64,000 bases of DNA from Methylobacter tundripaludum (GTDB lineage Bacteria; Pseudomonadota; Gammaproteobacteria; Methylococcales; Methylomonadaceae). Location: NCBI RefSeq assembly GCF_002934365.1, contig NZ_PTIY01000003.1, positions 186,001-250,000 of the forward strand. The letters run 5' to 3'. This document shows positions 1-64,000 of the stretch, one piece after another (position 1 is the stretch's first letter; each line of letters begins with the position of its first letter). A program made the translations under genes and the position numbers. Under the pieces are notes generated by a model, which searched no databases, was not told the origin of the DNA, and was given only the letters and a program-made list of their open reading frames with translations.

Positions 1-52
1 CCTTGCTCTGATACTTAAATACAGACAATCATCTCCGCATTTAAAATGCGTT

Positions 53-1039
53 TTACCCTTCCAAACTCGCCAAGCGTGCTGCGAGAAATTCTTCTAACGA
101 CTCTAACGCCTTGGTAAATCCATCAATACCTTCTGCAAGTTTCTCAGAAGCCATACGATTTTCAGCATGCATTCTATCGAAAGTCGCCTTATCAATAGTC
201 AGTTTTTCAATTGAAGCGTTAGCCGCGTCTTTAGGATCCAGCTTACGCTCCAAATTGCCTTCGGTAGACTGAAGTTCAGCCAATAGGGATGGGGCAATAG
301 TCAATAAATCACACCCCGCTAACTCAACAATCTCGCCAATATTACGGAAGCTAGCTCCCATAACTTCGGTTTTATAGCCGAATTTTTTGTAGTAGTTATA
401 AACTTCCGTGACTGACAGGACACCTGGATCTTCAGCAGGCGCATAAGAATCCCGGCCGGTATCTTTTTTGTACCAATCCAGGATACGGCCAACAAAGGGT
501 GAAATCAGGGTAATTCCGTTCTCCGCACAAGCAATCGCTTGATGCAGGCCAAATAATAAAGTCAGGTTGGTATGAATGCCTTCCTTTTCAAGAACTGCAG
601 CAGCCTGTATACCTTCCCAAGTCGCAGCAATTTTGATTAGAACGCGTTCGCGCGAGACTCCTAAGGCTTCGTACATAGCGATCAATTCACGGCCAACACG
701 GACGCTGGCATCGGTGTCGTATGAAAGTCGAGCATCTACCTCAGTTGAAACCCGCCCTGGAATGACTTCAAGGATCTTCTTTCCAAAAGAAACGGCTAGG
801 CGTTCAAAAGCGAGGGTAGCTACTTGCGCAGCAGATGCATCTTTACCCAAAGTCTCTCTTGCACCTGTCAATGTGTCGTCGACGATTCCTTGATACTGCG
901 GCATTTGAGCAGCCGCTGTAATCAACGAAGGATTAGTTGTCGCATCGCGTGGTTTGAAAGTTTCAATAGCCTGAATATCACCAGTATCGGCTACAACCAC
1001 CGTCATTTCTCTCAATTGTTCGAGTAAAGTCTTGGCCAT
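53..1039 (-). CDS. tal: Transaldolase (TalB type)
   Basis: Transaldolase moves a dihydroxyacetone unit from sedoheptulose-7-phosphate to glyceraldehyde-3-phosphate. In a RuMP methanotroph this belongs to the rearrangement branch that regenerates ribulose-5-phosphate. The 328-residue protein has the usual TalB length. Signature 1 is DATTNPSL at residues 32-39. The Schiff-base lysine is K136 in [11 protein letters not shown]. The ATG is preceded by an AGGAG Shine-Dalgarno. It is the last of five co-directional genes after hxlA, hxlB, tkt and two repeat-protein genes. About 400 bases separate it from the repeat-protein pair, so it may have its own promoter. Assignment is secure. Confidence 0.96.
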
Positions 1040-1435
1040 TAGGGGCTCCTTTTATTTTAAAATTAAAAAACAGAACATACACTCGTCATATTCAATACAT
1101 TCAGAATATAGACGCATGTCATCCAATATAATTACAGGGCGGGATTATACCGTAGTGACAAGAGTTCACCATCAAAATGGAAACATCAATACTATGCCCA
1201 ATTTGAGGTGAACTTTTATTTTTAATGAGTAATTTTCGCAGAGCTCCAAAATTGAATTCATCTCATTTTGGAGCTAATTATCGATGCCGCCAGCGAATCC
1301 ATCCGTACAACATTATCGGAACCCGGTAGATAAATTATAACTAGCGCTTGAACACAACCCTGAATGACTATTTTAGTTGCAAACCTGCCGAGTCACGCTT
1401 GACCAAGACACCAACACTTTACCGAGAACGCTCAA
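1040..1435. other. Intergenic region upstream of tal
   Basis: No gene is supported in these 396 bases. The region is AT-rich next to tal and probably contains the tal promoter. An 11-bp perfect inverted repeat (1242-1252 and 1265-1275, arms AGCTCCAAAAT) forms a hairpin without a clear U-tract. It may mark the 3' end of the repeat-protein operon. Confidence 0.5.
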
Positions 1436-2575
1436 CTACACCTTTTCCTGATTTGCTCTTGCAGCAATTATTTGTCTGACCATATATTTAGAGACACCAC
1501 TTGCAATCGGTAATACAGACTGTCTTTCCAGATATTTTGCAACCCCGCTTGCTTTAGGCATTTTTCTTGCCGCCATTGCTTCTCTTTCAACATACTTGGC
1601 AACTCGACTCACAATCGGCACCGCTTTTGCATTTCTTGCTTGGTTTGCAATGTACTTTTCAACGCTACTTAAAACAGGGACTTCTTTTCTAGATAAAATT
1701 TGTTTTGCCACATACTTTGAAACACCGCTTACCGGTGGTTTTTTATTCGCCAAAATTGCTTGCTCTTCCAAATATCTAGCCACACCAGTTGCTGCGGCAG
1801 CGGCAGCTTCCCTTTCCTTTGCTTTTTCCATCTCTTTTTCTATAGCTAACAATCGCTGTTTTTCTTTTTCTTTTTCTTGCTCTATAGCGACTATGCGCTG
1901 TTCTTCCAAGTATCTGGCGACTATTGCAGCAGCAGCAGCTTTTCTCGCCGCGATAGATTCGTCTTCCAAGTATTTAGCAACACCAGTTGCGGCTGTGCTT
2001 TTGGCAGATATAGATCGCTTAATTAAATACTTAGAAACACCGCTCATACCCGGCATTTTATCTTTATTTTCCAAATACTTAGCAACGCCGCTTGTCAAGG
2101 GCGTTTTGTTGGTAACATCCGTATGTTTAGCCATATACTTGGCAACACCGCTTATTTTCGGCGCTTTTTTTGCGAGTATAGCCTGTCTCGCCATGTACTT
2201 GGCCACAGTGCTTACAGGAAACTGTTCCAGTCTAGCCAAATATCTGGCAACACTGCTCGGGGATACAACTTCTTCCTGTGTTTCAAGATTCTGATCAACT
2301 TCATTTGCTATTGCTTCCAACACACCTCCCTGTGCTATTTCCTGACTATCTAAGTCACCAGCAACTACATTTGCTGGTGACAACTCTTCCATGTTTTTCA
2401 GATATCTAGCAACTCCGCTTAACACCGGCACAATTTCTTGGCTTTTCAAATACCTAGCAACCCCAGTAAGTCCACTAGGATCACTAATATACACGCGGGC
2501 ACTGGGCAGGGACTCATTTTTCTTTTTGTTCCCAAATAACCCAGACACTAAATCGATCAAGTAATTTTGATCCAC
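1436..2575 (-). CDS. Soluble GVxKYL-repeat protein (15 repeats), function unknown
   Basis: I do not recognise a described family. The 379-residue protein has no signal peptide or membrane segment. It consists almost entirely of a repeated motif of the form S/T-G-V-A-K/R-Y-L/M-x-x-Q. Fifteen copies begin near residues 37, 53, 107, 122, 142, 162, 178, 197, 217, 263, 283, 303, 323, 343 and 359. Many are spaced exactly 20 residues apart. Linkers are basic, alanine- or proline-containing, and a Lys/Glu-rich, probably helical stretch lies at 230-260. The start is GTG, three bases after the stop of the upstream membrane-anchored protein with the same motif, so the two are almost certainly translated together. 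Inference: a multivalent linker or scaffold using the GVxKYL motif as a docking site. Partner unknown. Confidence 0.85.
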   Translation of the reverse strand: MDQNYLIDLVSGLFGNKKKNESLPSARVYISDPSGLTGVARYLKSQEIVPVLSGVARYLKNMEELSPANVVAGDLDSQEIAQGGVLEAIANEVDQNLETQEEVVSPSSVARYLARLEQFPVSTVAKYMARQAILAKKAPKISGVAKYMAKHTDVTNKTPLTSGVAKYLENKDKMPGMSGVSKYLIKRSISAKSTAATGVAKYLEDESIAARKAAAAAIVARYLEEQRIVAIEQEKEKEKQRLLAIEKEMEKAKEREAAAAAATGVARYLEEQAILANKKPPVSGVSKYVAKQILSRKEVPVLSSVEKYIANQARNAKAVPIVSRVAKYVEREAMAARKMPKASGVAKYLERQSVLPIASGVSKYMVRQIIAARANQEKV

Positions 2576-2578
2576 TTA

Positions 2579-3265
2579 TCACCCCCGGTTGCGCATGTAC
2601 TTTTCAACTCCAGTTCCCGCTTGTTCTGCTTTTTCTTTTGCAGATGTAGCCTGCTTCTCCAGATACTTTTCAACTCCACTTACAGCCGCAGCGGCTGTTT
2701 CTTTTTCAACCACGACTTGGCTTTCCAAATATCTTGCAACGCCAGTGGCGGCAATCATATTATGCTTTCTCAAGTATCGAGCAACCCCTGAAAGCCCGCT
2801 AACATGTCCAGAATAAACTGGAGAATGGCTAACTGTAGCTTTTTTCTCGCGTTTTCCTAGGAAGATATATCCAACCACTGCAAAAACAACCAACCCCAAC
2901 AGGTAACTCATCTTGGAGTCTTGTTCGGCTTTTAACGGCGCGCTTACTGCTGTTGAATCCGCTGCTGTAGCGCGTTCGGTTATAGGCGATGTTTCCGGAA
3001 GCTGACTTGGCTTATAGCCAGCATCCTTATATAAGACTTTGGGTTCAAAGTCCGCCGCCGGATATTTTGAATCGGACTCAGCCGATGTTTCTTCCTTAAC
3101 TGCCGCCGCAGGCGCAGGCGTAGACTTGGTTTGGCTGTATGCCGGATCTTGGTAAATCACTTTTGGTTTGAAATCTGCTGCCGGATATTCCGTTTCCGCT
3201 CCTACGATAGGACTGGCTAATAACAGCGTAGCAACTAAACCATTCGTCAAATTATTTATTTTCAC
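2579..3265 (-). CDS. Membrane-anchored protein with periplasmic YPAADF repeats and cytoplasmic GVxKYL repeats
   Basis: Not a family I recognise. Residues 1-23 look like a signal peptide or signal anchor ending VGA. Two copies of a YPAADFxPKVxYxDxxY element follow at 27 and 68, then a Thr/Ala/Glu-rich linker. A membrane segment spans about 120-136, followed at once by KREKK, which predicts a cytoplasmic C-terminus. That tail carries four copies of the GVxKYL motif, beginning near 159, 174, 196 and 218, of the same kind as in the downstream 379-residue protein. The architecture suggests an inner-membrane anchor that displays motifs to the cytoplasm. It lies between tkt and the soluble repeat protein, on the same strand as the RuMP genes. 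Function is inferred only from architecture. Confidence 0.85.
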   Translation of the reverse strand: MKINNLTNGLVATLLLASPIVGAETEYPAADFKPKVIYQDPAYSQTKSTPAPAAAVKEETSAESDSKYPAADFEPKVLYKDAGYKPSQLPETSPITERATAADSTAVSAPLKAEQDSKMSYLLGLVVFAVVGYIFLGKREKKATVSHSPVYSGHVSGLSGVARYLRKHNMIAATGVARYLESQVVVEKETAAAAVSGVEKYLEKQATSAKEKAEQAGTGVEKYMRNRG

Positions 3266-3300
3266 GCGTGTATCCCCCTCTCTGCATTGTTTTTGGAATA

Positions 3301-3398
3301 GCCATATCTGCGTTGTACCTTTGACTTATCGATGAATTAGCACTCAATTCAATCATTTCTAAGTCTACTCAATGAGTAACAACCAACACAGATATGGC
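3301..3398. repeat. Inverted repeat between tkt and the repeat-protein operon
   Basis: Arms at 3301-3315 and 3384-3398 (GCCATATCTG core) are complementary with one mismatch over 15 bp and enclose about 68 bases. The structure sits between the tkt stop and the start of the membrane-anchored repeat protein. It could be a transcript-processing or attenuation structure or a remnant element. No U-tract follows. Confidence 0.5.
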
Positions 3399-3406
3399 TT
3401 TTAAAA

Positions 3407-5392
3407 TTAAAGTACCGCTTCTACGTTTTTAACAACGTTTTCAACAGTAAAGCCGAAGTGCTTCATCAATACGCCGCCCGGTGCAGATTCGCCGAAAGTA
3501 TCAATACCGACAACTGCGCCATCTAAGCCAACATATTTACGCCAAAAATCAGTAATACCTGCTTCAATCGCAACACGTTTCACCCCCGGTGTTAATATGC
3601 TGTCTTTATAAGCTTGATCTTGACGGTCAAATACATTTGTTGAAGGCATCGAAACAACACGCGCTTGAATTCCTTTTTCTGCTAAGGCTGCTTGCGATTT
3701 TATCGCTAAGTCGACTTCTGAACCGGTTGCAATCAGGATAACCTGGGCTTTACCCGCCGCTTCAGAAATGACATAAGCCCCTTTGCGGATAGCTGCGATT
3801 TGATCATCAGTACGCGCTATGAAAGGTAATCCTTGTCGACTTAACACCAAGCTTGTAGGTCCTGTCATACGTTCAACCGCCATGACCCAAGAAACGGCCG
3901 TTTCCGTGGTATCGGCAGGCCGCCAGACATCCATATTTGGAATGTAACGCATAGCAGAAGTGTTCTCAATCGGCTGATGTGTTGGACCGTCTTCGCCTTG
4001 CCCAATAGAATCATGGGTTAAAACAGCAATGGTGCGAATTTTCATTAACGCTGACATACGCAAAGCACTTTTTGCATAATCGGAGAACATGTGGAATGTT
4101 CCGCCGTAAGGTAATAAGCCACCATGTAACGCCATACCGTTCATAATAGTGTACATACCGAACTCACGCACACCGTAGGATATGTAATTACCTGGCTCTT
4201 TACCGCTGACATGTTTAAAGCTGCTGCAACTGGTTAAGTTAGAGCCTGTCAAATCCGCAGAACCACCTAAAAATTCAGGTAATGTAGGGGCTAATCCGCC
4301 GATCACTTTTTGTGAAGATTGACGCGAAGCCAGGTTTTCTGCTTTTGCGTTGGTCTCAGCAATCAATGCATCAGTCGCAGTCTTCCAATTAGCAGGCAAC
4401 TCACCAGCCATACGACGTTTGAATTCTTCTGCTAATTCTGGATACTCCGCCGCGTAGGCAGAGAATTTAGCATCCCACGCTTCCTCAGCTTTCGCACCTT
4501 TTGCTTTAGCATCCCATCCAGCATAGACATCGGCAGGAATCTCAAACGGACCATGATCCCAACCTAGAGCAGCTTTAGTCAGATTGACCTCTGCTTCGCC
4601 TAAAGCCGCACCATGACATTCATGGGTACCTGCTTTGTTTGGCGAACCAAAACCAATAGTTGTTTTGCAGCAGATCAATGAAGGCATATCAGTTACCGCT
4701 TTAGCCGTGGCAATTGCCTTATTAATCTCTTCTGGATTATGCCCATCTACTGACTGAACATGCCAGCCATACGCCTCAAAACGTTTTGCCGTATCGTCCG
4801 TATACCAGCCTTCAATATGACCATCAATAGAAATACCGTTGTCATCCCAGAAAGCGATTAGATTGCCTAAACCCCAAGTACCTGCTAATGAACAGGCCTC
4901 ATGAGAAATACCTTCCATCAAACAGCCATCACCCATGAACACATAGGTATGGTGATCAACAATTTTATGACCTGGTCGATTGAATTGGTCTGCAAGCAGT
5001 TTTTCAGCCATCGCAAAACCAACACCATTGGCAATGCCCTGTCCTAACGGACCAGTCGTTGTTTCAACACCTGGCGCATAACCGTATTCAGGGTGTCCCG
5101 CACATTTTGAATGTAGTTGACGGAAAGTGGCTAATTCACTCATGGGCAAATCATAGCCACTCAGATGCAATAACGAATAAATCAGCATTGATCCGTGACC
5201 GTTGGAAAGTACAAAACGGTCACGATCTGACCACTTTGGGTTGGACGGATTATGGCGCAGGTGATCATTCCATAAAACCTCGGCAATGTCCGCCATGCCC
5301 ATAGGTGCGCCTGGATGTCCAGAGTTTGCTTTCTGCACGGCATCCATGCTCAAAGCGCGTATGGCGTTCGCTAATTCTCGACGCGAAGTCAT
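3407..5392 (-). CDS. tkt: Transketolase
   Basis: Thiamine-diphosphate enzyme that transfers two-carbon ketol units among sugar phosphates. In this organism it works with transaldolase to regenerate ribulose-5-phosphate for formaldehyde fixation. The 661 residues match the family length. Visible landmarks are [12 protein letters not shown] at 23-34 (His26), [10 protein letters not shown] at 63-72, the ThDP/Mg motif GDG at 154-156 with Asn185, and [15 protein letters not shown] in the pyrimidine domain. The ATG has a strong AAGGAG Shine-Dalgarno. It follows hxlB after 132 bases containing a perfect hairpin and precedes the repeat-protein pair by 141 bases. Confidence 0.97.
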
Positions 5393-5490
5393 ATTCTTCT
5401 CCTTACTATTATTAGATTACTAAATGGTGACTTTTCAGTCTATTCGACTCTGCCACGAAATGTTCTTTCGGCGGTTACCCACAAGGATTA

Positions 5491-5516
5491 GAACGAGTGG
5501 TCATAACCACTCGTTC
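5491..5516 (-). terminator. Hairpin between hxlB and tkt
   Basis: Perfect 11-bp stem (GAACGAGTGGT paired with ACCACTCGTTC) with a 4-base loop, starting eight bases beyond the hxlB stop. No U-run follows on the minus strand. It may be an mRNA-stability or processing hairpin that sets hxlAB apart from tkt rather than a full intrinsic terminator. Confidence 0.5.
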
Positions 5517-5524
5517 CTGTGCAG

Positions 5525-6058
5525 CTATTCTAAATTAGCGTGCCTTTCTCTCATGATTTCTTCTGGAATTCCCTTTTCATGGATAATATGAGAAATGGTT
5601 GCTTCCAAGAAAAACAAGGTAGATAGTTCAAACACAGTCCCCATAGGCATTCCTAACACCTTACCATACTGCTCCGCGTTACCGATTTGAAATACCGCAT
5701 CTGCCAAGTCGCCAATGGTCGAACTGTTTTTTGCAGATATTAAGACTATCTTAGCACCTATTTTTTTTGCACTTTTAGTGAATGCTATTAGTTGCTCAGT
5801 CTCTCCAGAACCGGAAATAATGATCAACAAGTCACCGTTTTTAATGCTAGGCGTGACAATTTCACCGACGACGCTGACATCGTAACCGCCATGAACCAGT
5901 CTCATTGCAAAGAAATTTCCAACAAGCTTGGAACGCCCAGCACCTGCGATAAATATGCGCTTGGCGCTATCGAGCAATTGGGTCAACTTTACATCATAGG
6001 TATCATCTGTAGCTTCAAGAACACCTGAAATCTTTTCTATGATAAGTTGCTGATGCAT
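5525..6058 (-). CDS. hxlB: 6-phospho-3-hexuloisomerase
   Basis: Isomerises hexulose-6-phosphate to fructose-6-phosphate, the second RuMP reaction. The 177-residue protein is one SIS domain of the usual PHI length: GAGRSKLVG near 39-47, an ISGSGET phosphosugar-binding loop at 81-87, and the family-typical C-terminal RHANLE. It begins two bases after the hxlA stop and is surely cotranscribed with it. Together the two genes convert formaldehyde plus ribulose-5-phosphate to fructose-6-phosphate, the strongest evidence for a RuMP methylotroph. Other SIS-domain isomerases are excluded by the neighbour and length. Confidence 0.95.
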   Translation of the reverse strand: MHQQLIIEKISGVLEATDDTYDVKLTQLLDSAKRIFIAGAGRSKLVGNFFAMRLVHGGYDVSVVGEIVTPSIKNGDLLIIISGSGETEQLIAFTKSAKKIGAKIVLISAKNSSTIGDLADAVFQIGNAEQYGKVLGMPMGTVFELSTLFFLEATISHIIHEKGIPEEIMRERHANLE

Positions 6059-6060
6059 AA

Positions 6061-6702
6061 TTATACCGCGTCAACCAATTCGCGAATTTCACGCGCTGCA
6101 TCAGCAGGTGAAGCCGCGCCATAGATTGCAGCGCCAACAACGATGATGTTTGCGCCTGCGCGAACTACATCTTGTACAGTTGACGGTTTAATACCACCGG
6201 CAACAGAAATTCTGACGTTTAAGCCTAATCTTGCGATGTCGTTCAAATCAGCGAAAGGCGTATGACCTGCTGCTTGCGCGTCCAGACCTGTGTGAATACC
6301 CATGATATGAGCACCCATTTCAGCAGTTGCGCGTGCACACGCCACTTTATCTTCAACATTAATTAAATCGATTTGGGCTTCTGCACCGTATGCATTTGCT
6401 GCTTTGATAACGCCTGCACAAGTTGCAAGGCCGGATACGCCTAGAACTGTACAAATATCAGCACCTGCTGCATAGAAAGGTGTTGCTTCGTATTCGCCTG
6501 CGTCCATAGTTTTAAGGTCAACCAAAAGCAGTTTCTCTGGGAATCTTGCTCTTAATTCTTTAACCAGGTTAAGGCCGTTATATTTAATGCATGGAGTTCC
6601 GATTTCAAAGATATCAACGTAAGGAGCTACTAAGGTAGCAAGGCCTACTGTTTGATCGAAATCTAATGAATCTAATGCCATTTGTATTAATGGTTTTGCC
6701 AT
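6061..6702 (-). CDS. hxlA: 3-hexulose-6-phosphate synthase
   Basis: Catalyses Mg-dependent aldol condensation of formaldehyde with ribulose-5-phosphate, the entry of C1 carbon into biomass. The 213-residue protein belongs to the orotidine-5'-phosphate decarboxylase superfamily and shows the metal/catalytic motif DLKTMD at 62-67. Phosphate-binding residues lie in the SVAGGIKPS and NIIVVGAAI strands near the C-terminus. A GGAG lies upstream of the ATG. It is the first gene of the minus-strand RuMP cluster, so the main promoter should lie in the intergenic region above 6702. Confidence 0.96.
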   Translation of the reverse strand: MAKPLIQMALDSLDFDQTVGLATLVAPYVDIFEIGTPCIKYNGLNLVKELRARFPEKLLLVDLKTMDAGEYEATPFYAAGADICTVLGVSGLATCAGVIKAANAYGAEAQIDLINVEDKVACARATAEMGAHIMGIHTGLDAQAAGHTPFADLNDIARLGLNVRISVAGGIKPSTVQDVVRAGANIIVVGAAIYGAASPADAAREIRELVDAV

Positions 6703-7207
6703 GATGCGTGCTCCGATGGGTTATAGTAATAGTTATAATTTTAGTTACTTACTCTTTATGCGAACGTAACTTTAAAGTAGAAAGGGGATCGATGTCAATG
6801 CCCAATGCCCAATGTTCTACGTTGGCGCATGAATAACAGCCGGATGAACGAAAGATACAAACGGAATGTTATGGGCTTTAAATTTATATGCCTGAGATCA
6901 AGTCAACTTGCCCTTCATAATTATCTCATTCAGCCCGGTAGAATGCCCCTTAAACCCGGACTCATCAATATGAGAGATTCTTTACCCCGAAACCCACCCA
7001 TACCACCGCAGAACCGTAGATAAGAGCATGATTAATTGCAAGTATTTCGACAGGCCAGCAATCAGCCTACAGCTAACATCATCTATAAATATCGCATAAC
7101 TCGCACTACTGATCCGATTTCCAGCCGTTACGACGTGAGCCTGGACAAAATCAAGCGCTTTATGTCAAGCTTCAAACAAAAACCAATTATTAGAGAGAAA
7201 CAACCTG
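6703..7207. other. Divergent intergenic region of hxlA and the HAD gene
   Basis: About 505 bases without a convincing gene. The side next to hxlA is AT-rich and should hold the hxlAB promoter, but I could not place -35/-10 boxes with confidence. Short plus-strand open frames here have neither codon bias nor a recognisable product. Confidence 0.5.
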
Positions 7208-8035
7208 ATGGAACCTTTTACCAATATTCGCGCACTCATTATCGATATGGATGGCGTTTTATGGCATGGCGATCAACCAATGCCCGGACTGACTGACTTT
7301 TTTCAAACCCTGCGCAATCAACAAATCCGCTTTATTTTGGCGACCAACAACGCCCGGCTGACTCAAGAACAGTATGTAATCAAACTGGCGCAGATGGGCG
7401 TGGAAGTTACCCACAATGAAATCCTGACCTCCAGCATGGCGACAGCACTGTACCTGAGCGAACATAACAATCCCGCAGAAAGCCGCGTATTTGTAATCGG
7501 CGAAGATGGCGCCAGGCAACCGCTTATTGAACGCGGCTTTACCCTGACCGATCTCTATGAATTGAATGACGACAAAGACAATCCCGACATGGGGGCTGAT
7601 ATTGTTGTCTGCGGCATGGATAAAAACTTGTCATGGGACAAACTGGCAACCGCTACGCTGAATATTCGCGCCGGCGCCAAATTCATTGGCACCAATGCCG
7701 ATACCACGTTACCCACAGAACGCGGCCTCACCCACGGCAACGGCGCAATTCTGGCCGCATTAACGGCCGCCACCGGCGTAACGCCAACCATCATCGGCAA
7801 ACCCGAGCCCATCATCTATCAGCAAGCCCTCGCGTTGCTGGGCGTTGACCCTGCTCAAACAGTCGCTATCGGTGACCGGCTGGAAACTGACATTCTTGGC
7901 GCCGTTCGCACCGGCATACGCAGCCTTATGGTTTTATCGGGCGTATCCACCGAAGAAGATTTTAAGACATCGGATTACCGCCCCACCTGGGTTATGCCGG
8001 ACATCCGCGCCGTGACACAAGCCTTGCAAAACTAA
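7208..8035 (+). CDS. HAD-IIA family sugar-phosphate phosphatase (NagD-like)
   Basis: A 275-residue haloacid-dehalogenase-type phosphatase of the IIA (NagD, p-nitrophenylphosphatase) subfamily. All four HAD motifs are visible: IDMDGV with nucleophile Asp13 and acid/base Asp15, ATNN (motif II), IIGKPEP (motif III lysine) and GDRLETDI (motif IV). The large C2-type cap between motifs II and III fits the subfamily. Substrate cannot be read from sequence; relatives act on small phosphates such as nucleoside monophosphates, glycerol phosphate or phosphoglycolate. It lies 132 bases upstream of dhaK on the same strand, so a role in triose or glycerol phosphate turnover is possible but is inference. 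Confidence 0.88.
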   Translation: MEPFTNIRALIIDMDGVLWHGDQPMPGLTDFFQTLRNQQIRFILATNNARLTQEQYVIKLAQMGVEVTHNEILTSSMATALYLSEHNNPAESRVFVIGEDGARQPLIERGFTLTDLYELNDDKDNPDMGADIVVCGMDKNLSWDKLATATLNIRAGAKFIGTNADTTLPTERGLTHGNGAILAALTAATGVTPTIIGKPEPIIYQQALALLGVDPAQTVAIGDRLETDILGAVRTGIRSLMVLSGVSTEEDFKTSDYRPTWVMPDIRAVTQALQN

Positions 8036-8167
8036 CTATTCTTGCCTACATGGATGCAGGCAATAGGCATAAACACCACTATAAATATATGCCTTGACGG
8101 CCATATTGCCTTTACTACGCAATCAGACTCACTGTCGCCATTATGAAAACAACCCGGAGCCGCTTTA

Positions 8168-9157
8168 ATGAAAAAACTCATCAATAACATTGATACCCTG
8201 CTTGACGAGAGCCTTTCAGGTTTTGCCAAAGCCCATGCAGATATAATTCAATTCAACGCCCAACCTCATTTCGTCAAGCGCATAAAACCCACAGCACCCG
8301 GCAAAGTTGCACTGATTTCCGGCGGCGGCTCAGGCCATGAGCCTTTGCATACAGGCTTTGTCGGTTCGGGTATGCTCGACGCCGCCTGCCCTGGTCAAAT
8401 ATTCACCTCCCCCACTCCCGATCAAATGCTGGCGGCTGCACAAGCCGTAGAAAACGGCGGCGGCGTTTTATTCATCGTCAAAAACTATGCAGGCGATGTG
8501 ATGAATTTCGAAATCGCGGCTGAAATGCTGGATTGTCCGCACGAAACCCTATTGGTCAGCGACGACGTCTCCTTCCCCAAAACCCATAGCACAGGACGGC
8601 GCGGCGTTGCAGGCACCCTGATTGTTGAAAAAATCGTCGGCGCGGCGGCGGAATCGGGGGCGGACTTAGCTACCTGCAAGGCATTAGGCGATAGGGTCAA
8701 CCTTGTCACAGCATCAATGGGTGTGGCATTAAGCAGCTGCACCGTCCCCGCACTGGGCAAGCCCACTTTCGACATCGGCGACAACGAAATAGAAATGGGC
8801 GTAGGCATTCACGGCGAGCGCGGACGCGAGCGCAGAGCCATGAGCAGCGCTACCGAAATTGTCGACTACCTGGCAGGCAGTATTGATGACGATCTGAAAC
8901 CGCAAAAGGGCCAATCGGCGTTGTTGCATATAAACGGTTTCGGTGCGACGCCTTTGATGGAATTGCACCTGATTTATGAATTGGCATCCCGGTTCTGGGA
9001 AAAACGCGGCGTTAACATCTGCCGCTCCCTGGTCGGCAACTACACCACTTCACTCGATATGGCGGGCTGCTCTATCACCCTGAGCTTGCTTGATGATGAA
9101 CTGCTCCGCCTGTGGGACGCCCCCGTCCATACTGCAACCTTACGATGGGGTTGTTAA
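8168..9157 (+). CDS. dhaK: Dihydroxyacetone kinase, substrate-binding subunit DhaK
   Basis: Binds dihydroxyacetone covalently and presents it for phosphorylation to DHAP. The 329 residues are typical for DhaK. SGGGSGHEPLH at 51-61 forms the active-site pocket, and the hemiaminal-forming histidine is H215 in GVGIHGERG. The C-terminus LWDAPVHTATLRWGC is family-typical, so the gene is complete. The nucleotide-binding partner dhaL lies immediately downstream but on the opposite strand, and the 3' ends overlap by 18 bases. No PTS-type DhaM is nearby, so the kinase is probably ATP-dependent. Confidence 0.95.
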   Translation: MKKLINNIDTLLDESLSGFAKAHADIIQFNAQPHFVKRIKPTAPGKVALISGGGSGHEPLHTGFVGSGMLDAACPGQIFTSPTPDQMLAAAQAVENGGGVLFIVKNYAGDVMNFEIAAEMLDCPHETLLVSDDVSFPKTHSTGRRGVAGTLIVEKIVGAAAESGADLATCKALGDRVNLVTASMGVALSSCTVPALGKPTFDIGDNEIEMGVGIHGERGRERRAMSSATEIVDYLAGSIDDDLKPQKGQSALLHINGFGATPLMELHLIYELASRFWEKRGVNICRSLVGNYTTSLDMAGCSITLSLLDDELLRLWDAPVHTATLRWGC

Positions 9158-9814
9158 ATTTTCTGTCAACACACCGACCAGCGCGCAAATCATTAACTGA
9201 CTGGTTTTAGCGCCCGCATCGATATGCCCTCGGCTGCGCTCCTCCAGAAAAGAAGCGCGGCCTTTGGTGGCCACCATGTCCCGGGTAGACTCCATTCCTG
9301 TTATCGCCGCCTGCACAACATTTTTCAGAACGTCAGATAACGCCACAGAATCGGTTGCAGCCTGCCGCAAACTTGCCGCCACAGGAATCAACACATCCAA
9401 CATTGTTTTCTCGCCTGCATCCGCCTTGCCTCGCAGCTTTACCGCATCCACACCGCTACTGAATATCTCTGCAAAAGTTTGCAAATCCAAAGCCCGTTCG
9501 ACTCCGCTCACGACAGGCCGTTCGCGAGCCGCCTTGCTCATCGCAACAAACAGCGTACCGTATAAAGAACCTGATGCACCGCCCACCGCCGTCATCATAG
9601 TCATACCGATTTTCTGCCAGGTCGCCGCCCAATCAAGCTGAGCCGCCAATTCATCGCTTTGAGCTGTCAGCGCCTTGATTCCGCGCTGTAGATTAGTCAC
9701 ATGATCGCCATCGCCGATAGCCTGATCCAACGCAGTCACTTCTTCGGCGTTTGCTTCGATTACATTATCAATTGCCTGAATCAGGCGGGGTAATAGTGCA
9801 GGAACAAATTGCAT
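9140..9814 (-). CDS. dhaL: Dihydroxyacetone kinase, nucleotide-binding subunit DhaL
   Basis: ATP/ADP-binding, all-helical kinase subunit that pairs with DhaK. Visible motifs are DQAIGDGDHVTN (the Asp cluster that chelates Mg), GGASGSLYGT, DAGEKTMLDVL and the C-terminal SRGHIDAGA. I set the start at the ATG at 9812-9814 because a GGAGG lies five bases upstream; the longer frame begins with a TTG overlapping that Shine-Dalgarno. This gives 224 residues. DhaK and DhaL are normally adjacent on one strand; here they are convergent with overlapping ends, so their stoichiometry is not set by cotranscription. Confidence 0.93.
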   Translation of the reverse strand: MQFVPALLPRLIQAIDNVIEANAEEVTALDQAIGDGDHVTNLQRGIKALTAQSDELAAQLDWAATWQKIGMTMMTAVGGASGSLYGTLFVAMSKAARERPVVSGVERALDLQTFAEIFSSGVDAVKLRGKADAGEKTMLDVLIPVAASLRQAATDSVALSDVLKNVVQAAITGMESTRDMVATKGRASFLEERSRGHIDAGAKTSQLMICALVGVLTENLTTPS

Positions 9815-9933
9815 GGCATCCTCCAATTCAAAAAAAGTAATCTGGGTAATCTTTAATCCCCCTTAGCGCCAATCATACCCCAAGCTGCACACCATCAGTT
9901 AGTTAAGCTAAAAAGATAGCTTCAATTCTTCCT

Positions 9934-9983
9934 TGTTCTTTATTTGTTCTCGTGCTATATTTTTTAAAAACAAACAAAGAACA
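9934..9983 (+). promoter_or_regulatory. Candidate LexA autoregulatory operator and promoter
   Basis: A 15-bp inverted repeat (9934-9948 and 9969-9983, TGTTCTTT core) matches at 14 of 15 positions with a 20-base spacer holding a TATAT-type -10 region. The left arm also contains a direct TTGTTCT duplication 11 bp apart (9933-9939 and 9944-9950). It lies just before the LexA ATG at 9988, where autoregulatory operators occur. It does not resemble the E. coli CTGT-N8-ACAG box. Confidence 0.55.
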
Positions 9984-9987
9984 GACT

Positions 9988-10623
9988 ATGATTAAATCAC
10001 TCACTAGAAAGCAACAAGAAGTCTTCGATTTCTTATTGCAAAATCAGGATAAGTTTCCCCATCCGCCAACGCTGGAAGAGCTTTGTGCGTGCATGGGCTT
10101 AAAGTCTCGCGGCTCCTTGCATAACCATATTAAGGCCTTGATTAACGAAAACCTGATCGAAGCTCCCGAACGCAAACAGCGCGGTATTCGCCTGACGAAC
10201 TACGCAAAAGAAATGATCAATCATTCCGACGATCAAAGCTCGCTGCCGTTTGTCGGCATTATTGCCGCCGGAAAACCGATCGAAGCCGTCGAAAATATCA
10301 CTTATATGGCTATTCCTGAGCAGCTGAAAACGCAAAAGCCCTGCTATATCCTTAAAGTGAAGGGCGACTCAATGATTGAGCAAGGCATCTATGATGGCGA
10401 CTGGGTGATCATTGAACAACGCAGCTATGCCCGTAATGGTGAAATTGTGGTGGCCTTGATCAACAAAGCCGAGGCCACGCTGAAATTTATTGAGCAATAC
10501 CCCCACGAAACATTACTTATCCCCGCTAACTCAGCGATGGAAGCGATGCACTACAACCCCGAGCAAGTTGAAATTCAAGGCGTATTAGTAGGCCAAATGC
10601 GCAGCTATACTAAAAATCATTAG
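9988..10623 (+). CDS. lexA: LexA-family SOS repressor
   Basis: S24-family self-cleaving repressor. From the ATG at 9988 it is 211 residues: an N-terminal winged helix (about 1-70; helices around LTRKQQEVFDFL and SRGSLHNHIKAL) and a C-terminal peptidase. The autocleavage bond is predicted at Ala94-Gly95 (IIAAGKP), nucleophile Ser128 in GDSM and general base Lys166 in ATLKF. An upstream in-frame GTG at 9952 falls inside the predicted operator/promoter, so I preferred the ATG. It should repress SOS genes until RecA-stimulated cleavage. A 50-residue membrane protein gene follows ten bases after the stop. Confidence 0.92.
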   Translation: MIKSLTRKQQEVFDFLLQNQDKFPHPPTLEELCACMGLKSRGSLHNHIKALINENLIEAPERKQRGIRLTNYAKEMINHSDDQSSLPFVGIIAAGKPIEAVENITYMAIPEQLKTQKPCYILKVKGDSMIEQGIYDGDWVIIEQRSYARNGEIVVALINKAEATLKFIEQYPHETLLIPANSAMEAMHYNPEQVEIQGVLVGQMRSYTKNH

Positions 10624-10633
10624 GAGAAATACC

Positions 10634-10786
10634 ATGTTGCAACAACGAATACACATGCGCGACCAAGTGACCAATCGAGTTGAACTGATTATGGGGGACG
10701 GCAAACCGCCGTTCGCTGAACGAATCGAGGAATTTGCAACGACCCTGTTGTTTGTGGTCATTATTATCTTTCTTGTTCGTATATAA
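10634..10786 (+). CDS. Small membrane protein encoded behind lexA (50 aa)
   Basis: Reading from the ATG at 10634 gives a 50-residue protein. Its polar N-terminal part is basic then acidic (HMRDQ, FAERIEEF). Residues about 35-49 form one hydrophobic segment (TTLLFVVIIIFLVR), predicting a single-pass membrane protein with almost no C-terminal tail. The Shine-Dalgarno TAGGAGA lies at ideal spacing. The gene starts ten bases after the lexA stop and is probably cotranscribed. By position it could be an SOS-induced membrane effector, analogous to SulA behind lexA in some bacteria or to small SOS membrane peptides such as SidA or TisB. That role is inference; I recognise no homologue. Confidence 0.65.
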   Translation: MLQQRIHMRDQVTNRVELIMGDGKPPFAERIEEFATTLLFVVIIIFLVRI

Positions 10787-11312
10787 GAACCCTGAATAAA
10801 CCAATCGCTGCTATGAAACAGCATTCCCCCGGCATGGCAACCAAACTCAGCCCCATTAAGTTGAGTTTGCCATGCCGGGTGTTCTGACAGGCCACCTCGA
10901 ATTATCCCGGCTGAAGCCCACCGGGTTAATGCAAATCTGCCAGAGGTAAATTTGCACCGGCATCCAGCCACGGCTGCGATTTATAAGGCCGTAAATTCCG
11001 GTATTCCCTGCCGGAACCTTAACTTAATGGCGCAGAGCTATTAACCTCGGCTTTTACAACAGACAACTACCAAGCAGCCTGTTGCATTACCGCTTTTATT
11101 CATCCGTTTGGCTAATATGCCTTGAAAAAATCATCGACAAAAGATATGGTTCGCGCGGAAATAACAGTGCGCTCCATTTAATTGCCTTATCCAGAACATA
11201 CCTGATTTAGATGACCGACTTTCTGGCGCACAAAACCATTCACAGCGTTGAGCCGGTTATACCCTGCTCCTATCAAACGCCACCCTCCCCCTTACCTGCA
11301 AGGTTACTATAA
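10787..11312. other. Intergenic region behind the lexA operon
   Basis: About 525 bases with no supported gene. It contains one strong hairpin (10828-10879, listed separately). The rest shows no tRNA, promoter or conserved frame I can support. Short minus-strand frames overlapping here run antisense to the 50-residue gene and are not convincing. Confidence 0.5.
10828..10879 (+). terminator. Imperfect stem-loop downstream of the lexA operon
   Basis: Left arm CCCGGCATGGCA...AAACTCA pairs with right arm TGAGTTTGCCATGCCGGG over 18 bp; a 4-base bulge interrupts the left arm and the loop is 12 bases. It lies about 40 bases after the small membrane gene. No U-tract follows, so it may be a 3' stabilising hairpin or dispersed repeat rather than an intrinsic terminator. 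Confidence 0.45.
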
Positions 11313-12077
11313 ATGCCCATTTCGCTTGCCGTTGTTGAAAACGTGATCCGTGAAGCCGGATCGATCGCCATGACTCATTTTAAAGACCTGAAGAATTTAG
11401 AAGTGACTAAAAAAAGTCCCCGCGACCTGGTCACCGCTGCCGACGTCGCTGTTGAAGCTTTTTTACAAGAAGCCCTGGCCAAGCATTACCCGCAATTCGG
11501 TTTCTGGGGCGAAGAAAGCGGTCAAAGCGCCAATCAAACCAGCCGCTGGATCGTCGACCCGATTGATGGAACGCATTCATTCTCGAGAGGCCAGTATTTT
11601 TGGGGCATCAGCGTCGCACTGGAAATCGATCAGGAGCTAGTTTTCGGGGCCGTCTATGCGCCCGCACTGGATGATTACTATGCCGCCGAAAAAGGCAAAG
11701 GAGCCTGGAAAAACGGCCGGCCCATTACCGTATCCAACGAAAACAACCTTGCCGACGCAATGATCGCGACCGGGTTCGCCTGCTTGCGCTCTTACTTAAA
11801 AGAAAACAATCTTCAGCGCTTCTGCCGGATCGCCGAGATAACAACCGGGCAGCGCCGTTTCGGTTCTGCGGCAATCGACCTGTGCCTGGTTGCGGATGGT
11901 CAAGTTGATGCGTTTTGGGAGCAGGAACTAAACCTGTATGACGTTGCCGCCGGCGCATTGATTGCAGAGGAAGCAGGCGCTACGATTACCGACTTTCAAG
12001 GTAATAAAGGACTCTTTCCGAAAAATATCCTGGCAACCAACGGGAAGATTTTTAACCAGATACTTCCGCTGATGTAA
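11313..12077 (+). CDS. Inositol-monophosphatase family phosphatase
   Basis: Mg-dependent, Li-sensitive phosphatase fold of 254 residues. The metal-binding motifs are intact: GEES around 66-69 (Glu67/Glu68), DPIDGT at 82-87 and a C-terminal LYDVAAG in place of the usual W-D-x-A-A-G. The family includes SuhB, histidinol-phosphate phosphatase HisN and CysQ. The central sequence (FSRGQYFWGISVAL, LVADGQVDAFWE) is close to the HisN/IMPase branch, but the substrate cannot be fixed from sequence. It has its own upstream region and no clear operon partner. Start ATG is preceded by AAGG. Confidence 0.85.
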   Translation: MPISLAVVENVIREAGSIAMTHFKDLKNLEVTKKSPRDLVTAADVAVEAFLQEALAKHYPQFGFWGEESGQSANQTSRWIVDPIDGTHSFSRGQYFWGISVALEIDQELVFGAVYAPALDDYYAAEKGKGAWKNGRPITVSNENNLADAMIATGFACLRSYLKENNLQRFCRIAEITTGQRRFGSAAIDLCLVADGQVDAFWEQELNLYDVAAGALIAEEAGATITDFQGNKGLFPKNILATNGKIFNQILPLM

Positions 12078-12134
12078 AAACTTTATTTACAGCTTTAGGA
12101 AAACACATTCCATTCCCCAAAAAGTGCCTTTTGC

Positions 12135-13832
12135 CTATGGCTGTAAAAGGTACTCGCTTAACGTCTTGCCCGGAACCGCAGGCTGCCCGGTTTTTTGACA
12201 GGCCGATGAAGCTCCCATTGAACAAGCTTGTTGATAGGCTTGTGCCGCTGCCACATATTGATTAAGCGCTTCTAACGCCCGCGCTTTACCGAGATAAGCA
12301 GTTGTATGTTTTGGTTCGAGTTCGATAGTTTTATTAAAATCACCTAACGCTTGCAAATACTGGTGACTTTCCAAATAGGCTGAACCTCTATTATTATAGG
12401 CATAGGGAGCAAGGTAACCTGAATCCCTCCCCAATCTGATTGCTTTAGTATAGTCTTCAATAGCTTCAAAATACTGTTTTTGATGATTGAAAGCATTTCC
12501 GCGATTATAAAAAATTCTTTCCATACCTGGATAGTATTCTTCATTATGCTCGACCAGTCGTGCAGCGTCATCCCACAATAATAAAGGATGCGAAAAGGTT
12601 CTCAGCCGGAGCCAGGATAAAGGCATCATAAACAATACGACAAACAAGAGCGCATATATCGCTTGCTTGGCGTTTAATTTTTGACACAAAAAAGGTAAGG
12701 CAGCCATGGCACCTGCCATCCACAGGTAACTGCGATAAAGAACAAAAGATTCTTGAATCCTTATGGTTGAAAGCTCAGTAGCAAATAATAACCAAGGACA
12801 AAGTAAAGAAAATCCCAGCAAGCCATTTATTCCTCTCTGCCCCAACAGGCGAGCTGCTATGATAGGGTAAAACACAAAACCAATTAAACCGGCAATTTCC
12901 GGCCACGACCATAGTCGCAAAGCGAAGGTCTGGTAAATATCAACTGACATCCACGCAGGGCTTGGGGCAATCCATACCCATAGATATTTAAAAAACAAGA
13001 AAGACTGCGTCAGCATCGACAAAGGATAAGCTAATCGCTCATCGAAACCCGAACCCAGCGAAGACATTAGATTTGCGGCTATTGGTTCATAAGCCTGTCC
13101 CAATATATGCCTTGCCTTGATCTGGAAAACGACAAATCCGCCTATCAAACCATAGAGCACAAAGGTCGGCCAAACCAGCATCAATCGTTGGCGGATAGGT
13201 TGATTGTTGATCAACAGGAATAGAACTATCGTTACCGCAGGCACCATAATCGCATGCTCTTTCGAGAGTACAGCCAGAAAATAAGTGACGACGGAAGCCA
13301 GCAGCCAGCGGTAGTTGTCTCTGATTAGCCCCTCAAGAAACAAACGCCAGGTTAATAAGGCGAACAACGTCGCCATCAGAGTGGAACGCTGAACTAAATA
13401 GGCTGCCGCATAAACGGAGACAGGATGCAAAGCGAAGATCAATGCCCCAAAAAAAGCCAACCAATGTGGCGACAGAGTCTCTTTACTTTCGTCATTATCG
13501 GGAATAATCCGTTCAAACAATCGGCGCAAAAATATAAATAGTGCAACAGTCGTTGCAAGATGCAGCGCTAGGTTACCGACGCGAAACCAGATCAGGTCCA
13601 AACCGAATAGTGAACGAGTCCATTCAAGGGTAGCGTATGGCAACCAGCGTAAATCAAAACTGAATACTTTATCCAAGTATTGATTATGAATCGTACCATC
13701 GAAAAAATATTCATCATCGAAAACCACAGGATTCCAGAGAAACTGGCTGTAAAGCAAAGCAACCGGCAAGCATAAAACCAGTGATGATAAAAAAGTTCTG
13801 CAAGGGAAACGAGGGGGGGTAGATTGACTCAT
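12135..13832 (-). CDS. Polytopic GT-C-like membrane protein with C-terminal TPR repeats
   Basis: Start set at the ATG at 13830-13832 (AGGAAA upstream), giving 565 residues; the longer frame begins at a weak GTG. The N-terminal two thirds has about ten hydrophobic segments. The first extracytoplasmic loop carries an acidic motif, FDDEYFFDG, of the type used by GT-C lipid-linked-sugar glycosyltransferases (PMT/STT3-like). The last ~150 residues contain TPR units (YNRGNAFNHQKQYFEAIEDY, NNRGSAYLESHQYLQALGDF, AYLGKARALEALNQY). It lies just downstream of the type IV pilin gene on the same strand, separated by a terminator. A role in O-glycosylation of pilin is plausible but inferred. Confidence 0.7.
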   Translation of the reverse strand: MSQSTPPRFPCRTFLSSLVLCLPVALLYSQFLWNPVVFDDEYFFDGTIHNQYLDKVFSFDLRWLPYATLEWTRSLFGLDLIWFRVGNLALHLATTVALFIFLRRLFERIIPDNDESKETLSPHWLAFFGALIFALHPVSVYAAAYLVQRSTLMATLFALLTWRLFLEGLIRDNYRWLLASVVTYFLAVLSKEHAIMVPAVTIVLFLLINNQPIRQRLMLVWPTFVLYGLIGGFVVFQIKARHILGQAYEPIAANLMSSLGSGFDERLAYPLSMLTQSFLFFKYLWVWIAPSPAWMSVDIYQTFALRLWSWPEIAGLIGFVFYPIIAARLLGQRGINGLLGFSLLCPWLLFATELSTIRIQESFVLYRSYLWMAGAMAALPFLCQKLNAKQAIYALLFVVLFMMPLSWLRLRTFSHPLLLWDDAARLVEHNEEYYPGMERIFYNRGNAFNHQKQYFEAIEDYTKAIRLGRDSGYLAPYAYNNRGSAYLESHQYLQALGDFNKTIELEPKHTTAYLGKARALEALNQYVAAAQAYQQACSMGASSACQKTGQPAVPGKTLSEYLLQP

Positions 13833-14036
13833 AATCGGTATTTCCTGGAGTAGTTCGAAATTTTGACTGCCCAAAACAAGGTGATCGTGGTAGTCCACCA
13901 GTAAGCGTCTAGGCTCGCGATCAATTCAGCAAGCCACTCGCGTATTATCACCATCGCAGCTTTCTGTGGAATCAACAATGATATGCAACACACCACCCAC
14001 AATAAGCGTTTGATTTAGTTGATTCAAATGAGTAAC

Positions 14037-14062
14037 AAAAAAGGGCATCCGGAGATGCCCTT
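14037..14062 (-). terminator. Intrinsic terminator of pilA
   Basis: On the minus strand a perfect 9-bp stem (AAGGGCATC / GATGCCCTT) with a 4-base loop is followed directly by T residues. It lies about 60 bases beyond the pilin stop codon. It should end the pilin transcript before the GT-C/TPR gene. Confidence 0.85.
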
Positions 14063-14120
14063 GGGTTGTATTCTAATTATCCTGCAAGATAGCCGTGGCT
14101 TTACTTGCTAACTGGATAAA

Positions 14121-14567
14121 TTAGTTATTCTTTGTAATTGCAGCCAGAGCAGCAGGGTGAGTTACAGTCGTAGTGTTTGCCCATGTTATGGCGCTGGTAC
14201 CAACGGTTGGTGTAAAGGTGATCGCTAGACCGTCTACGCCAGTGCCTATACCTGTAGCTAAAGTAGCTGTTATTACGCCGGCGGCAACAGTGGCTGAAGC
14301 CATTTCTTTAGTTGCAGTAAAGACAGGAACACCGTTACTACCGGTACTACAGTTAGTCAATATACCACCTGCTTCCTGCGCGCAAACACCGACAGCGGTC
14401 TTTAATGCGTCCACTGAAGTAAGAGCATTCCCGATTTTGGCTTTAATTGTGTAATCCTGATAAGCAGGAATCGCAACAGCCGCTAAAATACCGATGATCG
14501 CAACCACGATCATTAATTCGATCAGGGTGAAACCTTGTTGTGCTTTTTTCATTGATAATGAATTCAT
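14121..14567 (-). CDS. pilA: Type IV major pilin (PilA-like)
   Basis: Class III-signal prepilin of 148 residues: a short basic leader ending QQG, prepilin peptidase cleavage after Gly12, then the FTLIELM N-methylphenylalanine segment with Glu5 and a long hydrophobic helix. The mature globular domain is Thr/Ala/Gly-rich with one Cys pair (VCAQ...TNC) in the middle and no C-terminal cysteine pair, unlike classical group A pilins. The start MNSLS has a GAGG Shine-Dalgarno eight bases upstream. A sigma-54 promoter and an intrinsic terminator flank it, so it is monocistronic. Probable functions are adhesion, twitching and DNA uptake. Confidence 0.9.
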
Positions 14568-14611
14568 CAGTTAATCCTCTTAAAGTTAAAAATAAACAAC
14601 ACTTAAAGCAT

Positions 14612-14629
14612 ATGCATAAGTTATGCCAA
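14612..14629 (-). promoter_or_regulatory. Sigma-54 promoter of pilA
   Basis: The minus strand reads TTGGCATAACTTATGCAT, giving the invariant GG and GC of a -24/-12 promoter with exactly ten bases between them. It lies about 45 bases before the pilA start. Sigma-54 control through PilSR-type regulators is standard for gammaproteobacterial pilA genes. Confidence 0.75.
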
Positions 14630-14744
14630 GCTTTCTAAGAACTCGCGTTCAATTTTCTACCACAGACCTATATTCTTTATAAAACAGGCAAATAGTCTTA
14701 CTCAAGCAATCACAGGCTCTGTTAAGAACCCGCCAATAGTGCAA

Positions 14745-14862
14745 GCCGAAAAGACCCGTCAAAATAGAAATGCCCGACAAAAAACGCTGCCATGATAAAA
14801 TGCCGGTCAAAAAACCCTGCCACGACAACAATGCCGACCCAAAAGCCTTGCCAACACATTAC
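14745..14862. repeat. Degenerate ~30-nt tandem repeat
   Basis: Four imperfect units of about 27-31 nt start at 14745, 14772, 14802 and 14833. Each begins GCC-C/G-G/A and contains CAAAA...CTGCCA. The block lies between pilA and the Sel1 gene. The minus-strand frame across it encodes a correspondingly repetitive hydrophobic peptide, which I regard as a by-product of the repeat. Confidence 0.5.
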
Positions 14863-14887
14863 ACTCATTTGAAATCGGGGATGTAAC

Positions 14888-15343
14888 ATGCAGCACATCA
14901 GCCTTCAAGCAGCCTCTACATTAACCGAATGGAGCGAACGCACCATAAGACGCCGCATCGCCGACGGCAGTGTAAAGTGCTCCGATAACGGAGCCAATTA
15001 CAAAACCATGATCTGCTTCGATTCGATCAAACAGGATATTTGCATTGCGCTTGAAGCCGACGATATTGAACTTCTCAAAACCGCCGACTCCGGCGATGCA
15101 AAAGCACAAAATGACTTGGCATTGCTTTTTTTAGAAAAAAACAAATTAAAAAGCGCTGTGTACTGGCTGGAATTGTCGGCAAAGCAAAATTTTACCGACG
15201 CCATGCACTTGCTGGGGCGTTGCTATTTGGAGGGTAACGGCTTACCTAAAGACGACAGCCTTGCCATTATGTGGATTGCCAAAGCGGCTTCACTGGGTCA
15301 TTCGATTGCGCTTACGCAAATTCAATCGATGCGCCTGACTTAA
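14888..15343 (+). CDS. Sel1-repeat protein with N-terminal HTH-like segment
   Basis: A 151-residue cytoplasmic protein. Residues about 1-50 (LQAASTLTEWSERTIRRRIADGSV) resemble a DNA-binding helix-turn-helix of the kind that selects a binding specificity from a helix rich in arginine. The remainder (about 68-145) forms two or three Sel1/TPR-like units: GDAKAQNDLALLFLEKN, DAMHLLGRCYLEGNGLPKDD and MWIAKAASLGHSIAL. Sel1 repeats mediate protein-protein contacts. Whether it is a true regulator is not clear from sequence. GGGGAT precedes the ATG. A long hairpin (15480-15519) separates it from the convergent gat operon. Confidence 0.75.
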   Translation: MQHISLQAASTLTEWSERTIRRRIADGSVKCSDNGANYKTMICFDSIKQDICIALEADDIELLKTADSGDAKAQNDLALLFLEKNKLKSAVYWLELSAKQNFTDAMHLLGRCYLEGNGLPKDDSLAIMWIAKAASLGHSIALTQIQSMRLT

Positions 15344-15479
15344 AAGCCCGCCAGACAAGCCAATTCAGGTACTTTACGATTAGGAGCGATTAAAACGCCA
15401 ATCGCATCGCTTGCATCCAGGCAGTTTGAAATTACTGCGGCACTGGATTTTCTATTTCAGGGATTCTGAGACGTGTGAA

Positions 15480-15519
15480 TACCAAACAACCGTCGACTAA
15501 AATAGACGGTTGTTTGGTA
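15480..15519. terminator. Convergent hairpin between the Sel1 gene and gatB
   Basis: A perfect 15-bp stem (ACCAAACAACCGTC core) encloses a 10-base loop. On the plus strand it is followed by AAAAGACTTTTT. It lies between two convergent genes and may act in both directions. The U-tract is displaced, so efficiency is uncertain. Confidence 0.6.
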
Positions 15520-15536
15520 AAAGACTTTTTACCGGC

Positions 15537-16973
15537 TTACTGCAACTTGGCCTTAAGCATTTTATTCACTTCGCCGGGATTTGCCTTGCCCTGCATTTCT
15601 TTCATCACCTGCCCGACAAAAAATCCGAAGACTTTATCCTTACCGCTACGGTATTGCTCAACCTGATCCTGGTTGTCGGCGATAATTTTGTCGATAATGG
15701 CTTCTATCGCGCCGGTGTCGGTGATTTGCTTCAGGCCTTTGGCTTCGATGATTTCGTCGGCTGTCGCGGTACCCTGCCACAGTTCTTCGAACACCTGCTT
15801 GCCGATCTTGCCGGAAATGGTGTCGTCGCTGATGCGCTTTAACAATCCTGCCAGACGTTCGTGACTGACCGGCGAATCGGTAATTTCCAGACCGGCTTTG
15901 TTCAACGCGGCCAGCAGATCGCCGGTCACCCAGTTGGCGCAAATTCTCGCTTCGCAGCCCGATTCTTTAACCACGGCTTCGAAATAATCGGCCAGCTGAC
16001 GCGAAGAAGTCAGAATGGTTGCGCTTTCTTCATCCAAGCTGTAATCAGCTTTAAAGCGCTGCTTTTTTGCCTGAGGCAATTCCGGCAACTGGGCTTTTAT
16101 CTGCGCCTTAAAGTCCTCATCAATCAGCACCGGCAACAGGTCGGGATCGGGAAAATACCGGTAATCGTTGGCCTCTTCCTTGCTGCGCATCGAACGGGTT
16201 TCATCCTTGTCGGAATCATACAACCGGGTTTCCTGAACCACGACGCCGCCGCTTTCTATCAGCTCTATTTGCCGCTCGACTTCGTGGTTGATGGCTTTTT
16301 CGACAAACTTAAATGAATTGATGTTTTTAAGCTCTGTCCGCGTGCCGAATTCTTGTTGGCCTTTTGGACGTACCGATACGTTGGCATCGCAACGGAACGA
16401 ACCTTCCTGCATATTGCCGTCGCAAATACCCAGATAGCGCACCAGTTCGTGCATTTTTCTCATGTAAGCCACGGCTTCCTTGGCCGAACTCATTTCCGGC
16501 TCGGAAACGATTTCCAGCAACGGCGTACCGGCGCGGTTTAAATCGATTCCGGTCAAGCCGTGAAAATTTGCATGCAGCGATTTGCCGGCGTCTTCCTCCA
16601 AATGTGCGCGGGTGACGCCGATACGTTTAGTTACGCCGTCAACGTCGATATCCAAATGCCCGTTACCGACGATAGGCAGATCCATCTGGCTGATTTGGTA
16701 GCCTTTGGGCAAGTCCGGGTAAAAATAGTTTTTCCTGGCGAACACGGAGTACGGCGCAATATGCGCCTCTATCGCCATACCGAAGACGACAGCCATGCGC
16801 ACGGCCTCTTCATTCAATACCGGCAATACGCCCGGAAAGCCTAAATCGACTGCGCAGGCTTGGGTGTTGGGTTCGGCGCCGTAAGCGGTTGAAGCGCCGG
16901 AAAAGATTTTTGATTGAGTAGCGAGTTGGGCGTGAATTTCCAAGCCGATTACTGTTTCCCATTGTGAATTCAT
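15537..16973 (-). CDS. gatB: Asp/Glu-tRNA amidotransferase subunit B
   Basis: tRNA-binding and kinase subunit of GatCAB, which converts misacylated Glu-tRNA(Gln) and/or Asp-tRNA(Asn) to the cognate aminoacyl-tRNA. It is 478 residues, standard for GatB. The N-terminus [29 protein letters not shown] and [11 protein letters not shown] are hallmark segments of the cradle domain. The C-terminal YqeY-like helical domain ends with [13 protein letters not shown]. It is third in the gatC-gatA-uma2-gatB series and starts 14 bases after the interposed uma2 gene. Confidence 0.96.
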
Positions 16974-16987
16974 TTTGATAGTTCCTT

Positions 16988-17593
16988 TTATTCGGCAAAA
17001 ACGTCAGCTAGATCAATGTGCAGCTCAGGAAAAAGATAAGGTTTTGCCAAATCGTCGCCGGCATACATGGCGAAAAGTTGGTATTTTTCAGTGTCTTGAT
17101 CCAGCACAAACTGATAGACCGCTTGTTCGTAGGGATAAACCAACCAGTACTCGATGACGCCGTTTTCCTGATAAATATCGTATTTAAGGCGCATTTCTTT
17201 CTTGGTGTTACCGGGCGAGAGCACTTCGATAATCCAGTCCGGCGCGCCGTTGCAGCCTTGTTCAGTGAGCTTGTCTTTGTCGCAGATAACGCATAAATCG
17301 GGCTGGACGACGCTGAAAACTTGCTGATCGGTCAGCCTGGATTTTTTACTGTTATAGAGCTTGATGTCGAATGGCGCGTAAAAAAGTTTGCAGGTTTTTT
17401 TGTGGAAATACTGATAAAGACTGCCGCCCAGGTTGGTAATAACGCTCTGATGTTTCAGACTAGGCGCTGGCGACATCGCCATGATCTTGCCCTTGATCAG
17501 TTCAACGGTTTCCTCCAGCTGCCAAGTCAAATAATCGGCATAACTGTAGGTGGCGTTTAAATCCAATTGCGAGAGCTCTGTGATTTTAGTCAT
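16988..17593 (-). CDS. Uma2 family (DUF820) putative endonuclease inside the gat operon
   Basis: A 201-residue protein of the Uma2/DUF820 family, predicted PD-(D/E)xK nucleases that are abundant in cyanobacteria and present in some other bacteria. Core signatures are [15 protein letters not shown] near the N-terminus (the GxI-x-x-M/S-P motif), [10 protein letters not shown] and the catalytic-type [13 protein letters not shown] with Asp and Glu in PD-x4-E. It lies between gatA and gatB on the same strand, with 12 bases to gatA and 14 to gatB, so it is cotranscribed. GatCAB needs no such protein, so this looks like a later insertion. Biological role is unknown for the family. Confidence 0.85.
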
Positions 17594-17605
17594 GTCTGCT
17601 TCTCC

Positions 17606-19057
17606 TTATTCAAAACCTTTTGGCGTTTGTTGATGCCAATCGGTGACTTGCTGATACTGATGGGCAATATTCAACAGCCGGTCTTCGGCAAAATAATTGC
17701 CGATGATCTGCAAACCCACGGGTTTGCCCCCGGCAAACCCGGCGGGAACCGACATAGCCGGCAAGCCGGCAAGATTAATCGCAATCGTGTAAATATCGGA
17801 TAAATACATTTCAATCGGGTTGCCGATTTTCTCGCCGATGCCGAACGCGGTGGATGGCGTGACCGGCCCCATAATCACGTCGACTTCCGACAGCGCTCTT
17901 TTGAAGTCCTCGCTGATCAGGCGGCGGATTTTTTGCGCCTTAATATAATAAGCGTCGTAATAACCTGCCGACAGCGCATAAGTCCCCATCAAAATGCGGC
18001 GTTTGACTTCTTTGCCGAAGCCTTCACCGCGCGAGCGGGTGTAAAGATCGGTTAGATCCAGCGGATTTTCGCAGCGATGGCCGAAACGCACGCCGTCAAA
18101 ACGCGACAGGTTGGCGGAGCATTCGGCGGGCGCAATCACATAATAAGCGGGAATGGCTAGCTCCAGAGTGGGCATCGATACTTCCGTTACTGTCGCGCCC
18201 AATTTTTTGTATTCGTTAACCGCGGCTTCAATCGCCGCCGCCACATCGCTGTTTAAGCCTTCGCCGAAAAATTCTTTGGGCAGACCGATTTTCAACCCTT
18301 CGAGCCTGTTGTTTAACCCGGCCATATAATCGGGTACGGACACATCGACGCTGGTTGAATCTTTTTCATCGAAACCGGCCATGGTTTGCAGCATGATCGC
18401 CGCATCCTCGGCGCTACGGGTCATCGGCCCGCCCTGATCCAAACTGGAGGCATAAGCAATCATGCCGTAACGGGAGACCCGTCCGTAGGTGGGTTTTAAT
18501 CCGGTAATGCCGCAAAGAGCGGCAGGTTGGCGTATCGAACCTCCGGTATCGGTGCCTGTCACACAAACCGCAAGACGCGCCGCCACAGCCGCAGCCGAGC
18601 CGCCTGATGAACCGCCTGGGACTGTATTAGTGTCCCAGGGGTTTTTGACCGCGCCGTAATAACTGGTTTCGTTGGATGAACCCATCGCAAACTCGTCCAT
18701 GTTCAGTTTGCCCAGCATCACCGCACCGGCGTTATTGAATTTATCCACCACCGTCGCATTGTAGGGCGCAATAAAATTATCCAGCATTTTTGAGCCGCAG
18801 CTGGTTTTAACGCCCTCGGTGCAAAAAATGTCTTTTTGCGCAACCGGAATGCCGGTCAGCAGTTCCGCATCGCCCTTCGCCAGCCTGGCGTCGGCTGCCT
18901 TGGCTTGCTGCAAGGCCGGATCTTCAGTGACGGTAATATAAGCGTTAAGCGAGCTATATTGTTTGATCCTGTCCAAAAAAGCAGAGGTCAATTCCACGCT
19001 GGAAAACTCACCGGAACGCAGGCCCTTGGCTAATTCTGCAATTGTTTTGTTATGCAT
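17606..19057 (-). CDS. gatA: Asp/Glu-tRNA amidotransferase subunit A
   Basis: Amidase-signature subunit that releases ammonia from glutamine for tRNA-dependent amidation. 483 residues. The catalytic Ser-cisSer-Lys triad is readable: Lys in VAQKDIF, and the serines in [14 protein letters not shown] and [14 protein letters not shown]. It starts 18 bases after the gatC stop. The C-terminus is normal and the next gene is the Uma2 insertion. The presence of GatCAB suggests that GlnRS and/or AsnRS may be bypassed for one or both amides, which cannot be checked in this window. Confidence 0.96.
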
Positions 19058-19075
19058 AGTTGTTACTCTTCCCTT

Positions 19076-19363
19076 TTACTCAATCACTTTGGGTACTAGA
19101 TAAAGTCCCGCTTCTACTTGCGGCGCGATAGCCTGGAATTTTTCGCGATTGTCCTGTTCGGTTACCCGATCGGCTCGCAAGCGTTGCGCCTGGTCCATCG
19201 GGTGGGCCATAGGCTCGACGCCATCGGTGTCAAGATCGCTCATCCGCGTCATCAAATCCAGCATTCCTGATAAATCCTTTGCATACGAGGCAACATCTTG
19301 TTCCTCGATCCCCAGACGCGCCAAATGCGCTATTTTCTTCACATCATCCGCCGTTAAAGACAC
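19076..19363 (-). CDS. gatC: Asp/Glu-tRNA amidotransferase subunit C
   Basis: Small 95-residue subunit that wraps around GatA and stabilises the GatAB complex. I chose the GTG at 19361-19363 as start: it gives the family's normal N-terminus (SLTADDVKKIAHLARL) and has a GGGAG Shine-Dalgarno seven bases upstream. The open frame continues another 34 residues upstream, but that extension is unlike GatC and runs into the divergent mreB promoter region. Conserved segments are LARLGIEE and the C-terminal PQVEAGLYLVPKVIE. First gene of the gat operon, divergent from mreB. Confidence 0.93.
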   Translation of the reverse strand: MSLTADDVKKIAHLARLGIEEQDVASYAKDLSGMLDLMTRMSDLDTDGVEPMAHPMDQAQRLRADRVTEQDNREKFQAIAPQVEAGLYLVPKVIE

Positions 19364-19453
19364 AATTAACTCCCAATAAAAATTTTCAGAGACTCTATTA
19401 CTATTATGTTTATAATACGTTATATCTTGCTCAAATACTCGCTTGATTGATAA

Positions 19454-20536
<1,083 letters not shown>

Positions 20537-20605
20537 TCAAGCGTAATCATCCTTTAAATCGTTTATTTGGACAGCGTGCAGTTTGTCGGGTTACGCGGAT
20601 ATTCG

Positions 20606-20681
20606 CTCCTGCAATGCCTGTATAATCACATCCATGTGACTTATGCAGGCGGCAGAGCAATGCATAGGCAATTGCCGGGCG
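20606..20681. repeat. Dispersed repeat copy between mreB and mreC
   Basis: This stretch (CTCCTGCAATGCC ... GGCAGAGCAA ... CAATTGCC) resembles segments near 50048-50112 and 58753-58803, and a shorter piece near 8043-8071. All contain a TGGATG(T/C)AGGC-like palindrome followed by GTAGAGCAA or a variant. It is followed by GTGTAACCCGC, the inverse of GGGTTACGC near 20588. It is non-coding and separates mreB from mreC. Confidence 0.5.
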
Positions 20682-20770
20682 TAGTGTAACCCGCAAACCA
20701 ACGCCGTACCCGCTGGGTTGCGGAGCAAAGAAACGCGCTTAATCCAACCTACATAGAGAGGCATCCCGCT

Positions 20771-21811
20771 ATAAAACTTTTATTTGCTACCGGTCCTTCC
20801 ATCAACACCCGCCTGCTTGTGGCAATAATTGCTTCAGTCGCTTTACTGATCACTGAACACCGTAGCCATCGATTGGACTCGCTTCGAGCCACGTTATCCG
20901 TTCTTGTCGACCCGTTAAAATATCTGGTCGATTTGCCGACAGTTCTGATCGAGCAAACTACCGAATCTGTCCGTTCATACTCAACTCTAAAAAAAGAAAA
21001 CGCCCAATTACGCGACGAACAATTCATCGATAAAACCCGCTTGCTTAAATTTGAGTCGTTGGAAAAAGAAAACATTCGTCTGCGTGCGTTATTGGAAAAC
21101 TCGTTTAAACTCGGTGAACAGCTGCTGATCGCAGAATTACTGTCGATCAATACGGCGCCTTACGAAAATATAGTCGTCGTCAACAAAGGCACTCGTTTCG
21201 GCGTTCACCCGCAACAGCCGGTGCTCGATGCGAACGGCGTTGTCGGCCAGGTTTTTCGCGCATTACCGTTCAGCTCCGAAATCATGTTAATTACCGACCC
21301 GAACCATGCCATACCGGTACAGGTCAATCGTAACGGCCTGCTGACCATTGCGGTAGGCAGCGGCCAACTGAACCGCCTTAATTTGCCCTTCCTGCCGAAT
21401 AATGCGGATATTCGCCCCGGCGACTTACTGATCACATCGGGTTTAGGCGGCACTTTTCCGTCAGGTTATCCGGTTGCTATTGTCGATGATTTTACTCCGA
21501 TGTCTAACAAACCTTTCGTCAACATTACCGCCACTCCCAAAGCCATGCTGGACCGGAACAGGGAGTTGCTGATCGTCTGGAGCGACTCGTCCCCGGTTTC
21601 GCTGACCACACCATTGAGCGAAAAGCCCACCGAATCTCCCCCCCATGACCAACCCGCTGGGACCGGAACAGTCGGTAACTCCCTACCCGCCGCAAGTGGA
21701 TCGGCGCGGAACACGCCAGCTGGAATAAACCGTGACGACAAATCCGCCGGGAGCGGATTGACACATAAAACGCCCGTAGCGGAACAGGCAGATACAGACA
21801 ATGATGAATAG
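20771..21811 (+). CDS. mreC: Rod-shape protein MreC, apparently starting at ATA
   Basis: Bitopic elongasome scaffold with a periplasmic domain. The standard start in frame is GTG at 20819, but that omits the conserved N-terminus. Translating from 20771 gives IKLLFATGPS then NTRLLVAIIASVALL, which matches MreC proteins that begin M-K-x-L-F-x-x-GPS. The codon there is ATA, preceded by AGAGAGG nine bases upstream, and no ATG, GTG or TTG exists between it and the in-frame stop at 20687. With ATA the protein is 346 residues: membrane helix, coiled coil about 60-100, then the beta-rich MreC core (GLGGTFPSGYPVAIVDDF). The C-terminal ~60 residues are Pro/Gly/Thr-rich low complexity. Confidence 0.9.
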   Translation: MKLLFATGPSINTRLLVAIIASVALLITEHRSHRLDSLRATLSVLVDPLKYLVDLPTVLIEQTTESVRSYSTLKKENAQLRDEQFIDKTRLLKFESLEKENIRLRALLENSFKLGEQLLIAELLSINTAPYENIVVVNKGTRFGVHPQQPVLDANGVVGQVFRALPFSSEIMLITDPNHAIPVQVNRNGLLTIAVGSGQLNRLNLPFLPNNADIRPGDLLITSGLGGTFPSGYPVAIVDDFTPMSNKPFVNITATPKAMLDRNRELLIVWSDSSPVSLTTPLSEKPTESPPHDQPAGTGTVGNSLPAASGSARNTPAGINRDDKSAGSGLTHKTPVAEQADTDNDE

Positions 21812-22286
21812 CTACGCAGGTTTTGGCCGCATTTTCCTGACGATTGTCATGGCGATGTGCCTAAGAATTACACCTTGGCCCGGCTTCCTGTCCGGCATCA
21901 ATCCTGACTGGGTGCTGCTGGCGCTTATCTACTGGGCAATTGCCGTACCGGAGCGCGTCGGTATCTTTCATGCCTGGATCATCGGATTACTGACCGATGT
22001 GTTGACCGGAAGAGTATTCGGCCAATACGCACTGGCCTATTCGTTGATCATTTATTTGTGCCTGATAATGCACAAACGTTTGCGCCAATTTCCCTTGCCC
22101 CAGCAGAGCCTATTTATTTTCTCTTGCCTGCTGTTTTCCCAAATACTGCTGTTTTGGCTAAAGAATATTCAGCATCCCACTCAACTGCATGCTTCTTTCT
22201 GGCTGCCTGTTTTTACCGGCACATTCTGCTGGCCACTGCTCTATACCGCACTACGTCGCGTCCGCTTGTCACGACGCACTAAATAA
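21801..22286 (+). CDS. mreD: Rod-shape protein MreD
   Basis: A 161-residue polytopic membrane protein with five or six hydrophobic helices, part of the MreBCD elongasome. The characteristic first-loop segment WPGFLSGINPDWVLLALIYW and the GLLTDVLTGRVFGQYAL helix are typical of MreD. It overlaps the end of mreC by 11 bases and is followed by mrdA after 17 bases, indicating translational coupling in one operon. Confidence 0.92.
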   Translation: MMNSYAGFGRIFLTIVMAMCLRITPWPGFLSGINPDWVLLALIYWAIAVPERVGIFHAWIIGLLTDVLTGRVFGQYALAYSLIIYLCLIMHKRLRQFPLPQQSLFIFSCLLFSQILLFWLKNIQHPTQLHASFWLPVFTGTFCWPLLYTALRRVRLSRRTK

Positions 22287-22303
22287 CCCCCCCTGTAGTC
22301 GCC

Positions 22304-24136
22304 ATGTCTCGTATCTATACGATTAAAAATAAGCTGGAAGAGAGCCGTCTATTTCTCAACCGCATTATTGCAGCCTTTGTTGTCATGCTGCTGTTAACAT
22401 CCGGCTTGATTGTCCGTCTGGTTTATCTGCAAATTGTCGGGCACGAACATTACGCAACACTGGCAAAAGACAACAGCATCAAGATCGAACCGCTGGTACC
22501 GACGCGGGGCATTATTTATGACCGGCACGGCAAAGTCCTGGCCGACAACACCCAGTCTTTCAGCCTGGAGCTGATCCCGGAGCAAATCAAGGATCTTGAT
22601 GACACGCTACAGCGTTTACAAAAACTGCTCAATATCTCAGACGAAAAAATCGACCAATACCAGAAACAACGCAAACGGCAAAAACGCTTCGTCAGTACGC
22701 CTTTATTAATAAGTATGACCGATGAAGAAATCGCCAAATTTGCCGTAGTCCGGCCTTATTTCCCCGGCGTCGACATTCAAACGCGCCTGGTCCGGCATTA
22801 CCCCTACGCCGAATTAGCCTCCCATGTTGTCGGTTACGTGGCCCGCATCAACGAGACGGAAATGAAATCCCTGCCCGTCGCGGAATATCGGGGGTCGACT
22901 CATGTCGGCAAGATAGGTATAGAAAGCACTTACGAGACAGAACTGCACGGCAAGACCGGCTATGCGGAAATAGAAACAAATGTACAGGCGCGCGCGATCA
23001 ACACGGTGAACTCGGTCCCGCCGGTACCGGGCGAAAATCTATATCTGACGCTGGATATAGATTTGCAGAAAACCGCTTATGACACCCTAGGCGACTACAA
23101 CGGCGCGATAGTCGCCATTGAGGTTAAAACCGGCGGCGTGTTAGTCTTCGCGAGCCGTCCCGGCTTCGACCCCAACCCGTTTGTTATCGGCATCGCCAAT
23201 GACGCGTACCAAGCTCTGCAATCCTCCGAAAATCAGCCGCTCTATAACCGCGCATTGCGTGGCTTGTATCCGCCGGGATCAACCGCCAAGCCGTTTGTCG
23301 CATTGGCGGGGCTTGAATACAATGCGATAAGCCCCGAACACAAGATTTTCTGTCCCGGCTATTATCAGCTGCCCAATGTCAGCCATCATTATCGGGATTG
23401 GAAAAAAGGCGGGCATGGCTCGGTTAATATGTCCGAAGCGATCACCCAATCCTGCGACGTGTATTTTTACAGCCTGGCGTCCACGCTGGGCATAGACCGT
23501 ATGCACAGTTTTTTACAGCACTTTGGTTTTGGTGAAAAATCCGGCATTGATCTGGTCGGCGAGAAGCAAGGGTTATTGCCGTCACGCGAGTGGAAACGCA
23601 ATCAACGCAATCAGTCCTGGTATCCGGGAGAAACACTGATCACCGGGATAGGCCAGGGATTTCTTCAAGTTACACCGATACAGCTGGCGAGGGCCACTGC
23701 GACATTGGCGAATAAAGGCAAGGTTGTAAGCCCTTTTCTGGTCAGGCATACCCCGGATCCCGACGCCACCGCCCCGGTTATAGAAAACCTTGAACTGAAC
23801 CCTGAAAATATCAATACGATTACCGCAGCTATGGTCAATGTTATTCACGACGCACACGGCACAGCAAAAAGCATCGGTAAAAACATCAGCTATCAAATAG
23901 CCGGAAAAACAGGAACGGCGCAGGTTTTCAACATTAAGCAGGATGCAAAATACAACGAAAACGACATCGACTTCAAATTGCGCGATCACGCCTTATTTAT
24001 TTCTTTCGCCCCGGCTGACGATCCCAAAATTGCAGTTGCGGTCGTCGTTGAGAACGGCGGTCACGGCGGCTCTGTCGCAGCGCCCATGGCGGGGCAGGTT
24101 ATCAAGCAATATTTAGAGGGCAACAATGAAAACTGA
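22304..24136 (+). CDS. mrdA: Penicillin-binding protein 2 (elongasome transpeptidase)
   Basis: Class B PBP that cross-links lateral-wall peptidoglycan with RodA. 610 residues: N-terminal cytoplasmic tail and membrane helix (about 18-45), a pedestal domain beginning PTRGIIYDRHG, then the transpeptidase. The active-site serine is Ser326 in GSTAK (SxxK), the second motif is SCD in place of SxN, and the third is KTGTAQV. SCD rather than SxN is usual for PBP2. It overlaps mrdB (rodA) by 11 bases. Confidence 0.96.
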   Translation: MSRIYTIKNKLEESRLFLNRIIAAFVVMLLLTSGLIVRLVYLQIVGHEHYATLAKDNSIKIEPLVPTRGIIYDRHGKVLADNTQSFSLELIPEQIKDLDDTLQRLQKLLNISDEKIDQYQKQRKRQKRFVSTPLLISMTDEEIAKFAVVRPYFPGVDIQTRLVRHYPYAELASHVVGYVARINETEMKSLPVAEYRGSTHVGKIGIESTYETELHGKTGYAEIETNVQARAINTVNSVPPVPGENLYLTLDIDLQKTAYDTLGDYNGAIVAIEVKTGGVLVFASRPGFDPNPFVIGIANDAYQALQSSENQPLYNRALRGLYPPGSTAKPFVALAGLEYNAISPEHKIFCPGYYQLPNVSHHYRDWKKGGHGSVNMSEAITQSCDVYFYSLASTLGIDRMHSFLQHFGFGEKSGIDLVGEKQGLLPSREWKRNQRNQSWYPGETLITGIGQGFLQVTPIQLARATATLANKGKVVSPFLVRHTPDPDATAPVIENLELNPENINTITAAMVNVIHDAHGTAKSIGKNISYQIAGKTGTAQVFNIKQDAKYNENDIDFKLRDHALFISFAPADDPKIAVAVVVENGGHGGSVAAPMAGQVIKQYLEGNNEN

Positions 24137-25259
24137 AACCCGTAGCGAACAATTTCACCCGCCGTCACTGATCGGCAATGTCCTCAGAAAACTGCATATC
24201 GATATTCCTTTATTTATCGGCTTGTTGCTGATCTCGCTGTTGAGCTTTGTGATCCTTTACAGCGCGGGCAGCCAGGATATGGATGTACTGATGCGCCAGG
24301 CGGCGCGCGTCGGACTGGCTTTCCTTTTAATGACGGCGCTGGCTCATGTCGATCCTTACCAATTTAAGCGCTATTCAGCGCTGCTGTTTAGCTTTGGCAT
24401 CTTATTGTTGATTGCGGTGCTGATTCTGGGGCAATTCGGTAAAGGCGCGCAACGCTGGCTGGACCTTGGCGTTTTTCGCTTCCAGCCATCGGAAATGATC
24501 AAAATCACCACACCGATGATGATCGCTTGGTATTTGGCCGAACACGCTTTGCCGCCAAAACCAAAGCAATTGCTGATCGCCGGCATACTGATCATTATTC
24601 CAACCTTGTTGATCGCCAAACAACCTGATCTGGGCACCGCATTACTGGTCGCCAGCTCCGGCGCTGCGGTACTGTTTTTTGCCGGCCTGTCCTGGCGGTT
24701 CATGCTGGCAATCTGCACCATACTGGCGGGACTGACACCGATACTCTGGCATTTTATGCGTCCCTATCAACGCGACCGGGTGCTCACCTTCTTGAATCCT
24801 GAAGCCGATCCTCTAGGCAGGGGCTATCATATTATCCAATCGAAAATCGCAATCGGCTCCGGCGGCATCTACGGCAAAGGCTGGCTGGGCAGCACCCAGT
24901 CGGAACTGGACTTTTTACCGGAAAGCTCCACCGACTTTATTTTCGCAGTCTTTGCCGAAGAATTCGGACTGTTCGGCTGCGTAAGTCTGCTGACCTTGTA
25001 CCTGCTTATCATCAGCCGCTGCCTGTATATCGCCTCGCAAGCCCAGGATACTTACAGCCGTTTATTGGCGGGCAGCTTGGCCTTCACCTTTTTTGTTTAT
25101 GTTTTTGTTAACATCGGCATGGTCATCGGCGTACTTCCTGTTGTCGGCGTTCCATTGCCATTAATCAGTTACGGCGGCACCTCCATCGTAACCTTGCTGG
25201 CCGGATTCGGCATTCTTATGTCGATTCATACGCATAAAAAATTCCTGCCGCACTCGTGA
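24126..25259 (+). CDS. mrdB: Peptidoglycan glycosyltransferase RodA
   Basis: SEDS-family polymerase, partner of PBP2. 377 residues with about ten transmembrane helices. Typical SEDS segments are QRWLDLGVFRFQPSEMIKI, QPDLGTALLV, the periplasmic loop with ESSTDFIFAVFAEEFG (catalytic acidic region) and the C-terminal PLPLISYGGTS. It overlaps mrdA and closes the mreBCD-mrdAB unit. A nine-copy heptanucleotide repeat starts at the end of the stop codon. Confidence 0.96.
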   Translation: MKTETRSEQFHPPSLIGNVLRKLHIDIPLFIGLLLISLLSFVILYSAGSQDMDVLMRQAARVGLAFLLMTALAHVDPYQFKRYSALLFSFGILLLIAVLILGQFGKGAQRWLDLGVFRFQPSEMIKITTPMMIAWYLAEHALPPKPKQLLIAGILIIIPTLLIAKQPDLGTALLVASSGAAVLFFAGLSWRFMLAICTILAGLTPILWHFMRPYQRDRVLTFLNPEADPLGRGYHIIQSKIAIGSGGIYGKGWLGSTQSELDFLPESSTDFIFAVFAEEFGLFGCVSLLTLYLLIISRCLYIASQAQDTYSRLLAGSLAFTFFVYVFVNIGMVIGVLPVVGVPLPLISYGGTSIVTLLAGFGILMSIHTHKKFLPHS

Positions 25260-25322
25260 GGCTAAAGGCTAAAGGCTAAAGGCTAAAGGCTAAAGGCTAA
25301 AGGCTAAAGGCTAAAGGCTAAA
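25260..25322 (+). repeat. Heptanucleotide tandem repeat, nine copies of GGCTAAA
   Basis: Nine perfect copies of the 7-bp unit GGCTAAA run from 25260 to 25322, directly after the rodA stop (TGA ends at 25259). Perfect short tandem arrays of this type usually vary in copy number by slippage. The array lies about 90 bases upstream of the mltB start. Confidence 0.9.
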
Positions 25323-25411
25323 AATTGTGGACCTTTAAATCTTCGATTGATACCTTAAAATTTCCGCCTCACTTATAAATCTCAAACAAGCTCTAACACA
25401 AGGCTAAAAAG

Positions 25412-26434
25412 ATGCTCAAATACAACCTTATATCCCGGCTCAGAAGCATCCCTTGCGCTCTTCGCCTTTCGCCCTTCGCCTTTTGCCTTTTGCTCATCTC
25501 CTGCACCGGCAACATAAAAGACACCGAATCGGTCCATAGCTTTATCGAACAAATGTCTGCCAAGCACCAGTTTGACGAATCCGAACTTGAGGATTTGTTT
25601 GAAACGGTCGAGATCAAGCAAGACATACTCAAAAGAATTGCCTCCCCCTCGGAAGCCTTGCCTTGGTATAAATATCGCAAAATATTCCTGACCGAAGCCC
25701 GTATCGACGCCGGCGTGCAATTCTGGAAAGACAATGCGCCTGCCCTGGCCGCCGCCGAACAACAATACGGCGTCCCGCCCGAGATTATTGTCGCCATTAT
25801 CGGCGTTGAAACACTATTTGGGAAAAACACCGGCAACCACCGCGTCATCGATGCATTGTCTACCCTGGCCTTTGCCTATCCGCCGCGCAGTAAATTCTTT
25901 CTTAGCGAACTGGAAAACTTCCTGCTGCTGTGCCGCGATGAACACATCAATCCCGCCGATCCACTAGGCTCCTACGCCGGCGCCATGGGTATGCCGCAAT
26001 TTATGCCCAGCAGCTTCAGAAACTATGCCGTCGATTTCGATAATGACAACCGCCGCGACATCTGGCGCAACAATAACGATGTCATAGCCAGCGTCGCCAA
26101 TTATTTCGCCAAACATCACTGGCAAAAAGGACAAACTATCGCCGTTCCGGTTACAGCCAAGTATAAAAACTATGAACCAGCTCTCAATAATGACCTTAAG
26201 CCTGATTTAAGGGTTGCCGAGTTAGAATCGCTCAACTTAATTATTTCGAGGCAATTACCTTTAGACAGTAAAGTGAAACTGCTTAGCTTTGAACAGCAAG
26301 GACAAGGCAAAGAACTCTGGGCGGCACTAGACAATTTTTATGTCATTACCCGCTACAACCACAGTCCTTTATACGCCATGGCCGTTTATCAGTTAAGCCT
26401 ATCTATTTTAAATAAAAAAGGCTCATTCCCATGA
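25412..26434 (+). CDS. mltB: Membrane-bound lytic murein transglycosylase B
   Basis: Outer-membrane lipoprotein that cleaves peptidoglycan glycan strands to 1,6-anhydro products. 340 residues with a lipobox LLIS-C at Cys31. The catalytic glutamate is Glu133 in IIGVETLFGKN, followed by the SLT-fold segments GSYAGAMGMPQFMPSSF and DFDNDNRRDIW. The DNA encoding the signal peptide (about 25455-25496) is a degenerate 7-bp repeat of CGCCTTT type, roughly the reverse complement of the array upstream. It overlaps rlpA by four bases (ATGA). Confidence 0.93.
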   Translation: MLKYNLISRLRSIPCALRLSPFAFCLLLISCTGNIKDTESVHSFIEQMSAKHQFDESELEDLFETVEIKQDILKRIASPSEALPWYKYRKIFLTEARIDAGVQFWKDNAPALAAAEQQYGVPPEIIVAIIGVETLFGKNTGNHRVIDALSTLAFAYPPRSKFFLSELENFLLLCRDEHINPADPLGSYAGAMGMPQFMPSSFRNYAVDFDNDNRRDIWRNNNDVIASVANYFAKHHWQKGQTIAVPVTAKYKNYEPALNNDLKPDLRVAELESLNLIISRQLPLDSKVKLLSFEQQGQGKELWAALDNFYVITRYNHSPLYAMAVYQLSLSILNKKGSFP

Positions 26435-27207
26435 ATAAGATCATCCCGTTACTTTTAATGTTTGTTTTATGCAGTTGCAGCAGCCAACAAATGAAAACTA
26501 ACGACCTTTCAAGCCAAACATTAAGCCCCCACTCATCAAAAGCGCCCCACAGCAACGCCGATACTGCGAACGCCGACGAAGAAAATCTATTACCCCGCCT
26601 TACCCGCTACCTGAAACAAGGTATAGCTTCATGGTACGGCCCCAAGTTTCACGGCAAAAAAACCGCATCCGGCGAAATATACGACATGTACGCGATGACG
26701 GCCGCGCACAAAACCCTGCCGATTTCATCTTACGCGCGCGTCACCAATCTGGAAAATCAGCGCAGCGTTATTGTCCGCATCAATGACCGAGGCCCCTTTC
26801 AAGGCAACCGCTTGATGGACCTGTCATACGCGGCCGCCAAAAAACTCGATTTGCACCAGGCCGGATCAGCGGCTGTTGAAATCAAGGCGATAGCGCCTGA
26901 ACAGGCTTTAGCGCAAATGCAAAACGCTGCAAAAACGCAAGAGAAAAACGTCTATCTTCAAGTAGGTACATTCGGCAACAAAAAGAAGGCCATGAACCTG
27001 AAAAACAAGATTGTCGCTCATCATTTGCCACAGCCGGAAATACTACCGTCAACGCACAAAGGCTCCACTCTGTACAAGGTTCAAATGGGCCCCATTAAAT
27101 CACCGGAAAACGCCCACAAGCTGAATATACAACTGGCAAAGCTGGGCATAACCGCGACTCAATTTGTTAGTGAAACCGATCAAAAGCAAATCTCCATGAT
27201 ACAATAA
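26431..27207 (+). CDS. rlpA: Septal ring lytic transglycosylase RlpA
   Basis: Lipoprotein of 258 residues: signal peptide with lipobox ending CSC, a double-psi beta-barrel RlpA domain (GIASWYGPKFHGKKTASGE, with Asp in NDRGPF), and a C-terminal SPOR domain (YLQVGTFGNKKKAMNLKNKI ...) that binds denuded glycan at the septum. The RlpA domain in relatives cleaves naked glycan strands. It is coupled to mltB by ATGA and followed by dacA. Confidence 0.93.
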   Translation: MNKIIPLLLMFVLCSCSSQQMKTNDLSSQTLSPHSSKAPHSNADTANADEENLLPRLTRYLKQGIASWYGPKFHGKKTASGEIYDMYAMTAAHKTLPISSYARVTNLENQRSVIVRINDRGPFQGNRLMDLSYAAAKKLDLHQAGSAAVEIKAIAPEQALAQMQNAAKTQEKNVYLQVGTFGNKKKAMNLKNKIVAHHLPQPEILPSTHKGSTLYKVQMGPIKSPENAHKLNIQLAKLGITATQFVSETDQKQISMIQ

Positions 27208-27242
27208 ACTCATGTTTTACTGAGTCTACCGTTTAGAGAGCA

Positions 27243-28412
27243 ATGATCCCTTTTAAAAAATTCCCCGTTTTTTTATTTTTTAGTTTATTAATTGCCGCAA
27301 ACGCGGCAAACGCAGAAGACGCCGAACTCAGCACCCCGGCAGCACCGACTATTGCTGCCAGCGCCTACATCTTAATGAACTACGATTCCGGCAAGGTACT
27401 GGCGGAAAACAACGCCGACGTTAAGCTCGCCCCCGCCAGTCTGACCAAAATCATGTCTGTTTATGTGGTGTTTCGGGAAATCAGCAACGGCCACTTGCAT
27501 TTAGACGATCTGGTCACCATCAGCCAAAAAGCCTGGGAAACGCCCGGCTCGCGCATGTTTGTCGAAGTCGGCAATCAGGTTAAGGTTGAAGACTTGTTAA
27601 AAGGCGTCATCATTCAATCCGGCAACGACGCCAGCGTTGCTTTGGCCGAACATATCGCCGGCGACGAAAGCACTTTTGCCGACATGATGAATCAACATGC
27701 CGAACGTCTGGGCATGAAAAACAGCCACTTCCAGGATAGCAACGGGCTGCCGATCGACAACCATTACACCACCGCACGCGATCTGGCCATACTGACCCGG
27801 GCTTTAATCAAAGAATTTCCCGACTATTACCGCTGGTTTTCACAAAAAGAATTCACTTTCAACAACATCGTTCAGCACAACCGCAACCAGTTGCTGTCGC
27901 GCGATGAAACCGTGGACGGCGTTAAAACCGGATTTACCGATGCAGCGGGCTATTGCCTAGTCGCCTCCGCGTTAAGAAACAACATGCGCCTGATTTCCGT
28001 CGTGATGGGCGCAAGCAGCCCTAACGCCAGAGCCAACGAAAACCAGAACCTGCTCAACTACGGCTTTCGCTTTTTTGAAGCGCATAAACTGTATTCAGGA
28101 AAAACCTCCCTGGCCGAGGCGAGAATCTGGAAGGGCGACACTAAAAATGTGCAACTTGGCTTGGCCGAAGATCTTTATGTTTCTATTCCCCGTCGCCATT
28201 ACAACGACCTTAAAGCCGTCATTAACATCGACAAAAAAATTACCGCCCCCGTTAAGGAAGGCACAAAACTGGGCACCGTCAACGTCACCCTTAAAGATGA
28301 AGTTGTCGCCAACAAAGACTTGATCGCCCTGAAATCGGTAGAGCAAGGCAACATTCTTCAGCGCATCTATGACAGCGCAATGATGCTGCTGGAGAAATCC
28401 GATGGACAATAA
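27243..28412 (+). CDS. dacA: D-Ala-D-Ala carboxypeptidase (PBP5/6 type)
   Basis: Removes the terminal D-alanine from pentapeptide stems and so limits cross-linking. 389 residues with a cleavable signal peptide (cut near ANA-ED), active-site Ser66 in SLTK, the SGN motif in IQSGNDAS, and KTG in VKTGFTDAAGYC. The C-terminal beta-domain and a terminal amphipathic helix (LQRIYDSAMMLLEKS) tether it to the inner membrane. It overlaps the D-amino-acid aminotransferase gene by 11 bases. Confidence 0.95.
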   Translation: MIPFKKFPVFLFFSLLIAANAANAEDAELSTPAAPTIAASAYILMNYDSGKVLAENNADVKLAPASLTKIMSVYVVFREISNGHLHLDDLVTISQKAWETPGSRMFVEVGNQVKVEDLLKGVIIQSGNDASVALAEHIAGDESTFADMMNQHAERLGMKNSHFQDSNGLPIDNHYTTARDLAILTRALIKEFPDYYRWFSQKEFTFNNIVQHNRNQLLSRDETVDGVKTGFTDAAGYCLVASALRNNMRLISVVMGASSPNARANENQNLLNYGFRFFEAHKLYSGKTSLAEARIWKGDTKNVQLGLAEDLYVSIPRRHYNDLKAVINIDKKITAPVKEGTKLGTVNVTLKDEVVANKDLIALKSVEQGNILQRIYDSAMMLLEKSDGQ

Positions 28413-29241
28413 GACCGTCTATTTAAACGGTCAGTACTTACCTCTAACCGAAGCCAAAGTATCGGTTCTGGATCGCGGCTTCCTGTTCGGCGACGGGATC
28501 TATGAGGTTATCCCGGCTTACTCGGGCAAATTGTTCCACTTTGAAGACCATATGGAGCGGCTGGAAAACAGCCTGTCCTCCATTCGCTTGGTTAACCCGC
28601 ATGAACGGGCGCAATGGCTGGAGATTCTGACGCCTTTGCTGGATGCAGGCCGGGATCAATCCGTTTACCTGCAAATCACCCGTGGCGTCTCCGACAAAAG
28701 GGATCACGCTTTCCCGGAAAAAGTCACTCCGACCGTATTCGCGATGTGCTCAGACATCGTGCCTTTGGCAAATTTGGAATCCGGTGTCAAAGCCATCAGC
28801 ATCGACGACAGCCGCTGGGAACTGTGCAATATTAAAGCCACCACGCTGCTGGCCAATATCTTGCTCAGGCAACAAGCCGTAGAAAAAGGTTGCGCCGAAG
28901 CCGTCCTGGTCAAAGACGGTTATGTGACCGAGGGCGCCGCCAGCAATATATTTGCCGTCATCGACGGCATCTTGATTACGCCGCCGCAAGGCACCGAAAT
29001 ATTGCCCGGCATTACCCGCAATGTCATTCTGGACATTGCCCGGCAAAACGGCATCCCCTACAGCGAAGAGATCATTTCATTGGATGCCTTGCAAACAGCC
29101 AGCGAAATCTGGCTAACCAGCTCGACACGGGAAATCGTACCGGTTGTGCAACTTGATAATGAACCCATTGCAAACGGCAAACCCGGCCCCATATGGGAAG
29201 CAATGAATCAATTATTCCAGGCTTACAAACGATCCCAATGA
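28402..29241 (+). CDS. dat: D-amino acid aminotransferase
   Basis: Fold-type IV PLP aminotransferase of 279 residues. The PLP lysine is Lys145 in CNIKATTLLANILL, the N-terminus VSVLDRGFLFGDGIYEVIPAY is typical of D-alanine aminotransferases, and EGAASNIF is the conserved phosphate-side loop. It would interconvert D-alanine and D-glutamate, which fits its place directly downstream of and overlapping dacA, whose reaction releases D-alanine. Branched-chain or aminodeoxychorismate lyase activity is an alternative within the fold but less likely. Confidence 0.9.
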   Translation: MDNKTVYLNGQYLPLTEAKVSVLDRGFLFGDGIYEVIPAYSGKLFHFEDHMERLENSLSSIRLVNPHERAQWLEILTPLLDAGRDQSVYLQITRGVSDKRDHAFPEKVTPTVFAMCSDIVPLANLESGVKAISIDDSRWELCNIKATTLLANILLRQQAVEKGCAEAVLVKDGYVTEGAASNIFAVIDGILITPPQGTEILPGITRNVILDIARQNGIPYSEEIISLDALQTASEIWLTSSTREIVPVVQLDNEPIANGKPGPIWEAMNQLFQAYKRSQ

Positions 29242-29501
29242 GTGAAGAAACCCTTTTAGAATTTCCCTGCCAGTTTCCGATCAAGGCAATGGGCAAAACC
29301 AATATCGAGCTCGACCTGCTGGTTGTTGAAATCGTGCGCCGCCATGTTGTCGACATTAACGAAGGCGCGGTAAGCACACGGCCCAGCAAAGACGGCAATT
29401 ACATGGCCGTAACCGTTATTGTAGAAGCAACCAGCAAGCAACAACTGGATGCTATTTACCAGGATTTGACCGATCATCCGCATGTTTTGATGGCGTTGTA
29501 G
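29238..29501 (+). CDS. ybeD: DUF493 family protein YbeD
   Basis: Small ACT-like/ferredoxin-fold protein of 87 residues. I set the start at the ATG at 29238, which overlaps the dat stop as ATGA; the longer frame would lie inside dat. FPIKAMGKTNIELDLLVVEIV and the C-terminal DHPHVLMAL are typical of YbeD. In E. coli ybeD also lies between dacA and lipB, so the order dacA-(dat)-ybeD-lipB-lipA is conserved. Biochemical role is not established. Confidence 0.92.
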   Translation: MSEETLLEFPCQFPIKAMGKTNIELDLLVVEIVRRHVVDINEGAVSTRPSKDGNYMAVTVIVEATSKQQLDAIYQDLTDHPHVLMAL

Positions 29502-29566
29502 GATATAAACGGAGCCGCACAACATCTGCAACGCTTTTATTGATAGATCACCATGAAGACACAAAG

Positions 29567-29595
29567 GACACGAAGTTATTTCTTCGTGTCTTTTT
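29567..29595 (+). terminator. Intrinsic terminator after ybeD
   Basis: Stem GACACGAAG / CTTCGTGTC (9 bp, perfect) with a 6-base loop, followed by TTTTT. It lies 66 bases after ybeD and should end the cell-wall transcript before lipB. Confidence 0.85.
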
Positions 29596-29620
29596 GATAG
29601 TTAAGGTTAAAAAACAGCTG

Positions 29621-29681
29621 CTCATTCTAAAATCCCGTTCGCCCTGAGCCTGTCGAAGGGTGAGCGGAATTTTAGAATGAG
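29621..29681. repeat. Palindromic repeat between ybeD and lipB
   Basis: Arms CTCATTCTAAAAT and ATTTTAGAATGAG pair perfectly and continue with few mismatches to a centre containing CCTGAGCCTGTCGAAGGG. The centre belongs to the TTCGACA(A/G)GCTCA family seen at several other places in the window. Non-coding. Confidence 0.75.
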
Positions 29682-29757
29682 CGGCAAAATGAGTGAACGG
29701 CTTTCACAAGCTCCTACTTGAGAAGTTACCAACTCTGCACAAACATAAGTCATCTTA

Positions 29758-30435
29758 ATGGTAACGATACGCAACTTAAGCTTGCAGGATTATGAATCCG
29801 TCTGGCAAGACATGCAGCGGTTCACCCAAAATCGCGACGCCGAAACCCCCGATGAAATCTGGATCACCGAACACCCGCCCGTTTATACACTGGGCCTAAA
29901 CGGCAAGCCTGAACATCTGCTGGATACCGGCGACATCCCGGTCATCAATTCCGACCGGGGCGGACAGGTCACCTATCACGGCCCCGGCCAGCTGGTTATT
30001 TACACCCTGATCGATATTAAACGGCTGAATCTCGGCGTCCGCTCGCTGGTCACAACGCTGGAACAAGCCATGATCTCCGCCTTGGCGCAATACGGCATTA
30101 TCGCGGTCGCCCGAGCCGACGCCCCCGGCGTTTATGTCAACGACAAGAAAATCGGTTCCATCGGCCTGCGCATCAAAAGAAATTGCAGCTATCACGGCCT
30201 GAGCATCAACAACCGGATGGATTTGCATCCTTTCGATCATATCAACACCTGCGGCTATTCGGGCCTTGAAGTGACCCAACTGGCCGACCTGGGCGTAACC
30301 GTCAGCAACGCTGAACTCGCCACCCTTGTTACCCAGGCTATAATTACCGCTCTGCAAAATTCGGCGCCTTTATCCCCTCTCCTGTTGGAGAGGGTTAGGG
30401 AGAGGAGTTTTAAAAAACCGAGTTTTGATCTGTAA
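29758..30435 (+). CDS. lipB: Lipoyl(octanoyl) transferase LipB
   Basis: Transfers octanoate from acyl carrier protein to lipoyl domains. 225 residues with [20 protein letters not shown], the lysine in [10 protein letters not shown] and the catalytic cysteine in [10 protein letters not shown]. The final ~22 residues ([13 protein letters not shown]...) are encoded by a CCCTCTCC-GGAGAGGG palindromic repeat and look like an acquired tail, not part of the fold. It is followed by lipA after 26 bases. The Shine-Dalgarno is weak. Confidence 0.93.
30375..30394 (+). repeat. Palindromic repeat forming the lipB 3' end
   Basis: CCCTCTCC at 30375-30382 pairs with GGAGAGGG at 30387-30394, followed by TTAGGGAGAGGAG. 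It belongs to the same CCCTCTCCTG(T/A)TGGA family as the sequence near 50046. It is translated as the C-terminal tail of LipB. Confidence 0.75.
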
Positions 30436-30461
30436 ACACAAAATCTCACGGCATTAGCAAA

Positions 30462-31430
30462 ATGACTTATCAAGCGCCCTCCCGATCCACACCCGACTCC
30501 CACCAGCGCAGCACCGAAAAACTGGCGAAAATCCCGATCAAGGTGGAGCCTGCCGAAACCACGTTGCGCAAACCGGAATGGATACGCATCAAAATATCGG
30601 CCAGCGACGAAGTCACCCGTATCAAGCAGCTGCTGCGCGAAAACAACCTGCATACCGTTTGCGAAGAGGCCGCCTGCCCCAATCTGGGCGAATGTTTCCA
30701 GCACGGCACCGCCACCTTCATGATCATGGGCGACCTATGCACCCGCCGCTGCCCTTTTTGCGATGTCGCACACGGCAAACCGCTGGCGCTGGACAAAGAC
30801 GAACCCCAGCACCTGGCCGATGCGATACAAGCCATGGCCTTGAAATACGTCGTCATCACCTCGGTAGACCGTGACGACTTAAGAGACGGTGGTGCAGGCC
30901 ATTTTGCCGAGTGCATCGAAAAAATCCGCCTGCAAACGCCCGCGACCAAAATAGAAATCCTGGTACCCGACTTTCGCGGACGCATCGAAAAAGCCGTAGC
31001 CCTATTAGCCGAACAACCCTGCGACGTATTCAACCACAACCTGGAAACCGTCCCCCGGCTATACAAACAAGTGCGCCCCGGTTCCGACTACCAAGGCTCG
31101 CTAGACTTACTGCACCAATTCCATCAAGCCCAGCCGCAAGTACCCACCAAATCCGGCCTGATGCTCGGCGTAGGCGAACAGCCGGAAGAAGTGCATCAAG
31201 TCATGAAAGACTTATTAGCCCACGGCTGCTCAATGCTGACCATAGGCCAATACCTGCAACCCAGCAAAGCCCATTTGCCGGTGCAAAGCTACATCACGCC
31301 TGAACAATTCGCAGAATATGGCGAATTTGCCAAAGCTTTGGGATTTAAACAAGTCGCCAGCGCGCCAATGGTTAGGTCTTCATACCATGCTGATCTTCAG
31401 GCTAAAGGGGTAATGCCTATCTCTTTATGA
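30462..31430 (+). CDS. lipA: Lipoyl synthase LipA
   Basis: Radical-SAM enzyme that inserts two sulfurs into the octanoyl chain. 322 residues. The auxiliary cluster cysteines are C67, C72 and C78 ([12 protein letters not shown]), the radical-SAM cysteines C93, C97 and C100 (CTRRCPFC). The C-terminal serine ligand of the auxiliary cluster is in MVRSSYHAD. It completes the lipoate pathway with lipB. Confidence 0.97.
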
Positions 31431-31576
31431 TGCGGAGGAAAAATCAAAAATAGTCGCTCTGTTAAAAGATGACACTGTCGGACGTAGCGCGCCCAACCAG
31501 GACATTTCTTTTTAATTCGCTTTAGACAGTCACCCTTTAGCGGCGTATGATTCAGCTGTCAGCCCCGGAGAAAACC

Positions 31577-31789
31577 ATGCTAAACGTCAACCTACCTGAA
31601 AGAATTGAAACACGTCTTGTCGAGCTCTCAGCTAGAACCGGCAAATCACCCGACGCCATCACCCAAACCGCACTAGACCTCTACCTGGAAGAGCTTGAGG
31701 ATTGTCTGGATGTTGTAGAAATCAAAAAGCAAGGCGGGGAAACCGTCTCCCTGAATGAATTAGGCAAAGCGCTTGGCCTGGAAAGTTGA
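31577..31789 (+). CDS. RHH/RelB-type antitoxin
   Basis: A 70-residue antitoxin. The N-terminal MLNVNLPERIETRLVEL is a ribbon-helix-helix DNA-binding module followed by an acidic tail (LEELEDCLDVVEI). I chose the ATG at 31577 because CCGGAGAAAA lies upstream; the longer frame adds ten non-homologous residues. The last 17 bases overlap the toxin frame, normal for relBE/parDE pairs. It probably represses its own operon and neutralises the toxin, but the toxin appears frameshifted. Confidence 0.8.
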   Translation: MLNVNLPERIETRLVELSARTGKSPDAITQTALDLYLEELEDCLDVVEIKKQGGETVSLNELGKALGLES

Positions 31790-32021
31790 AATATCCGCCC
31801 ACACTGCTAAACAAATAACCAGCCTGGACAAACCCACTCAAAAGCGGATTTACACCTTTCTACAAAAACTTGAAACTGAAGCAGACCCTTTCAAGCTACT
31901 CATTCCCTACAAAGCAATCATGGCAGGCCTCTGGAAAAAGCGCCTGGGCGATTGGCGCATCGTGATTGAAGCTGATCATGGTAAACTCACTTTGATCGTT
32001 ATGAAAAATCGGGCATCGTAG
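31773..32021 (+). pseudogene. RelE/ParE-family toxin with 3' frameshift
   Basis: The frame starts at TTG (31773) with MAWKVEIS, the usual N-terminus of this RelE subgroup, and shows LDKPTQKRIYTFL and LGDWRIVIEADHGKLTLIVMK. The conserved C-terminal GHR motif is missing in this frame. It reappears in the next frame if one A is removed from the A5 run at 32004-32008: the sequence then reads IVMKIGHRS. In RelE proteins this segment carries catalytic residues, so the toxin is probably inactivated by a one-base insertion. Programmed frameshifting is an alternative but less likely. Confidence 0.7.
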
Positions 32022-32133
32022 TGGTTTATCGGTGAGCGGAACTTTATCGCTACGGGACATTGCCGCCCTTAACTCAAGATGTAGTTCCATAATGTATGGT
32101 CGGACAACAACTTTATCGTTGCCCGACATTCTG

Positions 32134-32394
32134 CTATTCGATAATGATGATATAGGCGGCACGAGCGGCAATTGCCAGTTCTACCAAATGATTGTCTGCT
32201 TCGTCCTTTAAATTGGGCCTCCACAGATAGCTCGCATCAATGGCTGTGCGGACTGCTGCGAAACCGTCCAGGAACTCCATCAGGGATACTGAAGTCTGTT
32301 TGCAGAGCGCCTGTATATAAGGCATTGTTTTTATAAGGCTAAGCATACTGTTTATTTTGAATTTTGCCGGCTTTTCCGCCGATCGTAGAAGCAT
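32134..32394 (-). pseudogene. Truncated PIN-domain toxin remnant
   Basis: 86 residues with the C-terminal half of a PIN-family (VapC-like) ribonuclease: YLWRPNLKDEADNHLVELAIAA then AYIII. Family members continue after this point with T-x-N/D-x-x-D-F, but here a stop follows. Downstream DNA (32022-32133) holds repeat-like sequence with two similar AACTTTATCG units. The N-terminal Asp-containing strand is also absent. I judge it a degraded toxin without a visible antitoxin. Confidence 0.55.
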
Positions 32395-32586
32395 GCCAAT
32401 ATATTGTTTTTATTGATATTTTATTGCTAATAATTCAGGGGCTGTGCCGGTTTTGATTGTAACTATTCAGCAGTTAAAAAATACCACACAGGCACCCAAA
32501 GCAGCCCACACGAATTTGACTGATAAAATGGAGCTTTTTTGTGCATTCATGTCATCGTTAAGTATTGAAGACAATTCATTGCAACA

Positions 32587-32630
32587 GGAGTGCAAGCTTC
32601 GCTTGTGCTTGCAGGCGAAGCCTGCACTCC
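32587..32630. repeat. Palindromic repeat (GGAGTGCA family)
   Basis: 16-bp arms (GGAGTGCAAGCTTCGC at 32587-32602 and its complement at 32615-32630) match at 15 positions around a 12-base loop. GGAGTGCAAGG also occurs inside the MITE-like element near 41561. The surrounding 32395-32687 shows no gene. Confidence 0.7.
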
Positions 32631-32687
32631 AGATGCCAGAGGCTTCCACATTCCCGCCCATTTGGCGAGCCCCCCCCAAAAACCGCA

Positions 32688-33557
32688 TTACTTAATCGCC
32701 CGCAACAGATTCCCGCAATACAGCTCCTTGCCGGTCTTTGCCGGTAGCCACAGCTGTTTTATTTCCAGTTGCTTTGCGGAAAAATACCGCCCGGCGGACG
32801 CCGCCAAATCGGCCCGCTCTATTTTGGGCGAGTAGGTGTTAAGGATTAAAAACGCACCCGGATTCATCAATCCATACGCTGTTTCTATCAAGCCGGACAG
32901 GTGGTTTTCCAGCTTCCATTTTTCGCCTTTTGCGCCTAAGCCCCAGGCGGGCGGGTCCATGATGATGCCGTCGTATTGTTTGCCCCGCTTCAATTCGCGC
33001 TGAGCGAATTTTAACGCATCCTCATGCACCCATTTGATGCCGGAAAGGTGGCTGCGTTCCTGGTTTTCGTTAGCCCAAGTGATCAGCTGTTTGACCGAAT
33101 CCACATGCGTGACTTCCGCTCCGTTGTCACGGGCAACCAGCGATGCCGCGCCGGTGTAGGCAAATAGGTTCAAAACTTTTTGACCGGCTCTAACCCGTTC
33201 TTTAATAAAACGCCAGTTTGCCTGCTGCTCGGGAAACAGGCCTATATGCTTGAATTTAGTCAGCTTCAAGCCGAAGTTCAGGTTTCCGTAGGAAATAAGC
33301 CATTGCTCAGGAGCATGCGCTTTGATGCTTTTCCAGCTGCCCTGCAATGTGGATTGTTCTTCAAATTCCCAATGCGCCATTTCCAGCCATTGGTCGTAGG
33401 GCCAGCCCGGTTTGAAATCGGCCTGGATTTCCGGGCGGATGGTAATGACCGCTCCCCACCGCTCCAGCTTTTTGCCGTCGCCCGCATCAAGCAGCTCATA
33501 ATCGGGCCAAGGCAGACCGTATTCGCGCGGGACTTTTTCGGTTTGTGCTCCTTGCAT
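32688..33557 (-). CDS. Class I SAM-dependent methyltransferase (RlmI/RlmK-like)
   Basis: A 289-residue Rossmann-fold methyltransferase. SAM motif I is LNLFAYTGAASLVA, the ribose-binding acidic residue follows in VTHVDS, and the catalytic DPPAWG motif (the DPPxF/W type used by 23S rRNA cytosine-C5 and related methyltransferases) lies in GIIMDPPAWG. It lacks the N-terminal PUA domain of RlmI and has about 90 residues of other N-terminal sequence, so the exact rRNA target is unknown. Monocistronic; convergent with the toxin region. Confidence 0.8.
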   Translation of the reverse strand: MQGAQTEKVPREYGLPWPDYELLDAGDGKKLERWGAVITIRPEIQADFKPGWPYDQWLEMAHWEFEEQSTLQGSWKSIKAHAPEQWLISYGNLNFGLKLTKFKHIGLFPEQQANWRFIKERVRAGQKVLNLFAYTGAASLVARDNGAEVTHVDSVKQLITWANENQERSHLSGIKWVHEDALKFAQRELKRGKQYDGIIMDPPAWGLGAKGEKWKLENHLSGLIETAYGLMNPGAFLILNTYSPKIERADLAASAGRYFSAKQLEIKQLWLPAKTGKELYCGNLLRAIK

Positions 33558-33739
33558 TATTCTTCCTCCTGCATAATCGGTAACGGGATTTATTTTTAAG
33601 CGTTTTTGTTGCGGATATTGACTATAAATTTAAGACGGTTAAGCCGTTCATGGTTCGACAAGCTCACTACGGACGGCTTAGCGCTTACATTGGTAGCCTA
33701 CATATTTTGAACTTTATGTTGTCTTTTAGCATCATATTA

Positions 33740-35071
33740 TTAATCTTGCTGCTGTATATGTTTCGGCTGCTCCAAGGTGGCTACCAGCAGGCCGGAAACC
33801 ATCATCGCATCCAGTTCCGCTTCAATTTCGCCGGTTAATAAATCCAAATGGTTCAGCTTGATTTCGATTCGGGAACGCGAGGAATCCAGCAATTCCAGCA
33901 GCCCGGATTTACCCAAGCGGTAAGCGTCTTCAGCCATTTGCTTTAATGCCGGTAAAGGCTGGAGTACATCATGCTCAAACTTTACGAGGGTGTCGCGGCG
34001 GCGCGCCAGCACATCCAAACTACGCTCCAACTCCTGTTTTGTTGACGCCAGCAGTAGATCGTGCTTCAGTAACGCGGCATTCTTTTCCGCCGCGGCTTTC
34101 GCCATGCCGCCTTGATTGCGGTCGAACAGCGGCAAATCTACTGAAACTCCTGAAAAAATCGCGTTGCCGTAAGGATTGTCGGTAAACGCGGTGCCCGCAA
34201 ACAAAGAGGGAACAGGAAATCGTTCACGCCGGGCGCGTTCAAGTCCGGCATCGGCGGCAACGGTTTCCCGGCGCGCACTTTCAAGCGCGGGGTTATTATT
34301 TTCAACTTGTTGCCAAAGGGTATTCGCATCGGCAGGAGCGCCTATCGGCGCCAGGGTGCCGGACGCCTGCAATTGCCAATCGGCAAATCCCAGCAAAACG
34401 CCGATTTTTCCAACCGTGCCGGCTATGTCGGTTTGCGCATTTTCCAGGCGCGCCTGTAAGTTTTGCATCTCTTGGGTGATGCGCAACACATCGTAACGGC
34501 TGGCGGTGCCGGCGCTTTCTTTGCCGCTGATAATGGTTTTTAAGCGTTCCAGTTCCTGTTGCGCTTCTTTCAGCACGACGACCCGTTGCTGCCCTGCCAA
34601 CAGTTGCACAAACAAACCCCAGGTATCGCGAACCAGCTGGTTGTATTCGACTTGAACATCGGTTTCGCTGACATCAACTTTACGCTCGGCCGCTTCTTGA
34701 CGCGCGCCCCGCTGTCCCGCCAACAGTACCGGCAACTCCACCGTAACATTTTGCTGCGACATGCCGTCGAACTGCGTTCCCACCCGCCCTCCGGCTTGGT
34801 CGTAGCGGCCGTAGCTTACTTTCGGATTAGGCAACACACTGGCCGCGACGACCTCCGCTTCAGCCGCTTCAATTTGGCTGCGCGCTACTGCATACCTTGG
34901 ACTTTTTTCCCGGACAATTTGCAACAGCTGTTGAATGGTGACGGCCTTAGGCAGAGCGTTTGCCTGCTCGGGTTCGGCGGCAAAAGCATTCTGCCGCATC
35001 ATCAGCCAGGTCATTAATCCTGCTATTGCCAGCGCACTACGACGATTAATTTTCAAAGACTCATGGTTCAT
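33740..35071 (-). CDS. TolC-family outer-membrane channel of an RND metal efflux system (CzcC-like)
   Basis: Outer-membrane factor of 443 residues with a signal peptide (cleaved near AFA-AEP) and two OEP repeats of long coiled helices (LLQIVREKSPRYAVARSQIE ..., AEEDAYRLGKSGLLELLDSS in the second repeat). It is third in a three-gene operon and starts four bases inside the end of the RND pump gene. It completes a trans-envelope conduit with the pump and adaptor. Metal specificity is set by the pump. Confidence 0.88.
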   Translation of the reverse strand: MNHESLKINRRSALAIAGLMTWLMMRQNAFAAEPEQANALPKAVTIQQLLQIVREKSPRYAVARSQIEAAEAEVVAASVLPNPKVSYGRYDQAGGRVGTQFDGMSQQNVTVELPVLLAGQRGARQEAAERKVDVSETDVQVEYNQLVRDTWGLFVQLLAGQQRVVVLKEAQQELERLKTIISGKESAGTASRYDVLRITQEMQNLQARLENAQTDIAGTVGKIGVLLGFADWQLQASGTLAPIGAPADANTLWQQVENNNPALESARRETVAADAGLERARRERFPVPSLFAGTAFTDNPYGNAIFSGVSVDLPLFDRNQGGMAKAAAEKNAALLKHDLLLASTKQELERSLDVLARRRDTLVKFEHDVLQPLPALKQMAEDAYRLGKSGLLELLDSSRSRIEIKLNHLDLLTGEIEAELDAMMVSGLLVATLEQPKHIQQQD

Positions 35072-38000
35072 AGTTTTGCATCCTCTGCGAGTTCATCCTC
35101 TTGTTCGGGTGTTAATAAATATCTCGAAGTCACCAGGCTGTAAATGACAGGCAATACAAACATGGCGACAAAAAAGGTGGTCAGCATTCCGCCGACAATC
35201 ACCACGGCAAAGGGCCGCTGCGTCTCGCTGCCGATGCCGGTCGACAACGCCATCGGCATTAAGCCGAGCAACGCCAGCAACGAGGCCATCAGCACCGCAC
35301 GCAACCTCAGGGTTGCGCCTTCGCGCACGGCTTCAAATAATTCAACGCTGTTGCGGCGCATTTCCTCGGTCGCGCTTAATACCAACAGCCCCATCAAACA
35401 GACTTGTCCCAACAAGGCGATAAAGCCGATAGCGGCGCTCACCGATAAAGGGATGCCGGTAAGAAAAAGCGCGAATACCCCGCCGGTCATCGCAAACGGC
35501 GTTGCAATCAGAATCGCCGCCGCGCTACGCCCGGATTGCAGCGCCGTGTACAGCAAGCCTAAAACGATCAGTATCGCAATCGGCACGACAATGCCTAGGC
35601 GCGCCATCGCCCGTTGCTGATTTTCAAACTCGCCGCCCCAGGCGATAAAATGCCCTTCGGGAATCTTCACTTTGGCATCGACCAAAGCAATCGCCTCATG
35701 AACAACCGATCCCAAATCGCGGCCTTCGACATTGAATTTAATCGCCATGTAACGGCTGTTGGCTTCTCGCTCAATAGACGTCCGTCCGCGTGCAATTTCC
35801 ATGTTGGCGAGATCGCGTAACGGAATGCGGGTTTCGGCCGGCGTAACGATACTTAAATCGCCGATCTTTTCCTGATCGTTACGATCCTTTTCCGGGAATC
35901 TCAAGCGAACGGGCACAGGCCGTTCGCCCTGCCACAATTGCGACACCACGCGTCCAGCCATCGCTATTTCGACGGTATCCTGCACGGTATCGACATTTAA
36001 ACCGTTACGCGCCAGCGCCGACCGGTCCAGGTTCACGCGCAGCTGCGGCACCTGCGATTCGCGGTAAATATCCAGGTCAATCACTCCCGGCACATTGGCT
36101 AATGCTGTTTTTATTTCTTCCAGCGTTTCCCGCATTTTTTCAAGGTCAGGCCCGTAAATTTTCAGCACCACTTTACCGCGCACGCCGCTGACGGCTTCCT
36201 CGACATTATCTTTAATCGGTTGTGAAAAGTTAAAGCGCACTCCCGGTATTTGCTCCAGCGACACGCGCATCGCATCGACCAGATGGTTTTTATGCAGGCC
36301 TTCGCGCCATTCATCGCGCGGCTTAAGATGCACGAAGGTTTCGCTCATGTTCACGCCTTCATTGTCCGTGCCGTCTTCGGAGCGGCCCTGTTGGCTCAAA
36401 ACGCCTTTGACTTCGGGATATTGCAACAGCCGTTTGCGTACATCCAGCAGAATCTCTTGCCCTTTATCCAGAGAAACGCTGGAGGGCATTTCGACAAACA
36501 CATGAATATCGCCTTCATCCAGTTCTGGCAAAAATTCGGTACCCAGTCTGGCGCCGGCCACGATACCGGCAATCAGCAAAACACCCGCGGCCATCAGTGC
36601 AGGGAACCGGCGGCGTAATGTATGATCAAGCAACTTTGCATAAACCCGGCGCAATTTTTCCAAAAAACGCGGCTCTGCGATCAGCGCATGTTTGGGCTGA
36701 ATGAATGACGCGCAAAGGGCCGGAATTAAAAACAACGCAAAGGCCAGTCCACCGGCCAAGGCAAAACTGTATGTCATCGCCAGCGGGCGGAAAATCCGTC
36801 CTTCAACGCGCTCCAGCGTAAACACCGGTATTAACGCGGCAATAATGATCAACATCGCGAAAAAAGCGGGCTTGGACACATCGAAGGCGGCGTTGCCGAT
36901 CAGACGCAGCATCTCCTTTCGCGTCCGTGGCTTTTGATGCGAGGCTTGATGAATGACGTTTTCCATTAGCACCACGGCGCCGTCCAAGATAATGCCGAAA
37001 TCAATCGCTCCCATGGAAATCAGATTGGCCGGCATGTTTAATTGGTACAGTCCCAAGAAAGCAACCAGCAGCGACAGCGGAATCACCGTTGCGACAATCA
37101 ACGACCCACGAATGCTGCGCAAAAACAGCCAAACGACCCCTACGACCAGAAAAAAACCATGCAGCAGATTGTCGAACACGGTATGCAGCGTTTTACTGAC
37201 CAGGTCCGAGCGATCCAGGAACGGGACAATGCGCATTCCTGCCGGCAGGATGCGTGCATTTAATTCCTCTACCTTGGCATGCAAGGCGTCCAGAACGCGC
37301 GTAGGGTTTTGTCCGCGCCGCAGCAGCGCAATCCCTTCGACGACTTCTTTCCGGTCATCCATCCCCACCGTACCGCGTCTTGGCGTGTAGGCCTGCACTA
37401 ATGTCGCAACATCGCCCACCGTAATCGGCGTGCCTTCGCGGTTTTTTAACACGATTTGTTTGATGTCCTCGGGCGAAACTAAATTGCCGACACCGCGCAC
37501 GACCATCTCTTGGTCGCCGTTACGAAGAAACCCGGCTCCAACGTTACGGTTGGATTTTTCAATCGCGGTTGCAACTTCTTCTAACGTAAGATCTAGCGAT
37601 TCGACTCGGGCGGGATCGATCTCAATATGAATTTCTTTATAGTAGCCGCCAAAAGACAAGACATCGGCAACACCCGGAATCTGGCGCAGGGTGCGCGAAA
37701 TACTCCACTCCAGTTCGGAGCGCCGCTCGAACAAGGTATGGCGATCGCTGACGACAATAAATTTATAAATTTCACCGAGCGGCGTGTAGTCGGGCGCTAG
37801 AACAGGCGTAACCTCAGGCGGCAATTCCGCGCCGGAAATGCGCTGGGAAATCTCGGTGCGCGAATGAAAACTATCGATATGGTCTTCAAAGGTGACGGTG
37901 ATTAATGACAAGCCAAACAAGCTTTGGCTGCGCATCTGAATCATGTCCGGCGTACCGTTCAGCACACGCTCTAAAGGAACGGTCACCTGCCGTTCGACTT

Positions 38001-38178
38001 CCTCGGGCGCGTAGCCGGGCATCAAACTGATAACGGTGACCTGTGTGTTGGTCACATCGGGATACGCCTCAATCGGCGTTTCCATAAAAGCATGGACGCC
38101 AAAAATCGTGAGGATAACCGTAATCGTGATGACAGCCAGCCGCCTGTGTACACAGGTCTCAATGAGCGCACGTAGCAT
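35068..38178 (-). CDS. Heavy-metal RND efflux pump (CzcA/HME type)
   Basis: Inner-membrane proton-driven trimeric pump, 1036 residues, with 12 helices and two large periplasmic loops. In TM4 the diagnostic sequence is MGAIDFGIILDGAVVLMENV-like: the DFG-x-x-x-DGA-x-x-x-x-EN pattern that marks Co/Zn/Cd/Ni exporters (CzcA, HME1-3) and differs from the Cu/Ag pump CusA. The protein starts MLRALIETCVHRR and has the usual ETPIEAYPDVTNTQV. The gene begins nine bases after the adaptor stop. Substrate is inferred to be divalent zinc-group metals. Confidence 0.92.
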   Translation of the reverse strand: MLRALIETCVHRRLAVITITVILTIFGVHAFMETPIEAYPDVTNTQVTVISLMPGYAPEEVERQVTVPLERVLNGTPDMIQMRSQSLFGLSLITVTFEDHIDSFHSRTEISQRISGAELPPEVTPVLAPDYTPLGEIYKFIVVSDRHTLFERRSELEWSISRTLRQIPGVADVLSFGGYYKEIHIEIDPARVESLDLTLEEVATAIEKSNRNVGAGFLRNGDQEMVVRGVGNLVSPEDIKQIVLKNREGTPITVGDVATLVQAYTPRRGTVGMDDRKEVVEGIALLRRGQNPTRVLDALHAKVEELNARILPAGMRIVPFLDRSDLVSKTLHTVFDNLLHGFFLVVGVVWLFLRSIRGSLIVATVIPLSLLVAFLGLYQLNMPANLISMGAIDFGIILDGAVVLMENVIHQASHQKPRTRKEMLRLIGNAAFDVSKPAFFAMLIIIAALIPVFTLERVEGRIFRPLAMTYSFALAGGLAFALFLIPALCASFIQPKHALIAEPRFLEKLRRVYAKLLDHTLRRRFPALMAAGVLLIAGIVAGARLGTEFLPELDEGDIHVFVEMPSSVSLDKGQEILLDVRKRLLQYPEVKGVLSQQGRSEDGTDNEGVNMSETFVHLKPRDEWREGLHKNHLVDAMRVSLEQIPGVRFNFSQPIKDNVEEAVSGVRGKVVLKIYGPDLEKMRETLEEIKTALANVPGVIDLDIYRESQVPQLRVNLDRSALARNGLNVDTVQDTVEIAMAGRVVSQLWQGERPVPVRLRFPEKDRNDQEKIGDLSIVTPAETRIPLRDLANMEIARGRTSIEREANSRYMAIKFNVEGRDLGSVVHEAIALVDAKVKIPEGHFIAWGGEFENQQRAMARLGIVVPIAILIVLGLLYTALQSGRSAAAILIATPFAMTGGVFALFLTGIPLSVSAAIGFIALLGQVCLMGLLVLSATEEMRRNSVELFEAVREGATLRLRAVLMASLLALLGLMPMALSTGIGSETQRPFAVVIVGGMLTTFFVAMFVLPVIYSLVTSRYLLTPEQEDELAEDAKL

Positions 38179-38187
38179 TTAGATCTC

Positions 38188-39330
38188 CTACAGCAGCATC
38201 GAAGCTTCGGAATCGAGCAGCAAGGCGCCGGAAACAACCACTCGCTCGCCGCCAACAAGACCTTCCAGTACGGGGACAAAACCATCGTGGGCTTGCCCAA
38301 TCGTTACGTTACGCGGCTCGAATAAGCCGTCTTGTGTTTCGACATAAACCACAAATTGCTTTTTGTCCTTGATTAATACCGCAGTCGTCGGCAAAACAAT
38401 GCGCTTGGGTCCCGCCGCCTCTATCATCGATTTGGCATACATGCCCGGCTTTATCGGTAAGTTATGATCGTCAAGATCAATATAAACGGCACCCCGCCTA
38501 AGATCCGCCTGCATAGCGGCGCTGAGCGCGGCAACATGTCCGGCGACCGGTTTTGGCAGGGTTGTAATGTGCAGCTCGACTTTGGCGCCCTTTTCTATCA
38601 GCGGCAAATCGTTCTCGAAAATATCGGCCACAATCCACAGTGCGCCGGGTTCGCCCAATTCAAACAGCACGGTTCCCGCCTGAACTGCCGTACCGATTGA
38701 AGTGTCGACTCGCAGCACCACACCTTCTATCGGTGCGCGTAACACCACCGTTTGATCTGTACCCTCACCCAGCAACCGCGCCGCCTGCAAGCTACGCTCA
38801 TAATCCGCTTTGTCCTCTTCCAGTTGAAAATTGGCTTCGCTACGTTCAATCTCAAGACCGACGCCGCTTTTCAGCATATTCTCCTGGCGTTTAGCCCTGT
38901 CTTGCGAGCGCTGCAATTCCGCGCGGGTGCGTGACACATCGGAGCGCATTTGCGCAGCCTCCGAGCTTTCCAACACCGCCAATGGCGTACCTGCTTTAAC
39001 CGTATCGCCCACCTGTACGTTGATTTTGCCGACGCGGCCTGAAACAACCGCGCCCGCGGTTGACAGCGCTTTAGCGCGGAACTCCACGCGCGATGGGGCT
39101 TGCACGGTCGCGGCAAAGCTTTGCGGCCTGATTTCCGCTACGGTGATGTAAGAACGGGAAGCCTCGGGTATCGAAATCGCTTTGGGCTTACCGATGTCAT
39201 GTCCGGCTGCTTTTGAAGCAGATTGTTGATTAACAACTGAGGAGGGTTCACCGGCTTGGTTTTCAGTTGCGGACTCCGAACAGGCGGTACACAAAAGAAC
39301 GGAAATAAGTACGAAAGAGGAATAATGCAT
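38188..39330 (-). CDS. RND efflux periplasmic adaptor (CzcB-like lipoprotein)
   Basis: Membrane-fusion protein linking pump and outer-membrane channel. I set the start at the ATG at 39328-39330, giving 380 residues with a lipoprotein signal (VLISVLLCTAC). An upstream start is possible but adds a second hydrophobic stretch. It has a barrel-sandwich hybrid (GRVGKINVQVGDTVKAGTPL), an alpha-hairpin rich in Arg/Glu, a beta-barrel and a C-terminal domain (VGGERVVVSGALLLDSEA). No N-terminal His-rich metal-binding domain is visible. First gene of the operon. Confidence 0.87.
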   Translation of the reverse strand: MHYSSFVLISVLLCTACSESATENQAGEPSSVVNQQSASKAAGHDIGKPKAISIPEASRSYITVAEIRPQSFAATVQAPSRVEFRAKALSTAGAVVSGRVGKINVQVGDTVKAGTPLAVLESSEAAQMRSDVSRTRAELQRSQDRAKRQENMLKSGVGLEIERSEANFQLEEDKADYERSLQAARLLGEGTDQTVVLRAPIEGVVLRVDTSIGTAVQAGTVLFELGEPGALWIVADIFENDLPLIEKGAKVELHITTLPKPVAGHVAALSAAMQADLRRGAVYIDLDDHNLPIKPGMYAKSMIEAAGPKRIVLPTTAVLIKDKKQFVVYVETQDGLFEPRNVTIGQAHDGFVPVLEGLVGGERVVVSGALLLDSEASMLL

Positions 39331-40099
39331 GACAGTTATAGCTATTGATTCACTGATAAATATAGAATAAAGCTGTAAAAGCCTACTCTTCATTGAATGA
39401 AATTGCATTTGAGAGGGTAATTTATCGTAGATTTTTTTCACTCTATACAATCCATGTCTTGGCGTTGGCAAAACTTAAAACATCGTTATCCGAGCAAATC
39501 CACTTACGTGAAATACATCGTTCATGACGCCGATTACAATATCCTCGCTTAACACGGGAATTAACAGCAATTCACATGCCACAAAACGATATGGCCTCAC
39601 ACCCGCTCCGAGCGTGTTTTTCAGTGCACAACCACCTCGCCTATGGTGCAAAACAGCCGATTCCGATAAGTGTTGCGGTTCAAAAGAACCTTTACAATCA
39701 AGTATGACCGCAATATGACTCAGTAAAGTTAGCTTTGCCGGTTTCGCGCAGACGTATGCGTCAATTTTTACTTTTGAGTAAGCCGTAAACGTCAACATCA
39801 ACTGCGCCGCTTAATACAACACCGTTGCTTGAACATTTTTCACTTAAATCGCACTATGATCTGTAGTGCGGGCGGGAGATTCTAAACCATAGTATCGAAT
39901 CAATACAATATTAATCGATCCGATACAAAATAGGACTGGCAAACCCGGCGCTCAGTCAAATTTATAATGTCGAATGAGATGGCTATGTGGGGGCGGCTTT
40001 AGCCGCTCCCACCGTTAAATTATCAGCAGAAAAACAAGATTGCCTGAGTAATAGCCGCCTGTTAATCGCTTTAGCGGCTCAAATTATCGGGGAATAACG
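39331..40099. other. Intergenic region upstream of the metal-efflux operon
   Basis: About 770 bases. A 108-codon minus-strand frame (39475-39801) has no motif I recognise and I do not call it. A strong hairpin (GTGGGGGCGGCT at 39987-39998 with AGCCGCTCCCAC at 40001-40012, one mismatch) is a dispersed palindromic repeat. The segment 39840-39930 is AT-rich and may carry the efflux-operon promoter. No regulator gene is recognised here. Confidence 0.45.
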
Positions 40100-40753
40100 C
40101 TAATTAAGCCTGTTCATGGATTCATAAACAAGATTTAACAGCATCACCTGGGTGGTAAGGTCTATATCATGAAAGGAAATTCCGTGCGCAAACCTTGGCG
40201 GCGCATCTTTTTTCTTGCTTGGCATCTGTTGAATGCTGCGAATAGTCACCCCGGTGTCTATATGCGCATTCTGTTTGGTGGGCTTTATTGGAAACTCGAA
40301 AGAGATTGAGACTTCCTGATTAGGTTCCCCCAGTGCTTGATTGGCCACTATTCCGGCTCCGGTGACGCTGATATCGGTGATAACTCCTGCACCGTCCACG
40401 CCATTGACTTGTACCGGCAAATTCACCTTGGCCCTGATGGCGCCGCGTAGTGCGATGGATTTAATATCGGTGGGAAAAGTAAGATGCATATAGTAATGCG
40501 GCCCCCGAAAGATAGTTTTCACCCTGCAAGCCATCGTGACAACATCCACGCCTGATAATATCCGCAGGATAAGCGGATCATCTACCTGCATTTGAACGGA
40601 AAGCCCGTTCTCCATGGGCGTCTTTATTATCAGGTACTCCCCATCCACATAACCGATGAGCTCGGTATAATAAATTGCTTGCTTGCTGCTATGTTGCAGC
40701 GTTATTTGTAAGCGTGCGCCGACTTGCAGGTTAATATCTTTAAAAGCGGTCAT
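40100..40753 (-). CDS. PilZ-domain c-di-GMP receptor (YcgR-like)
   Basis: Two-domain protein of about 217 residues from the ATG at 40751-40753; the longer frame begins with TTG. The N-terminal YcgR/flagellar-brake-like domain (about 1-100) is followed by a PilZ domain. c-di-GMP motifs are visible but slightly altered: RGAIRAKVNLP for R-x-x-x-R and TDISVTGAGI for D-x-S-x-x-G. It would couple c-di-GMP to motility or surface behaviour. No flagellar or pilus operon is adjacent. Confidence 0.85.
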   Translation of the reverse strand: MTAFKDINLQVGARLQITLQHSSKQAIYYTELIGYVDGEYLIIKTPMENGLSVQMQVDDPLILRILSGVDVVTMACRVKTIFRGPHYYMHLTFPTDIKSIALRGAIRAKVNLPVQVNGVDGAGVITDISVTGAGIVANQALGEPNQEVSISFEFPIKPTKQNAHIDTGVTIRSIQQMPSKKKDAPPRFAHGISFHDIDLTTQVMLLNLVYESMNRLN

Positions 40754-41214
40754 CCTGTTTTCATCCGAATTATAATACGCGTTATTCCTCAATCCCTTCG
40801 CCAACTTGAATTTTCCAATTAAATTTAGTGGAAGGCATGAAAAACCAATGTTTTTAAATCAATTGGCTAGATCAAAAAAGCTACTCTTCGGCCGACACAG
40901 GTTTGCCAAGGGTTATTCATAAGCAGTCAAGATGATTGCAACCCGATCGAGAATTTAAAAAAATTCTATTGCCCGTACCGGTTTCAGTCAATCATTCTGA
41001 TTTATTATATTAATATAATCTAATGCATTGTTTTGTGACTAATGTCCTAAACCCTTACCAATAAGTCCTAATACATTAAAATCATTAATATATTTAAAAT
41101 TAATAAATCGTAAAAAGATCAAACGGCCTGAAAAAAAACAGATAAAATATTTTGATAGTGTCGGCAATTGCTGACATTGATATAGTCATTACCCTACAAA
41201 AAAGATCGGGAATA

Positions 41215-41355
41215 ATGACAACCGGACAGAAGGGAAAAACCGCTGCCAAAACTGTAGGCTCAATTGATTCAGCTGCAAGGGCTAAAATGAGAAAACGAAA
41301 TTCCGCGCGATCAGCAGCATCCAAAACATGTTGGGATGCCGGGATCAAGGTTTAA
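41215..41355 (+). CDS. Possible small basic protein (46 aa)
   Basis: From the ATG at 41215 (GGGA four bases upstream) the frame gives 46 residues rich in Lys, Arg, Ala and Ser (GQKGKTAAKTV, RAKMRKRNSARSAASK). The basic composition recalls small nucleic-acid-binding proteins, but I see no known family. It stands alone in an AT-rich stretch. It may be spurious. Confidence 0.25.
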   Translation: MTTGQKGKTAAKTVGSIDSAARAKMRKRNSARSAASKTCWDAGIKV

Positions 41356-41480
41356 GTGGATTTGATGGGATAGCCGCGTTACTCAAAAACGACACGGCAG
41401 CATTGGAATTAAATTTATATCGCCTGACTAAATCTATTGAAGGCTTTGTTTCAAATGCCTTTATACGCCGAATTGATTAA

Positions 41481-41608
41481 CTGATGTTACGCGGGTTTAT
41501 TTTTTCTCGTTCCCACGCGCTACGTCACTGCCATTAAGTTAATTGCAGCGTATTTCCAGCGGCTGGAGTGCAAGGCTGGCCTTGCAGTGGCGCTATGCGT
41601 AACATCAG
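41481..41608. mobile_element. MITE-like element with 12-bp TIRs and 7-bp target duplication
   Basis: A 128-bp non-coding element bounded by perfect 12-bp terminal inverted repeats, CTGATGTTACGC and GCGTAACATCAG. It is flanked by a 7-bp direct repeat TGATTAA at 41474-41480 and 41609-41615. The right copy contains the sufT stop codon (minus strand TTAATCA). It encodes no transposase and would need one in trans. Internally it has GGAGTGCAAGG and the inverted GCCTTGCA. Confidence 0.8.
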
Positions 41609-41611
41609 TGA

Positions 41612-42160
41612 TTAATACAAGCCCAACTGCAACTGAGCCACTTCCGACATCATGTCTCGCGACCAGGGCGGATCAAGCACCACTTCGACATTAACACTGG
41701 CGACGCCGGGCAATGCGCGTATGCATTTTTCCACATCGCCCTGGATAACCGGCCCCATGCCGCAGCCCGGCGCGGTCAGCGTCATCATGATATGAACGTC
41801 ATTCAGCCCGTTATCTGTCGGCGTTACTTTACATTGGTAGACCAGGCCAAGATCGACAATGTTGACCGGTATTTCCGGGTCATAGACCGTTTTCATCACT
41901 TCCCAGCAGTTTCTTTCAACCGCTGCCGCGTCGGTCTCGGATACCAAGGTGTGTAATTGATGAGGCTCCTTGCCCAGCGCATCGGCATCCACTCCGGCAA
42001 TCCGCACCATGTGGCCGTGTTCGCTAACCACAGTATAGTTATCGCCCAGCGCCTGATGGATGGTGACTATCTGGCCCTTGGTTAAAGTCCCGGTGTTGCC
42101 GTCGGGGATAGTAACAATGTTGACATCTCGGGTTAAAACAACGTCTTCTCTTTCAGCCAT
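41612..42160 (-). CDS. sufT: Iron-sulfur assembly protein SufT
   Basis: MIP18/DUF59-family protein of 182 residues with the SufT-specific N-terminal extension (about 1-80). The DUF59 core has DPEIPVNIVDLGLVY and the cysteine motif LTAPGCGMGP, and ends DPPWSRDMM. SufT-type proteins support maturation of [4Fe-4S] proteins. The gene ends exactly within the target-site duplication of a MITE-like element, so the stop codon is part of the duplicated TTAATCA. It starts ten bases after the SDR gene stop. Confidence 0.9.
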   Translation of the reverse strand: MAEREDVVLTRDVNIVTIPDGNTGTLTKGQIVTIHQALGDNYTVVSEHGHMVRIAGVDADALGKEPHQLHTLVSETDAAAVERNCWEVMKTVYDPEIPVNIVDLGLVYQCKVTPTDNGLNDVHIMMTLTAPGCGMGPVIQGDVEKCIRALPGVASVNVEVVLDPPWSRDMMSEVAQLQLGLY

Positions 42161-42170
42161 AATGGTTCAG

Positions 42171-42899
42171 TTATAGATAGAAGGTTCGGGCGTCGATAGC
42201 CTGGCCGGTTATGCCGATGCTTTCTGAGCCGAATAAATACAGATAAATCGGAGCCAATGATTTCATGGACGGCAACTTGCTTTTATCTTCCGCCGGATAG
42301 GCCCGTTTTCTTAACGGGGAGTCTATCGGTCCCGGTATCAGGGTATTGACCCTGATTTTGCCAGATGCTTCATGTTCTTCGGCCAGTATGTTGGCGAAGC
42401 CTTCCAAGGCTATTTTGGAAACGCCGTAGGCGCCTGCGTAGGCCGGGGCTTTTCTGGCGGAAGAATCCGACGTAAAGACAATGGATGCATGCTCGCTCTT
42501 TTGCAGCACCGGCAGCAAAACCCGGCACAGCAAAAAAGGCGCGTTCAAATTGACGTTTAAGGTATGCCCCCAGTCTTTGGTCTTGTGCGTTGCGACCGGA
42601 GAAAATGCGCTGAACTCTACCGCCGAATGCAGAATGCCTTGCAGGGAGCCGTATTTTTCATCAATTTTGTCGGCCAATTCCTGATACTCGTTTTCATTGG
42701 CGCCGGCCAGATCGAACGGATAAATAATCGGTTCGGGCGCCTTGACGGTCACAATCGCATCGTAAACCGCTTCCAGTTTGGCGATGTTTTTATCCAGCAA
42801 AATAATATGCGCGCCGTGTTTAGCCAACGCCAGGGCGGCTGTACTGCCGAGCCCGCCGCCGGCGCCGGTAATTAAGATGACTTGATTTGTTAGCGGCAT
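42171..42899 (-). CDS. SDR family oxidoreductase (YciK-like)
   Basis: Classical short-chain dehydrogenase of 242 residues: NAD(P)-binding TGAGGGLG at the N-terminus, catalytic Ser in FTSDSSARK and YGVSK (Tyr-x-x-x-Lys). It resembles E. coli YciK, a member of unknown substrate. It lies between gph and sufT, overlapping gph by ten bases, within ubiG-gph-SDR-sufT. The same ubiG-gph-yciK order is common in gammaproteobacteria. Confidence 0.88.
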   Translation of the reverse strand: MPLTNQVILITGAGGGLGSTAALALAKHGAHIILLDKNIAKLEAVYDAIVTVKAPEPIIYPFDLAGANENEYQELADKIDEKYGSLQGILHSAVEFSAFSPVATHKTKDWGHTLNVNLNAPFLLCRVLLPVLQKSEHASIVFTSDSSARKAPAYAGAYGVSKIALEGFANILAEEHEASGKIRVNTLIPGPIDSPLRKRAYPAEDKSKLPSMKSLAPIYLYLFGSESIGITGQAIDARTFYL

Positions 42900-43567
42900 G
42901 GTAGTGATGCTATCCAGGTTGATATTTGCTCGGGCGACTCGATTAACGCATCCGCGCCCCAGGTTTCCGGGTTATCGCCGGGTTTAATGTAGCCGTATAC
43001 TGCGGCCAGTGTTTTCATTCGGACATTTTTCCCGGCGGCAATGTCGTGCAGCGCGTCGCCGATATAGACGCATTCCTGCGGATCGACGTCCGCCTGTTTG
43101 CAAGCGAGCAGCATCGGTTCCGGGTGCGGCTTGGGGTTGGCCGTGGTATCGCCGCTGACGATGCAGGCGGCGCGCCCGGTCAACTTTAAAGCGTCCATCA
43201 GCGGGTTGGTGAAGCGTTCGCGCTTGTTGGTGACCACGCCCCATTTCAATCCTTGCGCTTCAATCGCAGCCAGTGTGTCAGCCATGCCGGAGAAAAAAAC
43301 CGTGTGTTCGGCAATATTGTTCTGGTAATGCGTGAGCATGGTTTCCAGAATATCCGCCTTTAACATATCGTCAAGTTCAGGCCGGCCGGCGTTAATCATG
43401 GCCGCAGCGCCGAACGAAATAAACGGTTTGATGATTTCAGCCGCCACGGCATCAAAACCGTGGACGTTTAGCGCCCGGTTCAGGCATGAAATCAAGTCCG
43501 GCGCGGTATCGACCAGGGTGCCGTCGAGGTCGAATAATACGCAGGATAATTTGAAATCAGCCGTCAT
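42890..43567 (-). CDS. gph: Phosphoglycolate phosphatase
   Basis: HAD subfamily IA phosphatase of 225 residues. Motif I is FDLDGTLVDTAPDL, motif II VVTNK, motif III lysine in NPKPHPEP, motif IV YIGDALHDIAAG. It removes phosphate from 2-phosphoglycolate arising from DNA repair or oxygenase reactions. Next to ubiG some relatives are annotated MupP (N-acetylmuramic-acid-6-phosphate phosphatase), so that substrate is a real alternative. It starts three bases after ubiG. Confidence 0.88.
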   Translation of the reverse strand: MTADFKLSCVLFDLDGTLVDTAPDLISCLNRALNVHGFDAVAAEIIKPFISFGAAAMINAGRPELDDMLKADILETMLTHYQNNIAEHTVFFSGMADTLAAIEAQGLKWGVVTNKRERFTNPLMDALKLTGRAACIVSGDTTANPKPHPEPMLLACKQADVDPQECVYIGDALHDIAAGKNVRMKTLAAVYGYIKPGDNPETWGADALIESPEQISTWIASLPCR

Positions 43568-43570
43568 GTC

Positions 43571-44290
43571 TTACGCGGGGCGCTTAAAAGCAGCGATGTA
43601 ATTGACATCTATGTCTTTGCCCAGCCTGAAATGCTTGGTGAACGGATTGTATTCAATGCCCACCATGCCCTGCAATTCAAGGCCGGCCGCCCGCGCTGTC
43701 TGGCACAGCTCCGAAGGCTTGATAAAGGTTTTAAAATCATGCGTGCCTTTGGGCAACATTTGCAGGACGTATTCGGCGGCAAAAATAGCCAGCAAATAAG
43801 CCTTGGGTTTGCGGTTCAGCGTCGAGAAAAACACCATGCCGCCGGGTTTAACCATTCTGGCGCAGGCGAAGATAATCGAGCCCGGATCGGGCACATGTTC
43901 GAGCATTTCCATACAGGTCACATGATCGAAGCTTTCCGGCTGTTGTTCGGCCAAATCTTCCGCGCTGATTTTTTGATAATGCGCACTGACGCCGGATTCA
44001 AGCCCGTGCAGATCGGCAATGTCAATCAGGTCTTCACTCAAGTCGATGCCCAACGCATCCGCGCCCTGTTTAGCCAAACCTTCGGTTAAAATGCCGCCGC
44101 CGCAGCCGACATCGACGATGCGTTTGCCGTCAATATCGGCATAACGCTTGATAAACTCGATACGCAGCGGATTAATATCGTGCAGGGTTTTGAATTCGCC
44201 CTGAGTATCCCACCAGCGTTCCGCCATCGAGCCAAACTTATGGATTTCGTGCGGGTGTACATTATCTGTTGCTGTCATCGTGCCGACCAT
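43571..44290 (-). CDS. ubiG: Ubiquinone biosynthesis O-methyltransferase UbiG
   Basis: Performs both O-methylations in ubiquinone synthesis. 239 residues with SAM motif I VDVGCGGGILTEGLA and the UbiG-typical N-terminus (FGSMAERWWDTQGEFKTLHDINPLR). The C-terminal membrane-interaction region is present (YNPFTKHFRLGKDIDVNYI). Start could be the first ATG or the internal ATG four codons later; neither has a clear Shine-Dalgarno. First gene of a four-gene operon with gph, the SDR gene and sufT. Confidence 0.95.
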   Translation of the reverse strand: MVGTMTATDNVHPHEIHKFGSMAERWWDTQGEFKTLHDINPLRIEFIKRYADIDGKRIVDVGCGGGILTEGLAKQGADALGIDLSEDLIDIADLHGLESGVSAHYQKISAEDLAEQQPESFDHVTCMEMLEHVPDPGSIIFACARMVKPGGMVFFSTLNRKPKAYLLAIFAAEYVLQMLPKGTHDFKTFIKPSELCQTARAAGLELQGMVGIEYNPFTKHFRLGKDIDVNYIAAFKRPA

Positions 44291-44455
44291 AATTTAAGGT
44301 TGATATAGTTTACTATATTACTAGGTTATTCGTCATGTGTTGTTCTGTCACAAGACGTCTTGTATACCGCTTGAATAATAAGGTCATTATCCATCATAAC
44401 AGCAGATCATTCATCCCTTGATTTTTGGCGTCAATCCTGCCGCCGACTGCCGGGC

Positions 44456-44492
44456 AAAAAAAAGGCCGGGCAACTGCACCGGCCTTTTTTTC
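44456..44492. terminator. Bidirectional terminator between fbaA and ubiG
   Basis: GGCCGG and CCGGCC (6 bp, extended by A/T pairs to about 14) with a 9-base loop, flanked by A8 on the left and T7 or more on the right. It is functional in either direction and lies just beyond the fbaA stop. Confidence 0.85.
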
Positions 44493-44503
44493 AGCTTGTC
44501 AGC

Positions 44504-45583
44504 TTACAGGGAATTAACCGCGTTCAATTCCTGGAAAGCTTGTTCCAAACGAGTCACCATGCCGACTTCACCGGCACGTTGCCAAACGCGTGGATCGTAG
44601 TATTTTTTGTTGGGCTTGTCGTCACCGTCCGGGTTGCCGATTTGGCCTTGCAAATAACCTTCGTTTTGCTTGTAGTAGTTCATGATGCCTTCCCAAGTCG
44701 CCCATTGGGTATCGGTATCGATGTTCATCTTAACTACGCCGTAGCTGATCGATTCCTTGATTTCTTCGGCGCTGGAACCTGAACCGCCGTGGAATACAAA
44801 GTTCAGCGTGTTTGCAGGAACGCCGAATTTTTCGGAAACGTGTTTTTGTGAGTTAGCCAAAATGCTAGGCGTCAATTTAACGTTGCCTGGCTTATAAACG
44901 CCGTGAACGTTACCGAATGAAGCCGCAATCGTAAAACGCGGGCTGATTTTGCTTAACTCTTCATAAGCGTAAGCCACATCTTCAGGCTGAGTGTACAGCA
45001 TGGAATGATCCATATCGCTGTTGTCGACGCCGTCTTCTTCGCCACCGGTGCAGCCTAATTCGATTTCCAGCGTCATGCCCATTTTAGACATGCGAGTCAA
45101 ATACTGGCCGCAAATCTCGATGTTTTCTTGCAGGCTTTCTTCAGACAAATCCAGCATGTGCGAGCTGAATAAAGGCTTGCCGGTTTCGGCGAAATGTTTT
45201 TCGCCGGCATCCAGCAATCCGTCAATCCAAGGCAGCAGTTTTTTAGCCGCGTGGTCGGTGTGCAGAATGACCGGTACGCCGTAAGCTTCAGCCACGTTGT
45301 GTACGTGTTTGGCGCCCGAGATAGCACCCAGGATAGCCGCTTGCTGGCCTTCCGCTTTCAAGCCTTTACCGGCTACGAACGCCGCGCCGCCATTGGAAAA
45401 CTGGACAACGATAGCCGATTTTACTTTCGCGGCCGCTTCCAACGCTGCATTAATCGAATCAGTGTTAATGACATTTACCGCCGGCAATGCAAAGTGGTTT
45501 TCTTTGCATATCGCAAAGATTTTTTGCACGTCATCGCCAGTGACAACACCGGGTTTTACTACATCTGAAATTTTCTGAGACAT
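44504..45583 (-). CDS. fbaA: Class II fructose-bisphosphate aldolase
   Basis: Zn-dependent aldolase; in RuMP metabolism it cleaves or forms fructose-1,6-bisphosphate. I set the start at the ATG at 45581-45583 (AGGAA upstream), giving 359 residues, the same length as E. coli FbaA, to which it is visibly close over its full length. Zn and substrate residues are in LHTDHAAKKL, ELGCTGGEEDGVDN and VFHGGSGSS. It is monocistronic, ends at a strong terminator, and its promoter lies between it and the CRISPR array. Confidence 0.96.
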   Translation of the reverse strand: MSQKISDVVKPGVVTGDDVQKIFAICKENHFALPAVNVINTDSINAALEAAAKVKSAIVVQFSNGGAAFVAGKGLKAEGQQAAILGAISGAKHVHNVAEAYGVPVILHTDHAAKKLLPWIDGLLDAGEKHFAETGKPLFSSHMLDLSEESLQENIEICGQYLTRMSKMGMTLEIELGCTGGEEDGVDNSDMDHSMLYTQPEDVAYAYEELSKISPRFTIAASFGNVHGVYKPGNVKLTPSILANSQKHVSEKFGVPANTLNFVFHGGSGSSAEEIKESISYGVVKMNIDTDTQWATWEGIMNYYKQNEGYLQGQIGNPDGDDKPNKKYYDPRVWQRAGEVGMVTRLEQAFQELNAVNSL

Positions 45584-45738
45584 TAAGGGTTCCTGTTTCA
45601 ATCTGTTACGTTGAGGGTGATCAAGCCGAGAGCCATTGCGGTTGCGGAAAATATCCGCCGCCCAATGCTGCCAGCCGCGTATTATAAAGTGTGTTCATGT
45701 AATAGGCTACTCTTGCCAACCAGGTGATCCAGGCCGTG

Positions 45739-47646
45739 GCGTCAATGGGGCTCCAGTTATATGCCGGAGAATGCAGGAGTTGAATCTGTTATTGCAGCGC
45801 TTAAGAAATTTGCTTCAATGAGGCCCGGCTATATGCCGGAGAATGCCCTCTCATGAGTGCTTCGCAGCGCGTACCGGCTCTGCTTCAATGAGGCTCCGGC
45901 TATATGCCGGAGAATGCACACGGATTATGACGGGGACAACAACAAAGCAATAAGCTTCAATGAGGCTCCGGCTATATGCCGGAGAATGCAACCCATGTTT
46001 TTGCGAGTTTCTTTTAGTCGCTCGGCTTCAATGAGGCTCCGGCTATATGCCGGAGAATGCGAGCGTGTTAGCCTGGGATTGGGATCATGGCCAGCTTGCT
46101 TCAATGAGGCTCCGGCTATATGCCGGAGAATGCTGACCGACTACCTCGAACTCTACAAACGCTTGGCGCTTCAATGAGGCTCCGGCTATATGCCGGAGAA
46201 TGCGGGAACGCTTGGCGTTGCGTTTTCCGCGCGACAAAAGCTTCAATGAGGCTCCGGCTATATGCCGGAGAATGCGGCACGGTCGGCGACCCGATACCAC
46301 TAGGCTACGAGTTGCTTCAATGAGGCTCCGGCTATATGCCGGAGAATGCTGCACCGTCCCATCCACGCACAACGCGATGCTTAGGAGCTTCAATGAGGCT
46401 CCGGCTATATGCCGGAGAATGCCGCAGCCGAGCTGAGCAAGCGAATGATGGCGGTCAAGCTTCAATGAGGCTCCGGCTATATGCCGGAGAATGCCCTGCT
46501 TAATAGGCAGTTCTTCTTGCTAGATGACGTGCTTCAATGAGGCTCCGGCTATATGCCGGAGAATGCGATTGTTGACGCAAAAATTCAGCCTGAATTTCAG
46601 AAAAGCTTCAATGAGGCTCCGGCTATATGCCGGAGAATGCGGTCGCTCAAGCCGAGCTGTTCCAGGACATGCAAGAGCTTCAATGAGGCTCCGGCTATAT
46701 GCCGGAGAATGCTCACACGTTTTTAATTTTTAAAATCCATTCTCCGATGCTTCAATGAGGCTCCGGCTATATGCCGGAGAATGCTTGGTCGATTGTTCGG
46801 CGCCGATTTTTTCATCCCGGGCTTCAATGAGGCTCCGGCTATATGCCGGAGAATGCGACACAGCAGACGACCGGCCAACCACACCCGTATTGCTTCAATG
46901 AGGCTCCGGCTATATGCCGGAGAATGCAGCACCGCCATTTTCACAAAAGTTTCCCAGGTTGACTGCTTCAATGAGGCTCCGGCTATATGCCGGAGAATGC
47001 TCCCTGGCGCATGTGGATATAAACGCGTTAATGTCGCTTCAATGAGGCTCCGGCTATATGCCGGAGAATGCTACACGCTATCGGTATGAAAGTCGGAGGC
47101 GGTGCCGCTTCAATGAGGCTCCGGCTATATGCCGGAGAATGCCAAAACTAAAGATATAGTTAATGTTTTTAAATGTCGGCTTCAATGAGGCTCCGGCTAT
47201 ATGCCGGAGAATGCAAGTGCCAGATTTGAAAGGGGAAAAGCTCTTTAAGTGCTTCAATGAGGCTCCGGCTATATGCCGGAGAATGCGCCGCACGCGCGGC
47301 TGCATTACGGCTGATCCGTATTGCTTCAATGAGGCTCCGGCTATATGCCGGAGAATGCCCCACGAGCAGAGAACTTAATTAGGTCATCGATTGTTGCTTC
47401 AATGAGGCTCCGGCTATATGCCGGAGAATGCCTTGGTTCTGTGATAGCCAAATGGATGTTTTAACTGGCTTCAATGAGGCTCCGGCTATATGCCGGAGAA
47501 TGCCAAGTGCTATCGCTTGTTAAGTTAGCGAGTGACAGTGCTTCAATGAGGCTCCGGCTATATGCCGGAGAATGCCCGCTGAGGCGCTGGATAAGTGGGA
47601 GCCGCGCATAGCTTCAATGAGGCTCCGGCTATATGCCGGAGAATGC
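45739..47646 (-). CRISPR. Type I-G CRISPR array, 27 repeats / 26 spacers
   Basis: A 36-bp repeat recurs 27 times with 34-38-base spacers. On the minus strand it begins GCATTCTCCGGC, has a 7-bp stem (CTCCGGC/GCCGGAG) with loop ATATA, and ends CCTCATTGAAGC, giving an ATTGAA(A/G)C-type 3' handle. Repeats start at 45739, 45812, 45882, 45954, 46025, 46098, 46168, 46240, 46314, 46387, 46459, 46531, 46605, 46677, 46749, 46821, 46892, 46965, 47036, 47107, 47179, 47251, 47323, 47396, 47468, 47540 and 47611. The two at the low-coordinate end are degenerate (substitutions in the first, a one-base deletion in the second), marking the trailer end. The leader is therefore at 47647-47855 next to cas2. Confidence 0.98.
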
Positions 47647-47855
47647 AGCCCGCTCTGGAGGCCTTGATTTGCCTGGCCTGCGCGGGCTGTTTGCGAGAGC
47701 TGCTTTACAGCGCCTTGCAACTGTACACAAAAAACCGCCTGCCGAATAGCCGTTTTTCATAACATACTGATTTTTAAAGAGCCATCCGTCTGCGAACGCT
47801 GACGCCATTTTGCGCGCCACTACAGCGCTCGTCAACCGGCGGCAGACAATCCGCA
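47647..47855 (-). promoter_or_regulatory. CRISPR leader
   Basis: 209 bases between the leader-proximal repeat and the cas2 stop. On the minus strand it contains TTTAAAAATCAG, GTATGTTATG and GGTTTTTTGTG, an AT-rich pattern usual for leaders. It should carry the pre-crRNA promoter and integration signals. A 75-codon frame across it is not credible as a gene. Confidence 0.75.
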
Positions 47856-48152
47856 TCAGACGATCACCGGCTGGCGTTCCTGCACTTCAAACGACTTGCC
47901 TAAACTCACCACCGACGGCTTGACGGTTTCCGCAGGACCGATATTCATGATCAAAATATGATCTTCGCTGTGATGAATGATGCCGTCCAGCAAGGCGATC
48001 AGTTCGGCATGGCGTTTGCGGCTTAACCGGCATTGAAACACCGACAGTTGCAGCCAGTCGCCGTAGCCTTTCATCAGCCGAAACACCCGCCGCCAGCGTT
48101 TAGCGTCGTGAATGTCGTAAGTGACGATGTAAAGATGTTCGTAATTAGCCAT
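47856..48152 (-). CDS. cas2: CRISPR adaptation protein Cas2
   Basis: 98-residue ferredoxin-fold protein that bridges two Cas1 dimers in the spacer integrase. The N-terminal beta strand YIVTYDIHDAKRWRRVF carries the conserved Asp, and LQLSVFQCRLS is the second core strand. It lies between the leader and the cas4-cas1 fusion, separated from the latter by 94 bases that contain a palindromic repeat. No Shine-Dalgarno is evident. Confidence 0.96.
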   Translation of the reverse strand: MANYEHLYIVTYDIHDAKRWRRVFRLMKGYGDWLQLSVFQCRLSRKRHAELIALLDGIIHHSEDHILIMNIGPAETVKPSVVSLGKSFEVQERQPVIV

Positions 48153-48177
48153 TAGTCTGGAAACCGTGGGTAGGCGT

Positions 48178-48224
48178 GTGGAAACCGCTCATACTTCGAC
48201 AGGCTTAGCACGGACGGTTTCCAC
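48178..48224. repeat. Palindromic repeat between cas2 and cas4-cas1
   Basis: GTGGAAACCG (48178-48187) and CGGTTTCCAC (48215-48224) enclose ACTTCGACAGGCTTAGCACGG, a member of the TTCGACA(A/G)GCT family. It lies in the only sizeable gap of the adaptation module. Confidence 0.65.
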
Positions 48225-48246
48225 GCTTCGACTGATTTGTCTGGAA

Positions 48247-49965
48247 TTAGCGGGTGGTGAAATTAGGGTACTCCTGCAATTCGCCGAGCAGATAGCGCCC
48301 GAACAGCCGCGCCTGAATCTCGAACAAGCGCCGGTAATTAACCTTGTACCCGAACACCGGATGAGTGATTTCCTGGCTCAAGCGCCGTTCGAACGCCGCG
48401 ATAAAACGCTTGCGCCCGGCATCGGTCAGGGCGACGCTGCCGGCCGCGCTGATAAAATCGCTGGGCCGCACTTCGCCGTTGTTGATGGCTTGCAACACCA
48501 CCGAATCGGCGATTATCGGCCGGAACGGTTCCATGATATCCAGCGCCAATGCCGGACGGCCGTAACGCGGCTGGTGGTAAAAGCCGCGATAGGCGTCCAG
48601 GCCGACGGCGGTTAAATTGACCGTCCAGGTGCGCACCAGCAGCGAGTACGCAAACGACAGCAAGGCATTGACCGGATCGGTCGGCGGCCTGCGGTTGCGG
48701 GTGGTAAAGTCGAAACTCATCTGGCGGCTGTCGTCCGGCTTTTTAATCAGCCGGTCGAAAGCGCCGAAATACAAGGCCGCCGCCGAACCTTCAAAACCTA
48801 ACAATTGCTGCAAATCCGCCGCCCGTTGCGTTTTATCGGCCAGGACTTTCAGCTGATCCAGCAGTTCGTCCGGTTTGTCGTCCAGCCGCCAGTTGCGGCG
48901 CAGCAGCGTCCGGCAATTCTGGATTTTGGCGCGCACCAGGTTGCGGGCAACCGCCAGACAGAATTTGTCGTCGAAACTGGCGCGGTACTGGGCGGTGCGC
49001 AGTTCGACGTTTTTATGGCCGGTGCCGACGGTGTGGCCGAAAAACCAGCCGCCGAAGCTGTGCCAACTGACCGGAATGTCGCGTTTCATCAAGTCCTGCA
49101 AACACGGCGTGGTGATGTAAACGTTGCCCATAACCACGACTTGCGAGGTATCCAGCAAGCGCACGGTCTGCACTTTTTCGTCGTCGATACTGATTTCCAG
49201 CTCCTCGGCTTTTTTGGCGACTTTGGCTTTATAGGCCTGCACGTAGACCGGCATGGCCTCGTCGCGCATCACCGCCAGCGGCCTGGGTTCGATGGCGGCA
49301 TTATGCAGATAATTGACCTCGTCCGGCAGACAAATGCCGACCAGCGAACAGGCGGGGCATTTCGGGCTGTCCTGCAACGGCGGCGGGATATGGCCGCCGG
49401 TCGCAATCAAACGCAAACCGTTGATGGCGTTAAAGGTCAGTTGGCGCAGTTCGTCATCGAACGCCACCCGCACCCGCTCGCGGCTTTGCACAAAATACAA
49501 CACGCCCTCTTCGCAAACATAGCCGTGCTCTTGTAACACCAGGCCCTGCACGCATAATTGCACGCGTTCGGGATCGTAAGCGCCGCGCGCCACATGCGGC
49601 CGCTTGCCGCGTTTGTAATCGACCGGCGTGACTTCGCCCTCCTCCGCTTCGATCAAATCCAGTTTGGCGATCAGCCCCAAGCGGTTGGACGACAAGGTAA
49701 TGGAGCGGCCGTGAAGTTTTTCCTGCTCAAGTTCGTCGGCGACCGGAAAATCCTTAGCCGGCCGGTCGACGCGGCGATGGGCGTGGTCGCCTTCCACGGT
49801 ATCCGCCGACGCCTCCCATTCGCCCTGCACCCATTCCAGATAGGCCAGACGCGGGCAATATTGGTATTCGTTGATCATCCGCGCCGGCAGTAACGGCATA
49901 TCGCCGCTGAGTTCCGGGAACGGCATCGGCAGTTCGAGTTGAATGTAGGGTTGATTGTCAGTCAT
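48247..49965 (-). CDS. cas4-cas1: Cas4-Cas1 fusion protein
   Basis: From the ATG at 49963-49965 the protein has 572 residues. The N-terminal ~200 are Cas4: a first FeS cysteine in YQYCPRLAYLEW, the RecB-type nuclease motif VDYKRGK, and a C-terminal Cys set in CPACSLVGIC. The rest is Cas1: GNVYITTPCLQDLM, the metal-binding Glu in GFEGSAAALYF, His in GFYHQPRYGRPALALD, then the final acidic ligand region. Cas4-Cas1 fusions are typical of subtype I-G (formerly I-U). Cas4 trims prespacers and sets PAM-dependent orientation; Cas1 integrates them. No strong Shine-Dalgarno is seen. Confidence 0.96.
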   Translation of the reverse strand: MTDNQPYIQLELPMPFPELSGDMPLLPARMINEYQYCPRLAYLEWVQGEWEASADTVEGDHAHRRVDRPAKDFPVADELEQEKLHGRSITLSSNRLGLIAKLDLIEAEEGEVTPVDYKRGKRPHVARGAYDPERVQLCVQGLVLQEHGYVCEEGVLYFVQSRERVRVAFDDELRQLTFNAINGLRLIATGGHIPPPLQDSPKCPACSLVGICLPDEVNYLHNAAIEPRPLAVMRDEAMPVYVQAYKAKVAKKAEELEISIDDEKVQTVRLLDTSQVVVMGNVYITTPCLQDLMKRDIPVSWHSFGGWFFGHTVGTGHKNVELRTAQYRASFDDKFCLAVARNLVRAKIQNCRTLLRRNWRLDDKPDELLDQLKVLADKTQRAADLQQLLGFEGSAAALYFGAFDRLIKKPDDSRQMSFDFTTRNRRPPTDPVNALLSFAYSLLVRTWTVNLTAVGLDAYRGFYHQPRYGRPALALDIMEPFRPIIADSVVLQAINNGEVRPSDFISAAGSVALTDAGRKRFIAAFERRLSQEITHPVFGYKVNYRRLFEIQARLFGRYLLGELQEYPNFTTR

Positions 49966-50362
49966 TTTGTAATACAATCCGTCTTATTGAAACATTACTA
50001 ACCATGCAGCGAATCGGAAATCAGGCCAATCGCTGGAAACTTACTCCCTCTCCTGATGGATGCCTACATGGATGTAGGCAGTAGAGCAACGCAGGAGCAG
50101 TTGCCGAGAGGGCCGGGGTGAGGAGATATAATCAGTTCGTTTCTTTTTATTCCCCCTCACCCTACCCTCCAATGGCGTTAAGTTAAGCCGTTCGTGGTGA
50201 GCGTGTCGAACCATGAGCGGCTTAACGACTTGTTCCGCTCACCCTTCGACACGCTCAGGGCGAACGGAACAAGTCTTAACTTAACGGCATTGCCCTACCC
50301 TCCCCCGCTGGCGAGGAATGTTGCGCTTTGCACTGAATAGTCATAAACATTAGGAGATTAAA
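49966..50362. other. Repeat-rich gap between cas4-cas1 and the toxin-antitoxin pair
   Basis: No gene. From 50046 to about 50125 it holds a dispersed repeat of the CCCTCTCCTGATGGATG ... GTAGAGCAA ... GAGAGGGCCGGGGTGAGG type. From 50160 to 50303 it holds a nested palindromic, MITE-like element listed separately. The promoter of the toxin-antitoxin operon should lie at 50310-50355. Confidence 0.6.
50171..50292. mobile_element. MITE-like nested palindrome with 11-bp flanking direct repeat
   Basis: Outer arms (AATGGCGTTAAGTTAAG at 50171-50187 and its near-complement at 50275-50291) match at 16 of 17 positions. Inside are two further hairpins, 50184-50223 and 50227-50275, both carrying TTCGACA-family sequence. 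The element is flanked by CCCTACCCTCC at 50160-50170 and 50293-50303. Without one copy and the element, the flanks rejoin into a common CCCTCACCCT-type repeat, as expected for insertion with target duplication. Confidence 0.65.
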
Positions 50363-50665
50363 ATGTCCGCAATCAGCCTGCGCCTACCCAATGACATTGA
50401 AGCCAATCTCAAAGCCGAAGCCCGACTGGAAGGCAAAACCCAATCCGAAATTGCCCGGCTGGCGATCACGGAATACCTGGCCCGCCGCGAGAAAGAGCGG
50501 TTTATGGCGGAGCTGGTTGCAGAAATGCGCACAGCCTACTCCAACCCGGAAATTCGCCGCGAAGCACTGGAAATAGCCGAGGACTTGGTTGACGACGGCC
50601 TGGATGCCATCATTGCCGGCGAACGCGCCGCCGGTATCGACCCTGATGAAAAGTGGTGGCGGTGA
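50363..50665 (+). CDS. RHH (CopG-type) antitoxin of a MazF-like pair
   Basis: 100 residues. The N-terminal AISLRLPNDIEANLKAEARL is a ribbon-helix-helix DNA-binding domain, followed by a helical, acidic C-terminal half that should wrap the toxin. TAGGAG lies upstream of the ATG. Its stop overlaps the toxin ATG (TGATG). It stands on the plus strand, opposite to all cas genes around it, and probably autoregulates with the toxin. Confidence 0.85.
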   Translation: MSAISLRLPNDIEANLKAEARLEGKTQSEIARLAITEYLARREKERFMAELVAEMRTAYSNPEIRREALEIAEDLVDDGLDAIIAGERAAGIDPDEKWWR

Positions 50666-51006
50666 TGAAACGCGGCGAAATCTGGGTCGGCAACCTTAAT
50701 CCATCGCGAGGCCGAGAAATCGGAAAAATCCGCCCGGTTTTGATCATCCAGTCCGACGAGTTGGGCGAAGACATTACGCCGATGCTGGTGATTTTGCCGC
50801 TGTCCACTCAGATATATCCCGCATTTAAGCGTTGGCGAGTGACCATTAATGCCCGAGGCCGTCTGCTGAAACCCTGCCAAATCGTCACCGACCAACCCCG
50901 AGCACTGGATCGAAACCGCTTCGGCGAAGGCCCGCTGGCAACCCTGACCGCCGAGGAAATGGCGGCGGTGGAGAAGAGTTTGCTGGGGGTGATGGGGATG
51001 TTGTGA
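50665..51006 (+). CDS. MazF/PemK-family mRNA interferase toxin
   Basis: 113 residues from the ATG at 50665. MKRGEIWVGNLNPSRG and KIRPVLIIQSD are the conserved MazF/PemK N-terminal motifs, with the catalytic Arg in RPVLII; QIVTDQPRALDRNRF and LATLTAEEMAAVE form the usual C-terminal half. It appears intact, unlike the RelE and PIN remnants at 31.5-32.4 kb. It sits between the CRISPR interference and adaptation genes. Its target sequence is unknown. Confidence 0.88.
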   Translation: MKRGEIWVGNLNPSRGREIGKIRPVLIIQSDELGEDITPMLVILPLSTQIYPAFKRWRVTINARGRLLKPCQIVTDQPRALDRNRFGEGPLATLTAEEMAAVEKSLLGVMGML

Positions 51007-51093
51007 AGGCAATTGAGCCGATAGCTGTCGCCCGATGGTAATGTATCGGTAGCTTGATGCATTTGAATTACAGACCAGTTTATTCCCCATGCC

Positions 51094-52011
51094 TTAATGC
51101 TTCTGCCAAACGAGCTGAGCAGGCCGGAAAATCCCATAACCTTGCCCAAATTCCGAACGTATTGATTTGTATAACGCATTAACGCCGCGCTGACACAGGT
51201 TTGTATCGTCACTCAATTCCGAGGTCAACAGCGTTTTTAAAACATCCAGACTGATTGGAACTTGCCATAGCGGCCATTGGAAAACGTTTTCGCGTTTGAT
51301 GCGGACGAATCCGCTGGTGCTCAGACGGCCGTTTTTGTCGGGAAATACCGGAAATAACGGGAGAGCTTCCAGCGCCAGACGAATGGCGGCACTGACGCTT
51401 GTCGGCGTCTCGTCTCCAGGTTTTTTGTGGCGCAACGCATACATCCTTTCTGCTGCTGGATCCCAGCCTAATGCATGTTGTTTATCGCGATAAAGCCAAG
51501 GCCCGAACAAGGCTTCATTGAGCTTTTCAGTCTGATCCTTGCGATAGGTTTCGACCAACTCCAAGGCGCTAGTCAAAAACTTTTGCTGCCCGGATGTCAT
51601 ATAAAACGCCGTGGGTTTAACTAAACCTTTGGCGTTATCTACCGCCATTTCAGATGCGAAAGCGGCCAAATAGTCGCAAAAACGTCTGTCTCCAACGCTT
51701 GCATCATCGACACTCTTTTGTAATGTTTCTTGGTACTGTTCCCTAGCAATACGCACATCCCCGCTCCAGGCAAAAACATCCGTAGACTGTTTACCAAGAT
51801 GTTCACCCAGCAAAGCAACCAATGTTTCCTTGTTTATATCTTCAGGCACAGTCAACACCGCAAACCAATCGTCACGCCGCCGCCAAGCCAATTTGGCCAG
51901 GGCTAAAGCCTCGATTTCCGCGCACAAGCGCAATAAACCAAAGGCTGCCAATGCACCGATTGGACTGCTGCCGGTAAGCCCGGTCAGTTCTATTTCAGTC
52001 GTTCCGCTCAT
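51094..52011 (-). CDS. Type I-G Cas8u2 candidate (GSU0052-like / Cas3-extension family)
   Basis: 305 residues from the ATG at 52009-52011 (GGGAGAG Shine-Dalgarno). The start ELTGLTGSSPIGALAAFGLLRL resembles the opening of Csx17/GSU0052-type proteins that head type I-U/I-G effector large subunits. It follows cas3 with a 17-base overlap and is last in the csb1-csb2-cas3 interference operon. By position it should be the large subunit of Cascade, recognising PAM and recruiting Cas3, perhaps with a fused small-subunit role. Family naming (Cas8u2, Csb3, Cas3-extension) is uncertain. No catalytic motif is visible. Confidence 0.75.
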   Translation of the reverse strand: MSGTTEIELTGLTGSSPIGALAAFGLLRLCAEIEALALAKLAWRRRDDWFAVLTVPEDINKETLVALLGEHLGKQSTDVFAWSGDVRIAREQYQETLQKSVDDASVGDRRFCDYLAAFASEMAVDNAKGLVKPTAFYMTSGQQKFLTSALELVETYRKDQTEKLNEALFGPWLYRDKQHALGWDPAAERMYALRHKKPGDETPTSVSAAIRLALEALPLFPVFPDKNGRLSTSGFVRIKRENVFQWPLWQVPISLDVLKTLLTSELSDDTNLCQRGVNALYKSIRSEFGQGYGIFRPAQLVWQKH

Positions 52012-54907
52012 TTTTACTCTCCCATTCCGAACGTTGCTGATCGGCCAAGCGCACAATGGTTTCCAGAAAAGCCAAGCCCCAATAACCGTAACGCCTGACC
52101 ATTCGCCAGAACAGTTCTATCCAGCCGGAATCAAGTTTTTCCAGACCATGCCCGCCGATCAACTGAAAGTTTTGGCCGTTGAATACGAAATTTATTTCGG
52201 TTCCATCATCTTCGACAGCAGGCATATAAGGCCGACCCCGTCCGTGATGGCTTCCTGCCAAATATTGCGCCAATTCCGGGTCATGTAACTCGGCAAGCAA
52301 TTGCGGATATTGGCGTAATAAAGCGACGCTGTAACATTCGTGGCGTTGGCCTTGAGGATATTCTGCCTGCTTCTGCGCAGTTTGCCGGGCGCGCCGGTCA
52401 GTAGCGTTCATCGCGCTTTTGGCTAAAAGACGTTCGTGTTTGCAACTGCCGCCCTGCAATAGCGCTTGAAAACGAGGGTCGGCTTTACCCAAGTCATGAA
52501 ACAATGCCGCTTGTTCAATGATTGTTGACAGCGTGGGCGTAAGGCCGATGCCGTCGGCAAAATAACGCGCCGTTTTTGCCACTCCCCGACAATGGCTTTC
52601 CAGCGATATTTCCCGGCTCATGGATGTGGAATCGTCGTCATCCACCAGGGTTTGCGCTACGTTTTTCTTTTCGGTTAATACCACGCCCCGGATCGCATCG
52701 AGTGATGGGTAAGGCGTTTCGCTACGCTTGCCGGTCAATAATGCGGTCATCGCTTCCCGAACAGTCAGGCGTAGCATTTCGTTGTTCAGCGCAAGCTGTA
52801 AAACTTCATCGTATAAGCATGACGGCGCTTCGCCTTCTTCGAGACGACTCTGCCATTGCTTTATCCGCTTTTGTATTTCGGCGATTAAATCCGGCTGTTC
52901 ACTGTCGAACCAATCCTCTACCAGATTAGGATGCAGCCGCAGATAATGTTTGCCGCGCCGTTCCTGGCATCGGTCTTCGGCGACATCTGTTACCGCAGTC
53001 GTGCAGGCCGGAAACCAACCGAAGTCATCCGTGCCGTTGTAACTCGTCGGCAAGACCACAATATTGCCGGGCTTGATGCCGCCGGCATCGGCAACCGCGC
53101 CGCCGTCTTTGCCTTTCCAGATATAAACAGGCTTCCCTTTTTGGTTTTCCCGCCCCCGCTCTTCCTTATCCGCACTACCCTCGAGATCGATGACATCGGC
53201 ATCCACTTCATGACGCAAAAATGCTTTCAGCGCATATAAGGGAATCGATAAGGTTTCGTGCGCGGCAGGCGCCATGGCTTGTAGCGTGGCATTTAGCGCC
53301 GAAAGGTTATCCCGGCTGATTTCTTCCGGCAAGTCGGCTCGCCAAACCAGTTGCACATCTTCCTCTTGGCTGTTTGGGCCATGCAGCAGTAAGGCCGAAT
53401 CGGGCGATAACGATGGGCAGGGCGAAGTCTGAACCAAAGCATCAAGATGCGCAGGCAGCAATACCGGCGCATGAGCTTGCTGCATATTAAAAGGCTTTAA
53501 ATCAACCGACGCCAACAACGTGTTGAGGGCTTGTATGCCAAAATCGAGTTGTTTGTTTTTTTCACCTTTAATTTTGGTACTGTTCTCATTAAGCCACTTC
53601 CAAGTTTTCGGTAGTGCTTCGCCATAAATGGGATCGTCTTTGTTTGCTTTAGCGTAGAACACTGCCGCCCGGCAATGCGGCCTTTGACCCAAACGGTTAA
53701 GGCGGCCAAAACGTTGCCGTAAGGCATCCAATGAAGCGGCTTCGGTGAGCAAGGCATCGAAATCCAGATCTGCGCCGACTTCAATGGTTTGGGTGGCAAC
53801 GACAAACAACGGTTCGCTATTATCTTGAGGCTTGCGGCCTGACTTCATACGCGGTAAATGGTGCACCAACAAATTATCGCGATCCGTCGCCCGGATTCTG
53901 CCGGTCAGCAAAATCGTGTCGGTTTTTTTGCGCAATAACTCGAATATGCTGCGGGCGGTCGCCACCCGATTGACAACGATGCCAATCACAGGATATTCAC
54001 CGGTTGACGGCAAATTGTTAAAAATTTCCAGCGTATCCAGCGCCTTTTTTGCCAACGTGTTGGCTAAAATATTGGTATCTTCCGTTGCCTTGATTTCCAC
54101 TAGCTCAGCAGGCTTAGAGCAAACCAGCCTTTGATTCAATAACGAGTGCTGATAATCGTCTTCTTGTAAACTAAAAGTATGCTGCTGTTCGTTCGGCGTG
54201 GCGGTCATTTGCACGACGGCATTGGGCAGCTTAATTGGTTTTTCGCACCATTGCTCCGCCCGGTAACGATCAATGGCGGCCAAGGTTTCCAAAAACGGCT
54301 GGGATAAATGGGCCTCATCCAGCAGAATCAAACTATCCATAGCCGTCAGCGCCGCATGGATGGGCCGCATATTAGCGCTTACGCCATAGCCTCTGAATAA
54401 CAGCCGCGAACCCAATTGATCAACCGTGGTAAGAATAATCGCGGGTTGCAACGGATTACTTATGAACGTTCGTTCAAGCGGCATGCCGCCGCGCAACCTG
54501 ATGACCTGCAAAGGCTCTTTGTCTTTATCTTCTGCCTGCTGTGTACCTGCCAATTCAAGCAAACGCGAAGCGGCTACGCCCAAAATACCGTCCTTGCCCA
54601 TATTGTCTTTCAAGTGTTTTGCGACTTGCTCGGAGCGCTCGTAGGCCTCATCGACTATCAAACGCCTGTCCACCACAAAATAAATCCGGCGCGGCGCGAA
54701 GCGCTGGTCGCTAGGTTTGGTCGCTTCATAGATCAAATGGAACAAAGCAACATCCAGCGCTGCTGTTTTTCCGGACGAGGTAGGTAAGTTCAACGCATCA
54801 GGCCAGCGGCCTTGTTCGCAAAGTTGCTTAGCCAGACGCGATTGCCAAGGAAACGGCGAACGGTCATGCAAGGCCTGAAAGAAAGCATCGAAATCATTTG
54901 CCTGCAT
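51995..54907 (-). CDS. cas3: Cas3 helicase-nuclease with C-terminal HD domain
   Basis: 970 residues from the ATG at 54905-54907 (AAGGAG). Helicase motifs in order: PTSSGKTAA (Walker A, about 42-50), LLDEAHLS (DEAH box), QMTATP, and QRFGRLNRLG in domain 2. The HD nuclease is C-terminal: CRGVAKTARYFADGIG, AALFHDLGKADPRF and GSHHGRG. The HD after the helicase is the reverse of most type I Cas3 proteins and is usual for I-U/I-G. It overlaps csb2 by 14 bases and the Cas8u2 candidate by 17. It degrades target DNA after Cascade recruitment. Confidence 0.95.
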   Translation of the reverse strand: MQANDFDAFFQALHDRSPFPWQSRLAKQLCEQGRWPDALNLPTSSGKTAALDVALFHLIYEATKPSDQRFAPRRIYFVVDRRLIVDEAYERSEQVAKHLKDNMGKDGILGVAASRLLELAGTQQAEDKDKEPLQVIRLRGGMPLERTFISNPLQPAIILTTVDQLGSRLLFRGYGVSANMRPIHAALTAMDSLILLDEAHLSQPFLETLAAIDRYRAEQWCEKPIKLPNAVVQMTATPNEQQHTFSLQEDDYQHSLLNQRLVCSKPAELVEIKATEDTNILANTLAKKALDTLEIFNNLPSTGEYPVIGIVVNRVATARSIFELLRKKTDTILLTGRIRATDRDNLLVHHLPRMKSGRKPQDNSEPLFVVATQTIEVGADLDFDALLTEAASLDALRQRFGRLNRLGQRPHCRAAVFYAKANKDDPIYGEALPKTWKWLNENSTKIKGEKNKQLDFGIQALNTLLASVDLKPFNMQQAHAPVLLPAHLDALVQTSPCPSLSPDSALLLHGPNSQEEDVQLVWRADLPEEISRDNLSALNATLQAMAPAAHETLSIPLYALKAFLRHEVDADVIDLEGSADKEERGRENQKGKPVYIWKGKDGGAVADAGGIKPGNIVVLPTSYNGTDDFGWFPACTTAVTDVAEDRCQERRGKHYLRLHPNLVEDWFDSEQPDLIAEIQKRIKQWQSRLEEGEAPSCLYDEVLQLALNNEMLRLTVREAMTALLTGKRSETPYPSLDAIRGVVLTEKKNVAQTLVDDDDSTSMSREISLESHCRGVAKTARYFADGIGLTPTLSTIIEQAALFHDLGKADPRFQALLQGGSCKHERLLAKSAMNATDRRARQTAQKQAEYPQGQRHECYSVALLRQYPQLLAELHDPELAQYLAGSHHGRGRPYMPAVEDDGTEINFVFNGQNFQLIGGHGLEKLDSGWIELFWRMVRRYGYWGLAFLETIVRLADQQRSEWESKNERND

Positions 54908-56339
54908 GGTTTTTCTCCTTTCGTATGACGGGCCGGCAAATACCCAAACCGAGGAATCGTCCTGCGCCAATAAGAAGTGGGCCTTGCACGGCTTGATCGA
55001 AACTCAAGGTAATGTGAGCAAGCATTTTTTCTTTCAGGTGGCCGACCCGTTGAAAATCGGTGCTACGCTTGAAGTCTTTGGCTTGCGGTACGCCATTGAA
55101 ACAACTGCCGGGTACAATATTCACAGCAGCCGGCTGCGGCAGACCAATATCCCGGCAGGCTTGGCCGATAATCGCCAAAGCATCCTTGCCGGGCTTGTTT
55201 TTAGGATAATGCCCGAACACCACAGGTGTAACCGTTGCCCAATGCTCGTGTGCTGTTGTGTAGGTTTCAGGTTGCAATGTTTTTGCTGCCGTTTCCAGAG
55301 ACTCGGCATCCAATAAACCGACCTGCCATTCGCCCAAAAATCCTAGCGTAATGCGCTGCAATTTTTGCAAGCCCTGTTCCAGTTGCTTGCGTTCGTGAGT
55401 ATCGGCATATTCCGGGAACAACACGGCAAAACCCATGATATGGCCGTCCGCATGACGATGACCGACGTTAGCCAATGGCATAACCGCCATATGCGGTTGA
55501 TTGCTGGGTTCCCCGTTGGTCAAATGTCCGCTAATACTTTCCGGCAACGGATCGGCACAACGTTCCAGCAATGCTTTGCGCACCAAAGAACACAAGCTGT
55601 AAGCCGATTCCAAAGGCAATAGACATCCCTGTTCCTTACGAAGGATATAAATGCGCTGGAAAAGGCTGCGCGGGGACGGGGTAGTATTTGTTCCTTCTAT
55701 TCGATATTCGCTGACTCGCCCGAGCCGGGGTTGCAGGCTGGCGTTTTCGCTACGTTGCAAATGCAAAGTTTCCAGATAGTCCAATCGGCCTTGACCGGTG
55801 GTTCTTAATAACAGGGTGCCTTGAGGATGGGGCGTTAAGGTCGGCGCGTGGTTTTCAGGTAAATCCTTACGCACCGATACCCGAACCGGCGACATGGAAT
55901 GGCCTAAATAGGTAACGTTTTCGGCTACTTCTTGCAACGCCGTGGCTTTTTGCTCGTCTAGCGCAGCATCGTTCCAGATGAAATAGACGGTTTTATCGTT
56001 GGGAGTATAAGCAGGAAACCAGCGCTGTTGGCGCAAACGCTTGTCTGGCAATACGCTTTTGGTTTTTTTCTTGGGGTCATTCACCGGTACAAAAACGTCG
56101 CAAACATCCCGCACCCAGCCGCCGTGTTCCGGCGGATTTGCGTATATACCGGGTTCGGGCAGGGCTTCCAGCCATTCCAACGCATCTCGCACGGTATCGC
56201 CAAGAGCGCATTCTTTAAAAGCCGCCACCAACGCCGCAAACAATCTGGCTGGATGAGGCGGCCATTCCACCATTTTTCTGTCATCATGACAGGAAGCAAT
56301 GACTCTCCCCATCAGATATTCCACTTCCAAGGCCAGCAT
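54894..56339 (-). CDS. csb2: Csb2, Cas5-Cas6 fusion (GSU0054 family)
   Basis: 481 residues, signature protein of subtype I-U/I-G. The N-terminal LALEVEYLMGRVIA and WPPHPARLFAALVAA are typical of the GSU0054 family Cas5-like half. The C-terminal half (about 300-480) is Cas6-like and ends with the glycine-rich RNA-binding loop GPLLIGAGRFLGLGICRP. It should process pre-crRNA at the 36-bp repeat hairpin and hold the 5' handle in Cascade. GAGGA precedes the ATG; it begins three bases after csb1. Confidence 0.92.
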   Translation of the reverse strand: MLALEVEYLMGRVIASCHDDRKMVEWPPHPARLFAALVAAFKECALGDTVRDALEWLEALPEPGIYANPPEHGGWVRDVCDVFVPVNDPKKKTKSVLPDKRLRQQRWFPAYTPNDKTVYFIWNDAALDEQKATALQEVAENVTYLGHSMSPVRVSVRKDLPENHAPTLTPHPQGTLLLRTTGQGRLDYLETLHLQRSENASLQPRLGRVSEYRIEGTNTTPSPRSLFQRIYILRKEQGCLLPLESAYSLCSLVRKALLERCADPLPESISGHLTNGEPSNQPHMAVMPLANVGHRHADGHIMGFAVLFPEYADTHERKQLEQGLQKLQRITLGFLGEWQVGLLDAESLETAAKTLQPETYTTAHEHWATVTPVVFGHYPKNKPGKDALAIIGQACRDIGLPQPAAVNIVPGSCFNGVPQAKDFKRSTDFQRVGHLKEKMLAHITLSFDQAVQGPLLIGAGRFLGLGICRPVIRKEKNHAGK

Positions 56340-56342
56340 GGT

Positions 56343-57557
56343 TTATTCCTCAGTCAAGGCAGTGGTGTCTCTGCTCATGCGCACTAATTCGAACAGGTCC
56401 GGCGTCGGTTGTAGCTGGATTTTTTCCTCGTTCCAGCTTAACCCTAGACCGGAAGCTTTAGTAACGGCGGCAGTAAACAAGGCGTCCGCTTCGCTCGCAC
56501 TCAAGCTAAATGTTTTGCTTTCGCCATAGTTATCCACCAATTCGAAATTGAACTTGCCTTCGGGGATCAATAGACAACGCGAACGTAAGTCGTAGCCGTT
56601 TTCCAGTTGATGGACGATAGCCGCAAGCCCCAATGCAGCTAAAACAGTACGGGCGGCGGTATTGATTTGCGCCGACACTTCGCCGTTGACGGGAAAATGC
56701 AGTCGGCGTAGCGCAGGCAAGGAAAGAACGGTCGTTTGTCGGGCATAGTCGATGGTGACTCCGCCAAGTATAAACTCATCGCCTTTGTCGCTTTTTTTGA
56801 TAGTTGGCGGGATATTGGAGTGGTTGACTTCAGATGGCCTGATTTTAACGGGTTCACCTTTCTTATCAGTTTCCGCTAAAGTTTTATCGGTAGTCCATCC
56901 ACCATCCGGCATTGCGTAGATGTCTACAGTCTTGATTCCTAATGGATCAAGACGAGAACTGGTTAAAACGCCTGCCTCGGCCTTGATCCCGACAATTTCG
57001 GAAACGACGGCTCGCTGAAATTTGTTGCCCAAGCCACCCGCCGACCCCGTCGAATCCCAAATCCCGAAGATCAAGGCATGAGGGCAATATTGATACAGCG
57101 CCGTAGCGTTACGCTGGTTGGCGGCGCTGTAAGCTTTGGCAATATTGGTGTCGGGAAATTTTTGATCGCCCAAAAGACTGTCGCGAAAAATGGCGTCGGC
57201 GATGCGGTGAGGCGCGTCCAGCGTGGTGATTTCTCCGATGTCCGCGAAGTGGGAACCGAAATCCACAGCTAATAAAGGAAAATTAATACGTTGGCTTATG
57301 TAAGCTTCCTTCAACGCTTGTTCCATACGGTTGGCCTGCGATTGCACGGAATCCAGCAATACGGTTCTCACCACTTCGCCGCCTTCTACTCGACGAGCTT
57401 CCCACGCATATTTACCTTCCGAATGGCTAGGCGGAAATACCTTGCTTCCAGGCCCAGCCGCCGGTTGTAATTTAGCGAGTAGTCTAATCGCCGAATAACC
57501 TGAGTTTACCGCAGAGGTTAAAGTATCAATATCGATTTTGTTTAGCTCTTGACTCAT
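56343..57557 (-). CDS. csb1: Csb1, Cas7-like backbone protein (GSU0053 family)
   Basis: 404 residues. INFPLLAVDFG and ALIFGIWDSTGSAGGLGNKF (RAMP-like, here in separate pieces) fit the GSU0053 Csb1 family. Multiple copies should coat the crRNA spacer as the Cascade backbone. It is the first cas gene of the interference operon, with AAGGAAAA before the ATG, 118 bases after the WYL regulator. That gap has a hairpin with nine bases identical to part of the CRISPR repeat. Confidence 0.92.
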   Translation of the reverse strand: MSQELNKIDIDTLTSAVNSGYSAIRLLAKLQPAAGPGSKVFPPSHSEGKYAWEARRVEGGEVVRTVLLDSVQSQANRMEQALKEAYISQRINFPLLAVDFGSHFADIGEITTLDAPHRIADAIFRDSLLGDQKFPDTNIAKAYSAANQRNATALYQYCPHALIFGIWDSTGSAGGLGNKFQRAVVSEIVGIKAEAGVLTSSRLDPLGIKTVDIYAMPDGGWTTDKTLAETDKKGEPVKIRPSEVNHSNIPPTIKKSDKGDEFILGGVTIDYARQTTVLSLPALRRLHFPVNGEVSAQINTAARTVLAALGLAAIVHQLENGYDLRSRCLLIPEGKFNFELVDNYGESKTFSLSASEADALFTAAVTKASGLGLSWNEEKIQLQPTPDLFELVRMSRDTTALTEE

Positions 57558-57617
57558 AACTATTTTCCTTGCATTGCTGTTGATGTTGATGTTTACAAAG
57601 TTTTTACGCTCTGCGGT

Positions 57618-57655
57618 TAGTTTTTTTCAATCTAACACACCCCCTGCCTCAAACC
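57618..57655 (-). promoter_or_regulatory. csb1 upstream hairpin resembling the CRISPR repeat end
   Basis: On the minus strand the sequence contains GAGCCTCATGG and then TTTGAGGC. GCCTCA pairs with TGAGGC to make a short hairpin. GAGCCTCAT is identical to nine bases near the 3' end of the array repeat. It lies in the 118-base gap ahead of csb1. It may be an operator, attenuator or degenerate repeat. Confidence 0.35.
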
Positions 57656-57675
57656 ATGAGGCTCTGGTAAAAAAA

Positions 57676-58653
57676 TCATCCGCCTGGGTAAATTTTTTGC
57701 ATGGCGACAATCTGCTCTTTAACCGCCTCAATCAAAAACGCCGGGCTAACCACCTCCACTTCGCCGCCGTGCTTAAGAATGTCCATCAACAACTCCCGGT
57801 GATCGTTGAAAGGGATGCTGAGTTGGTAGCGGCCGTCGTTTAACCATTGGCTTTGCTGCTCTGGATGCCAGTGTTCGTCGGCAACCCAACGGGCGCGGTC
57901 AGCGCTGAAGTTGAGCACGGCCAAGTGCTTGGCGCTGCCGCTGAAGATGCCGTAGGAGGCGGCGAAGTGCTGTTGCAATCGATCCACCGGAATGATGTCG
58001 GCGTTTTGCTCTAACTGCGCGACCGAGGCTATCCGGTCAACCGCAAAACTGCGCAGCTGTTGGCGTAAGTGGCACCAGGCGTCCAGATACCAGTTGTCGC
58101 GGTAACGCACCAGGGTTTGCGGAGAAATATCGCGCCGGCTGTGTCGGTTGTCGCTACGGGCATGGTAGCTGATTTGCAGGCGTTTACCGTTGAACAATGC
58201 GGTGGCGACGTTGAGAAAAATACGGTCGTTGCTGCGGCGATTGGCTTGGTTGAGGATTTTAATTTTATTCACGTCCGGCTTAGCAACGCCGGGGGTAAGT
58301 CTCAATAGTTTTTCCAGTCGGCTTTGCAGCTGGGCTATGTCGTCTTGCAGGATGCCGGCGCTAACATTGGCGAGCAGGTGCTGGCAAGCCAGCAAGGCTT
58401 GCAGCTCTTGGGCGTTAAACCAAAGCCCCGGCAGTTCGTAAGGATGTTGCGCGTGGTCATGATCGTAGTAGAAGCCGTTCCGGTTTTTGTCATAAACAAT
58501 CGGCGCGTACAACCTCTCCCGCATGTAGTTGATGATGCGGTCACGGGTGGCTCTTGAACATTCCAGCTGTTCTTGTATTGCTTTACCGGTAATCGGCGTT
58601 CTGCGGTCGCGAAAAATGTTGTGGAGCTTAAATATTTTGTCGATATGCTGCAT
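57676..58653 (-). CDS. WYL-domain transcriptional regulator of the cas operon
   Basis: 325 residues from MQHIDKIFKLHNIF at 58651-58653; the longer frame adds 41 residues without homology. N-terminal winged HTH (about 1-65: ITGKAIQEQLECSRATRDRIINYMRERL), a central WYL-like beta-barrel (about 150-230: QISYHARSDNRHSRRDISPQTLVRYRDNWYL read in pieces, with the Y-x-x-x-W-Y core in RYRDNWYLDAWC) and a WCX C-terminal extension (GGEVEVVSPAFL). WYL regulators bind nucleic-acid-like or nucleotide ligands and often flank CRISPR and other defence loci. It is upstream of and co-directional with csb1. Confidence 0.88.
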   Translation of the reverse strand: MQHIDKIFKLHNIFRDRRTPITGKAIQEQLECSRATRDRIINYMRERLYAPIVYDKNRNGFYYDHDHAQHPYELPGLWFNAQELQALLACQHLLANVSAGILQDDIAQLQSRLEKLLRLTPGVAKPDVNKIKILNQANRRSNDRIFLNVATALFNGKRLQISYHARSDNRHSRRDISPQTLVRYRDNWYLDAWCHLRQQLRSFAVDRIASVAQLEQNADIIPVDRLQQHFAASYGIFSGSAKHLAVLNFSADRARWVADEHWHPEQQSQWLNDGRYQLSIPFNDHRELLMDILKHGGEVEVVSPAFLIEAVKEQIVAMQKIYPGG

Positions 58654-58752
58654 GGTTGCTGTGCCGCCGGTAAGTGGGTGAACCGTCAAAGGACGATCGG
58701 CCTGTCGCCCCATGCAATGCCCTCGGTTTGTGGGCATGATTATATCGAGCTC

Positions 58753-58836
58753 CCTCTCCTGCTGGACGACTTGCACGGATGCAGGAGGTAGAGCAAGCGA
58801 GCTAGACCTTCCAGGTTTTTAAAACCTGGAAGGTCT
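58753..58836. repeat. Dispersed repeat followed by a perfect palindrome
   Basis: 58753-58803 resembles the TCCTG(C/A)TGGA ... GGATGCAGG ... GTAGAGCAAGC repeat also seen at 20606 and 50048. Directly behind it, AGACCTTCCAGGTTTT (58804-58819) and its complement (58821-58836) form a perfect 16-bp-arm palindrome with one central base. Non-coding. Confidence 0.75.
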
Positions 58837-59001
58837 GTATACCAGCATGTTTACCGCCTAATGCCAAGAAAATGAGACTGCCGAAACAACGATATTCCGT
58901 AAAATGCTTGTAGCGGCGAATATACGAAACCAAATCTTGGGTAGATTTGTGTCTCGCATCATTCAAGCTACCCAAAGTGAGCGCTTTAGGCGAAGCGCCT
59001 G

Positions 59002-61203
59002 CTACAACACATCCAATTGTGCATAAGCCAATATCAGCCACTTGAGGCCGACTTGCTTGAAATTGATCTGCACCCGCTCCTGTGCGCCCTCGCCTTCCAT
59101 CTGCAACACCACGCCTTCGCCGAATTTGGCATGACTGACGCGTTGCCCCAGCTTGTATTTTCCTTCGGTTTGCAAAGACTGCGCTTTGGGTTTGACGGCG
59201 GTCACCGGACGGCTCACGGCGGCCCGCATCCTGACTTCCTGCAAGTGTTCCGGCGGAATCTCTCGCAGAAAACGCGACGGCCTGGGGTAGCTTTCCCGAC
59301 CGTATAAGCGCCGGGACTCGGCATAGGTCAGATACAATTGCCGCATCGCGCGGGTAATGCCGACATAGCAAAGCCTGCGCTCTTCTTCCAGCCGCCCGAC
59401 GTCATCGACGGACTGCTGCGACGGGAACAGGCCTTCTTCCATACCGACCAGGAACACCTGCTTGAACTCCAGGCCTTTGGCCGAGTGCAGGGTCATCAAC
59501 TGCACGCAATCGTCGAACTCGTCGCCTTGCATCTCGCCGGCTTCCAATGCCGCATGGGCCAGGAACATATCCAGCTCGCCGAGGTTTTCTTCGCTTTCCT
59601 GGTCGCCAATCGTATCGGGATCGAACAGCCGCGCCGCGTTAACCAGCTCCTCCAGGTTTTCTACTTTTTCTTCGCCTTTGTCGGCCTTGTCCTTTTGATA
59701 GAGTTCGATCAAGCCGCTTTTTTCGACGACCAGTTTGACCTTCTCATAAAGCTCAAGGCCTTCGGCCTCTGCTTCAAACCGCTTGATCAATTCCAAAAAG
59801 CCGATCAGCGCATTGGTCGCCCTTGCCGACAGAGCCTGTCCTGAGTTTGTCGAAGGGGTGCGCTGGTTAATCAGCGCGCTCGCCGCCGCCCATAACGAAA
59901 GGTCTTGATCCCTGGCAATGCCGCGAATATCGTCGATGGTTTTGGCGCCGATGCCGCGCGTCGGGGTATTGATCACCCGCTCGAACGAAGCGTCGTCATT
60001 GCGGTTGGACATCAGCCGCAAATAAGCCAGCGCGTTCTTGATTTCCGCCCGCTCGAAAAAGCGCAAGCCGCCGTAAACCCGGTACGGCGTGTTGGTGGTC
60101 ATCAAGCGTTCTTCAAACTGGCGAGATTGGGCGTTGGACCGGTACAGTATCGCGACATCCTTGCGCAGGCCACCCTCGTTGACCCAAGCCCTGATCCGCT
60201 CGACCACGAAATGGGCTTCATCCTGTTCGTTGAAGGCCGCGTACAGGGAAATCAAATCGCCGTCGCCGGCATCGGTCCACAGCTCCTTGCCCATTCGGCC
60301 GTCATTGACGCTGATGACCTTGTTCGCGGCTTTCAGGATATTGCCGGTCGAGCGGTAGTTTTGCTCCAGCTTGATGACCTGATGATTCGGGTAATGCTTT
60401 TGGAAGTTATAGATATTCTCGATTTTCGCGCCGCGCCAGCCGTAAATGGACTGATCGTCGTCGCCGACGACGAAAATATTGTCCCTGCCGTCGGTCAACA
60501 GCCGCAACCAGGCGTATTGTATGGTGTTGGTATCCTGAAACTCGTCGACATGCACCTGCCGGAAGCGCTGCTGATAATGTTCCAACACATCGGGGTTGTC
60601 GCGCAGCAATTCATGCGCACGCAGCAGCAATTCGGCAAAATCCACCAGACCGGAGCGGTCGCACAGCTCTTCGTAGGCTTTATAGATGATCACCATTTGG
60701 CGCTGATAGAGGTCGCCGGTCTCCAGCATATGCCGGGCCCGCTTGCCCTCGTCTTTTTGCGCATTGATAAACCATTGCGCCTGGCGCGGCGGCCACTTGT
60801 CGGCATCGAGATTCAGCGTAGCCAGCAGGCGCTTGATAAGCCGCAACTGGTCGGCGGAATCCATCACCTGAAACGTTTCCGGCAATTTGGCCTGCTTGGC
60901 GTGACGTCTTAACAAGCGGTGCGCCACGCCGTGAAAAGTCCCTATCCACATCGATTGCGCGGACATCTGAAGCAAATCCTCGATCCTGCCGCGCATTTCC
61001 TTGGCCGCTTTATTGGTAAAAGTGACCGCCAGAATACTGTGCGCAGACACGCCCTCGACCTGGATCTGCCAGGCGATGCGATGCACTAAAACACGGGTTT
61101 TGCCGCTGCCGGCGCCGGCCAAAACCAGCATGGCTTGGGACGGCGCGGTAACTGCCTGACGCTGGGCATCATTTAAGGGGTCTATTATTGAAGTTACATC
61201 CAT
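59002..61203 (-). CDS. uvrD: UvrD/Rep-family DNA helicase with in-frame repeat insertion
   Basis: Superfamily 1A 3'-5' helicase, 733 residues from the ATG at 61201-61203. Motifs: GAGSGKTRVLVHRIAW (I), TFTNKAAKEM (Ia), VDEFQDTN (II), GDDDQSIYGWRG (III), then VQLMTLHSAKGLEF and VGITRAMRQLYLTYAESR (V/VI). The C-terminal KLGQRVSHAKFGEGVVL tail is the RNAP-binding Tudor-like element. Between ALINQR and SARATNAL lies TPSTNSGQAL, encoded by a TTCGACAAACTCAGGACAGG palindromic-repeat fragment and absent from typical UvrD. Confidence 0.95.
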   Translation of the reverse strand: MDVTSIIDPLNDAQRQAVTAPSQAMLVLAGAGSGKTRVLVHRIAWQIQVEGVSAHSILAVTFTNKAAKEMRGRIEDLLQMSAQSMWIGTFHGVAHRLLRRHAKQAKLPETFQVMDSADQLRLIKRLLATLNLDADKWPPRQAQWFINAQKDEGKRARHMLETGDLYQRQMVIIYKAYEELCDRSGLVDFAELLLRAHELLRDNPDVLEHYQQRFRQVHVDEFQDTNTIQYAWLRLLTDGRDNIFVVGDDDQSIYGWRGAKIENIYNFQKHYPNHQVIKLEQNYRSTGNILKAANKVISVNDGRMGKELWTDAGDGDLISLYAAFNEQDEAHFVVERIRAWVNEGGLRKDVAILYRSNAQSRQFEERLMTTNTPYRVYGGLRFFERAEIKNALAYLRLMSNRNDDASFERVINTPTRGIGAKTIDDIRGIARDQDLSLWAAASALINQRTPSTNSGQALSARATNALIGFLELIKRFEAEAEGLELYEKVKLVVEKSGLIELYQKDKADKGEEKVENLEELVNAARLFDPDTIGDQESEENLGELDMFLAHAALEAGEMQGDEFDDCVQLMTLHSAKGLEFKQVFLVGMEEGLFPSQQSVDDVGRLEEERRLCYVGITRAMRQLYLTYAESRRLYGRESYPRPSRFLREIPPEHLQEVRMRAAVSRPVTAVKPKAQSLQTEGKYKLGQRVSHAKFGEGVVLQMEGEGAQERVQINFKQVGLKWLILAYAQLDVL

Positions 61204-61315
61204 TGGTTTTTTCGCTTGCACATTTTTCGAAGCTGTGTATATTGCTTGGGTTCGATAATGACAGACCGAACCGTTGCTTTGTTAATAATAATAACGACAC
61301 ACAGAGGATTTTAAG

Positions 61316-61573
61316 ATGAATTTTGATTTTAAACGTATGCTTAAATTTGAACACAATGTTGGCGAGAAGGAAAAGAAATACCGTTTATACGCGGGCGCGG
61401 CCCTTCTGGTTATTTCACTTTTCGTCCCAGGCGGAGAAGTTCTTTTATTATTAGTGGGACTGGTTCTTGTTGCAACCGGCTATTCAGGCTGGTGCCCGGT
61501 CTATTCAGGGCTTAACAAGAATACCTGCGAAACTGAAAGCGGCGCTGGCGAGGGCGACTCTTCAGAAGGCTAA
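61316..61573 (+). CDS. DUF2892-type small membrane protein
   Basis: 85 residues with two transmembrane segments (YRLYAGAALLVISLF and LLLLVGLVLVATGYSGW) and the DUF2892/YgaP C-terminal pattern SGWCPVYSGLNKNTC. GAGGA lies seven bases before the ATG. The family is found alone or fused to rhodanese domains; no function is assigned. It is divergent from uvrD and convergent with fxsA. Confidence 0.8.
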   Translation: MNFDFKRMLKFEHNVGEKEKKYRLYAGAALLVISLFVPGGEVLLLLVGLVLVATGYSGWCPVYSGLNKNTCETESGAGEGDSSEG

Positions 61574-61630
61574 GCCATCAAGAAAGGCACGAGACAAAAA
61601 CCAGGATTTAGCCTTGTGCCTACCTTTTCT

Positions 61631-62068
61631 TTACTCTTCTTTACTAAACTCACCTTCCAGCACGTTATTTTCAGCCGCTTTAGCTTGCTGAAAATGCGCG
61701 CCACCCTGAATAAGATAATTTTCAATCACATATTGGGCGATTTTTCTGCGTAATGACGGGATCAAGCAGGCAAAACCGATTATATCGGTAATAAAACCCG
61801 GCGTTAGCAATAATGCTCCCCCTACCAGGATAATGGGGCCTTCAATCATTTCATAAGCGGGGATCACGCCTTGCGCCAAACTTTCCTGGAACCGCTGAAA
61901 CGTTGAGAAACCTTGCTGTCTCAACAACCAAGCGCCCAGCACCGCGGTAAACACCACCAGCAAAATGGTCGGAAACGCGCCAATGATTCCGCCCACCTGT
62001 ATCAGCAAATAAATTTCTGCAAAAGGGATAATCAGCACGACCAGAAATAGTATTTGAAAAATTTTCAT
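61631..62068 (-). CDS. fxsA: FxsA family membrane protein
   Basis: 145 residues. N-terminal MKIFQILFLVVLIIPFAEIY and the following IGAFPTILLVVFTAVLGAWLLRQQG are typical of FxsA (formerly YtfF-like suppressor of F exclusion of phage T7). GGALLLTPGFITDIIGF is the third membrane stretch. In E. coli, FxsA overproduction relieves T7 exclusion by the F plasmid; its normal role is unknown. Convergent with the DUF2892 gene and divergent from cutA. Confidence 0.9.
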   Translation of the reverse strand: MKIFQILFLVVLIIPFAEIYLLIQVGGIIGAFPTILLVVFTAVLGAWLLRQQGFSTFQRFQESLAQGVIPAYEMIEGPIILVGGALLLTPGFITDIIGFACLIPSLRRKIAQYVIENYLIQGGAHFQQAKAAENNVLEGEFSKEE

Positions 62069-62155
62069 CTAAAGCACTCTTGTTGTAATCACCGTCGTTA
62101 CAATATAAGGGCAATTCCGGTTAATTTCTAGGATAATATCCGCGATCCAGTTTTT

Positions 62156-62494
62156 ATGACGCGTAACATGCCTGCCAACCATCAAATAATTTTCTGCACT
62201 TGCCCCGATAAAGACACCGCTGAAAAAATAGCCCGGTTATTGGTCGCAGACAATAAGGCAGCCTGCGTGAACATTTTGCCCGGCATCACGTCTGTTTACT
62301 CATGGGAAGGGCGGATTGAATCCGCCCAGGAGCATCTGCTGCTGATTAAGGCCCATAAAGATCGCTATCAGGCTATCGAGACGGCCCTGCGCGACAATCA
62401 CCCTTACGAACTGCCTGAAATAATCGCCGTCCCCATTGAACGGGGCTTACCTGAATACCTGCATTGGATAGATTCATGCCATTCTTCAAAGTAA
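62156..62494 (+). CDS. cutA: Divalent-cation tolerance protein CutA
   Basis: 112 residues forming a PII-like trimeric ferredoxin fold: IIFCTCPDKDTAEKIARLLV, ACVNILPGITSVYSWEGRI and HPYELPEIIAVPI are all family hallmarks. Role is debated: metal tolerance in E. coli, signalling-like fold in structure. It overlaps the start of dsbD by 19 bases, as in E. coli where cutA and dsbD are also adjacent, so translation is coupled. Confidence 0.93.
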   Translation: MTRNMPANHQIIFCTCPDKDTAEKIARLLVADNKAACVNILPGITSVYSWEGRIESAQEHLLLIKAHKDRYQAIETALRDNHPYELPEIIAVPIERGLPEYLHWIDSCHSSK

Positions 62495-64000
62495 TTTTTC
62501 TCTGTTTCCTGTCGATTCTCGGCCAATCGGCCTTTGCCCTGGGCGCTGGCGAAGTTCTGCCGCCCGACCAAGCCTTTAAAGTTTCAGCTAAAGCACTGGC
62601 CGCCGACCGGATTGAAATTTCCTGGGACATCGCGGAAGGCTATTATCTTTACCGCAATAAAATGCGCTTTGAGTCCAAGACCGGACAAATACGCTTAGGC
62701 GAGCCTGTTTTTCCGGCCGGGGAAACCCACCATGATGAAAACTTCGGCGATGTGGTCATTTACCGCAACACCCTGAACGTCCCGGTTACTTTAAGCGTAG
62801 AAAACGGCGCGTCCTCACTGCAATTGCTGGTGCAATACCAGGGCTGCGCCGACCGCGGCATTTGCTATCCGCCGCAAAAAACCACTTTCGACCTGAAGCT
62901 GCCCGCGCCTGCCGCCACAGCCGACCCGGTTAAGCAACTGCTGAAAGGAACTCAAAGCTTAAAGCTCAATCTGTTTGAAGACGAGTTGCTGCCGCCGGAC
63001 CAGGCTTTCGAGTTTTTCGCCTCGGTCAAAGACGATCACACCCTGCATGTTAACTGGAATATCGCAGAGGGCTATTACCTTTACCGGGAAAAAGTCCAAC
63101 TTGAGCTGGTTAACGCCGACGGCGTAACGCTGGGGACTTATGACATCCCCAGAGGCATCCCCAAGCAGGATGAAGCCTTCGGCCAGGTTGAAACCTTCCA
63201 CAACGAACTCGGCTTCGACCTGCCGATAAGCCGTTCCACCCAGTCGGCGCAAACCGTTACCCTACAGGCGAAATATCAGGGCTGCGCCGACCGCGGCGTG
63301 TGCTATCCGCCGATGAGCAAAAAAATCGACTTGGCCCTGCCCGTCGCACAGCAACTTGCCTCCGCACCGGAACAACTTTCCGAACAGGATCAAATCGTAC
63401 AATCCCTGCACAAGGACAGCTTCGCGGTAACCTTGCTCAGTTTCTTCGGCTTCGGCTTGCTGTTATCGCTGACCCCGTGCATTTTCCCGATGATCCCGAT
63501 TTTATCGGGCATTATCGTCGGCCACGGCCACCGGATTACCACAGGCAGGGCCTTTTTGCTGTCCTTAAGTTACGTGGTCGCCTCGGCGCTGACTTACACG
63601 GTGTTCGGCATACTCGCCGCATTATTCGGCGGCAACCTGCAAAGCGCTTTTCAACAACCTTGGATTATCGGCCTGTTCAGTGGCGTTTTTGTGGCGCTGT
63701 CCCTGTCCATGTTCGGCTTTTATAATCTGGAGCTACCCAAATCATTTCAGGTCAAACTGCATAATTCCAGCGAAATACACCGCGACGGCTCGCTGTTGGG
63801 TGCTGCGATCATGGGCGCGCTGTCCTCGCTGATCGTCGGCCCTTGCGTCGCGGCCCCACTGGCTGGGGCATTGATTTTTATCGGCCAGACCGGCGATGCG
63901 GTGTTAGGCGGCAGCGCGTTGTTTGCTTTAGGTCTGGGCATGGGCGTACCGTTACTGTTGCTCGGCGCATCCGCCGGAAAACTGTTGCCTAAAGCCGGAA
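62476..64000 (+). CDS. dsbD: Thiol:disulfide interchange protein DsbD, 5' part (continues past window)
   Basis: The frame is open from the ATG at 62476 to the window end (508 complete codons). After a signal peptide (cut near AFA-LG), there are two consecutive DsbD-alpha domains: residues about 25-140 with C124/C130 (GCADRGICYPP) and about 170-290 with C270/C276 (GCADRGVCYPP). E. coli DsbD has only one. The membrane domain starts near 315 and shows both reactive cysteines, in SLTPCIFPMIP (C335) and LIVGPCVAAPLAGA. The C-terminal thioredoxin domain lies outside the window. It passes electrons from cytoplasmic thioredoxin to periplasmic partners. Confidence 0.94.
   Translation, partial: MPFFKVIFLCFLSILGQSAFALGAGEVLPPDQAFKVSAKALAADRIEISWDIAEGYYLYRNKMRFESKTGQIRLGEPVFPAGETHHDENFGDVVIYRNTLNVPVTLSVENGASSLQLLVQYQGCADRGICYPPQKTTFDLKLPAPAATADPVKQLLKGTQSLKLNLFEDELLPPDQAFEFFASVKDDHTLHVNWNIAEGYYLYREKVQLELVNADGVTLGTYDIPRGIPKQDEAFGQVETFHNELGFDLPISRSTQSAQTVTLQAKYQGCADRGVCYPPMSKKIDLALPVAQQLASAPEQLSEQDQIVQSLHKDSFAVTLLSFFGFGLLLSLTPCIFPMIPILSGIIVGHGHRITTGRAFLLSLSYVVASALTYTVFGILAALFGGNLQSAFQQPWIIGLFSGVFVALSLSMFGFYNLELPKSFQVKLHNSSEIHRDGSLLGAAIMGALSSLIVGPCVAAPLAGALIFIGQTGDAVLGGSALFALGLGMGVPLLLLGASAGKLLPKAG

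Follow-up and report, generated by a model that had tools for sequence, protein, structure and literature searches.

Gene Organization at the Locus

The window analyzed here, a stretch of 64,000 nucleotides from Methylobacter tundripaludum, begins with six co-directional genes on the minus strand, whose order in the direction of transcription is hxlA, hxlB, tkt, anchor, linker, and tal. Four of these encode ribulose monophosphate (RuMP) enzymes, i.e., 3-hexulose-6-phosphate synthase HxlA (6061..6702; 213 aa; Pfam OMPdecase/HUMPS PF00215, E 9.1e-40), 6-phospho-3-hexuloisomerase HxlB (5525..6058; 177 aa; SIS domain PF01380, E 2e-17), transketolase Tkt (3407..5392; 661 aa; PF00456/PF02779/PF22613), and transaldolase Tal (53..1039; 328 aa; PF00923, E 5.4e-88). 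The two genes between tkt and tal both have a GTG start and encode a predicted membrane protein of 228 aa (2579..3265), hereafter called the anchor, and a repeat protein of 379 aa with 15 GVxKYL motifs (1436..2575), hereafter called the linker; the anchor stop and the linker start are separated by 3 bases (2576-2578). On the minus strand, a consensus scan placed one promoter-like site at 6798-6769, upstream of hxlA, and found no terminator-like site from tkt to tal. As promoter-like sites were no more common in the region than in shuffles (8 observed vs. 12.5), the scan weakly supports a single operon. In most relatives that we read, hxlA is likewise clustered with the motif genes.

Architecture of the Anchor and the Linker

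The anchor starts with a signal-like N terminus, followed by two YPAADF segments, one predicted membrane helix, and four GVxKYL motifs. The first YPAADFKPKVIYQD segment (residues 27-40; 3146..3187, minus strand) contains the residues Y27, P28, and P34, which are invariant in the alignment, and the second YPAADFEPKVLYKD segment (residues 68-81; 3023..3064, minus strand) falls in conserved alignment columns. AlphaFold2 predicts the membrane helix at residues 115-137 (2855..2923, minus strand), with block pLDDT values of 53, 85, and 73 across residues 111-140, and a motif scan places the four motifs at residues 159-226 (2588..2791, minus strand), with V-x-[KR]-Y-[LMVI] cores at residues 161, 176, 198, and 220. 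The anchor model as a whole is of low confidence (mean pLDDT 56, pTM 0.17). Judging from the signal-like N terminus, the YPAADF half would be periplasmic and the GVxKYL tail cytoplasmic. YPAADF arms are common in Methylococcales and also occur as free-standing, secreted-type proteins of 80-108 aa (L065, L067, L070). As the arms exist alone, they probably serve a second contact with another partner. Conversely, some Methylococcales, notably family f6, have YPAADF proteins with a TM helix and without the GVxKYL tail.

The linker carries 15 motif cores between residues 39 and 361, with spacings of 16, 54, 15, 20, 20, 16, 19, 20, 46, 20, 20, 20, 20, and 16 residues, i.e., exactly 20 in 7 of 14 cases. 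According to sequence and AlphaFold2 model, it starts with a short hydrophobic/amphipathic helix (residues 4-14; 2534..2566, minus strand). The motif scan and the model then define an array of 15 motif helices (residues 37-378; 1442..2467, minus strand) and a long charged central helix (residues 198-261; 1793..1984, minus strand; block pLDDT 86-97 for residues 201-260). In this low-confidence model (mean pLDDT 62, pTM 0.27), the motifs form separate short helices like beads on a string, without a global fold. The preliminary description of this DNA had reported the same anatomy of the anchor, the short gap, the fifteen repeats with many 20-residue periods, and the co-directional position of both genes between tkt and tal, all of which were borne out. 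It had also called the linker soluble, which is correct only in part because of the hydrophobic or amphipathic N-terminal segment; in two relatives (L047 and L157), this segment resembles a membrane helix.

The Motif Is Nonrandom and under Purifying Selection

When each protein was shuffled 10,000 times, the mean motif count dropped to 0.068 for the linker and 0.030 for the anchor, with a maximum of 2 in both cases. The repeats have no counterpart in a tandem array at the DNA level, as Tandem Repeats Finder (score 40) reported only a TTTTTC run. Comparison with eight same-genus orthologues by the NG86 method gave dN values of 0.16-0.27 and dS values of 0.66-1.51, and the resulting dN/dS of about 0.18-0.25 demonstrates purifying selection. 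Conservation is locked to the motif phase, with identities of 0.97 for V, 0.98 for Y, 0.95 for S/T at position -2, and 0.84 for K/R, as compared to 0.44-0.82 for the remaining positions. From 338 repeats of loci L031-L070, we derived the unit consensus [ST]-G-V-[ASE]-[KR]-Y-[LVM]-x-[KR]-Q, in which V, Y, and [KR] were preset by the search and the two residues before V loosely preset. The most common spacing among these repeats was 20 (111 times), followed by 15 (46 times). Among relatives, the number of repeats varies from 2 to 20, the maximum being reached in a single chain of L211/L047. In the source genome, the motif profile matches only the anchor and the linker, besides a 37-aa ORF at E 1.07.

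Linkage to RuMP Genes in Methylococcales

The anchor was matched at E ≤ 0.001 in 50 of 61 genomes (source included), in some of them through the YPAADF part alone. Within a larger sample of the order (n = 201), an anchor-like protein was found in 169 genomes and hxlA in 171; the two coincide in 164 genomes, with hxlA alone in 7, the anchor alone in 5, and neither in 25. These counts overstate the occurrence of the motif because "anchor-like" includes the YPAADF-TM proteins without GVxKYL, notably those of f6. The same gene order, hxlA-hxlB-tkt-[anchor]-[linker]-tal(-fba), is seen again in family f1 as well as in f3, f5, and f6 loci, sometimes without one of the two repeat genes, and the f6 instance may be a contamination because G052 (f6) and G038 (f3) apparently share the same contig. 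Loci L031-L064, which were chosen by the anchor search, contain 52 repeat ORFs. The great majority (47) lie within 1 kb of a same-strand tkt or tal, two have a more distant same-strand RuMP gene, and three (L046, L062, and L063) lie in loci devoid of RuMP genes, one of which (L046) is cut by a contig end. Other arrangements include several Methylococcaceae-type loci in which the anchor precedes hxlA (L240, L242-L245) and the chromosome of M. buryatense 5G, where hxlA-hxlB-tkt-linker is present in tandem copies and the linker has been co-amplified.

Fetching loci by hxlB instead yielded 35 Methylococcales loci, 23 of which contain a repeat ORF. The 12 loci without one comprise six that are cut by contig ends downstream of hxlB or within/after tkt, five with fused HPS-PHI ORFs of 391-402 aa (three of them short loci), and a single true lack (L241); a motif gene was thus found at none of the five fused loci, three of which are short. 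The motif profile, which is insensitive, matched in none of 15 f6 and f4 genomes (g24, g307, g311) that have hxlA. Most hxlA loci of motif-lacking Methylococcales (14 of 16, several of them short) show hxlA, alone or with hxlB, and neither tal nor a close tkt. The other arrangement is represented by L303 (g311), which combines tkt, tal, and hxlA-hxlB in one locus, and by L294, where tal and fba lie beside hxlA. As both cluster RuMP genes without the motif, a clustered pathway does not require it.

In a sample of the class (n = 369), hxlA was present in 6 genomes and motif matches (E ≤ 0.01) in 8, with 5 genomes common to both (Fisher p 6e-9, phylogeny ignored); the sixth hxlA genome, G062, proved on reading to encode a 7-motif protein. 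In a sample of the phylum (n = 398), the source genome alone matched at E ≤ 0.001, which is strict for so short a profile. The RuMP enzymes themselves do not carry the motif: at the fetched loci (overlaps counted), it is encoded by none of 189 hxlA, 121 hxlB, 57 tkt, and 102 tal ORFs. Comparing the enzymes of motif-bearing and motif-lacking groups, we identified four sites in HxlA and three in HxlB that are conserved in the former and not in the latter, which gives no clear signal of a binding-surface signature in these two enzymes; for Tal and Tkt, the comparison comprised two and one motif-lacking sequences, respectively.

A Small Repeat Protein in Methylophagaceae

Methylophagaceae (family f10) usually have the cluster hxlA - small repeat protein - tal - hxlA - hxlB - LeuC-like (aconitase-family) gene, in which tkt and fba were not found. 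The repeat protein has 59-204 aa, lacks the YPAADF half, and adjoins hxlA, hxlB, or tal; the smallest members carry two motifs in 59-65 aa (L176 and L177, the latter with 59 residues). Among 43 loci fetched by hxlB, 39 contain a repeat ORF, all within 1 kb of a same-strand RuMP gene and 36 with tal as the nearest one, and the remaining four are cut upstream by contig ends. Likewise, all 14 loci chosen by short-ORF motif matches (L151-L164), a selection that left out ORFs of ChpA size, contain RuMP genes. The anchor profile matched in 50 of 56 genomes (35 of 36 high-quality ones). Among the matches listed, all start at profile position 135 or later, i.e., in the GVxKYL tail, and the YPAADF half was not found in the 56 genomes. 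The 19-residue motif profile reached E ≤ 0.05 in only 25 of 57 genomes and is therefore insensitive. The N terminus of the Methylophagaceae repeat protein is amphipathic and GFFASICGFFKGLFSS-like, and its counterpart in Methylococcales varies. Most of the Methylophagaceae members listed have a Cys within this N-terminal helix. The Methylococcales members listed have none in their helix segments; in a few of them, one lies upstream of the likely start. One additional bin outside the 56 (G589; 77% complete, 5% contaminated) has an anchor, a linker, and tal of the Methylococcales type on a 3-kb contig, which is probably a contamination.

Motif Carriers away from RuMP Genes

Among the matches listed, the anchor profile also hit an ORF of 1330-2065 aa in 22 Methylophagaceae genomes, and such long ORFs carry one to five clear motifs in all 12 loci examined (four in L123). 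The long ORF of G610 (L310) is a ChpA-like kinase, as shown by its Hpt, CheW, HATPase, and receiver domains and by the CheW, MCP, and receiver genes next to it; the remaining ones are read as ChpA-like by size and position. Further carriers are a Sel1-repeat protein with a TM helix and one GVxRYL tail motif in G535 and G550, and orphan linkers with a Cys/His C-terminal domain and no RuMP neighbors in three f1/f5 genomes (L062, L063, L309). Single matches in three genomes without hxlA (G187, G203, G264) were located by reading in OmpA-like C-terminal regions and were set aside as RuMP-type members.

As the motif occurs in the ChpA-like, Sel1-TM, and orphan Cys/His proteins, its partner may be broader than RuMP. 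These carriers suggest either that the role of the motif is not exclusive to RuMP or that other proteins dock on a RuMP assembly. Scattered homologues without a RuMP link, which the preliminary description had named as evidence against its proposal, were found to this extent, next to an otherwise strong RuMP linkage.

A Putative Membrane-Tethered Linker System for RuMP Enzymes

Methane and methanol metabolism branch at formaldehyde, which is toxic, and the means by which its leakage is prevented are an open question. It derives from periplasmic methanol oxidation and enters at the cytoplasmic membrane. Selection acts on the motif, and the two-part anatomy comes with a tight and widespread gene linkage: the link to RuMP that was initially proposed is strongly supported by the conserved order hxlAB-tkt-anchor-linker-tal in Methylococcales and hxlA-repeat gene-tal-hxlA-hxlB in Methylophagaceae. 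We consider a functional tie of the pair to RuMP very likely, and it is nearly as likely that GVxKYL is a binding module. Judging from gene linkage, its partner is probably, though by no means surely, a RuMP enzyme.

On this basis, we lean slightly towards a multivalent, membrane-tethered system of linker and anchor for RuMP enzymes, EPYC1-like in its logic. The [ST]GVxKYL units would act as stickers, i.e., as short helices through which a flexible chain binds its partners, and the many stickers of the linker, together with the few on the anchor tail, would bind one or more of the adjacently encoded enzymes. These enzymes are themselves oligomers. Sticker binding could cross-link them, and the resulting metabolon or condensate would be attached to the cytoplasmic membrane from the inside, at the site of formaldehyde entry, where formaldehyde would be channelled or sequestered. 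Candidate partners are HxlA as the foremost and HxlB and Tal as alternatives. HxlA is favored since nearly all arrangements include it, with linker or anchor near hxlA or tal, whereas neither tkt nor fba was found in the clusters of Methylophagaceae; as the specific partner, it is nevertheless a tentative choice. That the assembly is phase-separated rather than a discrete complex is less likely than not. Viewed more broadly, the GVxKYL code of Methylococcales and Methylophagaceae could define a so far undescribed class of membrane-tethered scaffolds for the fixation of formaldehyde that build a pyrenoid-like RuMP assembly at the membrane, on which other carriers (ChpA in Methylophagaceae) dock and sense or follow C1 flux, a possibility that we regard as speculative. 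If the favored reading is true, a dedicated and widely conserved pair of linker and anchor would provide a concrete physical basis for formaldehyde channelling, comparable to the Rubisco linkers, and could serve as a building block when synthetic methylotrophy is engineered.

Several other explanations were weighed. The motif might serve as a general localization module, gathering RuMP enzymes, ChpA, and others by binding either itself or a hub outside RuMP (a membrane or polar factor). The carriers away from RuMP genes fit this idea, but in the source genome the motif is confined to the RuMP pair, in the phylum sample this genome alone matches at the strict threshold, and no motif was found in the four RuMP enzymes encoded at the fetched loci, so that the RuMP enzymes could join such a hub only if they were bound themselves; we consider this rather unlikely. 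Somewhat less probable still is a regulator in the manner of CP12, the small disordered Calvin-cycle linker that joins metabolic enzymes. In this reading, a small disordered protein with several motifs would bind HxlA or Tal and, depending on formaldehyde or redox state, reversibly lower or raise the activity of the enzyme without building an assembly. Gene linkage would be identical for regulator and scaffold, and a regulator would be compatible with the minimal two-motif members and with the helix Cys found in most of the Methylophagaceae members listed. Such a Cys is absent from the helix of the Methylococcales members listed, however, and chains with up to 20 motifs together with a motif-bearing membrane anchor favor multivalent tethering; many tandem motifs and a membrane anchor also set the present pair apart from CP12.

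An organizer of intracytoplasmic membranes, as suggested in the preliminary description, or of particulate methane monooxygenase in methanotrophs could explain why YPAADF arms, in an anchor search covering Methylococcales and Methylophagaceae, are common in the former and not seen among the matches listed in the 56 genomes of the latter, and why some Methylococcales retain YPAADF-TM proteins that lack the GVxKYL tail. Methylophaga is not known to have intracytoplasmic membranes. A membrane-organizing role is disfavored because the repeat protein is kept beside RuMP genes in the methylotrophic Methylophagaceae, where pmoA (PF02461) is present in 1 of 56 genomes and absent from 55; we judge it improbable for the pair, and the YPAADF half alone may have such a role. 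The variable repeat number among relatives would also be expected of a nonfunctional low-complexity filler or a product of replication slippage, but the lack of a tandem repeat at the DNA level, the low dN/dS, the phase-locked conservation, and the retention of the repeat gene beside the same genes in two bacterial groups make this explanation hardly credible.

Comparison with Known Families and Linker Proteins

Neither curated families (Pfam/NCBIfam) nor solved structures contain a credible relative of the anchor or the linker. For the anchor, no Pfam family exceeded its cut-off and NCBIfam gave no match, and among 15 anchors, three families match one or two members each, weakly. The sole Pfam match of the linker above a cut-off is U1snRNP70_N (24.5 bits vs. 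a cut-off of 23), which has no stretch passing alone and was read as a low-complexity artefact. One relative matched DPC2, "Diatom pyrenoid component 2", by chance (E 0.0049; 17.7 bits vs. a cut-off of 70; no passing stretch), and the best phmmer match to PDB chains was an acyl-CoA oxidase at E 0.53. Pfam includes CsoS2 and CP12 profiles; both families are absent from the Pfam matches at E ≤ 1 (for CsoS2, those of both proteins), and NCBIfam lists no family in the case of CsoS2. The surroundings also differ from a carboxysome operon with Rubisco and shell genes, the neighbors being hxlA, hxlB, tkt, and tal. Over any real stretch, neither protein matches a Pfam or NCBIfam family above the cut-off. 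In the open-access literature, to which the search was confined, apparently no paper describes the motif proteins or a RuMP metabolon or condensate; passages of PMC5802761, PMC6548844, and PMC8788690 mention neither anchor nor linker.

Although the proteins match no curated family, their working principle would parallel that of known linkers, a parallel in function, as no homology was found. The fused HPS-PHI ORFs represent another physical coupling of HxlA and HxlB, which in contrast is covalent and occurs at the five loci without a motif gene. EPYC1 belongs to the green algal pyrenoid, and its Rubisco motif differs from GVxKYL and recurs with a period of about 60, as opposed to about 20 here, where the host is bacterial and RuMP genes take the place of Rubisco. 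Shared features are the tandem short helical motifs on a chain without a global fold (15 in the low-confidence linker model) and the presence of the same motif on a membrane tether (four after the predicted TM helix of the anchor, with topology inferred). In the EPYC1 system, short helical motifs gather Rubisco, and the same motif is found on membrane-associated proteins. Papers on EPYC1 and other proteins with Rubisco-binding motifs include PMC10473226 and PMC11649565. CsoS2 of the alpha-carboxysome is a bacterial disordered repeat protein that bridges the carbon-fixing enzyme to a boundary (PMC11365436, PMC11481516), which the linker would parallel with a predicted membrane helix as the tether. 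The diatom pyrenoid linker PYCO1 phase-separates with its enzyme (PMC10288592); it is likewise a repeat protein with sticker motifs, albeit from another organism and with another enzyme.

Other Proteins with GVxKYL-Type Motifs or YPAADF Segments

A Sel1-repeat protein, encoded at fetched loci L312:977-1711 and L317:7205-7615 (Sel1 by Pfam for L312), combines a membrane helix with a short tail that carries a single GVxRYL motif. This protein is a membrane anchor of a second kind, unrelated to the first. YPAADF segments, two or three per protein, were identified in small secreted-type proteins, both in the M. tundripaludum genome itself (L065:9168-9410, G000:C6) and at loci L066, L067, and L070. 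The gene at L065 immediately follows an ABC transporter whose binding protein is of the NMT1 type. The GVxKYL tail was absent from the YPAADF proteins with a transmembrane helix in genomes of family f6 (L058, minus strand, 216 aa; L061:9317-10054); these proteins are encoded close to mutS and to a gene for a zinc-binding chemoreceptor.

Orphan linkers (L062:2734-3519, L063:9442-10272, and L309:8978-9874) comprise four to six GVxKYL motifs and a Cys/His-rich C-terminal domain. Two of the three were scanned, revealing nothing above a cut-off in Pfam and no match in NCBIfam. All three genes are distant from RuMP genes.

Methylophagaceae and Binning

GVERYL/TSVERYI motifs were found in long ORFs, one to five per ORF, at 12 of 12 Methylophagaceae loci examined (L092, L111, L113, L115-L118, L120, L123, L125, L126, and L129). 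ChpA-like domains were confirmed in one such ORF (L310, the same gene as L111). One Methylophagaceae genome contained a strong pmoA match (G592:C103:1429-2142; E 1.7e-134), which may reflect either a methane oxidiser or contamination. Binning contamination is probable for L052, L053, and L157: L157 (G589:C210) is a Methylococcales-type anchor contig inside a Methylophagaceae bin, and L052 (G052:C1) and L053 (G038:C285) are apparently one RuMP contig common to genomes of different families.

Duplicated Loci

Methylotuvimicrobium buryatense 5G harbors tandem copies of an hxlA-hxlB-tkt-linker unit (L220, L222), with linkers of the same length (458 aa). Two copies of the anchor region were also identified in the Methylococcaceae-type genome G039 (L093, L099), in each of which the motif array is split across two reading frames.
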